Source: Nitrosopumilaceae archaeon (GTDB lineage Archaea; Thermoproteota; Nitrososphaeria; Nitrososphaerales; Nitrosopumilaceae). From it: 47,579 nucleotides of DNA. Each line of letters starts with the position of its first letter. Positions within the stretch are counted from its first letter, which is position 1. The stretch lies in the NCBI GenBank assembly GCA_030038445.1, contig JASHOW010000079.1, positions 1 through 47,579 on the forward strand, read 5' to 3'. The notes under the pieces were generated by a model. The model saw nothing but the letters and a program-made list of their open reading frames with translations, was not told the DNA's origin and did no database searches. Shown one piece after another: positions 1 to 47,579 of this stretch. The translations under genes were made by a program, and so were the position numbers.

Positions 1-903
1 GGCCATCAAGTGCAGCCTTTTTGATTTCTTTGCATGCTCGATGGTGTTCTTTACCCATCTTTGCGGAAAATTAATTTCCTTTGGAATGAAAAGATCTACT
101 GATTGTATTTCATCAATCTCATGAACCTTCTGGCTTAGCTCGTCAATCTTGTATATGTCATCACTATAAAGAAAAATCACTATTTTGTTTAGGTGCACGA
201 TTGGTTTTTGCAAAAATGAACTTGCAAATTTTTTCTCTAGCTTGGATAATGTTGTCTTGACATTGCCCTCTACTGAAACAAGAATTGTAAATGGAATGTA
301 TTTGCCCATTTTTTTTGGATTGTAAATCAAGGTAAACTGGATGGCCTCGTCATTTTGTAGCTTGTCAAGGGACCTTGCCACGGTCTTTGTAGAAAAACCA
401 GATGTTTTGGCAATCTCCTCTATCTTCAGTCTTGGATCATTTAACAAAATATCGATTATTCCAATGTCTGTCTTTGTCAGATCTGACCTTATCTCTGGAT
501 TCTTTGCCTCAAATATGCTTAGCACCCTTACATCCCTTAGAATATTTTTTGCAATCTCTACTGCATGTTCAGGGTTTTCTTTTACCACAATACTGCATAC
601 TGTAATTCCGCCAATGCAGGGAACAACAAAAAATTGTTCTCCCACGAGTTGTATCTTGTCTAAAATATCTTTAAGCTCTTTTCCTATCACAACAAAATAA
701 AGGACGCTATATCCCAAGACCGGAGGCTCAATTTTTAATGTAAATCTCTCTATAGTCTTCTGTTCAATCATTTTTTGAATTCTGGACTTGACGGCTACTC
801 CTGAAATTCCAATCTCCTTGCCTATCTGGCTATCTGGCATTCTGCAGTTATTTAACAAACGAGAAATAATCTCAATATCTAATTTGTCCATTCTATGTGC
901 CAT
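1..903 (-). CDS. Lrp/AsnC-family transcriptional regulator with two HTH segments, truncated by the left edge of the window
   Basis: Reverse-strand reading MAHRMDKLDIEIISRLLNNCRMPDSQIGKEIGISGVAVKSRIQKMIEQKTIERFTLKIEPPVLGYS... followed by a second HTH (IGIIDILLNDPRLKIEEIAKTSGFSTKTVARSLDKLQND). Open to base 1, which is why it is absent from the ORF track. Confidence 0.8.
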   Translation of the reverse strand, partial: MAHRMDKLDIEIISRLLNNCRMPDSQIGKEIGISGVAVKSRIQKMIEQKTIERFTLKIEPPVLGYSVLYFVVIGKELKDILDKIQLVGEQFFVVPCIGGITVCSIVVKENPEHAVEIAKNILRDVRVLSIFEAKNPEIRSDLTKTDIGIIDILLNDPRLKIEEIAKTSGFSTKTVARSLDKLQNDEAIQFTLIYNPKKMGKYIPFTILVSVEGNVKTTLSKLEKKFASSFLQKPIVHLNKIVIFLYSDDIYKIDELSQKVHEIDEIQSVDLFIPKEINFPQRWVKNTIEHAKKSKRLHLMA

Positions 904-1007
904 TATGTCCCCATTCTTTGGATTCAGAACAATTGTATATATAATTGTCGTGTTCTCTAATAAAAACACTACAAAATATTAAATATACGACTATTTCCTG
1001 ATCCTTC

Positions 1008-2207
1008 GTGGATTATAGGGCTAAGATAGGTATTAGATTTATTACAAAAAAGAAAGGTAGTCTAATTGCAGCTTGTCTTGCAATAGCAATTGCCATACTG
1101 GTAGTTTCAGTAAATTCGGTAATCTTTCAGGGTTTGTATGATGCAATTGTTAGGGACTTGGTTAACTACCATTATGGAAACGTCTACATTACAAAAAAAG
1201 GAGATTTTATTACAAGATCAGACTTTGAGCTGGTAAACTGGCTTGATAGAATTCCATGGGTACAAGCAGCTACGCCAAGACTATTTACAAACGTATATTC
1301 CATAAATGCAACTGTAAATGGTCAATTGATTCAGGATTATAATGTTCCATTTACTTTGGTTGGGGTCAATCCATTCTGGGACGAACAAGCATCCACCCTG
1401 TACAAAGCAGTAAAAGGCCAGTATGTCTCAACAAGAGACTCAATAGTTTTAGGAATACTTGTTGACCGGGACCTTGGATATCCAAAGATTGGTGACACTG
1501 TAAAGTTAAAAGTTCACGATCAATATGGTAACGATGTGCTAAAGAGATTTGTAATTGTTGGAACATCTGAGACGGCTGGCAATAATGGCTATGATAACGG
1601 TGCAATGATCAATATTTACACGCTACGAGAAATGATACAACGACCGGGACAAACCTCTGAAATTCTTGTCAAGCTAAATGACCCAACAAAGGCAAATGAG
1701 ACAAAGCAACTGTTCCTTGACGCATTTCCATCGACCGCAGATGATTTTAAAGCTCAGACAATACAGGAAGCAGCCGAGGTACAACTTAGCGGTTTCAGAT
1801 CAGGCATTGCATTAATCAATCTAGTTGGGCTCTTTGGAATGGTTTCATCTGCATTTGGGGTTGTAACCATTCAAATGATGCAAGTATCAAGCAAGACACG
1901 TGACATTGGAGTACTCAGAGCAATAGGTGCAAAGAGAAAAGATATTTTGTTGGTATTTATCTTTCAGGGAATAGTGATAGGTAGTCTTGGTACAATCTTG
2001 GGAACTGCCATGGCAATAGCTTATACAACATATGCCAAGGATACTCATATGACATTTAATGGAAGCCTAGCCTTGGAGGTATCATACAACTGGACGGGCC
2101 TGATTCAAACTGATATCATGGCATTTTCCCTTGCTATTGTAGCATCTGTCTATCCAGCATTCAAGGCTACCAAACTGGAACCAGTAGAGGCGATACGAAC
2201 TGCCTGA
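1008..2207 (+). CDS. ABC transporter permease, FtsX/MacB-like
   Basis: N-terminal TM, MacB-like periplasmic region, C-terminal FtsX motif (QMMQVSSKTRDIGVLRAIGAKRKDILLVFIFQGIVIGSLG). GTG start. Confidence 0.9.
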   Translation: MDYRAKIGIRFITKKKGSLIAACLAIAIAILVVSVNSVIFQGLYDAIVRDLVNYHYGNVYITKKGDFITRSDFELVNWLDRIPWVQAATPRLFTNVYSINATVNGQLIQDYNVPFTLVGVNPFWDEQASTLYKAVKGQYVSTRDSIVLGILVDRDLGYPKIGDTVKLKVHDQYGNDVLKRFVIVGTSETAGNNGYDNGAMINIYTLREMIQRPGQTSEILVKLNDPTKANETKQLFLDAFPSTADDFKAQTIQEAAEVQLSGFRSGIALINLVGLFGMVSSAFGVVTIQMMQVSSKTRDIGVLRAIGAKRKDILLVFIFQGIVIGSLGTILGTAMAIAYTTYAKDTHMTFNGSLALEVSYNWTGLIQTDIMAFSLAIVASVYPAFKATKLEPVEAIRTA

Positions 2208-2220
2208 TAATGTATTAGAA

Positions 2221-2904
2221 GTGCATAATTTGGAAAAGGTATATGGTTCAGGGGAAACTAGAGTAAATGCACTAAAAAACATCAATTTCACAGTTAAGAG
2301 AGGGGACTTCATGCTCATAGTTGGCAGCTCAGGTTCTGGCAAATCCACGCTACTTAACATGATAGGACTTCTTGATAAGCCAACAAGTGGCAAGATCATA
2401 ATTGATGGAGTAGATACCACAACTCTTGACGATAACCATCTTTCGTCGTTCAGAAATTCAAAGCTTGGGTTCATATTCCAATTCTCAAACCTATTGGTAG
2501 ACTTGACTGTTTTAGAAAATGTAACTCTGCCAAGAAATATTCAAAACACACTGGAAGGTGCAGAGATAGAGGCAAAGGTGCTTCTCAAAACAGTCGGCCT
2601 AGAGTCTCAATTTAACAAATTTGCAAATAAGGTATCAGGAGGGCAGGCCCAAAGGGTTGCCATCACACGAGCCCTAATAAACAAGCCAGCCATTGTTCTA
2701 GCTGACGAACCAACCGGAAGCCTTGACTCAATATCGGCTGAGACCACGGTACAACTCTTAAAATCGTTGAACAGAAAGCTAAACCAGACTTTTATCATAG
2801 TTACGCACGAAAGACCACAATTTGGGGAGGTTGATAAAATAGTAACAATAAAAGATGGTAAACTAATTGAAGGAGAATTAGTTGGAGATACACACATAGC
2901 ATGA
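2221..2904 (+). CDS. ABC transporter ATP-binding protein, LolD/MacB type
   Basis: Walker A GSSGSGKST, signature VSGGQAQRVAITRAL, Walker B IVLADEPTGSLD. Confidence 0.95.
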   Translation: MHNLEKVYGSGETRVNALKNINFTVKRGDFMLIVGSSGSGKSTLLNMIGLLDKPTSGKIIIDGVDTTTLDDNHLSSFRNSKLGFIFQFSNLLVDLTVLENVTLPRNIQNTLEGAEIEAKVLLKTVGLESQFNKFANKVSGGQAQRVAITRALINKPAIVLADEPTGSLDSISAETTVQLLKSLNRKLNQTFIIVTHERPQFGEVDKIVTIKDGKLIEGELVGDTHIA

Positions 2905-4562
2905 TCTACAAAACAATTTTACTTATTGTAATATTTCTGGCAGGACAGCTAGTGATACCAAGCTATGCACAAAGTGCGCCAGAACAACCTCCACCAGGTG
3001 CTAACATGTTTGAGCACGGCTATACTGACGTCAAGTTCCTTGACGCCTATTTCGGATATCCAAATCAAAGGATCGAAGTACAGCCCGGAGATCAAAATGT
3101 CCCATTCACCATATTATTCTCAAACGTAGGTACTGATGATATTGCAGGCATTCGTGGATTAATGTCACTTCCATCAGGATTCACATCGGCTACTCCACTA
3201 GTTGAAGGATTGATTGAGGCAGACAACTCGCAGACAGCAACAACCGGCAGCTCCTTTGCCCTCACATTCTATGTAAACTTGAACAAGTTGGTAATGACTC
3301 GCGATTATTCTGGAACTGTAGAGCTGACCTATTCTAGAGTACTAGAAAATGGTGTGCACCAATCTTTCTTTGACTTTAGTTTTAAGGTAACAGGGAAGAG
3401 TGTTCTTAACATGAAAGCAGAAAATCCATTTGTACAACCAGAGTCAAACAATGAGGTTACAGTTCAAGTCTTGAATAATGGTACAGCTCCCCTCAATAAT
3501 GTAGACATTACAATAAGTCCTCTATCAACTAATACTACTGTTGACAGCATGTCTAATCTGCAAAATATAGTAATTGACCAACATCACTGGAACATAGGTA
3601 ATGTCGCATCTGATTCATCACAGCAGTTTTCGTTTAACATCTTTGTGCCACCAAACCTTTCTGGACAGACCTTGCATATACCGCTGAGCGTAGTATACTT
3701 TGATGGTCAGGGAAATCAGATAACTGACCAGAAGACAGTAGATCTCATCATAGGAGCTGCCAGCTTAAATTTTAACGTCAAACTTTCAACCCCGTCTTAT
3801 GTCTTGATGGGAGTAATGCAAAATCTTACACTAGGCCTGCAGAATCTTTCTCCTTCGGAGATATCAAACATAGCAATTACGCTTACGCCAAGCTCTTCTG
3901 ACTTTAGAATACTAGATGACCCAAGATGGTACGTGCAAGAAATAGCTCCATTGGACAGCACGACCCTGAACATACCTGTATTTGCAGACCAAAACATTGC
4001 AAGTGAAGCGGTAAACTTTGACGTCAATATACAATATACAAAGGACGGTTCCACGGTAATGGAACAACAGGACTTCGCCACATACATCAGGCCGGTCATA
4101 GACATATCGGTCTATGGAGTGCAATCACAAGTAATTGCAGGACAGACAAACATTATTGGAAATATTCTCAATGAGGGTAACCTTTTGGGCCAGTTTGCCA
4201 TAGTAACAATTGATCCAATCGACAATTCTACAATCAAGGAGGCAACAGAGTATGTAGGCGATCTAGATACTGATGCCCCAACTCCCTTCAATGTGCCAAT
4301 TCAATCAACTACAGGACAATTATCAGGTGACCAAAAGGTTTTGGTGACTTTGACCTACAAGGATACATTGCTACAACTTCATACCATAACTCAAGTGGAT
4401 ACAATATCATTTGGAGCGGCAGTACCTCAATCTGATAGTTTCTCGCAACTACAGCCGGTGATTCTTGTTGCCATTGCAGCAGGAATTGGAGGCATAGTCT
4501 TTAAGATAAAGAAAAAACCAAGGCAGCAACTTGTAGAGAAGCAAGTGCAAGAAACAAGCTAA
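2901..4562 (+). CDS. Secreted/membrane-anchored protein with CARDB/COG1361-like repeats
   Basis: N-terminal signal peptide, beta-rich NEV(T)VQVLNNGTAPLNNV-type repeats, C-terminal TM plus basic tail. ATG overlaps the stop of the ABC ATPase. Confidence 0.75.
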   Translation: MIYKTILLIVIFLAGQLVIPSYAQSAPEQPPPGANMFEHGYTDVKFLDAYFGYPNQRIEVQPGDQNVPFTILFSNVGTDDIAGIRGLMSLPSGFTSATPLVEGLIEADNSQTATTGSSFALTFYVNLNKLVMTRDYSGTVELTYSRVLENGVHQSFFDFSFKVTGKSVLNMKAENPFVQPESNNEVTVQVLNNGTAPLNNVDITISPLSTNTTVDSMSNLQNIVIDQHHWNIGNVASDSSQQFSFNIFVPPNLSGQTLHIPLSVVYFDGQGNQITDQKTVDLIIGAASLNFNVKLSTPSYVLMGVMQNLTLGLQNLSPSEISNIAITLTPSSSDFRILDDPRWYVQEIAPLDSTTLNIPVFADQNIASEAVNFDVNIQYTKDGSTVMEQQDFATYIRPVIDISVYGVQSQVIAGQTNIIGNILNEGNLLGQFAIVTIDPIDNSTIKEATEYVGDLDTDAPTPFNVPIQSTTGQLSGDQKVLVTLTYKDTLLQLHTITQVDTISFGAAVPQSDSFSQLQPVILVAIAAGIGGIVFKIKKKPRQQLVEKQVQETS

Positions 4563-4589
4563 AGTTATTATTTAGAGACGGCAGTTTTT

Positions 4590-4988
4590 TTGTCTATGGC
4601 TTCGGATGAGATCGAAGTTCCAAAAGAGGTTCGCCCCTTTATGCTAGATGGTGCTGAGGAGACAAATTTGGGACAAAAAAATGGAGCCATAAGACAGCTT
4701 AGATATGGCAATCTACACATTAGAGAATACAATGACAAGTATCTAGTTCATATGGACAAGGTAGATCCTCGAAACGATCCGCTGGGCCATCTCATACATG
4801 ACGCTCCAGAATTTCTAATTGGTATAGCAAGCGCTTATTGGGGCGGGACAAAGGTAGCTTCTGAAATATACAAACTACACAAGAACAAACCCTTTGCCGC
4901 AATTGGATCTGGAATTGCTGGCCTGTTGGCATCAGCTGTTACTGGATACATGGGATATTCGCTAGTAAAGAAATTAAAGGACTTTTAG
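4590..4988 (+). CDS. Conserved hypothetical protein with C-terminal TM segments
   Basis: ORF with hydrophobic C-terminus (PFAAIGSGIAGLLASAVTGYMGYSLVKKLKDF). Likely start is the ATG at 4596. Confidence 0.6.
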   Translation: MSMASDEIEVPKEVRPFMLDGAEETNLGQKNGAIRQLRYGNLHIREYNDKYLVHMDKVDPRNDPLGHLIHDAPEFLIGIASAYWGGTKVASEIYKLHKNKPFAAIGSGIAGLLASAVTGYMGYSLVKKLKDF

Positions 4989-5000
4989 GAGGAATCTGTC

Positions 5001-6551
5001 ATTTCAAGATCTCGAACAATTGGCACCTTCATCAAACTTTTGCCTCTTGTCCTAGCTTTGAGAAAAGATAGAAGAGAATGGGTAAAAAGGGAAGGAAAAA
5101 ATGTAAACTTGGCAAGATATCAAAAAAATGCTCAAAAGGCACTCAAAACTTTTGTTTCTCTTGGGCCAGTCTACATCAAACTAGGACAATGGCTTTCATC
5201 AAGAGCTGACATACTTCCACAGCCATATTTGGAAGAGCTTGCGAAACTTCAGGATGAAGTACCTGCGGCTCCATTTGAACAAGTAAAACCAATTATAGAA
5301 AATGATCTGGGTCCAATTGAGAGAAACTTTGACTATGTTGATAAAAATGCAATCTCCGGAGCCTCCCTTGGTCAAGTATATCGTGCAAAAATAAAGGAAC
5401 AGGATGTTATCATAAAGGTAAAGCGACCGGGAATAGAAGAAGTGGTAGAAAAAGACATCAAGGTCCTAAAGAAAATTATTCCTTTTGCAATGAAATTCAT
5501 CGATCCAAATCTACGGTATTCTGCAGAAGCAATGCTTTCACAATTCATAGAAACAATACATGAAGAAATGGATTATCGCATTGAACTGCAAAATCTAAAG
5601 ACAATCAGAAGAAACCTTCATGGTTATCCCAAGGTTGTAATTCCTTCAATTCTGGAGGATTATTCAAGCAAAAATATACTTACCATGCAATATGTTCCAG
5701 GAATAAAGATAACAAACGTAAAGGCACTTGACGAGGCAGGAATAGACAGAGAACAGCTTGTCGTGCGTGCGCATAAGGTCTTTTTTACCATGCTTCTTCG
5801 CCATGAGATGTTTCATGCAGATCCGCATCCGGGAAATATTTCTGTTACAAATGATGGCTCCCTTATACTGTATGACTTTGGAATGGTGGGAAGACTTGAC
5901 ACAAAAACCCGCCTAAAACTGATACGCCTATATCTTGCGCTTGTTGAAAAAGATCCTTCAAGAACAGTAAATGCCATGGATGATCTTGGCATGCTGATGC
6001 CGGGATACGACCGGGGAATAATCGAACAAGGAATAGGAATGTCCATTCAAGCAATGTATGGAACCAAGGTGGATAGGATGGAGGTCAAGGCACTAATGGA
6101 GCTTGCAAATAAAACAATGAGCAGGTTCCCATTCAAGCTTCCAAAACACTTGGCACTCTACATGAGGATGACATCAATTCTTGAGGGAATCTATCTTACC
6201 CACAAGGTCAACTTCAAATTCATTGGAGTCTTACAAAATATTTTGGAAGAGGAAAATGCCGTAAAGGATGCCTACATTGAAGAAATCAAGCTTGGATTTA
6301 GCAGACTTGTAAAATCTATAGATTCTGCAATAGCAGTTGTTCCAGAGATTCGAAAATTTCTTGACGATACAAAAAGAATGCGGGAAAATGCACCAAAACC
6401 AAAAAATGTATTGCTTGCAGGCAGCATCTTGTCAGCTGCAGTCTTTGTTGGATCTACGATACTCTATACAACAAATCATTTGATAGGAGAGATAGGAATG
6501 ATAGGTGCTGTAGCTATTATGGGAATCTCTGTTGTAATGAAAGAACACTAG
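5001..6551 (+). CDS. ABC1/AarF/UbiB family kinase-like protein
   Basis: KxGQ motif (YIKLGQWLSSRADILP), AlaGASLGQVYRA loop, HADPHPGN and DFG (YDFGMVG) motifs. The track start is TTG 5040; the frame is open upstream with a candidate ATT start at 5001 behind a GGAGG. Confidence 0.85.
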   Translation: MSRSRTIGTFIKLLPLVLALRKDRREWVKREGKNVNLARYQKNAQKALKTFVSLGPVYIKLGQWLSSRADILPQPYLEELAKLQDEVPAAPFEQVKPIIENDLGPIERNFDYVDKNAISGASLGQVYRAKIKEQDVIIKVKRPGIEEVVEKDIKVLKKIIPFAMKFIDPNLRYSAEAMLSQFIETIHEEMDYRIELQNLKTIRRNLHGYPKVVIPSILEDYSSKNILTMQYVPGIKITNVKALDEAGIDREQLVVRAHKVFFTMLLRHEMFHADPHPGNISVTNDGSLILYDFGMVGRLDTKTRLKLIRLYLALVEKDPSRTVNAMDDLGMLMPGYDRGIIEQGIGMSIQAMYGTKVDRMEVKALMELANKTMSRFPFKLPKHLALYMRMTSILEGIYLTHKVNFKFIGVLQNILEEENAVKDAYIEEIKLGFSRLVKSIDSAIAVVPEIRKFLDDTKRMRENAPKPKNVLLAGSILSAAVFVGSTILYTTNHLIGEIGMIGAVAIMGISVVMKEH

Positions 6552-6935
6552 TTATTCTATCGAGATATTTTTTCCAGTCTTTATTGGAATTGAAAGTGTA
6601 AGCACCCCATCGTGATACTTTGCAGATGCACCAAGGTCTTCATCATCTTTTACCCTCATTGGTAGCCTGATCTTTTTGTCTATAATATTGGGTCTCTGGC
6701 GCCAGATGACAGTACCCTCTCCAATCGTTTCTCTTTTTGCATTTATCGATAGTATATGGCCATGGATTCTAAGCTTGATATCCTTTTTATCAAATCCCGG
6801 CATGTCTATTGACACGACAAGGCTGTCATTTTGTATTACTACATCTACTGGTGGAAGCACAAACTCAAAGAACTCTCTTGATTTGTTTCCAATCTCTTTC
6901 ATGACTTCTTTTACCATGTAGTAACCCAAGCCCAT
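6552..6935 (-). CDS. Hsp20/alpha-crystallin family small heat-shock protein
   Basis: Alpha-crystallin fold pattern: VVSIDMPGFDKKDIKLRIHGHILSINAKRE...RLPMRVKDDEDLGASAKYHDGVLTLSIPI. Confidence 0.85.
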   Translation of the reverse strand: MGLGYYMVKEVMKEIGNKSREFFEFVLPPVDVVIQNDSLVVSIDMPGFDKKDIKLRIHGHILSINAKRETIGEGTVIWRQRPNIIDKKIRLPMRVKDDEDLGASAKYHDGVLTLSIPIKTGKNISIE

Positions 6936-7012
6936 TTGTTATTTTTAGCACTTTTTTGATTATTAAACGTTAGTTAGATTTACAATTTATCTACTTCCAT
7001 ATTCAATAGGAT

Positions 7013-7597
7013 TTGATGATTATAGTCGTAGAGGGTTTTGATCAGGCAGGAAAGAAGACACAGTCAGGACTTTTGGCTAAGTTTTTGAAGACCAAAAACA
7101 TGAAACCAAAAATATTCAGCTTTCCAGATTACAACACACCAATTGGTAAAGAGATTAGGCGTTATCTTAGTGGAAGTCGATCATTTCCTCCCCAAGTGAT
7201 TCATTGTCTACTTGCAGCAAATAGATGGGAAAAGGCAAAAGAGATCAGCCATGCACTTTCAGAAAATAATATTGTAATTATGAACCGATACTATCAATCA
7301 AACTTAGTTTATGGAGTAGTAAACGGTCTTGATATGAAATGGCTTGAAAATCTGGATGATGGGCTTCCAAAAGAAGACTTGGTGATTCTTCTTGACGTAC
7401 ACTCTACCGATTCATTTTCCCGTAAAAAAGAAAAGCGTGACAAGTTTGAAGAAAACATCGAGTTTGCCCAAAAGATTACTCATACATACAGAAAACTAGC
7501 AAAGCAATTTGGATGGTATATTGTAAATGCATCGCGCCATAAACAAGCAGTACATCAGGACATAAGGCAAATTGTTTTGAAACATATCAGCAAATGA
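7013..7597 (+). CDS. tmk: Thymidylate kinase (dTMP kinase)
   Basis: IVVEGFDQAGKKTQ P-loop variant, MNRYYQSNLVYG (DRY-like) motif, LLDVHSTDSFSRKKEKRDKFE lid region. Confidence 0.85.
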   Translation: MMIIVVEGFDQAGKKTQSGLLAKFLKTKNMKPKIFSFPDYNTPIGKEIRRYLSGSRSFPPQVIHCLLAANRWEKAKEISHALSENNIVIMNRYYQSNLVYGVVNGLDMKWLENLDDGLPKEDLVILLDVHSTDSFSRKKEKRDKFEENIEFAQKITHTYRKLAKQFGWYIVNASRHKQAVHQDIRQIVLKHISK

Positions 7598-7598
7598 C

Positions 7599-8843
7599 AT
7601 GGCAAAAAAATATCTCCAAATAGTTGATCCAATTCATGGGTTCATCAATGTTCATGACCATGAGATTGACCTTATTGACAGCCCCGTCTTTCAGAGACTT
7701 CGCAGAATAAGGCAACTTGCAGGAGCCCATCTGGTATATCCGGGAGCACAACATTCAAGATTTGAGCACTCACTTGGAACAATGCATGTTGCAAGTTGGG
7801 CAGCATCAATACTAAAAGAAAAAGGATATCTTAGATCTGATGATGTGGAAAACCTCCGATTGGCAGCCCTTTTACATGACATTGGTCACGGGCCGTTCTC
7901 ACATCTATTTGAAGAAGTGCTTCAAAAAAAGAAAAAAATTTCTCACGAGAAAATTGGCCATAGTCTCATATTAAAATCAGAAATTGGAGATCTTATGTTA
8001 AAGAGTGGCTTTGATAAGACCTTCATTAGCAATCTAGCATTTGGAAGTTCAAAATACCAATTTATGAATGAAATTATTTCAGGCGGTCTGAGTGCAGATA
8101 TGATGGATTATCTGCTTCGTGATGGCTACTTTACTGGGGCAGAACATGCGCGAATTGACTTTAAGAGAATCATAAACTCACTTGACGTTCATCAAAAAAA
8201 ACTTTCCCTTAACAAATCTGCACTCCATTCATTTGAATCGATGATGATCTCTAGATATCAAATGTTCAGAGCAGTTTACTTTCACAAGACTGTTAGGGCA
8301 GCGGAGGTAATGCTGCTTGAATCTATGTTACTTGCAGACAGCTATCTTGGACTTGCTACGAGCAATCTGCAAAAATATGTGCAACTCACTGACGAACTTG
8401 TCATATCAAAACTAATCTCATTGCCAAAAGAAAATTCTGATCTTAAAAGAGCAAGTCAGCTGGCATTGGACTATCAAGAACGCAGGCTGCTAAAATGTGT
8501 ATATGAAAAAATTTTCATGAAACCACGAATGGGTAAGATAAGCCCTTTGGAACTGCAACATGACATAGCAAGGAAAGCCAGTGTCAACGAAGCTGAGATA
8601 TTTGTTGACATATCAAAGACGCCGTCAATTCCTCTTGCACCATCAAAAAAAGAATCACAATCAATAATTCTTACCTCGACCAGAGGTATAGAACCCAAGG
8701 AGGCCTATGAACTCCCAATATCTGAGATTCCTTTGGTATCGGCCATCTCAGGATTCATGGATATACTTCGAATCTATACAAGGCAACAGTTTAGAAAAAA
8801 GGTTGAAATGGCAGCACAAGTCATCCTTGGTGAAAACAGGTAA
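7599..8843 (+). CDS. HD-domain phosphohydrolase, dNTPase/SAMHD1-like (COG1078 type)
   Basis: [53 protein letters not shown] motifs. Confidence 0.9.
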
Positions 8844-8853
8844 ATACAAAGAA

Positions 8854-9558
8854 ATGAGAACTAACCAACTAATACCAAAATCAAAATCAAGAATTGTCAT
8901 AAAGCTGTCAGGAAGTCTATTTGGCTTGGAAGATACAAAGACATTGAAACAATTTGCAGAATTTTTCGTTAGGTCAAGTAAGGTTTATCAACCAATCATA
9001 ATTGCAGGTGGAGGCAAGATAGCAAGACATTACATTTCACATGCGCGGTCATCAGGTGTTGATGAATCTACACTTGATGAGCTTGGCATTGAGGTATCAA
9101 GGCTAAATGCAAGATTGCTGATCTTTGCACTACAAGACAAGGCATATCCTCACCCCCCTACTAATTTGAAGGAAGTGGCTAACGCTGCAGATAGCGGTTT
9201 GATAGTAGTCACTGGAGGCTTGCATCCGGGACAGAGCACAAATGCTACTGCTGCACTAATTGCAGAAAAAATAAGGGCAAATATGTTTCTTAACGCTACT
9301 GACGTCGATGGTGTCTATGACTCTGATCCGCGTAAAAACAAACATGCAAAAAAGTTCAAAAAAATTCCATTAAAAAAACTTCGTGGCATGCTTGTACAAC
9401 AAGATTCAATTGCGGGTGGATATGATCTGATGGATATAGTAGCTCTGAAGGTCATTGAACGCTCAAAGATCAAAACAAGAATTCTCAAGGCTGATATCAA
9501 GTCATTAGAAAAGGCCATCAAGGGAAGCCCTGAGGGCACAGAAATTACACTAATTTAA
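8854..9558 (+). CDS. pyrH: UMP kinase, archaeal amino-acid-kinase family
   Basis: [51 protein letters not shown]. The track ORF (8707) overlaps the upstream gene; ATG 8854 is the likely start. Confidence 0.85.
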
Positions 9559-9949
9559 CAGAACCAGTATATTCTGCAATGCCAGCAGCTATCGCTTTTT
9601 GTAAAATTTCCCTTGCCTGTTCCTGAGGTAAAACCTTTGATTGTGCCTTGGCATATCCCTCTTCATCTACTATGACAGCAACCCAGCCTTCTGGCTTTTG
9701 GGCTATGCATACAAACTCTTTGTCTCCTACTGGAACAAAGGTACCTTGAGATCTTTTCACTGTAAGGGTAAGCATGGCAAAACCTGCATGTTCAAACAAA
9801 GTCATTTGTGATTTTCTTGCTCTATCTTGGCCAATTCTTACTGCCTGATGATACTGCACAAATTTAGATCTGAAAACTTTTACTATAAGGGTTTTCAGCT
9901 CAAGGTTTAATTGAAGACCAGATTCACTGTGTATTGTACTTGGATACAA
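9545..9949 (-). CDS. Hypothetical protein
   Basis: Coding-like ORF downstream of and convergent with pyrH. The start is uncertain because the ORF overlaps the divergent neighbour by 16 nt. Confidence 0.5.
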
Positions 9950-10497
9950 GAATCATACTTGGAGCAGCTACTGTAGCAATCATAGCAGTTGTTTTTGTAA
10001 TTGCTACTATGCCAAGTTCTGGCCTGATAAAAAGTCTAGTACCACAGGGACCAAACGTACCTACATCGCTAACAGCGGTTTCAACTGACATCAAGCCGCT
10101 TTCTATAACATATAACGGAACCTCGGTTGTTTCATCTAGTGAAAGAAACGCTACACTACAAACTAATTTCTACATAACAAATCCAAATACCACTACAGTA
10201 ATTCTTGAAGCCATAAACTATGATATCTCTGCTGACGGAACAGTGATTGGATATGGCCAGATAGGATCAAGATATGAAGGAAGCTGGGAAAGCTCCTACT
10301 ATTACCCACTAATAGAAGGTACATCATCAAATATAGGCAACAGTACAACTATTGAAAATACTGGAAATTATCCAGCCATCTGGTCTGCGCTGGAAAAGGG
10401 AACAGCAAAAATTACTATATCAGGTACTGCTTACTATGCAACAAAGACAGCGTTTAACGGCAATGACTTTACGCAAGACTTTAACTTTACACAATAA
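9934..10497 (+). CDS. Membrane-anchored extracellular protein, possibly LEA2/WHy-like
   Basis: N-terminal TM anchor followed by beta-rich LSITYNGTSVVSSSERNATLQTNFYITNPNTTTVILEAINYDISADGTVIG. Confidence 0.55.
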   Translation: MYLDTRIILGAATVAIIAVVFVIATMPSSGLIKSLVPQGPNVPTSLTAVSTDIKPLSITYNGTSVVSSSERNATLQTNFYITNPNTTTVILEAINYDISADGTVIGYGQIGSRYEGSWESSYYYPLIEGTSSNIGNSTTIENTGNYPAIWSALEKGTAKITISGTAYYATKTAFNGNDFTQDFNFTQ

Positions 10498-10501
10498 CCC
10501 A

Positions 10502-11077
10502 CTAATGTAATACCGGGTTATACCTAGATCGCATGAATTTTACCAAGTAGACAAAGCCAAGAATTATCCATGTAAGTATCATTGCACTCCAAACAAACAC
10601 AATGATCTGCTCTAAACTTATACCCAGTTGTGCCATAATCGTGGTAACCTGTGATGGCAACACTGCGTTTAATTGGTAGAGAGGAAAAAGATAGGGATTG
10701 ATATCTTGATTATAGTGTAGATTGTAGCCAAGTAGGGGCACTATTGCATGCCAGCCAAAGAAAAATGTGACAAAAAAGAAGATGGATTTTCTGCCAATTG
10801 CCTTTTTGTATCCGCGTTTTTCGTATCTCTCAAGCCTTTGCTTTACTTGTGCAAGCTCGGTTTTTAGCTCCTCAACAGACTGTTGACGTTTTATTTTTCT
10901 TTTAGATGGTTCTACGTACATGGCAATTAGTGACTCTAGGTATTTTTTGTCAGAGGTATACAACGGTCTGTCCTCTTGAAGCATGTTCAGAATGTAAGTT
11001 AACCTACCATTGTCTCCCTTCCTTATATCGATCAAGTACAGCACATGCTCAATTAGATCCTCGTCCACTGTAATCAC
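10502..11077 (-). CDS. Hypothetical membrane protein with coiled coil and two to three TM segments
   Basis: Basic coiled-coil segment (SVEELKTELAQVKQRLERYEKRG) followed by hydrophobic segments. Confidence 0.6.
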   Translation of the reverse strand: MITVDEDLIEHVLYLIDIRKGDNGRLTYILNMLQEDRPLYTSDKKYLESLIAMYVEPSKRKIKRQQSVEELKTELAQVKQRLERYEKRGYKKAIGRKSIFFFVTFFFGWHAIVPLLGYNLHYNQDINPYLFPLYQLNAVLPSQVTTIMAQLGISLEQIIVFVWSAMILTWIILGFVYLVKFMRSRYNPVLH

Positions 11078-11174
11078 CTATGCCTCAATACGGGTGAATC
11101 ACTGGGTCGGGCTTTAGATAACCTTATCAATATTATCAAGCTCCTTTGGAAAAGGATTTTGATTATTTGTCAAG

Positions 11175-11867
11175 CTAGCTTACTTTCTTGAGGAAACTCA
11201 TGATGGGTTCTTTGTCCATATTTGATAGCGATGAAAATCCCTCTAGTAGCTCACGTTGAATCATCAATGCCTCGTCGAGTGCCTTCTTTACTCTATCGCT
11301 ATCAAACGGAACTAGCTGGCTTATTTTTCCTTCGCTGTATGATTCAACATATCTTCTTAGTAGAGAAGAGACAAAATTTGGAGCAACATCAAGCAATGTA
11401 AGAATTGAGTTTTTTAGGTCTTTATCTTTTGAGTTGGAATTTTTTTCAAAGAATTCATGCATGATTCTTACCCGTTCTTTTCCCATCTCTGATAAGGAGG
11501 CAGCAACCAACAAACCTTCTTCTGTTAGCTGGTAGTATGGTACCCCTTGTTCCTGAAGTGCCTTGGGCCCCCGCTTTATTGGAAGCCTACCCGATTCTTC
11601 AACTATGCCTAACGGCAAAAGAATCTCGTCCAGATCCCTAAATATGCCAGAATAAATATTCTGCCAAGTAGTTCCATTTTTTTCTGCAAGCCTGTGTGCT
11701 ATTGCTGTTCTGGTCTTTTTTGTTGGAAGAGTCTCCATGGCAAGATGCATGATTATTCCACGTTGACGCATAGCTTCACCCGTAAATTCTTTATTTTTTG
11801 TCTTGAAGGTCTGAAAAACAGATAACTTTGGAATGGTCTTGTTCGACTTTGTCATCTTGTTACTCAT
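11175..11867 (-). CDS. Hypothetical winged-helix-like protein, putative regulator
   Basis: Helix-rich N-terminus with wing-like SGRLPIKRGPKALQEQGVPYYQLTEEGLLVAASL. Divergent from the rhodanese gene. Confidence 0.5.
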   Translation of the reverse strand: MSNKMTKSNKTIPKLSVFQTFKTKNKEFTGEAMRQRGIIMHLAMETLPTKKTRTAIAHRLAEKNGTTWQNIYSGIFRDLDEILLPLGIVEESGRLPIKRGPKALQEQGVPYYQLTEEGLLVAASLSEMGKERVRIMHEFFEKNSNSKDKDLKNSILTLLDVAPNFVSSLLRRYVESYSEGKISQLVPFDSDRVKKALDEALMIQRELLEGFSSLSNMDKEPIMSFLKKVS

Positions 11868-12044
11868 TTTTGATTTTCAAGAGTGGTGTAAATTTAGGAT
11901 TATTGTTATAATTTGAAATTATCATTTTGTGATAGTATCATACTTTACATGAATATAAGAATTTACGATTTTGAAAGAATTATAACAAATTATAACTTTT
12001 TCACTTACAATACATAATTTGGCTGCATAGAAATTTCAAGAAAT

Positions 12045-12908
12045 ATGACAAATCTTCTACAATGCTTTGGTGGTACTGTCATTGATACAACATGTGAAAT
12101 GAATTTACATTGGATGCTGCAGAGAATCTTCATGCTCAAATCTCCGGAAGAACTTGTGAGATTAATGGAAAGACCCAACTTGGTTCTAGTTGATTGCAGG
12201 TCTTACAAAGAATATTCACAAGGACATATTCCAGGAGCAGTTAATGTTGATCTATTTTACTATCACTGGCTTGATACAACAAAGGATGGCGTAAAAGCAT
12301 TTGAGAAGCAGATGAATGTTCTTTTTTCATTTATGGGTATTACAAAACAAACGATCGTGATATTTTACGATGATGTTGCGGGCATGAGCGCAGCACGAGG
12401 TGTATGGCTCTTGACATATTTTTCACATCCACAGGCATTCATGCTAAATGGTGGATTTAGAAAATGGCAGAGCCTTGGATTGCCTATAGAGATCCAAACA
12501 AATGGATTCAAACCAGCTAAATTTTCTGGCAAAATTAACAAGAACATACTGGTTGGTTTTGAATATGTCAGGAAAAATCTTGACAAGACAAAGATAATTG
12601 ATGCACGAACGAAGGAAGAATATGAAGGCAAAGTCATGCGTGCAGCAAGGAAGGGACGCATACCAAATGCCGTTAGCATTGATTGGATGCTTAACATTAA
12701 CGAAGATGGTACCATGAAATCATTAGAAGAACTTGCAAATCTATATCGATTCTCAAAAAATGATGAAATCATAACCTATTGTCAGGGAGGGTATCGCGCC
12801 GCAAACTCGTTTATTGCACTAAAGATGCTCGGCTTCAAAAATGTAAAGGTCTATCTTGGTTCATGGGGTGAATGGGGTAACAGATTAGATCTTCCAATTG
12901 AAAAATAA
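12045..12908 (+). CDS. Tandem rhodanese-domain sulfurtransferase
   Basis: Two rhodanese domains. The second carries the active loop TYCQGGYRA; in the first the Cys is replaced (IFYDDVAGMSAARG). The true start may be internal. Confidence 0.88.
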   Translation: MTNLLQCFGGTVIDTTCEMNLHWMLQRIFMLKSPEELVRLMERPNLVLVDCRSYKEYSQGHIPGAVNVDLFYYHWLDTTKDGVKAFEKQMNVLFSFMGITKQTIVIFYDDVAGMSAARGVWLLTYFSHPQAFMLNGGFRKWQSLGLPIEIQTNGFKPAKFSGKINKNILVGFEYVRKNLDKTKIIDARTKEEYEGKVMRAARKGRIPNAVSIDWMLNINEDGTMKSLEELANLYRFSKNDEIITYCQGGYRAANSFIALKMLGFKNVKVYLGSWGEWGNRLDLPIEK

Positions 12909-13043
12909 CGAAATTCTAGATATTGCAATGGTATATCATAACGTACGATGATCGCACAATGAAATTTCTTATTTTTTTGAAAAAATGGGCTGTGGCTTTA
13001 TAAGAATTAGATTAATATATCCTCAGCTAATGAGCCATACCTA

Positions 13044-13388
13044 ATGATGCTGACCAAGCGTTCTAAATTATCGCTTATCATCATAACGGCAGGATTGACT
13101 ATGGGATTATCGACCTTCTTTACAACTCATTCTGCGTTTGCTGCAGACACCAGCTCAACAAGCAGCGGTTTGACAAAACCATTACTTGCTATTGCGGCAG
13201 CTATTGCAATTGCTGGTGGTTTGATAGGTACCGGCAATGCACAACAAGGTATTGGTGCTGCTGGAATGGGTATCATTGCAGAAAAACCGGAGAAGTTTGG
13301 TCAGGTACTATTCTTCTTCGTCATTCCCGAAACGTTATGGATCATAGGATTCGTATTGGGAATAATCTTACTGCTAGGTATCCTGTAG
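13044..13388 (+). CDS. atpK: A-type ATPase subunit K (proteolipid c subunit)
   Basis: Two-TM proteolipid with GNAQQGIGAAGMGIIAEKPEKFGQVLFFFVIPETLWIIGFVLGIILL, preceded by a signal-peptide-like N-terminus. First gene of the ATPase operon. Confidence 0.9.
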   Translation: MMLTKRSKLSLIIITAGLTMGLSTFFTTHSAFAADTSSTSSGLTKPLLAIAAAIAIAGGLIGTGNAQQGIGAAGMGIIAEKPEKFGQVLFFFVIPETLWIIGFVLGIILLLGIL

Positions 13389-13399
13389 TGGTTTCAGTA

Positions 13400-13954
13400 A
13401 TGAGCATAGAGACTTTCCTCATTGAGATAGAGAATAGAAAGAAAAGGGAAATTGAGAGCCTCGATAAGGATCTAGCAGAAAAAAAATCTAGGCTTCAGAC
13501 AGAGATGAATGTTATCGTAAAAGAGATTCAAGAGAAGTTTGCAATAGAGGCAAAGATCAAGTCGGAAAGAGAATACGCAAGAATAATTGAAGCGGCAAAA
13601 CTTCAAGCAAAAAAGATCATGTTTGATGCTATCAACGAAAATATGCAGTCCGCATTTGATGTTATCAAAAAAGAAATTGAAAATTATAGTACGAGTCCTC
13701 AATACAAAAAGGCTCTCGAAACTATGGTAAATAGTTCAAAGGCAAAACTTGGGCAAAACATTGTTGTTCACTGTCGTGATGAAGACAAGGTTACATTGAA
13801 GGACATGGGAATAACAATTGGTAGATCTATTAAAACTCTAGGTGGCATAGTTGCAGAAAACGAGGAAGGAACAAAAGAACTTGATCTTACTTTTGAAGAA
13901 TTACTTCGAACTCACGAAGACCAGATCAAAAGTTTCCTTTCGGAGAGAATGTAG
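13400..13954 (+). CDS. atpE: A-type ATPase subunit E
   Basis: Coiled-coil stalk protein ending in a V/A-ATPase E-like domain (GGIVAENEEGTKELDLTFEELLRTHEDQIKSFL). ATG 13400 preferred over the track start 13337. Confidence 0.85.
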   Translation: MSIETFLIEIENRKKREIESLDKDLAEKKSRLQTEMNVIVKEIQEKFAIEAKIKSEREYARIIEAAKLQAKKIMFDAINENMQSAFDVIKKEIENYSTSPQYKKALETMVNSSKAKLGQNIVVHCRDEDKVTLKDMGITIGRSIKTLGGIVAENEEGTKELDLTFEELLRTHEDQIKSFLSERM

Positions 13955-15022
13955 TTGCCAACATCACAATATGCATCATCCTTTGGTCGCCTACAAGCAA
14001 TCTCATTAAACCTCATCTCAAAAGAAACACTCCAGAACCTAATGAAAGCAAAAGATGAGGGAGAGATGGTAAAAATCCTAGAGCCAACTTGGTATGGTCC
14101 TGAAATTGAAAAAGCCGCAACTTTGTTCAAAGACACAGATCTTTTGGAAGTTGCACTGAACAGACATCTGGTTCAAGTAAACAAGATTGCACTGGAGGCA
14201 ACACCATTTAATGGCAAGTCTGCAGTACGAGGATACCTCTCAAAGTGGGATATTTACAATATAGAGCTGATACTATCATCAAAAGTCATGAATAGACCAA
14301 TCACGGAGGTAGAATCATTTTTGATATCAAGCAGAAATGTCCCTGCAGGAATCTCAGCAGGAAATATACCACATGATGATATGAAGGTCATACTTTCACA
14401 AAACAACGTAGAAGGCGTCGTAAACCAACTAGTCAAGTACAATTATGGCACCATCTTAATGCAACACCTAGAATCCTTCCAAAAAACGGGAGACATGGGT
14501 CCTATGATGTCTGCACTTCAATCTCACTATTATCAAAATCTGTTGGAGTCACTCAAGTTTTTCCAAGGTGATGAAGGCATGATCCGTGGTCTCTTTAAAA
14601 CAGAAATAGACAAGAAAAATATTCTAAGCCTTCTAAAGGCAAAAGAATCTGACCTTGACAAAGACTTACTGAGCAAACACATTGTAGATGGCGGAAAGAT
14701 CTCAAAAAACGAACTGCTGGAGATCTATGGTGCAAAAGATGTGCCAGAAATCGTAGGAAGAATCGAGAGTCGCTTTATGCTAATTAATGCACTGGCCCAA
14801 TACAAGAAATCAAAAAGCCTAATTGATTTTGAAGTAGCGTTGGATAAATTCATAAATTCCGAATATGTGAACAAATTGAAAAATATTGCATTATCGATTG
14901 GAACAATATTCTACTTTATTCTCAAGATGGAACAAGAACGTGAGAACATCAAAAGAATTGCATATGGCAAGCGCTACAATCTATCTGCAGAATACGTCAA
15001 TTCATTGCTATTAATAGAGTGA
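13955..15022 (+). CDS. atpC: A-type ATPase subunit C
   Basis: V-type C/d subunit-like helical protein in the conserved operon position E-C-F-A-B-D. TTG start. Confidence 0.85.
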   Translation: MPTSQYASSFGRLQAISLNLISKETLQNLMKAKDEGEMVKILEPTWYGPEIEKAATLFKDTDLLEVALNRHLVQVNKIALEATPFNGKSAVRGYLSKWDIYNIELILSSKVMNRPITEVESFLISSRNVPAGISAGNIPHDDMKVILSQNNVEGVVNQLVKYNYGTILMQHLESFQKTGDMGPMMSALQSHYYQNLLESLKFFQGDEGMIRGLFKTEIDKKNILSLLKAKESDLDKDLLSKHIVDGGKISKNELLEIYGAKDVPEIVGRIESRFMLINALAQYKKSKSLIDFEVALDKFINSEYVNKLKNIALSIGTIFYFILKMEQERENIKRIAYGKRYNLSAEYVNSLLLIE

Positions 15023-15026
15023 TACA

Positions 15027-15365
15027 ATGTCTACACAAAAAACTCAATCAAGTGGTAGAATCGCAGTGGCAGGAGAACGTGAACTTGTGATAGGGTATAG
15101 GTTACTTGGAATCGAGGATACCTTTGTAGTAAGTGGTGAAGAAGCCAGCAAAATCATCCAAGACTTGTATTCATCAGGAAAGTTTAGTCTTATTATTGCA
15201 AGCGATGCTGTACGAAATTCACTTCCGGCAGTATTTAGGAAAAAGATCGAAGCGTCAATAGAACCGCTAGTTTTGTTCATGCCTGCTATGGAAGGAAACA
15301 TTCAAGAAGAGTCAATTGCGGCACTGGCAAAGAGGGTGTTAGGAATAAGTATCCCTACAAGTTGA
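15027..15365 (+). CDS. atpF: A-type ATPase subunit F
   Basis: GERELVIGYRLLGIEDTFVV...LIIASDAVRNSL...PLVLFMP; operon context. Confidence 0.88.
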   Translation: MSTQKTQSSGRIAVAGERELVIGYRLLGIEDTFVVSGEEASKIIQDLYSSGKFSLIIASDAVRNSLPAVFRKKIEASIEPLVLFMPAMEGNIQEESIAALAKRVLGISIPTS

Positions 15366-15374
15366 TGATAATAA

Positions 15375-17138
15375 ATGGCTGATGGAATAATCTCAAGAAT
15401 CACAGGTCCGGTAGTTGTTGCCAGTGGACTTGAAGGAGCACAAATGTTTGACGTGGTCCGCATTGGTGATATGGGACTAGTCGGAGAAATAATTAGACTA
15501 GAAGGAAGCAAAGCAACAATACAGGTTTATGAGGATACCACAGGTCTTCGTCCAGGGGAGAAAGTAACCAACACAAAAAGACCGCTATCAATGCAGCTTG
15601 GTCCTGGTCTGCTTACTTCAATTTATGACGGAATTCAAAGACCACTTGACGTATTAAGAGAACAAAGTGGTGACTTTATCAGTAGAGGAAAGGTGATCCC
15701 TGCTCTTGATCAAACCAAAAAATGGGACTTTGTTCCATTAAAGAAAAAGGGAGATACCGTATCGCCAGGCGAGATAATTGGCGAGGTTCAGGAAACTCCG
15801 CTTATCATGCACAAAATAATGGTGCCTCACAACGTTGAGGGACAACTATCTGAAATTTCTGAGGGCAAGTTTACAGTTAACGAGATTGTTGCAACTGTGC
15901 AAAACAGTGTCAAGACAGACATAGGGCTTTCAAGCTGGTGGACTGTAAGAACTCCACGACCAGTACTTAGAAAACTTCCACCAGAGGAACCGCTTCTTAC
16001 AGGTCAAAGAGTACTTGACACATTCTTTCCTGTTGCAAAAGGTGGAACAGCGGCAATTCCAGGTCCATTTGGAAGTGGAAAGACAGTAACACAACAACAA
16101 CTTGCCAAGTGGGCAGACAGCAATGTCATTGTGTATGTGGGTTGTGGCGAACGAGGAAATGAGATGACCGAAGTTCTTTCGACTTTTCCAAAACTTGAAG
16201 ACCCTAAATCAAAGCGACCTTTGATGGAGCGTACAATTCTCGTAGCTAATACTTCTAATATGCCTGTAGCAGCGAGAGAAGCAAGCATCTACACTGGAAT
16301 CACAATGGGAGAATACTATCGTGATATGGGTTATGGTGTTGCCTTGATGGCAGACAGTACCTCTAGATGGGCAGAGGCATTAAGAGAAATTTCAGGTAGA
16401 CTAGAAGAGATGCCAGGCGAAGAGGGATATCCAGCTTATCTTGGTAGAAGACTGGCAGAATTTTATGAAAGGGGAGGCAAAGCAATTGTCATCTCTCCAG
16501 AAGAGCGTGTTGGTTCTCTTACTCTTGTTGGTGCAGTATCTCCTCCGGGAGGAGACTTTTCAGAACCAGTATCCCAAAACACACTTAGAGTAACTAGAGT
16601 TTTCTGGGCACTTGATGCAAGCTTGGCCTCAAGAAGGCACTTTCCATCAATTAACTGGCTTACAAGTTATTCTCTATATGCAGATGGCATGGGTGATTGG
16701 TACAAGAAAAACGTTGCAGCGGAATGGATAGCGTTAAGAAAGGAAGCACTTGAAATATTACAGAGAGAATCCGAGTTGCAAGAAATTGTTCAACTTGTAG
16801 GTTACGATGCATTACCTGAACCAGAAAAGGGAGTTCTTGATACTGCTCGTGCAATCAGAGAAGATTATCTGCAACAAAGTGCATACGACGATGTGGATAC
16901 ATACACATCAATTAGAAAACAATTCCTAATGTTAGAAGCAATCATTGAATTTGGCAAGATGGAGACTGAAGCAATCAAAAAAGGAATTCCATCTACAAAG
17001 ATAGGCTCACTAGAATCAAGAAAGATGATATCAAAGATAAAATGGACAAAAGAGGACCAAGTTGAACAACTAGTCAAGGACTTTAAGAGCAAAATGCAGC
17101 AAGAATTTAACAGTCTATTAGTGGAGGTTACACACTAA
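15375..17138 (+). CDS. atpA: A-type ATPase catalytic subunit A
   Basis: P-loop [11 protein letters not shown]-type insertion, [44 protein letters not shown]. Confidence 0.98.
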
Positions 17139-18530
17139 ATGTCTACTATATCATACAAGACAATCGACAAGATTGCAGGTCCACTTATGTTTGTGCAAGG
17201 CATTGATAATGCGGCTTATGGTGAGATTGTAGAGATAAAGCTTGTAAATGGAGATAGAAGACAAGGCCAAGTTCTTGATACAAGACAAGGGCTTGCAGTA
17301 GTTCAGGTCTTTGGCCCAACACTTGGATTGAATACAAGTGGAACTTCAGTCAAGTTTCTTGGAGAGACAGCACAGATCTCAGTATCTGATGACATGCTTG
17401 GCAGAGTCTTTGATGGCCTTGGAAATCCACGAGATAACGGTCCAAAGATAGTATCAAAGCATAAGGTTGACCTTGTCGGTTCTGGTATTAACCCCTACTC
17501 AAGAGAGGAGCCATCTGAATTCATTCAGACTGGCATGTCTAACATAGACGCAATGAATACTCTTGTAAGAGGCCAGAAGCTTCCCGTCTTCTCGGGCGCT
17601 GGTCTTCCTCACAACCTACTTGCATCGCAAATTGCAAGGCAAGCCAAAGTTCTCAGCGCATCCGAGAGCTTCTCGGTAGTCTTTGCTGCGATGGGAATCA
17701 CAAGTGAAGAGGCAAACTTTTTTGTAAAGCAATTCGAGGAAAGTGGCGCACTTGGTAGGACCTCGCTTTTCCTGAATCTATCATCAGATCCATCAATGGA
17801 ACGTCTGCTTACTCCAAGACTTGCATTAACTACTGCAGAATATCTAGCATATGAAAGAGACATGCATGTGTTGGTAATAATGACTGACATGACAAACTAT
17901 TGCGAGGCATTAAGAGAGATCTCAGCTGCAAGAGAGGAAGTTCCCGGTAGAAGAGGATATCCTGGTTACATGTACACTGACTTGGCCTCTCTCTATGAAA
18001 GGGCAGGCAAGATAAAAGGCAGGCATGGTTCTGTTACACAGATTCCAATTTTGACAATGCCGGCAGATGATATAACACATCCCATCCCAGACCTTACTGG
18101 ATACATCACTGAAGGTCAGATAGTCATGAGTCGAGACCTTCACAGAGGAGATATACACCCCCCGGTAGATGTACTGACAAGCCTTTCACGTCTTATGAAT
18201 CAGGGTATAGGAAAAGGAAGGACAAGAGAGGACCACAGAAATCTTGCAGACCAACTCTATTCCACTTATGCACAAGGTAAAGATGCAAGGGCACTTGCAG
18301 CCATTGTAGGCGAAGAGGCTCTAAGCGATCTTGACAGAAAGTTTCTAAAGGTGGCTAACAACTTTGAGAGAAAGTTTGTCAACCAAGGCATGGATGAAAA
18401 CCGTTCCATAGAACAGACCTTGGATATTGGCTGGGAACTGCTCAGCGAACTCACAGATTCTGAGTTGAACCGTATCAAGCCTGAATTTATCGAAAAATAC
18501 AGAAAGAGGACCAGCACAGGTGGAAAGTAG
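17139..18530 (+). CDS. atpB: A-type ATPase subunit B
   Basis: SGAGLPHN degenerate P-loop, [43 protein letters not shown]. Confidence 0.98.
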
Positions 18531-18532
18531 GA

Positions 18533-19201
18533 TTGCCATCAGTAATCAACATCAGACCTACTCGTCTTGAATACATTCGTACAAAAAGGAGAATAAAGAT
18601 AGCACAAAAGGGACTAAAGTTACTAAAGCTAAAAAGGCAGGCTCTAATTCTAGAGTTTTTCAATACCAGCAAGACTGCCGCATCGTTAAGAAGCGCACTG
18701 CAGACAGAACTCATCAAGGGATATCAGAGCATAAAGATGGCAGAGATGTTAGCAGGCTCAATGAGACTAGAAAACGAGGCAATGAAGATTCCTCAGCTCA
18801 GCAAACTGCAAATTACTTCAAAAAATGTAATGGGTGTTAAAATTCCAAAAATTGGTGGTGGCCAGAGTGATCATGTTCTTACAGAGCACTTGTTAGAACT
18901 TCCACCATCAATTAACGAGGCGATCAAGGCCTACCAAAATGTACACAAAATGGTACTGGAGGTGGCAGAAAAAGAAACTGCACTGCGCAAACTTTTGTTG
19001 GAAATAGAAAAGACAAAGCGCAAGTCAAACGCAATAGAGAACGTGTTCATACCAAGATTACAATCTGCCGTCAAGTTCATTACTTTTAGGCTAGACGAAA
19101 TGGAACGGGATACTTTCATCATGTTAAAGACTGTCAAGCGAAAGATGGGTGAAAGGGAATTAGAAGCTCAACTCAAAAAGGAGAAGGAGATAGTTGCCTA
19201 A
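18533..19201 (+). CDS. atpD: A-type ATPase subunit D
   Basis: INIRPTRLEYIRTKRRIKIAQKGLKLLKLKRQALI and C-terminal AVKFITFRLDEMERDTFIMLKTVKRK. TTG start. Confidence 0.93.
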   Translation: MPSVINIRPTRLEYIRTKRRIKIAQKGLKLLKLKRQALILEFFNTSKTAASLRSALQTELIKGYQSIKMAEMLAGSMRLENEAMKIPQLSKLQITSKNVMGVKIPKIGGGQSDHVLTEHLLELPPSINEAIKAYQNVHKMVLEVAEKETALRKLLLEIEKTKRKSNAIENVFIPRLQSAVKFITFRLDEMERDTFIMLKTVKRKMGERELEAQLKKEKEIVA

Positions 19202-19319
19202 CTTTAAAAACGCACAACAGAGGAAGTTCTATTTGATAATGAGAGCCTTTAAGTTTGGAAATATTTTCGGTACTGTTGCCTTGGCACTATATGCTGGCAG
19301 GCACTTTCTAGGAGTTTAA
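19194..19319 (+). CDS. Small 41-aa single-TM ORF between ATPase subunits D and H
   Basis: TTG start overlaps the atpD stop; MPNFKNAQQRKFYLIMRAFKFGNIFGTVALALYAGRHFLGV*, ending 1 nt before the next gene. Below the ORF track length cutoff. Confidence 0.6.
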   Translation: MPNFKNAQQRKFYLIMRAFKFGNIFGTVALALYAGRHFLGV

Positions 19320-19320
19320 A

Positions 19321-19644
19321 ATGTCAACTGCAGAAAAATATGTTCAATCACTAAAGCAGATAAAGGCAGCTGAGGAAAGAACTCAAACACAAATAGATGA
19401 ACACAAGAAAAAAGTTTCAGAAGAAGCTAGAAATTTTGAAAGCTATGTATTCAAAACAATTACTACTACAAGAAGTGATGCTGAAAAGCTGGTGGAGTCA
19501 AGCACAGAACAATCGCGAAAAAAGGCAACTGCAGAAACAGCAAAAATAATTGATGATGCCACTGTCAAGTCAAAAACAATCTCAACCAGAATTGATGCAC
19601 AGACTGTGCGAGAAATAATTGATATCTTGTTAAAAGAGGTGTAG
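19321..19644 (+). CDS. atpH: A-type ATPase subunit H/G (peripheral stalk)
   Basis: Charged coiled-coil 107-aa protein between D and I subunit genes. Confidence 0.75.
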   Translation: MSTAEKYVQSLKQIKAAEERTQTQIDEHKKKVSEEARNFESYVFKTITTTRSDAEKLVESSTEQSRKKATAETAKIIDDATVKSKTISTRIDAQTVREIIDILLKEV

Positions 19645-19646
19645 AC

Positions 19647-21662
19647 TTGGTTCTAAAACCCATACCAATGGCACGCATTGCCGTGCTAGGACTAAGAAAA
19701 GACAGACAAACTATAGTCTCTATTCTCCATGATCTTAATGCAATACAACTTGAACCGCTCTCAAAGGATGTTGCGGCACTGCTACGAAATGAAAGAGACG
19801 ATGATACGTATAGACAAGTCTCGGATCAGCTTCTAAGGATCAAGTCCTTGAGGACACTCTTACCCCCAATCCAGGTAGTACAATGTCAGAAGTTTGGTAC
19901 TATAGAACAGCTATTGGAAAAATCTAGGTCTATTAATATAGATTCTAATGTTGCGTCATTAGAAAGAGAAAAGGAAAGTCTACTGACAGAGCTAAAAGAG
20001 ACTGAAAACAACATCAAACTAGTTGAAGAGTTCTCATTTTTCCCAGAAGATTTTAATGTACTGCAACTTTCATTTGCACACTCTTATTTTGGTAGGGTGG
20101 CGCCAAAGAACTTTGCAGGCTTTAAGCAGGCATTAGAAGTAAACAGCCAAGACGTATTGCTGTATTCAAAGGAAGGAACACCTCTTACACATATTATTCT
20201 GGTTACATTTCCAAACTTTCCTCCACATGCATTAGCTACTCTAGTTCAAGGATATGATGTCAAACTCGAAGCTGTTCCTAAACTAAAAGGCAAGCCGACA
20301 GAACTGAACCAGAGTCTACAGAACAAGAAAAACCAAATTACCCAGAAAATAAATGAGATCGATAAACGGCTCGCAGAGATCTCACGGGATCATTACATAG
20401 ACATTGTATGCCTTGAAGAACAACTAGAAATTGAGAACAAGAAGCTTGAGGTAGCAGATAACCTTGGTGTTACTTCAGATTCTTTTGCATTGGAGGGATG
20501 GGTTCCCAAGTCAAAAGTAGACCAGCTAAGGGACGGCTTTAATGAGCATGCAAAGGGAACGCTGTTCTTTGAGCTGGAAACTGACGAGAATCCTCCTACA
20601 CAATTTGATAACCCAAAGAGGTTTAAGCTCTTTGAAGCCTTTATCAGATTTTATTCGCTGCCGTCAGGAAAGGAATTTGATCCCACACTAATCTTTGGAA
20701 CTCTCTTTCCAATATTCTATGGGTTGATGATAGGTGACTTTGGTTATGGCCTTGTTATACTGCTAGTATCAAGATGGGTAATTCGAAGAGTAGAGGGAGG
20801 AAAGAAGAACTTTAACATCATGCCTACTCCATTGCGTAAGTTTGCGTTAACTATACTCAAGCCACGACAAATGGTAAAGCTGGCAAAAGCCATGACGCCT
20901 GGCGCAATCATAGCAATGGGACTGGGATTTACGTTTGATCTATACTTTGGATTTCATCCTAACGTATATCTGTTCAGCTATCTTAACACTGCATTTGGAA
21001 TGCACTTGCCTGCCAGTGGAGCATTCTTTGATCCTATTACTGGACTGCGAAAACTATTGCTTGTAGCCGGATACATCGGGCTTGGCATGGTAACATTCGG
21101 ATTGATTCTTGGCATACTCAATACCATAAGGGAAGGGGAGAAGAAGCATGCAATAGGAAAGATGGGCTGGCTGCTCTTTGGATGGGGTGTTGTCCTTACT
21201 GGACTAGCACTATTGCATCACCAACACGTCAACCCGGTTCATCACGTGGAGGGAATTGGCTATGTGGGCCTAATGCTTGCTGGAATTGGCCTAATGTTCT
21301 ACGGCGAAGGGGTACGGGCAATCATGGAGCTTCCATCCATAGTAAGCCACATTCTGTCATATACTAGACTTGTTGGAATCTTGCTTGCGTCAGTAATTCT
21401 TGCAGATGTGATTGACTTTATCTTTACCAAGACCCTGCATCACTCTATACCCTTCATTATTCTTGGAACGATCATAATTTTCATTGGGCATATATTCAAT
21501 ATAGTGATTGGAGTCTTTGAGCCAGGAATACAGGGAGCAAGACTGGTTTACGTGGAATTTTTCTCCAAATTCTACCATGGAAATGGAAGGCCATTCCGAC
21601 CATTTGGAACAACAAGGAAATATACCTACGACCAGTACGAGCTTGCGGCCAAAGAAAAATAA
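19647..21662 (+). CDS. atpI: A-type ATPase subunit I (a subunit)
   Basis: Long soluble N-terminus plus multi-TM domain; FGTLFPIFYGLMIGDFGYGLVILL and SHILSYTRLVGILLASVILADVI. Confidence 0.95.
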   Translation: MVLKPIPMARIAVLGLRKDRQTIVSILHDLNAIQLEPLSKDVAALLRNERDDDTYRQVSDQLLRIKSLRTLLPPIQVVQCQKFGTIEQLLEKSRSINIDSNVASLEREKESLLTELKETENNIKLVEEFSFFPEDFNVLQLSFAHSYFGRVAPKNFAGFKQALEVNSQDVLLYSKEGTPLTHIILVTFPNFPPHALATLVQGYDVKLEAVPKLKGKPTELNQSLQNKKNQITQKINEIDKRLAEISRDHYIDIVCLEEQLEIENKKLEVADNLGVTSDSFALEGWVPKSKVDQLRDGFNEHAKGTLFFELETDENPPTQFDNPKRFKLFEAFIRFYSLPSGKEFDPTLIFGTLFPIFYGLMIGDFGYGLVILLVSRWVIRRVEGGKKNFNIMPTPLRKFALTILKPRQMVKLAKAMTPGAIIAMGLGFTFDLYFGFHPNVYLFSYLNTAFGMHLPASGAFFDPITGLRKLLLVAGYIGLGMVTFGLILGILNTIREGEKKHAIGKMGWLLFGWGVVLTGLALLHHQHVNPVHHVEGIGYVGLMLAGIGLMFYGEGVRAIMELPSIVSHILSYTRLVGILLASVILADVIDFIFTKTLHHSIPFIILGTIIIFIGHIFNIVIGVFEPGIQGARLVYVEFFSKFYHGNGRPFRPFGTTRKYTYDQYELAAKEK

Positions 21663-21669
21663 CCCGCAG

Positions 21670-22134
21670 TTATCTGTAGTACTTTAATTCGTTAACATCC
21701 AATGTTCTAGTACAAAACCTGCATCTTAGAACAAGTCCTGTCTTATCTACAACATCCATTACAGGCTCGATATCTTCATCGCTATTTGATATGCAATCGG
21801 GATTTGAGCACTTGAAGATGCGTTCTATCTCATTTGGCAGTGTTACGCGCCTCTTCTCAACTAATTTGTATTCCTTGATTATGTTGACAGTTGCCTTTGG
21901 GGCAATCAGGGCAAGCTTGTTGGTGTCCGAGTCCTGAAGGAATCTGTTTTCTACCTTTATGATGTCTTTTTTTGCAACCTTTGAGCTTGGGACATTAAGA
22001 GCTATTGTAATTACATTTCCGTCCTTGCCATCTATACCAAGTGCATTGAGTACCTTGAGGCCCTTTCCAGATTCAATATGATCAATTACAGTGCCATTTT
22101 TGATCTTTCGAACTATAAGGTCTGACTCTGACAT
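21670..22134 (-). CDS. pyrI: Aspartate carbamoyltransferase regulatory chain
   Basis: VRKIKNGTVIDHIESGKGLKVLNALGI...; zinc motif CSNPDCISN...LRCRFCTRTLD. Confidence 0.97.
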   Translation of the reverse strand: MSESDLIVRKIKNGTVIDHIESGKGLKVLNALGIDGKDGNVITIALNVPSSKVAKKDIIKVENRFLQDSDTNKLALIAPKATVNIIKEYKLVEKRRVTLPNEIERIFKCSNPDCISNSDEDIEPVMDVVDKTGLVLRCRFCTRTLDVNELKYYR

Positions 22135-22174
22135 TGGAATAGTTTTTGTACAACTACTATATTAGTGAACTGCG

Positions 22175-23107
22175 ATGAGCAATACTTTTTTCCAAAAAGA
22201 TATTGTCTCGGTACGTGATTTTGACAAGCAAAAGTTTGAGGAAGTTTTTCAGGCTACTGATAAGATAATTGAGATGAATCCAAATGAGAGAAGAGAGATT
22301 GCACGAGGAAAAACACTAGGATATCTCTTCTTTGAGCCAAGTACCAGAACCAGACTAAGCTTCGAGGCAGCAATGGCCTCAATTGGAGGAACATCACTTG
22401 GCATAGCTGACGCTTCTTCTTCTTCTGCAAAAAAGGGAGAAAGTCTTGCTGATACGGTTAGAATAATGTCTCTATATTCCGATGTGGTTGTACTGCGACA
22501 CCAACTTGATGGTTCAAGCAGATTTGCAGCCGAGGTATCGGAAAAACCGCTAATCAATGCAGGCAGTGGAACAGAAGAACATCCAACGCAGGCCATACTT
22601 GATCTCTATACAATTAGAAAGGAAAAGAAAAAGATCGACGGCCTCAAGATTGGAATTGTTGGAGATCTAAAATATGGGAGAACAGTCTACTCGCTTTTGT
22701 ATGCATTAAGCAACTATAAGGTAGATGTCAGGTTGATATCTCCCCCTGCCTTGAAAATACGCTCAGACTCTACGTATGAGATAAGAAAGCGACTTGCATA
22801 CACCGAAGCAACAGATCTGGAGGAAAACCTAGACGACTTGGATGTCCTATACGTAACAAGGATTCAAAAAGAGAGATTTGCAGACATGGAGGAATATCTG
22901 AAGGTAAAGGGCAGCTACAAGATTGGGCCAGAGCTTCTAACAAAAATGAATGATGATGTCATAGTGATGCATCCGCTGCCTCGACTAGATGAGATCTCGC
23001 ACAAGATTGATTCTACAGACAATGCAAAATATTTCAAGCAAGCACAATACGGAAAGGACACACGGGCTGCATTGCTTGCACTGATTCTTAACGAAAAAGG
23101 AATCTAG
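22175..23107 (+). CDS. pyrB: Aspartate carbamoyltransferase catalytic chain
   Basis: FEPSTRTRLSFEAAM, NAGSGTEEHPTQAILDLYTI, VMHPLPRLDEI. Confidence 0.98.
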   Translation: MSNTFFQKDIVSVRDFDKQKFEEVFQATDKIIEMNPNERREIARGKTLGYLFFEPSTRTRLSFEAAMASIGGTSLGIADASSSSAKKGESLADTVRIMSLYSDVVVLRHQLDGSSRFAAEVSEKPLINAGSGTEEHPTQAILDLYTIRKEKKKIDGLKIGIVGDLKYGRTVYSLLYALSNYKVDVRLISPPALKIRSDSTYEIRKRLAYTEATDLEENLDDLDVLYVTRIQKERFADMEEYLKVKGSYKIGPELLTKMNDDVIVMHPLPRLDEISHKIDSTDNAKYFKQAQYGKDTRAALLALILNEKGI

Positions 23108-23119
23108 CTCTTCACTACA

Positions 23120-24295
23120 TTATTTTACTATACCATCTTGCTTTAGGTATTTTATTTCGTTGACAACATCATCTACCGGGACATTATTGTATATCATGAA
23201 ATTGACGGTATTTTTCACCCAAGGCGGAATGAACTGGCCATGAATTCCAAGAATATCTAGAAGCTTAGAATCTGATATGGTAAACGTTGAAAAACCTGCC
23301 CATGCAGTTAGCGCAGACTCATCATCAAGGTAAAAGTACTCATCTGTGTTTGGTACGTAACTTGGATCAAAACCAGAGATAACCACTTTATGCTGTCCGT
23401 AATTGACATTAAATGCAACATGCCAATTCTTGGTGTCTTGGTCAGTGCTAATCAAAGGATTGATCTGGTTGCCATCTATTGATACCTTAAAGTCTCCATT
23501 ACTGGATCCATTGGGAAACATGAAATTTGCATAATATGGTATCTGCCAGGGATTAGAAGCATCAAAAGATATTGAATCTGTGCTCTCATTGAACTGTTGA
23601 TTTGCAAAATAGACAATTGAAAGGACACTGAAATAGAACGGCTTGCCCTTCCACTGTGTTGACAATTCTATGGAGCCATCTGTGCCTGGAATGAAACAGC
23701 TGTAATAGTATACTTGTTTTGCAACATTTGGATCAGGATACATTACAAATTCTGCCTTGTCTCCAGGACTAATCTTTGGTATGGTCCAAGTGTTTTTTAC
23801 TTCGTCTAGATACTGGTTATCTTTGCTGTGCACTAGTGCATACACATCAACGTTGTATACTGTATCGTTGCCAGTATTGGTAACAAATCCAGTAAGATGG
23901 CCATCAGAATATTTTACAAGAGTTTTGTCATAGTTTACCTCTATGTTTAGGGGATCGCTATTTGTAAGTATGAAAGAAACATTGGGTTTTTGTAGAACGG
24001 GGTTTCCGTTAGTTATTTGCGGAAATTTGAATTTGAAAGGCATATCCTTTGATGGATATATGGCAGGAAGAATTCCAGATTCAGAAAATGTGGAATTTCC
24101 ATTATCTACTACAACCTGAACCTTTGCAATGGCAGTTTGATTCTCGGTATTTTTTACAGCTCCATACACAACATAGATTCCATCATGATCGAAATATCCT
24201 GCATATTCCTTGTCAGATATGTAGACATCTGCATTTGCAGTATGAAATAAAATCCCAATCAACACAAAGAAAGGAATTAGGTAAAAAATTCTCAT
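23120..24295 (-). CDS. Secreted protein with a divergent WVKNxxxWW-like C-terminal domain
   Basis: Signal peptide MRIFYLIPFFVLIGILFHTANA; C-terminal IPPWVKNTVNFMIYNNVPVDDVVNEIKYLKQDGIVK. Confidence 0.7.
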   Translation of the reverse strand: MRIFYLIPFFVLIGILFHTANADVYISDKEYAGYFDHDGIYVVYGAVKNTENQTAIAKVQVVVDNGNSTFSESGILPAIYPSKDMPFKFKFPQITNGNPVLQKPNVSFILTNSDPLNIEVNYDKTLVKYSDGHLTGFVTNTGNDTVYNVDVYALVHSKDNQYLDEVKNTWTIPKISPGDKAEFVMYPDPNVAKQVYYYSCFIPGTDGSIELSTQWKGKPFYFSVLSIVYFANQQFNESTDSISFDASNPWQIPYYANFMFPNGSSNGDFKVSIDGNQINPLISTDQDTKNWHVAFNVNYGQHKVVISGFDPSYVPNTDEYFYLDDESALTAWAGFSTFTISDSKLLDILGIHGQFIPPWVKNTVNFMIYNNVPVDDVVNEIKYLKQDGIVK

Positions 24296-24330
24296 GGTAA
24301 CGTCCTGTATCTCACTTGTTTTGTACTACG

Positions 24331-24714
24331 CTACATTGCCACAAGCTTGACATTTTCCATTTTTTTATTTGTCTTAAAATCTCTAGTCATGGTGTTAATT
24401 TTTCCGGCATCTCCATGTAGCAAAAAGAGTTCCATGCACTTGTTTCCGTCTACCTTGCTGTGAAGGTGAGTACCAATAAGATCCTCGTGATTGTGTTTAA
24501 TTCCAGTAACTACCTGCTCTGATTCTTCATCATGCACTACCATTAAAATGGCGTGAATCTGACCAGATAGGTTTGCTATTTGTTTTTCTTCAGATATGAG
24601 GCCTCTAACTCCGGCACGAATAATCTCAGATCTTCCTGAAAAACCCATTTTCTTTTGCAGCCGGTCTATTTCTGATAATATCTCATCATTAAGAGAGATT
24701 GATACAATTGGCAT
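24331..24714 (-). CDS. CopG/NikR-family metal-responsive regulator
   Basis: RHH N-terminus (MPIVSISLNDEILSEIDRLQKKMGFSGRSEIIRAGVRGLI) and NikR-like ligand pattern KHNHEDLIGTHLHSKVDGNKCMEL. Confidence 0.9.
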   Translation of the reverse strand: MPIVSISLNDEILSEIDRLQKKMGFSGRSEIIRAGVRGLISEEKQIANLSGQIHAILMVVHDEESEQVVTGIKHNHEDLIGTHLHSKVDGNKCMELFLLHGDAGKINTMTRDFKTNKKMENVKLVAM

Positions 24715-24744
24715 AGGCTATGTATTATTAACTAACTTAAAAAT

Positions 24745-24761
24745 ATAACAATAATTGTTAT
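24745..24761. promoter_or_regulatory. 17-nt palindrome, candidate operator of the NikR-like regulator
   Basis: ATAACAAT-A-ATTGTTAT, perfect 8-bp arms, between the divergent regulator and metal ABC transporter genes. Confidence 0.55.
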
Positions 24762-25801
24762 TAATTTTTTCAAGATTTATTAATAACATTAGGCATGAAT
24801 TGGTGTTGGAGTCTGGACAAAAGATTGCCGTAGGCGGAGGTATTGCAATTGCCATTATTGTAGCTGTAGTTGTACTAAGCACAAATGTATTTGTTCATAG
24901 CACAAATCCAAATCAAAATAACACATCAATCTCTGCAGCTCAGAGCGGTATTACATCTACCAGCCCAATCTCTACATCCAAGATACAAATAGTTGCTGCT
25001 GAAAATTTCTGGGGCAGTTTGATATCTCAACTTGGCGGAACACATGTTCAAGTATTGAGTATAGTCTCAGATCCAAATGCTGATCCGCATGAATATGAAA
25101 CCAACACTGCAGATGCACAAGCTATTGCAAACGCAAATTATGTAATTGTTAACGGCGCAGGATATGACGATTGGGCCCTAAAACTCATTAATGCAAGCAA
25201 TTCCCCAGATCAAAAAGTTTTCAATGTAGCAGAATTTCTTGGTAAAAAAGATGGTGATAATCCTCATTTCTGGTATAGCCCTGTTTATGTGAATCAAACA
25301 GTGGCACATATGTATTCAGATCTTGTTTCAATCGATCCTACCAACACGGCATACTATAAACAACAATATGCCAGTCTGAATGCATCACTTGAACAATATA
25401 ATACTAGAATAGATGAAATAAAACAAAAATTTGCAGGCACGCGAGTGGCAGCTACTGAAGATATCTTTGTTTATCTAGCAAACGCTACTGGTCTTAATCT
25501 TGTCTCTCCGTCTGAATTTATGGAAGCGGTTGCAGAAGGAAATGATCCTCCCGCGCAAAGCGTAGTAGAATTTCAACAACAGCTTCAGGGTCAAGGCGGA
25601 AATGTAACTGTCCTAGTATACAATGAACAAACTGTAACACCGCTTACGCAAAACATAAAGGCGCTGGCCTCTCAGAGAGGAATTCCTGTTGTTGGCGTAA
25701 CAGAGACCATACAGCCACCGGATGTTTCATTCCAAGACTGGATGAATGCAGAATTATTACAACTTCAGAATGCGCTCAATTCGCAAGCACTTGGACAGTG
25801 A
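24755..25801 (+). CDS. Metal (Zn/Mn-type) ABC transporter substrate-binding protein
   Basis: Cluster A-I features: DPNADPHEYETNTADAQAIANANYVIVNGAGYDDW, HFWYSPVYV. The real start is probably downstream (TTG/GTG/TTG cluster near 24803-24811). Confidence 0.9.
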   Translation: MLLIFSRFINNIRHELVLESGQKIAVGGGIAIAIIVAVVVLSTNVFVHSTNPNQNNTSISAAQSGITSTSPISTSKIQIVAAENFWGSLISQLGGTHVQVLSIVSDPNADPHEYETNTADAQAIANANYVIVNGAGYDDWALKLINASNSPDQKVFNVAEFLGKKDGDNPHFWYSPVYVNQTVAHMYSDLVSIDPTNTAYYKQQYASLNASLEQYNTRIDEIKQKFAGTRVAATEDIFVYLANATGLNLVSPSEFMEAVAEGNDPPAQSVVEFQQQLQGQGGNVTVLVYNEQTVTPLTQNIKALASQRGIPVVGVTETIQPPDVSFQDWMNAELLQLQNALNSQALGQ

Positions 25802-25811
25802 TAGACAAAAC

Positions 25812-26627
25812 ATGGCAGACAATAAAATGGTCACAGATTCAATGCGGAAGGAGGTTGTCCTTGCCGAAAATCTAGCAGCTGGTTATCCAGGCAAAACTGT
25901 GTGGAAGGATGCAAATTTCAGTTTTGAACGTGGCGAGTTTGTGGCAATAATAGGTCCTAACGGAGCAGGTAAAACACTGCTTATGCGCATGCTCCTTGGA
26001 TTGCAGCAGCCTATTCATGGCACAATTAAAATATTTAATACTCAACCAAAACGTGGCAATCCACGAATTGGCTATGTACCACAGCGCCATCCTATTGACA
26101 GAGATACAAACATTGAATGTTTTGAACTTGTAAAGTTAGCATTTTCAGGCAAGAGATGGGGATTGGGTTTGCCCTCCAAGGCCGAACAAAAATCTGCTTT
26201 GGAAGCACTTGAGGCTGTAGGGGCAGCAGAGCTTGCAAATCAACCACTCAACGCATTGTCAGGTGGAGAACTGCAACGCATATTTTTAGCAGAAGCATTG
26301 GTAAGCAATCCCGAAATATTACTGCTTGATGAACCACTATCTAATCTTGACATAAGACGCGCAAAAGAATTGGTTCAACTTATCAACAAAGTGGTTCGCT
26401 CACGCAACGTGACAGCATTACTTGTTGCTCATGATATCAATCCTCTTTTGCCATTTCTTGATAAAGTAGTTTACATCGCTAACGGTAAGGCAGCAACAGG
26501 AAAACCAGAAGAGGTTTTGACATCAGAGTCACTCACTGCATTGTACGGTGTTCACATCGAAGTAATTCGTGATTCTAGAGGTAATGTTGCCATTATAGGA
26601 ATTGAAGATCATCATGGTGACGAATAG
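25812..26627 (+). CDS. Metal ABC transporter ATP-binding protein
   Basis: GPNGAGKTLL, LSGGELQRIFLAEAL, LLLDEPLSNLD. ATG 25812 rather than the track start 25746. Confidence 0.93.
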   Translation: MADNKMVTDSMRKEVVLAENLAAGYPGKTVWKDANFSFERGEFVAIIGPNGAGKTLLMRMLLGLQQPIHGTIKIFNTQPKRGNPRIGYVPQRHPIDRDTNIECFELVKLAFSGKRWGLGLPSKAEQKSALEALEAVGAAELANQPLNALSGGELQRIFLAEALVSNPEILLLDEPLSNLDIRRAKELVQLINKVVRSRNVTALLVAHDINPLLPFLDKVVYIANGKAATGKPEEVLTSESLTALYGVHIEVIRDSRGNVAIIGIEDHHGDE

Positions 26628-27549
26628 TAATATCTTCAGTGTCAACCTAGTGGTTGACCTACAACAGATATTTCATTATCAATTCATGCAACATGCTTTC
26701 GAAGCAGGTACTGCAGTTGCAATCATAGCAGGAATTGTAGGCTATTTTGTAGTCTTGCGTCGCTCCTCTTTTGCAGCTCATGCACTTTCACACATTGGTT
26801 TTGCTGGAGCAGCGGGGGCGGTATTGCTTGGAGTCAGTCCAGTCTTCGGACTTCTTACATTTACAAGTGGAGGAGGTATTGGGATGGCCATACTTGGACC
26901 ACGATCTGCTAATCGAGATGTGCAGATAGGCACAGTTCTTGCATTTATGCTTGGCTTGGGAGTGTTATTCATTAGTCTCTATACGGGCTATGCCACAGAA
27001 GCATATTCCATTTTGTTTGGAGAGATACTTGGTATAAGCAGCAGCGATGTTTTTGTAACAGTTGTTGCTAGCTTGGTAATTTTGATTGCGGTGGGAATTG
27101 TATATAGGCCACTTTTGTTTGCATCACTTGATGAAGATGTAGCAGAGGCAAAGGGATTGCCCATATCTCTGCTAGGTATAATCTTCATGCTCTTGGTTGC
27201 CCTTGCTACATCAATGGCGGTACAAGTTGTTGGAGTCCTTCTAATCTTTTCATTGATGGTCACGCCATCTGCAATAGCACAACGATTAGCAAAAAGACCT
27301 AGGAGCATCATAATAATTTCCGTACTTATCGCTCTAGCGGCAACATGGTCTAGCCTCTTTATTGCTTTTTACGAACCATATCCTGTAAGCTTTTTCATAA
27401 CAAGTATAGTTTTTGTTTCTTACGTATTTGTCAGATTCGTTTATCCAAGTAAAATATGCTTGATGTGTCGTAAAAAATTCAACAGCATGTCTCTTACAAA
27501 ACATGTAGAGAAAAAACACCCCAATGTATTTACGGAAGATAAATCATAA
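26602..27549 (+). CDS. Metal ABC transporter permease (ZnuB/MntB family) with C-terminal zinc-finger-like tail
   Basis: ABC-3 permease motifs (SHIGFAGAAGAVLLG; FGEILGISSSDV) and tail CLMCRKKFNSMSLTKHVEKKH. Likely start is ATG near 26611. Confidence 0.92.
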   Translation: MKIIMVTNSNIFSVNLVVDLQQIFHYQFMQHAFEAGTAVAIIAGIVGYFVVLRRSSFAAHALSHIGFAGAAGAVLLGVSPVFGLLTFTSGGGIGMAILGPRSANRDVQIGTVLAFMLGLGVLFISLYTGYATEAYSILFGEILGISSSDVFVTVVASLVILIAVGIVYRPLLFASLDEDVAEAKGLPISLLGIIFMLLVALATSMAVQVVGVLLIFSLMVTPSAIAQRLAKRPRSIIIISVLIALAATWSSLFIAFYEPYPVSFFITSIVFVSYVFVRFVYPSKICLMCRKKFNSMSLTKHVEKKHPNVFTEDKS

Positions 27550-27694
27550 AATCAAAATTATTGATGACTATATAGCTATTGGCGTCTTGATTTTTGTTTT
27601 AGCAATGTAGATTTCTAATTATGCTAATTCTGATCCATTCTATCAGTTGTTCAAAATTTTCTGATTACAAATTAAAAAGGAAAAATAGTATATG

Positions 27695-28594
27695 TCATGA
27701 AACTAGCTGTGGTCTTACTGTACTGAGCGATATTGCATGATCATCAATTAAAGTTCCTACCCCTACGTTGACATCCTTTATTCTTACTACCACCTTTGAC
27801 AAATCATCACTGGTAAGATTATATTGGTTAGCAAGAATCTCCTTGACTCTATCTTCTGTATTAGATAGTTCATTTAGAGCAGAAGGGATGGAAATATCTA
27901 GTGTTTGCCTCATCATGTTTTGTGGAATCTTGCCGCTTCCATCTTGAATTATATAAAATGAGATCTTATCTACAACTACCTCATGTGGTAGCGTATCTAA
28001 TGCATTTGCAGTATAGAATACTTGTACCTCTAAAGGATCAACATCATAGCTTGTTGATATTATAGCACCCTTTGAGGGCTGTAAGACTGAATCAAATGGT
28101 ACATTGATTATAATGAATCCCTCCAGAAAATTTTCATTATAATCTCCAAGAGCTTTTCTTATGTCTTGGCATGTGATGCCAGTAGAATTTTCTGTTCCTA
28201 GATTCATTAGTACTGTATTGGAACTAGGCCCATCATTTTCTACAACATTCCAAAGTATGGTTAACTCAGATCTATCCTTGTTGAACATGCTTACATCTGT
28301 ATCATAATGGCCTGGCCTGAGAGGTCCTTCGCCTGCAAAAATTGAACCACATTCAAACTTTGCAGTATACATTACTTCACTTGGGTTTGCAGTTGAGTTG
28401 GTTTCTTCTGTATCTGAAGACATGGGTAAAGTAGAATTATTTGTTGAAAGGGTTTCTGATAATTTGCTTGCATCTGACCCCGTAGGTAAGCTTTGAGCTG
28501 ACACTGAATTGTGGTCTTGCAACAGAATAGTTCCAACAATAGATATGATTCCTGCAACAACTAAAATCATGTACGATTTTCGCTGATTTTTCAC
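27695..28594 (-). CDS. Secreted protein of unknown function
   Basis: N-terminal hydrophobic signal (YMILVVAGIISIVGTILLQ) then low-complexity Ser/Thr linker; GTG start. Confidence 0.6.
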   Translation of the reverse strand: MKNQRKSYMILVVAGIISIVGTILLQDHNSVSAQSLPTGSDASKLSETLSTNNSTLPMSSDTEETNSTANPSEVMYTAKFECGSIFAGEGPLRPGHYDTDVSMFNKDRSELTILWNVVENDGPSSNTVLMNLGTENSTGITCQDIRKALGDYNENFLEGFIIINVPFDSVLQPSKGAIISTSYDVDPLEVQVFYTANALDTLPHEVVVDKISFYIIQDGSGKIPQNMMRQTLDISIPSALNELSNTEDRVKEILANQYNLTSDDLSKVVVRIKDVNVGVGTLIDDHAISLSTVRPQLVS

Positions 28595-28602
28595 TAGGTC
28601 AA

Positions 28603-28648
28603 TTAATTCTCATAATAATATAATGTTAATGAGAATTAAGCTAACATT
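28603..28648. promoter_or_regulatory. Overlapping dyads in a divergent promoter region
   Basis: TTAATTCTCAT (28603-28613) / ATGAGAATTAA (28629-28639), perfect 11-bp arms; AATGTTA (28622-28628) / TAACATT (28642-28648). Confidence 0.5.
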
Positions 28649-28684
28649 AAATATGAAGCGAGACGCACGGGGAATCGGGTACTG

Positions 28685-30430
28685 TTGAAAAAGCTTTTTA
28701 CGTTATCATTGTTTTCGATTTTAATTCTTTGCCTGACATTTTCCTCATTACCACATAATGCCTTTGGTGATGGTTTTGCCATGGAAAACCTTCCTCCTGC
28801 ATCAGTAGGAAACAGACAGGTGCAACTTTTCATCCAGCTTACTCCAACAATACTCTATTCTGGCTCTAGTCAGCAACCATCTGTATTTTTCAGATGGTTT
28901 GATGCAAACACTAACGAAACATTACAGCACATATCATTTTTCCTTACTATTACAAAACATGATCAATTACTGTTCCGAGAACTTCTTCATACCCATGATG
29001 GTTTGCTCTACTTGGATATTACTCCAACTAACAGTACTAATTGGACAGTTTATGCAGACAAAGAACCAATCTTAGGTGGCTGGGTGCCTGACAATGGCGA
29101 TGATCCGATTGACGTGACCGGACCGATTTTTAATGAGGGTGGATTGTATCACTTTAACATGCAAATGTTTTCTATAGATTATGACAGTAACATATTTGAT
29201 ACAACTGACAATCCCCAAAGTGTACCTAACTTTGATGCGTATCTTAGTGTAGGAGACGTTTCAAGTCATGATCTTACCTATAACGGAAATACCTACAACT
29301 CTACCATCATTTCATATTATGATAAAATTAACAATGACTTTAGTTTCGATCCATCAAAATTGCAGATCTCGTATTCTATGCCCTTTGACTGGAACATGAC
29401 AAGAATAGCTGGCCAGCCAATCTTTGTGCACGAAGAGATTCATATTCCAAAGGCTTTCAAGGAATTTACAGGTACTCCAACATATTCTGCAACAATGAAT
29501 GGATATCAGATAACGGGTAGAAGACTCATTGTTGATCCATATACATCCGGAACTGCAGTCATAGCCCACATATTGCTAAACAAGATAGACATACAGGATA
29601 TGTCAAAGAGCATGCCAAATGGAACTGACTCGATGAACTTTACTCTTTCACCTGCAAAACCTAATGTGCAGACATCAAATAGTGCTCTTACCGACTTTGG
29701 TGGCTGGGGAGTAAAGCTGGGATGGAATCCAACTCAGATCACCCCAAACTCACAAAACAACCTACAGCTTTCTTTCTTTGATGCATTTACCGAACTACCT
29801 GTAAGTGGAGACGTAAATTACAATCTAAAATTACTGGACAGTAGTGGCAATACCATTCTTTCCAAAATAGATCAGACTGCAAAGGGAGGAATAGACACAC
29901 AAACTCTAAACTTACCAGGCAACGGCATATACAACCTACAACTGAACATCACGTCGATAGTGGGCCCAACTGGACTGCCTGATACCTCCAGAATTGGTAT
30001 GGCAAGAGCTAGTTTGGTTATTCCATCCACAGTAACTGCAGATACTGGAGTTGTTGCCATACAAGGAAATCAATCCGCAGGTCAGAGTCTACTTAATGTA
30101 AACAACACCCAAACTATGTCCTCTTCTCCTACAACCAATAATGCCTCTAACACTCAAATTGTAATTCCGGCATGGGTAAAGAACAACGCCAAATGGTGGT
30201 CAGAAAATTCTATAGATGATTCTACTTTTGCTTCCGGAATTCAATATCTGATAAAACAGGGCATAATTCAGATACCTCCAACAGCCTCTGGCCAATCTTC
30301 TCCTGGAGTTCAGATACCACAGTGGGTCAAGACAAATGCTGGTTGGTGGTCCAACGGTCAGATAGACGATCAAACATTTGTTGCTGGTATCCAGTATCTC
30401 ATCAAGAATGGCATAATCACGGTTAGTTAG
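28685..30430 (+). CDS. Large secreted protein with two C-terminal WVKNNAxWW repeats
   Basis: Signal peptide; C-terminal tandem IPAWVKNNAKWWSENSIDDSTFASGIQYLIKQGIIQIP and IPQWVKTNAGWWSNGQIDDQTFVAGIQYLIKNGIITVS. Confidence 0.8.
   Translation: MKKLFTLSLFSILILCLTFSSLPHNAFGDGFAMENLPPASVGNRQVQLFIQLTPTILYSGSSQQPSVFFRWFDANTNETLQHISFFLTITKHDQLLFRELLHTHDGLLYLDITPTNSTNWTVYADKEPILGGWVPDNGDDPIDVTGPIFNEGGLYHFNMQMFSIDYDSNIFDTTDNPQSVPNFDAYLSVGDVSSHDLTYNGNTYNSTIISYYDKINNDFSFDPSKLQISYSMPFDWNMTRIAGQPIFVHEEIHIPKAFKEFTGTPTYSATMNGYQITGRRLIVDPYTSGTAVIAHILLNKIDIQDMSKSMPNGTDSMNFTLSPAKPNVQTSNSALTDFGGWGVKLGWNPTQITPNSQNNLQLSFFDAFTELPVSGDVNYNLKLLDSSGNTILSKIDQTAKGGIDTQTLNLPGNGIYNLQLNITSIVGPTGLPDTSRIGMARASLVIPSTVTADTGVVAIQGNQSAGQSLLNVNNTQTMSSSPTTNNASNTQIVIPAWVKNNAKWWSENSIDDSTFASGIQYLIKQGIIQIPPTASGQSSPGVQIPQWVKTNAGWWSNGQIDDQTFVAGIQYLIKNGIITVS
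30164..30427 (+). repeat. Tandem protein-level repeat (WVKNNAxWW domain, two copies)
   Basis: Two approximately 38-aa units sharing IPxWVKxNAxWWSxxxIDDxTFxxGIQYLIKxGII. Confidence 0.85.
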
Positions 30431-30568
30431 GCTCCATTCACAAACTAACTGATCTTAATTTCATCTTGGTAAATTGAGATTGAGATCCACAACCAGGCAA
30501 AAACGCTTCAACCTCAAGTACGCAACAACGATACCAAGAAATAAATTTCATGAACCTAACAAAGCAAC

Positions 30569-30745
30569 ATGCCACTGATAACTATCTCTATGTATCCTGG
30601 CAGAACTGAAAAACAAAAAGAGGAATTCGCAAAAGCAATTACAAAGGCTGCAGTAGAAATTCTCAAAACAAAAGAGAATCATGTAATAGTAGTTTTTGAA
30701 GAAAATCCAAAAGAGAATTGGTATATGGCAGGTAATCCTCTTTAA
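30569..30745 (+). CDS. 4-oxalocrotonate tautomerase-like small protein
   Basis: MPLITISMYPGRTEKQKEEFAKAITKAAVEILKTKENHVIVVFEENPKENWYMAGNPL*, 58 aa, Pro1 after Met; below the ORF track cutoff. Confidence 0.85.
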   Translation: MPLITISMYPGRTEKQKEEFAKAITKAAVEILKTKENHVIVVFEENPKENWYMAGNPL

Positions 30746-30779
30746 ACACATTTTTATTTTATAAAAATTTACAAAATCT

Positions 30780-31589
30780 GTGTCAAAAATTGCAGTCATA
30801 CAGATGAAAGCCCATGTTGAAAAGGAAAAAAATCTTGAAAAAATTCTTAATTATATAGGACAGGCGGCAAAAAGAGATGCTGTATTATGTGCTTTTCCGG
30901 AATTTATGATGTTTTATACGCCACCACATCAATCTGTACTAGAGCTCACAAGATTGGCAGAACAAATAACTGGAAAATTTATAACTACAATATCTGAAGC
31001 AGCAAAAAAAAATTCGATCCAAGTTGTGGGAACATTTTATGAAAAAAAATCACAGGCAAATAGAGTCTATGATACTTCATTTCTAATTGATAGAAACGGT
31101 AAGTTGATCTTAAAATATAGAAAAATTCATCTCTATGATGCGCTTGGTTTCAAAGAATCAAAAAAATTTTCTCCAGGATCTTCAGTTGCACAACCAGTTA
31201 ACACCACTGTTGGTAAGATTGGCATGATGATCTGTTATGATCTACGATTTCCAGAGATGTCACGTATGCTTGCATCTTCTGGTTCCGAAATTCTAATTGC
31301 CCCTTCTGCATGGGTAAAAGGAAAAATGAAGGAAGAACACTGGATAACAATTAACAAGGCGCGAGCAATAGAGAATGGGTGTTATGTTGTTGCGCCAGAT
31401 CAGGTGGGAAATATCTATTGTGGACGAAGCCTGGTAGTAGATCCATTTGGTAAAGTTCTTCTAGATATGAAAAAGAGAGAGGGTATTGGCATAGTTGATA
31501 TCTCACTAGATCAGGTAAAACAGATTCGTAAAAAATTACCACTTTTGAAAAATAGGAGAACCGACATCTATGCAGACTTTAAGGTCTGA
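30780..31589 (+). CDS. Carbon-nitrogen hydrolase (nitrilase superfamily)
   Basis: CN-hydrolase catalytic motifs: Glu in FPEFMM, Lys in YRKIHLYD, Cys in MMICYDLRFPE. Confidence 0.95.
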   Translation: MSKIAVIQMKAHVEKEKNLEKILNYIGQAAKRDAVLCAFPEFMMFYTPPHQSVLELTRLAEQITGKFITTISEAAKKNSIQVVGTFYEKKSQANRVYDTSFLIDRNGKLILKYRKIHLYDALGFKESKKFSPGSSVAQPVNTTVGKIGMMICYDLRFPEMSRMLASSGSEILIAPSAWVKGKMKEEHWITINKARAIENGCYVVAPDQVGNIYCGRSLVVDPFGKVLLDMKKREGIGIVDISLDQVKQIRKKLPLLKNRRTDIYADFKV

Positions 31590-32034
31590 TGGTTCTACTT
31601 GGGCATCTTATGTTACAACAGTATCGTGCCCATTTTTGCTTCATGGAATATCTAAATAAAATCATGGGCCAAAAACAGGTCTTACATGGAACCTTTGTTG
31701 CGTACATCATTCCTCTTTGAATCAGGGGGGTTGATGCCTTGCAGCCATTGTGGTAATTAGAGCATCCCATGAAGCGCTTTCTGGTTTGTCTTGAGCGTAT
31801 GACAAGAATCCTCCCAATTTTGCAATCTGGACATTCAACCAATCCATTTGTGGGTAGATTTGTTCCAAGAATGATGTATTTTCCCTTTTTTTCTGACCAT
31901 GAAAGATAGCCATTTCTGTCATAGTACTGGCGTATCTCCTCTTTCATTCTTACAACTTTTTTATCTGTAATACTGACAAAATTTCTCGAATTTGATCTTT
32001 TTTTTAGCGTAACTAATTGCGTAATGTTTTTCAT
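31579..32034 (-). CDS. Stand-alone topoisomerase-type C4 zinc-finger protein
   Basis: CPDCKIGRILVIRSRQTRKRFMGCSNYHNGCKASTPL and CKTCFWPMILFRYSMKQKWARYCCNIRCPS; no topoisomerase catalytic domain. Confidence 0.8.
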   Translation of the reverse strand: MKNITQLVTLKKRSNSRNFVSITDKKVVRMKEEIRQYYDRNGYLSWSEKKGKYIILGTNLPTNGLVECPDCKIGRILVIRSRQTRKRFMGCSNYHNGCKASTPLIQRGMMYATKVPCKTCFWPMILFRYSMKQKWARYCCNIRCPSRTIRP

Positions 32035-32108
32035 GATATTATCACTTGGTTGACTGATTAAAGAATGGTAGTGAAGAATTTTTATATGGAAACTAGTCAG
32101 CGAGATTT

Positions 32109-33263
32109 GTGGAAAAAGTTTGCGTTATTGGCGCTGGCAGTACAAAATACGGTAAGCTGGAAGATAGCATTACTGACATAGCACTAAAAGCATCCGTTGA
32201 TGCAATAGAAAGTGCTGGTATAGAACCTAAGCAAATTCAGGCTGGTTACATATCAAATGTATTTGGTATAGCGGATAAACAAGTTCACTTAGGTCCAGTA
32301 ATAATGAGCAATCTTGGAATACCAGAAGTACCATCATTATCAATTGAATCTGCATGTGGAAGTGGTTCTGTTTCATTTAGAGAAGCATACGCAAATGTAG
32401 CTGCAGGATTTTATGATGTGGTCTTAGCAACTGGTGTTGAAAAAGTAACTCATACTGGCACAGAATGGACTACTACATACTTTTCTTACTGCTCTGATTT
32501 CTTTTATGAAGGTGGAGCAGGTGCATCATTTCCGGGATTATTTGCGTCAATGGCAAGAGCATATCTTGCTGAGTTTAAGGCAACCGAGGAAGATCTTGCA
32601 ATGGTTGCAGTGAAAAATCATGACAATGGATTTCTTAATCCAAAAGCTCATCTTCGTAAAAAAATTACTGTTGATGATGTGTTAAAATCTGCAGTAGTTG
32701 CAAGCCCATTGAAGCTATATGACTGCTGTCCATTTTCAGATGGTGCAAGCGCTGTAATTCTATGTAGTGAAAAGTTTGCAAAAGCCCATTCCAAAAACTA
32801 CATTGAAGTAATTGGATCTGGAAGGGGTGGATCACCTGCCGCACTGCAAGGAAGAGAACACATTACTACAATTCCAAGCACAAAGATTGCGGCCCAAGCT
32901 GCATACAAGATGGCTGGAATTACTCCAAAAGATGTTGATTTTGCTGAGGTACATGACTGTTTTACAATTGCCGAACTGGTTGACTCGGAAGATCTAGGGT
33001 TCTTTGAAAAAGGAACATCTGTGCAAGCAGTTCGAGAGGGAAGAACAAAGCTTAACGGTGATATTTCTATAAATCCATCAGGAGGGCTCAAATCAAAAGG
33101 ACACCCCATAGGTGCAACCGGAATAGGACAGGTAGCAGAAGTCTTTGATCAATTAACAGGAAAGGCGGGAGAACGAACTGTCAAAGGTGCACAAATTGGT
33201 CTTACACACAACTTTGGTGCCACTGGAGCCAGCTGCGCAGTTCATATTTTCAAAAGTGTATAA
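32109..33263 (+). CDS. Thiolase-family acetyl-CoA acetyltransferase, archaeal/SCP-x-like
   Basis: Nucleophile motif SIESACGSGSVSFREAY, EVHDCFTIAELV, NPSGGLKSKGHPIGATGIGQ. Confidence 0.95.
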   Translation: MEKVCVIGAGSTKYGKLEDSITDIALKASVDAIESAGIEPKQIQAGYISNVFGIADKQVHLGPVIMSNLGIPEVPSLSIESACGSGSVSFREAYANVAAGFYDVVLATGVEKVTHTGTEWTTTYFSYCSDFFYEGGAGASFPGLFASMARAYLAEFKATEEDLAMVAVKNHDNGFLNPKAHLRKKITVDDVLKSAVVASPLKLYDCCPFSDGASAVILCSEKFAKAHSKNYIEVIGSGRGGSPAALQGREHITTIPSTKIAAQAAYKMAGITPKDVDFAEVHDCFTIAELVDSEDLGFFEKGTSVQAVREGRTKLNGDISINPSGGLKSKGHPIGATGIGQVAEVFDQLTGKAGERTVKGAQIGLTHNFGATGASCAVHIFKSV

Positions 33264-33266
33264 GAT

Positions 33267-33632
33267 TTGCTCTCAAAAGAGGAATTTATCAATAACACAA
33301 AGCTAGGAAAGATACTAGCAAGAAAATGCACTAAATGTGGACATCCACATCTAGTTACTACGTATTTTTGCCAAAATTGTGGAAATAAGGGATTTGAGGA
33401 TATACTAATTGAAGGCAAGGGCGTGATAGTTACTTATACAATAATAACTGTCCCGCCAGATGGATATGAGAAATATGTACCATATGCTTGGGTTGTCATG
33501 AAAATAGACAATTCTGAGTTACGAATATCGGGCTTTATGGGGGGCATAAGATCACCAGCAGATCTTCCATTAGGAACAAAAGTAAAGGTGACAGGTCATG
33601 ACGAACGTGGAATAATAATCGAGAAGCAGTAA
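33267..33632 (+). CDS. DUF35 OB-fold protein with zinc ribbon
   Basis: ARKCTKCGHPHLVTTYFCQNCGNKG followed by OB-like region; adjacent to thiolase. Confidence 0.88.
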   Translation: MLSKEEFINNTKLGKILARKCTKCGHPHLVTTYFCQNCGNKGFEDILIEGKGVIVTYTIITVPPDGYEKYVPYAWVVMKIDNSELRISGFMGGIRSPADLPLGTKVKVTGHDERGIIIEKQ

Positions 33633-33703
33633 ATCAAATTTAGTAAATTAATTAAAAAAAACTCAAAATATTTCTTTTATAATATGACCCAAAATCTCTT
33701 TTA

Positions 33704-33865
33704 ATGTCAGTAGATGTTGTATGTGATCGATGCGGATCTAAAATAGCTAATATGCGTATGTTAAAATCGATCAAGGACGTGATGAGGCCATATAATAATA
33801 AATGTCCATCTTGCGGTCATACCTTATCGTCGTCAGAATTTAGTGTCGATGTGCAGAAGAACTGA
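33704..33865 (+). CDS. Small zinc-ribbon protein (53 aa)
   Basis: MSVDVVCDRCGSKIANMRMLKSIKDVMRPYNNKCPSCGHTLSSSEFSVDVQKN*, two CxxC pairs; below the ORF track cutoff. Confidence 0.75.
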   Translation: MSVDVVCDRCGSKIANMRMLKSIKDVMRPYNNKCPSCGHTLSSSEFSVDVQKN

Positions 33866-33909
33866 TCTAAAAAGCTTACGACATATCCAGTCATAAATCT
33901 TATTTACCG

Positions 33910-36024
33910 ATGATAAGTAGACTCCATATGGAACTGAGTGAAGACTTTGGCGAGCAAAAGCGCGGAGGAATTTTACAATCTGCATCCAAACGTGTAAGAA
34001 TGATCTTTTCTGTCATGGCAAGTCCTAACAGAATCGATATTCTGAGAATTTTAAACTCAAAAGGCCCACTTACATATTCAGAGCTAAAATCCCTCGCTGG
34101 ATTCAAATCAAAGAAAGAAAGTGGTAAGTTTGCATACCACCTCCGAAAATTATTGCGTCAGTCTCTTGTGGCCCTAAATAAATCTGAGAGGAGATACACC
34201 ATTACAAATCTAGGTAAACTAGTTCTAAGTCTTGCTCGACAGATCGAGGAGCGATCAATCATTGAAAGTGGCAAGATGTACGTACGTACATCCCACGAAT
34301 CTATAGAGGAATTCAACTCTCATAAGATAATCCAATCTCTTGTTAGAGAAGGATGCCTGCCTCTTGAACTTGCGCAAAAGATAACAGAAGAAGTTGAAAA
34401 CCGCATATATAAATTCCAAACATCATATCTGACTTCCTCATTAATACGCGAAATGGTCAATTCTGTACTTCTTGAGCAAGGCCATGAGGATTATAGACAC
34501 AGACTAGCACGATTTGGCCTTCCTGGATATGATGTGCACGAAATGCTGACCAACGTAGATGGTATTCACAACGGCGTAGAAGGCTTACTATTTAAGACAG
34601 GTCAAACCGTTTTTGGGGAATATTTGGTATTAAATACACTTCCCAAGGATGTAGCCGATTCCCACCTGTCAGGTGATATTCATATTACAAACGCTGGCCT
34701 CTGGCCACTTCTTCCTGACACCATATTTGTGAATATAAAGGAGCTAATGGAGGATGGGATAGACTTGAGAGGAAAGTTCTTGGGAGTAACAAGAACTTCC
34801 ACCGCAAACTCTCTTGACGACTTGGCCACATCTCTTTCTATTGCAACATCACTTCTCATAAAAGAGGCATCACAGGAGATCATCATGGACGGTCTAGTAG
34901 GATTATTACAAAAACACTCAAAAAATATTTCAGAAATTGAAGAAAAACTTGCAAATTCCTTTGCTAAAATATCAACCGTGCCTAAATATGGAAGAAATGG
35001 AACATTTGCCTCGTTTAGAATCTCAATAGGTACAGATCCAAAAATTATTGGCGTTATTCTTGCTGCATATAAAAAATATGTCAAGTCTACACCTTTGCCG
35101 TCCATAGGCATCATAATAGACTATGAAAAAGGAAAGATCGGCGAGTTCTCTGATGTCTTGGCAGATGTTATTTCCCTAGGAGGACACTTGATGTTCTCAA
35201 AAGGGCTGACATCAAGCAAAGGTCTTTCGAAGGTAGACGGAAAGAACTCTTCTGCTACCTCAATTAACCTACAGTCCTTGTCCATTAACATGCCGCGGCT
35301 TGCATTTGAATCCAACAAAGATGAAACCTACTTCAGAGCAAGACTAGCGCTGTTGATGAAGCCAGCTCTAGCAGCAATGTCAATACGAAAGAAGGAAATA
35401 TCAGATCTTACTCGTAGAGGACTTAATCCAATTCTTGCAAACAATACACAGTATATGCAAAAAGGATCTGTTACATTAGTTGTTAATCTGATAGGTCTCA
35501 AGGAAGCAGTTTATGGTATACTTGGCTATGAGAACAACAAGGCTGGACAGGAAATTCTGGCAAAAGTTATAGCTACTGCTACAGAGGTAGCGATCAAGAA
35601 GGGAAAAGAGATGGGCGATAACGTTACGATCTCTATTACTGAAAGTGATGCCTCTGCTCGCTTTTCTTCGTTAGATGGTGAAAAATACGGTAAGATGTCA
35701 ATTCACCCACACGTAGAAGGAGAATCTTATTCTGAAGGAGTTACCATTGATGCTTCAAAAATAGACGAAATGAATTCAAAGAGCGAGAAGATAGCGGAAT
35801 CAAATCACCTATCAAAAATGCTTAACGGAGGATTGTTGGTTCAACTCAAAATTCCAGATACAATGGGTTCTCCAGAAATCAAGAAGGCAATAGAGAAGGC
35901 AGGAGAATTACTAGGTTCATTTAGGCCGATCAAGAAGGTGCCTATCTGTAGCAACTGTGGACTCAAAGAAGAAAAGATTGCAGAAAAATGCCCTGTCTGC
36001 AAGTCGCCCTACATACTAGCATAA
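33910..36024 (+). CDS. ArsR-like winged helix fused to ATP-cone-like and degenerate NrdD-like (class III RNR) domains; putative regulator
   Basis: wHTH (SVMASPNRIDILRILNSKGPLTYSELKSLAGF...GKFAYHLRKLLRQSLV), ATP-cone-like (SIEEFNSHKIIQSLVREGCLPLELAQKITEEVENRI...LTSSLIREMVNSVLLEQGHEDYRHRLARFGLPGYDV), NrdD-like body and CxxC...CxxC finger at the very C-terminus. Confidence 0.75.
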   Translation: MISRLHMELSEDFGEQKRGGILQSASKRVRMIFSVMASPNRIDILRILNSKGPLTYSELKSLAGFKSKKESGKFAYHLRKLLRQSLVALNKSERRYTITNLGKLVLSLARQIEERSIIESGKMYVRTSHESIEEFNSHKIIQSLVREGCLPLELAQKITEEVENRIYKFQTSYLTSSLIREMVNSVLLEQGHEDYRHRLARFGLPGYDVHEMLTNVDGIHNGVEGLLFKTGQTVFGEYLVLNTLPKDVADSHLSGDIHITNAGLWPLLPDTIFVNIKELMEDGIDLRGKFLGVTRTSTANSLDDLATSLSIATSLLIKEASQEIIMDGLVGLLQKHSKNISEIEEKLANSFAKISTVPKYGRNGTFASFRISIGTDPKIIGVILAAYKKYVKSTPLPSIGIIIDYEKGKIGEFSDVLADVISLGGHLMFSKGLTSSKGLSKVDGKNSSATSINLQSLSINMPRLAFESNKDETYFRARLALLMKPALAAMSIRKKEISDLTRRGLNPILANNTQYMQKGSVTLVVNLIGLKEAVYGILGYENNKAGQEILAKVIATATEVAIKKGKEMGDNVTISITESDASARFSSLDGEKYGKMSIHPHVEGESYSEGVTIDASKIDEMNSKSEKIAESNHLSKMLNGGLLVQLKIPDTMGSPEIKKAIEKAGELLGSFRPIKKVPICSNCGLKEEKIAEKCPVCKSPYILA

Positions 36025-36220
36025 ATCTATTCTACGATCAGAGAATGTCATTAGCGGCAAATCCAGAAATATTGTCAAATTTGTTTAGGAATTTTTGAGG
36101 AATTCTTTTAAGATTATATTGGTATTTGACGATCTGTTATTATGAAAATTGTAACGGTGTCAACAAAATTGATGCAAAGCTCAGTAATGGAAAAAAAAAT
36201 TTTGCCGCAGGCTTTATTTA

Positions 36221-36248
36221 ACTCCCGTTTGATACTGATGCGGGGAGT
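36221..36248. promoter_or_regulatory. Inverted repeat between TATA-like box and nrdJ start
   Basis: ACTCCC (36221-36226) ... GGGAGT (36243-36248), just after TTTATTTA and 5 nt before ATG 36254. Confidence 0.4.
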
Positions 36249-36253
36249 GTAAA

Positions 36254-38911
36254 ATGGCAGATTTTTCACAAATAGAAAATTCGATCATGGAAGTTAAGAA
36301 GCGCGATGGTCGCGTATCATCTTTCCAGAAGGATAAAATTTCAAACGCAATCTATAAAGCATTAATAGCTTGTGGTAGACCAGATTACGGATTAGCCGAT
36401 AAACTAGCAAATCGTGTTACCGAAAAACTTGTTAACCATGGGTATTCTTCTTCAGAGTCTCCAAGTGTAGAAGATATTCAAGATGTGGTAGAATCAACCC
36501 TAATTGATGAAGGACAGGGAGAGATTGCTAAAGCATACATACTATACAGACATGAACGAAGAAAGGTAAGAGAGGAGAAGACAAAGGTACTAGAGTCCAC
36601 ATCTTTGGATTCCGTTGCCAAGAAGTTTGATCTCAACTGTCTTAGAGTTTTGGCCTCTAGGTATCTACTGAGAAACAACAAAGGACAGATAGTTGAAAGT
36701 CCAAGTGCGATGTTTGAAAGGGTCGCGATACTTGTTGGAATCTCTGATGTACTCAAAGATCCACTTGTCTTTAGCGTAGAAGGAGGATATACGCAAAATA
36801 CAGAAGATGCAGTAAGATACTTGGACAAGTTAGATGATTTTGACTACAAATTCAAAATAGGGAAATATTATCTCAACAAATACCACTTTAGGTCGCTGAT
36901 ACAGCACTACATTGACCTTGCCAAGCGGGGTCAGATGAAGGTTGGCATCAAAGAATTTCTAACCATATTGGCCGCAAACAAACTTGAACAGCATGCGGAA
37001 AGGATCACAGAATACTATGACATGATGGCTTCTCAGGACTATCTACCGAATTCTCCTACCATGATGAATGCAGGAGCAAGACTTGGACAGCTTTCTGCCT
37101 GTTTTGTGCTTGCAATGCCTGACGATATGGAAAAAATAATGAAGTCGTCTTCTGACGCTGCCTTGATATTCAAATCAGGCGGTGGAGTAGGAATCAATTA
37201 TTCTGATTTAAGACCAGAAGGAGACATGGTTGCATCAACATCCGGTGTTGCATCAGGCCCAGTATCTTTCATGAATATAATTAACACTGTCACAGAAGTA
37301 GTCAAGCAGGGAGGCAAGAGAAGGGGAGCAAACATGGGAATCATTGAATCATGGCATCCAGATATTGAAAAGTTCATTACTGCAAAAACAAAGCCAGGCG
37401 TACTAGAGAACTTTAATGTAAGTGTAGGAGTCTGGGAGGACTTTTGGCAAGCACTAGTAGACTCAACAGACGGAAAATATACACTGCGAAGTCCTCTGGA
37501 CAAGTCACCAGTCAGAGATGTAAATGCCCATCACATAATTGATCTGATAGCACTCTCTGCATGGAAGAGTGCAGAACCTGGATTAATCTTCTTTGATGTT
37601 ATTAACAAGTATAATGTATTTGCAAAGGCTCGCGGCTCACCACTACGTGCAACAAACCCATGTGGAGAGCAAAGCCTGTATCCGTATGAATCATGTAATC
37701 TGGGATCTATTAATCTAGCTAACTTTGTAAAGAGAAAGGCAGACGGGCAATACGAGTTTGACTGGCAGAGATATGAAGAAGCAATTAGAAAAACAACCAG
37801 ATTCCTAGACAATATAATTGATGTTAACAATTATCCTATTTCAGAAATAGACAAGGCATCTAAAGACTCTAGAAGAATAGGTCTCGGAGTTATGGGAGTA
37901 GCTGATCTGTTATTCAAGCTAAGAATACCATACAACTCTCAAGAGGGATATGAGTTCCAGGAAAAATTAGCCGAGGCATTAACCTACTATTCCATGGAAG
38001 AAAGTATTGCACTTGCAAAAACACGAGGACCATTCCCTCTATGCTCAAAAACAGAATATCCAGAAGGTAAGATTCCAGTGGCAGGATATTATGAAAAACC
38101 AAAGAACTCTCGTACCTATGACTGGGATGCCCTTATCGCAAAGATCCAAAAGCATGGAATCAGGAACGTCCTTACTACTACAGTAGCACCAACTGGAACT
38201 CTGTCCATGATTGGTGACTGTTCTAACGGAATGGAGCCAATGTTCGCACTTGTCTTTGAGAAACGAGTGACAGTTGGGAGGTTCTTCTATACAAATAAAA
38301 TATTTGAAGCAGTCCTCAAGGAGCATGGGCTGTACAATGACCAGATATTAGAAAAGATTGCAAACAACTATGGTTCGATAAAGGGAATTCCAGAGATTCC
38401 GGAATGGATGCAAAAGATCTTCGTTACAGCAATGGATATTCATTGGGCCGATCACCTCATGGCACAGGCTGTATGGCAGAGATGGATTGGAAATGCCATT
38501 GCAAAGACAATCAACATGCCAAATGATGTCTCATCTGATGATGTAAAAGCTGCATATCTTTTGGCACATGAGCTTGGTCTAAAGGGAATTACTGTATACA
38601 GAGATGGATCACGACATGAACAGGTGCTACACATGACAGGAGACAACGTAGAGAAGACATTCCAAGTTACTCCAAGTGTATATGTGACTGATCACATATC
38701 AAAGAACATCACAAACGCTTATCTAAGAAGCCAAGTGGAAAGAGCTCTTCAGATAAAGATTCCAGAAGCTGGAACTGTGCAATCACAACCAAAGCTTACG
38801 GCAGAACAAATTGAAGAGAGATTGTGTCCTACGTGCAAAAATACACTTGTATTTGCAGAAGGTTGCAATATATGCATTGAATGTGGATATAGCGGATGCA
38901 CTTCTGGATAG
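36254..38911 (+). CDS. nrdJ: Adenosylcobalamin-dependent (class II) ribonucleotide reductase
   Basis: N-terminal ATP-cone (EVKKRDGRVSSFQKDKI), NSPTMMNAG, NPCGEQSLYPYESCNLGSINLA, TVAPTGTLSMIGDCSNGMEP, C-terminal CPTCKNTLVFAEGCNICIECGYSGC. Confidence 0.97.
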   Translation: MADFSQIENSIMEVKKRDGRVSSFQKDKISNAIYKALIACGRPDYGLADKLANRVTEKLVNHGYSSSESPSVEDIQDVVESTLIDEGQGEIAKAYILYRHERRKVREEKTKVLESTSLDSVAKKFDLNCLRVLASRYLLRNNKGQIVESPSAMFERVAILVGISDVLKDPLVFSVEGGYTQNTEDAVRYLDKLDDFDYKFKIGKYYLNKYHFRSLIQHYIDLAKRGQMKVGIKEFLTILAANKLEQHAERITEYYDMMASQDYLPNSPTMMNAGARLGQLSACFVLAMPDDMEKIMKSSSDAALIFKSGGGVGINYSDLRPEGDMVASTSGVASGPVSFMNIINTVTEVVKQGGKRRGANMGIIESWHPDIEKFITAKTKPGVLENFNVSVGVWEDFWQALVDSTDGKYTLRSPLDKSPVRDVNAHHIIDLIALSAWKSAEPGLIFFDVINKYNVFAKARGSPLRATNPCGEQSLYPYESCNLGSINLANFVKRKADGQYEFDWQRYEEAIRKTTRFLDNIIDVNNYPISEIDKASKDSRRIGLGVMGVADLLFKLRIPYNSQEGYEFQEKLAEALTYYSMEESIALAKTRGPFPLCSKTEYPEGKIPVAGYYEKPKNSRTYDWDALIAKIQKHGIRNVLTTTVAPTGTLSMIGDCSNGMEPMFALVFEKRVTVGRFFYTNKIFEAVLKEHGLYNDQILEKIANNYGSIKGIPEIPEWMQKIFVTAMDIHWADHLMAQAVWQRWIGNAIAKTINMPNDVSSDDVKAAYLLAHELGLKGITVYRDGSRHEQVLHMTGDNVEKTFQVTPSVYVTDHISKNITNAYLRSQVERALQIKIPEAGTVQSQPKLTAEQIEERLCPTCKNTLVFAEGCNICIECGYSGCTSG

Positions 38912-38967
38912 ATACAACTTTTTTTAAATCAAAACTCTTTTAGTATCAACCATTACTGAAAATAGCG

Positions 38968-40146
38968 TTGAAGAAAAAAACTAACATTGCCGCAAGTACA
39001 CCAGATAAGGAGAACAGACAAACCACTAGCACCAAATCGAAGAAAAAAATACTTGGTATTGCCATAGGTGCGGCGGCCGCAGCCATCATAATTATATTCT
39101 TTCTTGCTTTACAACCGCAGTCACAACTGCAACCAACATCTCACGTAACGCCAAATCCAAAGCTTGGTCTTGTCATAATGCCTCCAACAGAGAGACCAAC
39201 CTTTGAACAAATACACAACGCATACATTCAAGCCGCATCTACGGGAATAGGTAGAAGCAATGTCTACATGCTATGGCCAGTCATAGAACCACAACAAGGT
39301 ACCTTCAACTGGCAGATCTACGATATTCTTATGGGACTAAACAGGGAACAACATCTTAACGTAACTTTGTACTTTTCTATAATAAACAATGATCAACTCG
39401 GACCATTTCCAAATTGGTTAGGGCAACCAAATTTAGATGAAAACTTGGCAAATCAGACTGCAAGTGCGCTTGATACAATTCTATCAAGATACTATATTGT
39501 GGACTATGTAATCATGGGTGGAGATTTGAACGTCTACTTTAGAGATCATCCAGATGACATCCCAAAATACGTGGACTTTTTCAACTCTGTTTATTCTAAA
39601 CTCAAGGCAAAACATCCTGATGTCAAGTTTGGAAATTGGTTCTCATTAAACGATTTGATAAATAACTACGACGGTAGCATGGTGGCAAAGCTCAACCAAG
39701 GTGATTTTGTTGCATATTCCTACTCGCCAGTTGACTTGACATTTTATCAAGCCAAGAGCCCTGATAGGGAAGTACAGGATCTTCAGAATATGCTGAATTT
39801 CTCAGGTGACAAAAACATTGCATTGATGGAAATTGGATGGAGTACAGACAAGACAGTTAACGGAACAGAAGACAACCAAGTAAAGTTTATGCAAGATGTA
39901 TTTGACTTTTACAGGAAAAACGAGTCTAAATTTGAGTTCATGACATGGTACAGGCAATATGACAGACCGGCTGACACATGTTATAACAGTCTGAACACAA
40001 ACATAAAAAGTGGATTTAACGACCAAATTCTCCTAAATAACACGGCAGCATATCTTTGTGGAACTGGGCTAATCGATGTAAATAACAACACAAAACCTGC
40101 TTGGAACGAGTTTAAGAATCAGATACAAATGAGTCCTAATTCTTAA
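38968..40146 (+). CDS. Membrane-anchored protein resembling a TIM-barrel glycoside hydrolase
   Basis: N-terminal TM; VYMLWPVIEPQQGTFNWQIYDILMGLNREQHLNVTLYFS and ALMEIGWSTD, which resemble clan A glycosidase patterns. Confidence 0.6.
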   Translation: MKKKTNIAASTPDKENRQTTSTKSKKKILGIAIGAAAAAIIIIFFLALQPQSQLQPTSHVTPNPKLGLVIMPPTERPTFEQIHNAYIQAASTGIGRSNVYMLWPVIEPQQGTFNWQIYDILMGLNREQHLNVTLYFSIINNDQLGPFPNWLGQPNLDENLANQTASALDTILSRYYIVDYVIMGGDLNVYFRDHPDDIPKYVDFFNSVYSKLKAKHPDVKFGNWFSLNDLINNYDGSMVAKLNQGDFVAYSYSPVDLTFYQAKSPDREVQDLQNMLNFSGDKNIALMEIGWSTDKTVNGTEDNQVKFMQDVFDFYRKNESKFEFMTWYRQYDRPADTCYNSLNTNIKSGFNDQILLNNTAAYLCGTGLIDVNNNTKPAWNEFKNQIQMSPNS

Positions 40147-40169
40147 CTGTAAAAAAGTGAATTGCTAGT

Positions 40170-41303
40170 TTGAGAAATTTATGTCTGGCAATTGTTGCAC
40201 TACTTTTTACAAATTTTGTTTCAGCATATGCAACGTACGAACCTCCAACCCAACAAGAGCGGAATCTTTTTACTCAATTATTTTCTCAATTTGAGAAGAC
40301 CGATGTCGCTAAAAAAGATGTAACAGATGTAATCCAGACATTTGCAAAACCGTTAATCATAAGTTTTCCATGCAATTCCAACGACACAAATAATTTCATA
40401 ATAGCTGTAATTACCACCAGGCTAGCCAAATTTGATGATACTGCAGTTCATGAAGATCAAGTTATCGGTGGTACTTATACATGGAATTGTCTAGTTACGA
40501 CAGAGGCAGGAAAAGTTACACTTCAATGCAACAATGAGCTACGACTCAACTCAAATCTTCTGTTAAATGGAACAGGTGTGAGCCCACAAGTTCATCAAGT
40601 GGAAAACGACGTTGTTTTATACCATGAATTTCTTCATGGTCAGCTAATGATTGATGCAATAAAGTCGTCCGATAAATGGAGGCATGAAATTTGTAATCAA
40701 ACTCCTCAAGAAACAATAGATTATTCATATGCTGACCCTGATCATAAAATAATCAATCCACTCCAAACCCAATTTGCATCTGAATTGATGAAGGAACAAG
40801 GAGGGGAGTTAATTACCAAGAACATAATGCCTAATCAGACTCAAAATGGTATGTTTGCAATCAAGGCATTTCATATCTCGGATTATCCACAATTTCGAAA
40901 TGGGGGACAAGTTACACTTAGGGCAGTTAACATAGATGGTACTAAATTTGGTTCCTATAACGGCACAGTCTTTTTAGAAGGAAATCTGATCAACCAGACA
41001 CAGCCCGGAATTGCATGGCTTTATGTAATTGACAATCAAACAAATCAAACCACTCAGGCCTTCAATTCGGCGCTGGCAAAAAGGATAGCAGGACTTTGGG
41101 TAAATGATCAAGCAAGTGATACTGATTTTTACAATGCGATACAGCCCTTGACTTTGCAACAAACTATAGCAAATAACGAAAACTCTACTGTAATTCCCTA
41201 TTGGGTAAGAAACACCGCAAGCTGGTGGTTTGAAGGAAAGATAGATGATACAACTTTTGAGAGTTTCATACAATATCTTGTTTCCAACAAAATAATTCAA
41301 TAA
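40170..41303 (+). CDS. Secreted putative zincin metalloprotease with C-terminal WVKNNAxWW-type domain
   Basis: Signal peptide, HExxH-type motif VVLYHEFLHGQLMIDAI, C-terminal IPYWVRNTASWWFEGKIDDTTFESFIQYLVSNKIIQ. Confidence 0.65.
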   Translation: MRNLCLAIVALLFTNFVSAYATYEPPTQQERNLFTQLFSQFEKTDVAKKDVTDVIQTFAKPLIISFPCNSNDTNNFIIAVITTRLAKFDDTAVHEDQVIGGTYTWNCLVTTEAGKVTLQCNNELRLNSNLLLNGTGVSPQVHQVENDVVLYHEFLHGQLMIDAIKSSDKWRHEICNQTPQETIDYSYADPDHKIINPLQTQFASELMKEQGGELITKNIMPNQTQNGMFAIKAFHISDYPQFRNGGQVTLRAVNIDGTKFGSYNGTVFLEGNLINQTQPGIAWLYVIDNQTNQTTQAFNSALAKRIAGLWVNDQASDTDFYNAIQPLTLQQTIANNENSTVIPYWVRNTASWWFEGKIDDTTFESFIQYLVSNKIIQ

Positions 41304-41314
41304 AGATATAACAA

Positions 41315-41388
41315 TGCGGTCGCCGGGATTTGAACCCGGGTAACGGGCTTGGAAGGCCAGTGTACTAACCAAACTATACTACGACCGC
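41315..41388 (-). tRNA. tRNA-Gly (anticodon TCC)
   Basis: Reverse strand GCGGTCGTAGTATAGTTTGGTTAGTACACTGGCCTTCCAAGCCCGTTACCCGGGTTCAAATCCCGGCGACCGCA: 7-bp acceptor stem, GGTTCAAATCC T-arm, anticodon loop CTTCCAA. Confidence 0.93.
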
Positions 41389-41409
41389 ACCACTCTGCCA
41401 ATCTTATGA

Positions 41410-42078
41410 CTACATAATAATTCTTTTTTCATACTCGTACAGCACACGAGAAATAATTATGTGAGCTTCAAGGGGATTCTTGTCAACTGACATTGTCTTA
41501 TCAAAATATTTCTTGACATTCTCGGAAAACTGTCCCTTTGCAAAACCTCCAACCACGATACACGTGTCTCTGTTTATTTCTGATGCAAGCTGTTGATATG
41601 AAGACGGCACTCCTTTGCTTGAAAGTCCAATCACCTGTTTGGGCTTGATTTCTTTGATAAGATCTCTAAAATTCATATTTTTTATTTTGAGCAAATTTTT
41701 TCCATCCTCCTCAATTTTGTTCTCAGAATAAAGCTTCTCAATGAGGCCTGCAAATCTATGATAGGATTTTGGTAGTCTAACTGACTTGTCAAGTAATATG
41801 ATCTTGTCGTCAATGGTATGTACAAAAACCTCAAGCTCGTTTGCAAAATAGAGGGGTATACTACAGGCCTCAAGAAGACAGAAGTGTATCAAATCCGGCC
41901 TGCCTCTTTTTATCTCATTTTCTATTCCCTTCATTGCGGCAAAATGCCACGATACATCAAGCAAAATCTCGGATGGCTTTTTGTTTAATCTTTTGGCAGA
42001 CGCAAGAACAGAGTTATGACTTTGAAGATCTTTAGGTATTGTCTCTAAAGCCGATTCTGCTATTATCAATGACAGCAA
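41410..42078 (-). CDS. nep1: Nep1/Emg1 rRNA pseudouridine N1-methyltransferase
   Basis: SPOUT-like: GRPDLIHFCLLEACSIPLYFANELEVFVHTIDDKIILLDKSVRLPKSYHRFAGLIEKL. Confidence 0.92.
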   Translation of the reverse strand: MLSLIIAESALETIPKDLQSHNSVLASAKRLNKKPSEILLDVSWHFAAMKGIENEIKRGRPDLIHFCLLEACSIPLYFANELEVFVHTIDDKIILLDKSVRLPKSYHRFAGLIEKLYSENKIEEDGKNLLKIKNMNFRDLIKEIKPKQVIGLSSKGVPSSYQQLASEINRDTCIVVGGFAKGQFSENVKKYFDKTMSVDKNPLEAHIIISRVLYEYEKRIIM

Positions 42079-42113
42079 GATTGTATTTTAAGGGTGGGCA
42101 TTATTTAATTAAC

Positions 42114-42431
42114 ATGAAAGCCAGCCTGCGGGATCTCATACTTGAAAGAATGCAAATCTTGATTCAAAACGCAATATCAAATGCAAGGCTTGAGCCAGCA
42201 CTAGCTGAAAGGCAAGCAAGTCTGGCAAAGAGGCTGAGCACAAAATACCGTGTCAGAATGCCTTATGAGCTTAGGATGAACTTTTGCAAGAAATGCAAGA
42301 AATTCATTGTTCCGGGATTCACATCCAGAATTAGAATAGGCAGATCTGATGTAAAATCAATACGTATAACCTGTAAATTTTGTAACCATACATACAGAAA
42401 AATAATAAAAAAACAAACTTTCAAAGTTTAA
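42114..42431 (+). CDS. rnp4: RNase P protein component 4 (Rpp21/Rpr2 family)
   Basis: ALAERQASLAKRLSTKYRVRMPYELRMNFCKKCKKFIVPG...IRITCKFCNHTYRK. ATG 42114 preferred. Confidence 0.88.
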   Translation: MKASLRDLILERMQILIQNAISNARLEPALAERQASLAKRLSTKYRVRMPYELRMNFCKKCKKFIVPGFTSRIRIGRSDVKSIRITCKFCNHTYRKIIKKQTFKV

Positions 42432-42528
42432 TGAGATGATCTCTATCAAGATTATGGGCTGTTCATATTTCAAAGTAACAAACCCGTAGGACTATGGTTT
42501 ATAAGACGAACTTTGAATTTTGGATTTT

Positions 42529-42981
42529 ATGGCAAAGGCATATGATGTTCCAGCAGATTTGTTGATTACTAGATTATCGGAGATTCTAAAAAGTGAAGAT
42601 ATCACTCCACCTAGTTGGATTCCATTTGTTAAGACAGGTTCGCATGCCGTTAGACCGCCACATCAAAGTGACTGGTACTATACAAGATGCGCTTCACTTT
42701 TGAGAAAAATCTACTTGCACGGTCCTATTGGCGTACAAGACCTGAGAACAATGTATGGAGGTACAAAAGCGGTGGGTTATGGAGGAGCGCACCACAGAGA
42801 TGCTGGTGGCGCAATAATTCGAACTGCAATTCATAACTTGGAAAAACTAGGTTATATTGACAAGGTAGAAGGAAAGGGAAGAACGATCTCTCATGATGGA
42901 ATGAAAAAGATTGATCGCGTATCAACTGAGATACTAAACGAAATGGTTACAAAAAATCCAAATCTAAAGAAATACTCCTAG
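42529..42981 (+). CDS. rps19e: Ribosomal protein eS19 (S19e)
   Basis: DWYYTRCASLLRKIYLHGPIGVQDLRTMYGG...GGAIIRTAIHNLEKLGYIDK. ATG 42529 preferred. Confidence 0.96.
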   Translation: MAKAYDVPADLLITRLSEILKSEDITPPSWIPFVKTGSHAVRPPHQSDWYYTRCASLLRKIYLHGPIGVQDLRTMYGGTKAVGYGGAHHRDAGGAIIRTAIHNLEKLGYIDKVEGKGRTISHDGMKKIDRVSTEILNEMVTKNPNLKKYS

Positions 42982-42990
42982 TGATCTTAC

Positions 42991-43269
42991 ATGAGCAACC
43001 GTGATTCTAGTGACGAGAAAAATCCCACCAACGAAGAGGTCACAGCACTAAAAGATCAAGCCTTGAAAACCCTTCTTGCTCCAGAGGCAAGACTGCGGTT
43101 AAATAACGTACGAATGGTCAAGCCTGAACTTGCCGCCATGGTAGAAAACTATCTTTTGGGTATGGCATCGCAGGGAAGACTGCGCAATCAGATATCGGAC
43201 GATCAGCTAAAGCAGATCCTACTCTCCATACAGCAGCCAAAACGCGATTTTAAGATAAACAGAAGATAG
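42991..43269 (+). CDS. PDCD5/TFAR19-family DNA-binding protein
   Basis: LKTLLAPEARLRLNNVRMVKPELAAMVENYLLGMASQGRLRNQISDDQLKQILLSI. Confidence 0.92.
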   Translation: MSNRDSSDEKNPTNEEVTALKDQALKTLLAPEARLRLNNVRMVKPELAAMVENYLLGMASQGRLRNQISDDQLKQILLSIQQPKRDFKINRR

Positions 43270-43314
43270 GTCCTCTGGGAAAATATATTAGGGGTAAATC
43301 CGTCGAAACCATCT

Positions 43315-44364
43315 ATGAAAGCAGTTGTTTATGAAAAATATGCTCCAAATGACGATTACAAATCAATCTTACAAGTAAAAGAAGTCCCAGACCCAAAGCC
43401 AAAACCAAATGAGGTTGTCTTTAAGGTAAAGGCAGCAGCATTAAACTACAATGATATCTGGGGAATGCGTGGGCAGCCAGTGGCGGTTCCATTGCCACAC
43501 ATTTCTGGATCTGATGCTGCGGGAGAAGTAATATCAGTTGGCGAGGATGTTACAGGTTTCAAAGTTGGTGACAGAGTTGTTTCCCATTCAAACATGTCTT
43601 GCAGGGTATGCCAGGCATGTACTGACGGACGTGAATATGATTGTGTGAAGAGAACCATTTGGGGATTCCAGACTGGTCCTCTATGGGGTGCATTCTCTGA
43701 GATTACTCATCTACCCGAAGTTAACGTGGCAAAGATTCCAGACGGCGTAAGCTTTGATGAAGCGGCAGCTTCCTCAATGACACTACTTACTTCTTGGCAC
43801 ATGCTAGTAGGCAGGGCAAAGATCAGACCTGGACAGCTAGTACTCATCATGGGAGGAGGCTCTGGTGTAGGAAGCTTTGGAATTCAAATTGCAAAACTAT
43901 ACAATTGCACTGTAATCTCTACCGCAAGCGGAGACAAGCTAGACAAACTAAAAGAACTTGGTGCAGATTATGCAATAGACCACAGAAAAGAGGACTGGAG
44001 CAAACAGGTAAGGGAGATAGCAAAACCATACGGTGGAATTGATATCTCATTTGATCACATTGGCCAAACTCACTGGAATGCTCAACTCACGTTGTTAAAG
44101 TATGGCGGAACACTAGTTTCATGTGGAGCAACTACAGGATATGACGCAAAGACTGATCTCAGACACATATTCTTCAAGGGAACAAACATCTTGGGCTCTA
44201 CACAAGGAACCAAGGCAGAATTAGAACAAGGCCTATTCTGGATGGGTAAAAAGAAGATAAAGTCCATAATTGATTCTACGTACAGCTTTGAGAATGCCGC
44301 AGAAGCTCATACAAAGATGTTGACTGGAAAAGGACTATTTGGCAAAATCTTAATGAAGCCCTAG
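43315..44364 (+). CDS. Zinc-type alcohol dehydrogenase/CoA-reductase-like MDR protein
   Basis: ISGSDAAGEVISVGEDVTGFKVGDRV, structural zinc CRVCQACTDGREYDC, GGGSGVGSFGIQIAKLYNCTVI. Confidence 0.9.
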   Translation: MKAVVYEKYAPNDDYKSILQVKEVPDPKPKPNEVVFKVKAAALNYNDIWGMRGQPVAVPLPHISGSDAAGEVISVGEDVTGFKVGDRVVSHSNMSCRVCQACTDGREYDCVKRTIWGFQTGPLWGAFSEITHLPEVNVAKIPDGVSFDEAAASSMTLLTSWHMLVGRAKIRPGQLVLIMGGGSGVGSFGIQIAKLYNCTVISTASGDKLDKLKELGADYAIDHRKEDWSKQVREIAKPYGGIDISFDHIGQTHWNAQLTLLKYGGTLVSCGATTGYDAKTDLRHIFFKGTNILGSTQGTKAELEQGLFWMGKKKIKSIIDSTYSFENAAEAHTKMLTGKGLFGKILMKP

Positions 44365-44377
44365 TTCAACCAATTTT

Positions 44378-45238
44378 ATGTCAAGACTCTTGCGTAGTCT
44401 TTTATTCGTACCAGGCAACAATTTGCGTTTTATAGAAAAGGCAAAGGCACTTTCTGCCGACATTGTTTGTTTTGATCTTGAGGACTCTGTACCGCTTGAA
44501 GAAAAAAAATCTGCAAGAAATCTAATCAAAGACGCATTGGAAAAGTACTCAGACTATCAGGCAGAAATCTATGTCAGAACAAACTCACCTGCATCTGGTC
44601 TGGTTAGCGATGATCTTACTGCAATTGTTCAAAAGGGAATAGGAGGCATTGTAATTCCCAAAGTCAATAATGTAGTAGAAATAAAAAAAATAGAAAAAAC
44701 CTTGGCAGTCTTGGAAAAGAAGCGAAGATTAACGCCAATAGAATTGATGGCATCTATTGAATCAGCCGAAGGTGTGGTAAACTCTTACCTTATAGCATCA
44801 TCAAGCAAACGTATATCGGCCTTGGTATTTGGGGTCTTTGACCTCCTCAATGATCTGGGAGTAGAATATACAAAACAAGCAGAAGGTGCGCAATATTCAA
44901 GAGCCAAGATCCCAATAGATGCCAAAGCGGCAGGAAAATATGCACTAGATGCAATATGGCAGGACCTAAACGATACAACTGGCCTTGAACAGGACTGTAC
45001 TATTGCAAAGAACCTTGGGTATGCAGGAAAGACCATAATTCATCCAAGTCAGATTCAGGCCGTTCACGGAATATTCCACCCAACAAATTACGAAGTAGAG
45101 TGGGCAAAAAAAGTGATCAGTGCATACGAGTCTGCAAAGAAGACAAAGAAAGGGGCAACAAAGGTTGAGGGAAAGATGATAGATGAGGTCCACTTTAAGA
45201 GAGCAAGGGCACTACTTGCATCTGTTGGCACTACATAA
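44378..45238 (+). CDS. HpcH/HpaI aldolase, CitE-like (citrate lyase beta/malyl-CoA lyase family)
   Basis: RSLLFVPGNNLRFIEKAKALSADIVCFDLEDSVPLEEKKSAR, LMASIESAEGVVN, GKTIIHPSQI. Confidence 0.92.
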   Translation: MSRLLRSLLFVPGNNLRFIEKAKALSADIVCFDLEDSVPLEEKKSARNLIKDALEKYSDYQAEIYVRTNSPASGLVSDDLTAIVQKGIGGIVIPKVNNVVEIKKIEKTLAVLEKKRRLTPIELMASIESAEGVVNSYLIASSSKRISALVFGVFDLLNDLGVEYTKQAEGAQYSRAKIPIDAKAAGKYALDAIWQDLNDTTGLEQDCTIAKNLGYAGKTIIHPSQIQAVHGIFHPTNYEVEWAKKVISAYESAKKTKKGATKVEGKMIDEVHFKRARALLASVGTT

Positions 45239-45303
45239 CCTCAAAGCTTTTGCAAGTACATCCGATGAACATAAATCAAGTCCAATTCATAAAACTATGA
45301 CGT

Positions 45304-45900
45304 TTGATGTTTACAGGAATTATTGAAGGATTAGGTAAGATAGAAAAATTTGAAAAGAGCACAAAGACTCGTAGCCAAGCAAGAATGATGATAAGTCTTG
45401 GCAAGCTTGGAAGAGGGTTGAAGATAGGAGATAGTGTCGCAATAAACGGGGTATGTCTTACTGCAATAAACATTACAAAAGATATTGCAGAATTTGAAAT
45501 GGTAGGTGAGACAATAAAGAAAACCAGTCTTGGATCTTTAGAGCGTGGTGATATGGTAAACATAGAACGCAGTCTAAAGATAGGCGATAGATTGGAGGGA
45601 CATTTTGTACTTGGACACATTGATGGTTCAGGTGCCATTTTAAAAATAGACAAACAATCTAATCAAGTACAGCTGTGGATGGATCTTCCAAGAGAACTTG
45701 CAAAGTATGTTGCAAAAAAAGGATCTGTAACAGTTGATGGCATAAGCCTGACAGTTGTTGACAAAATAAAAAACAAGTTCTCAGTTTCAATAATTCCACA
45801 TACCATGAAAGTGACAAACCTTGGACTGAAAAAAGTTGGTGATAAAGTTAATATTGAAACCGACATCCTTGGCAAGTATATTTTATCTGAAAAACAGTGA
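45304..45900 (+). CDS. ribE: Riboflavin synthase, bacterial-type alpha-subunit fold
   Basis: MFTGIIEGLGKIEKFEK, NGVCLTA, GHFVLGHIDGSG, VDGISLTVVD duplicated barrel motifs. Confidence 0.96.
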   Translation: MMFTGIIEGLGKIEKFEKSTKTRSQARMMISLGKLGRGLKIGDSVAINGVCLTAINITKDIAEFEMVGETIKKTSLGSLERGDMVNIERSLKIGDRLEGHFVLGHIDGSGAILKIDKQSNQVQLWMDLPRELAKYVAKKGSVTVDGISLTVVDKIKNKFSVSIIPHTMKVTNLGLKKVGDKVNIETDILGKYILSEKQ

Positions 45901-45901
45901 A

Positions 45902-45937
45902 TTACTACTTTTATGGTAATAACCATTTTTGTAGTAA
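45902..45937. promoter_or_regulatory. Nested inverted repeat upstream of ribB; candidate flavin-pathway operator or RNA hairpin
   Basis: TTACTAC-TTTT-ATGGT-AATA-ACCAT-TTTT-GTAGTAA: perfect 7-bp outer and 5-bp inner arms with equal 4-nt spacers. Confidence 0.6.
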
Positions 45938-45969
45938 GATTTATAATTATAAATTCAAGCTGATCATCT

Positions 45970-46650
45970 ATGTCCTTGGAAGAAGCATTATCCTCGCTGA
46001 GAAGGGGTGATTTTGTCTTGCTTCACGATGGAAATACGCGGGAAAACGAGGTAGACATGGTCGTTGCAGCTGATTTTATCACTCCAGAACATATTGCTAG
46101 GATGCGACGGGACGCTGGCGGGCTAATATGTCTGTCAATTAATAATGCCTTTGCAAAAAATATGGGGCTCAGCTATATGCATGACATACTTTCAACTTCA
46201 CAAAATATTGATGCCGAATCTAAAAGTATGATTATTGGAAAGGCTCCATATGGAGACAGACCATCATTTTCCATCTCGATTAATCATAAAAATACATACA
46301 CTGGAGTTACAGACAGGGATAGAGCAATGACAATGCTAGAGGTTGCAAAATTGTACAAAAGCGCAAATATAAACAAGAAAGAAATCTTCAATTCTAGTTT
46401 TAAAACACCAGGACACGTACCGGTTCTTATTGCGTCAGAAGGATTGCTATCAAGCAGGTTGGGGCATACTGAGATGTCGGTTTACCTAGCCACTCTTGCG
46501 GGTTTGTCTCCTGTGACAGTTATCTGTGAGATGTTGGATTCGGAGACGTATGGAGCACTTTCTGCTGAAAAGGCAAAAAACTATGCAAAGCAAAATGCCG
46601 TGCCATATTTTGATGGTAGTAAGCTTGTAGAATACGCAAAGGAGCATTGA
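45970..46650 (+). CDS. ribB: 3,4-dihydroxy-2-butanone 4-phosphate synthase
   Basis: LHDGNTRENEVDMVVAADFITPEHIARMRRDAGGLICLSI, TGVTDRDRAMTM, GHVPVLIASEGLL, GHTEMSVYLATLAGL. Confidence 0.97.
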   Translation: MSLEEALSSLRRGDFVLLHDGNTRENEVDMVVAADFITPEHIARMRRDAGGLICLSINNAFAKNMGLSYMHDILSTSQNIDAESKSMIIGKAPYGDRPSFSISINHKNTYTGVTDRDRAMTMLEVAKLYKSANINKKEIFNSSFKTPGHVPVLIASEGLLSSRLGHTEMSVYLATLAGLSPVTVICEMLDSETYGALSAEKAKNYAKQNAVPYFDGSKLVEYAKEH

Positions 46651-47063
46651 TTTTGAATATCGCAATAGTTGTATCAGAATTCAACGATGAAGTAACTTCA
46701 AAAATGCTTGAAGTTGCACTTGAAAAGGCACGGTCCCTTAAGATGAACATAAACCATACTTGTAAGGTCCCAGGAGTATTTGATATGCCAGTTGTGATCG
46801 ACGCCCTTCTAAAAAAGAAAGAGGTAGATGCCGTGATAACACTTGGTGCAGTGATAAAAGGCCAAACAAAACATGATGAGCTAATTGCAAGCGTGACTGC
46901 CAAGACACTGACTGAGCTGTCGCTAAAGTACCAAAAACCTGTCTCACTTGGAATCACAGGACCTGGAATGAGTGACAGACAGGCTCACCAAAGAATAAGG
47001 CCTGTTGCAGAAAGGGCAGTAGAAGCTGCCCAAAAATTACATGACGAATTAAGAAAGATTTGA
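46647..47063 (+). CDS. ribH: 6,7-dimethyl-8-ribityllumazine synthase
   Basis: NIAIVVSEFNDEVTSKMLEVALEKA, VPGVFDMPVVIDALLKKKEVDAVITLGAVIKGQTKHDELI. Confidence 0.93.
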   Translation: MILNIAIVVSEFNDEVTSKMLEVALEKARSLKMNINHTCKVPGVFDMPVVIDALLKKKEVDAVITLGAVIKGQTKHDELIASVTAKTLTELSLKYQKPVSLGITGPGMSDRQAHQRIRPVAERAVEAAQKLHDELRKI

Positions 47064-47064
47064 G

Positions 47065-47579
47065 ATGATTCAGCTTACCATAATCAAGATTACAGGATAT
47101 GGACCATGGACTCTAACTCTGGGAAGCGACAGGGAACACAAACTCCAGATGCTTCAGGCGTCGCTATATGGAGAGATTCAAAACCTATTTTCGGAGAAAA
47201 ACTGTCTTGCCTTTCCCAACAGGTTTGATGAAATTTTTGTTATCACAAATGGGCTTACGGTAAAGGATCATGTAGAAATTCAAGAAAAATTGACAAAACT
47301 ATTTGATCTAGGCCTATCCATGGCTATAGGGCAGGGGAGAAATCCGCTTGAGGCAAATTCAAACGCAGACAATGCAAGAAGAACAAAGGTCGTTCTGGAC
47401 AAGAAACACAATATCTTTGGACAACCACTACAAAATACAGAAAATAGTGTACAAATAATACACATGGATGTAGATGGTTCTACATCGATCTCTGCCAAAA
47501 AATCTCCTTACGAGGTATCATCACTAATAGCAAAACTATATGCATCAATGTCAGAATTTTTCCTAAAAAAGAATTCACT
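47065..47579 (+). CDS. arfA: GTP cyclohydrolase III (archaeal type), truncated by the right edge of the window
   Basis: MIQLTIIKITGYGPWTLTLGSDREHKLQMLQASLYGEIQNLFSEKNCLAFPNRFDEIFVITNGL...HMDVDGSTS. No stop before the window ends, hence absent from the ORF track. Confidence 0.9.
   Translation, partial: MIQLTIIKITGYGPWTLTLGSDREHKLQMLQASLYGEIQNLFSEKNCLAFPNRFDEIFVITNGLTVKDHVEIQEKLTKLFDLGLSMAIGQGRNPLEANSNADNARRTKVVLDKKHNIFGQPLQNTENSVQIIHMDVDGSTSISAKKSPYEVSSLIAKLYASMSEFFLKKNS

Follow-up and report, generated by a model that had tools for sequence, protein, structure and literature searches.

A winged-helix protein with an inactive NrdD-like body, a probable transcription factor linked to ribonucleotide reductase genes in ammonia-oxidizing archaea

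Gene content and domain architecture of the locus

The window (the whole stretch of DNA analyzed here, 47,579 nucleotides from a Nitrosopumilaceae archaeon) contained an ORF of 704 amino acids on the forward strand (positions 33910 to 36024), followed by a gene for a class II ribonucleotide reductase (RNR), nrdJ (Table 1). The product of the ORF is referred to below as the putative regulator. Its true start is probably the ATG at position 33928 rather than the listed one at 33910, because most homologues have their first residue at the position corresponding to M7 and the TATA-like box CTTATTTA lies about 25 bp before this codon. An unlisted forward-strand ORF of 53 amino acids with two CxxC motifs (MSVDVVCDRCGSK...NKCPSCGH; positions 33704 to 33865) was found directly upstream; it was kept in the majority of Nitrosopumilaceae loci, also occurred in some of the order's other families, and is possibly a member of the regulator neighborhood. 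A pair of forward-strand genes at positions 32109 to 33632, coding for a 384-amino-acid thiolase-like protein and an OB-fold/zinc-ribbon protein of the ChsH2 type, lay farther upstream, and such a pair also preceded the regulator in locus L158.

Table 1. Features of the regulator-nrdJ locus (positions in the window)
Feature	Position	Strand	Basis
TATA-like box CTTATTTA of regulator gene	33899..33906	+	Sequence; conserved GTCAYAAATCTTATTTA block before homologues
Regulator gene (winged helix, ATP-cone, inactive NrdD), probable extent	33928..36024	+	ORF; homologue starts
Winged helix, aa 28-112	33991..34245	+	PF24038 and PF12840 above cutoff; nearly invariant in 62 species
ATP-cone, about aa 123-205	34276..34524	+	PF03477 above cutoff; residue check
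NrdD-like body without catalytic residues, about aa 206-673	34525..35928	+	PF13597, fold search, residue check
CxxC..CxxC zinc-site motif (predicted), aa 680-697; expected glycyl-radical loop after it missing	35947..36000	+	Sequence and alignment
Conserved upstream element of nrdJ (candidate operator), core GTCAACAAAATTGA at 36159-36172	36151..36178	+	Alignment and matrix
TATA-like box TTTATTTA of nrdJ	36213..36220	+	Sequence and alignment
nrdJ, class II (B12-dependent) RNR with ATP-cone, presumed target	36254..38911	+	TIGR02504, 734.8 bits versus cutoff of 399.95; Pfam

Pfam matches to DUF7347 (amino acids 32 to 106), HTH_20, ATP-cone (amino acids 123 to 195, E = 1.8e-9; PF03477, 38.4 bits versus a cutoff of 25.8), and NRDD (amino acids 447 to 699, E = 6e-26) all exceeded the gathering scores. 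These matches bore out the order of parts given in a preliminary description of the sequence, which had read the protein as a winged helix, an ATP-cone, an NrdD-like body, and a CxxC..CxxC motif. The winged-helix domain, detected with both PF24038 and PF12840 above the gathering score, is predicted to bind DNA. Such a domain is shared with ArsR-like and DUF7347 archaeal winged-helix regulators, but here it is fused to a cone and an RNR body, and the ArsR metalloregulator model stayed below its cutoff (24.6 versus 55 bits). Exactly five cysteines were present, as counted in the preliminary description. The four in the C-terminal CxxC..CxxC finger, a predicted zinc site, were invariant in the aligned long forms, but the fifth, to which a place in the cone had also been given, was not conserved and was replaced by Ser in most relatives.

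Foldseek searches with an AlphaFold model returned only NrdD structures among the top 33 matches (E values down to 4.8e-15, TM scores of about 0.5 to 0.6), in agreement with the suggested NrdD-like body; the model was of low confidence (mean pLDDT, 53.7) and is informative on topology only. The AlphaFold models were built from close relatives only, and a second model, of the N terminus (pLDDT, 53), gave only weak matches in the fold search (E = 0.2, NrdR cones). A profile of the family matched NrdD chains at E = 6e-36 when compared with structures. Taken with the models, these matches indicate that the NrdD fold is retained in the regulator family.

Loss of catalytic residues

How each of the two cysteines, the glycine, and the flap functions has been described for Prevotella copri NrdD (PMC11226230). 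Alignment with true archaeal NrdDs revealed no full set of Cys1, Cys2, and radical Gly in any of 49 family members; the RPFC cysteine, the QCC finger-loop cysteine, and the R[VI]TGY radical glycine were lost in 49/49, and the NxN flap over the active site was found in 0/49. Both motifs, QCC and R[VI]TGY, were present in all 22 true archaeal NrdDs of the tree described below. Two members (L064 and L065) contained a nonhomologous cysteine in the Cys2 column ("TGCRF"), with the other two residues absent. The radical site decayed by degrees: outside the order of the window, some longer members kept the glycyl-radical loop with Gly replaced by Ala or another residue (FSRISAKYLPAPFW versus WSRVTGYYQAVSGW), and within the order the loop was gone altogether.

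The curated NrdD model was the best NCBIfam match to the protein, at 81.2 bits, below the cutoff of 326.35. Whether nrdD or nrdG lies elsewhere in the genome had been raised in the preliminary description; the draft genome of the window (1.49 Mb, about 90% complete) yielded no true nrdD, and nothing in it scored above the cutoff for NrdG2. Among 41 close relatives, a real nrdD was detected only in genome G038, with nrdG beside it, and TIGR02495, the model used to test for NrdG, exceeded its cutoff only in that genome. Compared with the class III NrdDs of Thermotoga, T4, S. thermophilus, and P. copri, to which it is clearly related in sequence and fold, the putative regulator shares the ATP-cone, the barrel fold, and the C-terminal CxxC..CxxC motif but lacks the active-site cysteines, the radical glycine, and the NxN flap, has an added winged helix, and belongs to a genome without a detected NrdD or NrdG2. 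As judged from the alignment, a member of this family cannot be a normal NrdD. The earlier observation that catalytic residues were missing and the suggestion that the protein could be a converted RNR were both well supported.

Distribution, constraint, and neighboring genes

The query was matched (E ≤ 0.001) in 38 of 41 close relatives, including 23 of the 24 good genomes, and in 220 of 300 genomes sampled from the phylum; the weakest of the latter matches may represent ordinary NrdDs or the cones of other RNRs. The winged helix, ATP-cone, and NRDD domains occurred together in all 36 sequences of a diverse member set. The putative regulator belongs to a conserved family that spans the phylum and is no isolated oddity. 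In a quick tree with several long branches, the family and true archaeal NrdDs fell on opposite sides of a branch with support of 100, a split compatible with one origin. Six shorter members (L074, L076, L078, L079, L089, and L090; about 545 to 602 amino acids) were without the C-terminal CxxC..CxxC motif and had HflX and NAC genes, not an RNR, in their vicinity. A scan of viral contigs yielded two matches only, both starting at the cone and without the winged helix.

Mean pairwise identity over the order was 81% for the winged helix, 68% for the cone, and 30 to 42% for the body. Within Nitrosopumilaceae, the winged helix was nearly invariant in 62 sequences, with dN values of 0 to 0.01 at dS values near or above 1, and the dN/dS of the body was about 0.04 to 0.10. 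The whole regulator therefore appears to be under selection, which is strongest on the predicted DNA-binding head.

The preliminary description had pointed to the adjacent nrdJ as the target. This gene was next downstream on the same strand in 77/77 Nitrosopumilaceae loci with a long enough contig (median gap, 219 bp), and an RNR gene was also directly downstream in 12 further families of the order for which flanking sequence existed. The association did not extend beyond the order in the same form: most members there do not adjoin an RNR and are more often found beside pyrB/pyrI or unrelated genes. The linked RNRs of the order belonged to at least four class II types, including NrdJ of 880 to 890 amino acids with a cone, NrdJ of 735 to 790 amino acids with TSCPD and no cone, a Ribonuc_red_2_N type of 1,046 to 1,059 amino acids, an intein-bearing type, and a cone type of 715 amino acids; those run through curated models were class II and B12 dependent. 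The intein of one linked RNR (L187:1762-5211) contained LAGLIDADG domains and interrupted the barrel. RNRs located elsewhere in genomes of the order (L193 to L198) had no adjoining regulator, and genome G030 (99% complete) contained only an RNR of an unlinked type and no regulator.

The regulator adjoined a true nrdD in seven loci outside the order (L064, L065, L071, L072, L087, L223, and L224), in three of which a small glutaredoxin-like gene lay between the two. The regulators of L065 and L223 were equal in length, with nearly the same N termini and closely similar neighbors, but the NrdDs encoded at the corresponding position of the two loci shared only 27% identity; apparently, the enzyme gene was exchanged while the regulator stayed the same. 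We read these comparisons as persistence of the regulator while the target RNR is exchanged. Many members outside the order (L057 to L068, L073, L095, L096, L223, and L224) lay in convergent orientation to pyrB, the gene for aspartate carbamoyltransferase, with pyrI nearby, a neighborhood that is another link to nucleotide synthesis.

Candidate operator and proposed mode of regulation

Alignment of the gap between regulator and nrdJ genes revealed one conserved upstream element, GTAACGGTGTCAACAAAATTGA at position 36151, which scored 38.5 bits with its matrix (next site in the window, 11.2 bits) and lies upstream of the nrdJ TATA box. Neither the region before the regulator gene nor distant families contained this 28-bp element at a detectable level. 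Independently, expectation maximization on both promoters of 20 diverse genomes recovered a 16-bp palindrome, GTCAA-N6-TTGAC, with a log-likelihood of 74.6 versus at most 35.7 in 12 shuffles; on 150-bp regions the value was 71.6 versus at most 47.1 in 16 control-promoter sets. When each genome was left out in turn, 14 of the 40 held-out promoters scored within the top 5% of the distribution for 91 control promoters (2 expected), comprising 6/20 RNR promoters and 8/20 regulator promoters. The window element contains the palindrome half-sites with one base less spacing, the Nitrosopumilaceae form being GTCAA-N5-TTGA, and the window's own sites were weak under the order-wide matrix. Spacing of the palindrome varied, AT-rich TATA boxes may contribute to the signal, and one of six promoters of unlinked RNRs also scored with the order-wide matrix. 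Perfect palindromes occurred at chance level genome-wide, and therefore no wider regulon is proposed; the single perfect copy in genome G027 was 60 bp before the regulator gene. As a candidate operator common to regulator and RNR promoters, the palindrome is suggestive only. An inverted repeat between the TATA box and the start of nrdJ (ACTCCC...GGGAGT) was also considered as an operator and rejected; its right arm is a family-wide GGGGAG stretch resembling a ribosome-binding site, and its left arm was found only in close relatives of the window.

NrdR, a bacterial repressor of RNR genes, consists of a zinc ribbon and an ATP-cone. The putative regulator likewise joins an ATP-cone to a (predicted) DNA-binding domain, is linked to RNR genes, and is probably autoregulated, but it differs in its N-terminal winged helix, in a complete NrdD-fold body (about 470 residues), and in its candidate operator. 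The NrdR model TIGR00244 was over its cutoff in 0/41 genomes, and the NrdR cutoff was not reached anywhere tested. Nucleotide-contacting residues of Streptomyces coelicolor NrdR (PMC9110341) were used as a reference for the cone, which keeps the equivalents of V48 (V125), E56 (E133), F58 (F135), and K62 (K139); the phosphate-contacting K50/R51 are replaced by T127/S128, with an invariant R126 adjacent. Sensing of ATP/dATP by the cone is plausible from this comparison. NrdR is rare in archaea (PMC9110341).

Overall, the protein is probably a transcription factor that arose from a class III RNR, a reading favored because the link to RNR survives RNR replacement, the winged helix is the most constrained part, and the promoters share a palindrome. 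Members of the family are most probably RNR transcription factors, like NrdR yet not NrdR and of NrdD ancestry yet not RNRs. The regulator would dimerize through its NrdD-like body, and its winged helices would bind the palindrome before its own gene, the RNR gene, or both. Adenine nucleotides in the cone, and perhaps a deoxynucleoside triphosphate (dNTP) in a remnant specificity site, would alter the dimer and thereby its affinity for DNA. Most likely, high dATP would lower RNR transcription and limit the regulator's own synthesis, the role of NrdR in bacteria. The sign of control (repressor versus activator) is the least certain step, the element in the window lying upstream of the nrdJ TATA box.

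A transcription factor of this kind could instead sense something other than adenine nucleotides, for example, dNTPs bound in the former specificity site, a metal or the redox state through the CxxC..CxxC motif, or B12 status. This is unlikely but merits consideration: the phosphate-binding Lys-Arg pair of NrdR is absent from the cone, the finger cysteines do not vary among the aligned long forms, and the targets in the order are B12-dependent RNRs, but the cone ranks second among the domains in conservation and keeps V125, E133, F135, and K139, short members outside the order have no finger, and members also adjoin the B12-independent nrdD. Somewhat less probable still is a protein partner, in which the dead NrdD would bind NrdJ (or NrdD) and adjust its activity or assembly, with the winged helix serving protein contacts. 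NrdD-type bodies are dimerization platforms and cones drive RNR oligomerization (PMC11226230), and the tight gene link to RNR would suit such a role. The protein stays when the RNR is replaced by unrelated types, even of another class, however, which is hard to reconcile with direct binding; conservation is weakest in the body and strongest in the winged helix, and the promoters share a motif. A working but unusual RNR is extremely improbable, for although the NrdD fold and zinc-site cysteines are kept and NrdD is the best (below-cutoff) NCBIfam match, the catalytic Cys, Cys, and Gly are absent in 49/49 members, the NxN flap is lost, NrdG2 was not above its cutoff in the genome, and conservation is lowest where an enzyme would be most conserved.

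With regard to the origin of the favored transcription factor, we give about even odds to a scenario in which a whole RNR was converted early in the archaeal phylum to a nucleotide-sensing factor acting on whichever RNR was in use. Such a factor would be a counterpart of NrdR with an independent origin, possibly sensing more than one nucleotide through the cone and the specificity site, and would have been kept while the enzyme genes were exchanged. No description of the regulator family was found in the open literature, subscription papers lying outside the search, and RNR family analyses, as searched, contained no match for helix-turn-helix, winged, or inactive forms. To our knowledge, transcription-level control of dNTP supply in archaea is largely unknown, and the family provides a specific candidate RNR regulator in nearly all ammonia-oxidizing archaea sampled. 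It is also a clear example of the conversion of an essential metabolic enzyme, here into the probable regulator of its functional replacements. Proteins that automatic annotation would call anaerobic RNRs in these archaea should be treated with caution, as they are predicted not to be enzymes. One contig labeled as a Phycisphaerales bacterium (L153; JAJDDC010000010.1) contained an archaeal copy of the regulator that was 69% identical and is most likely a misbinned thaumarchaeal contig.
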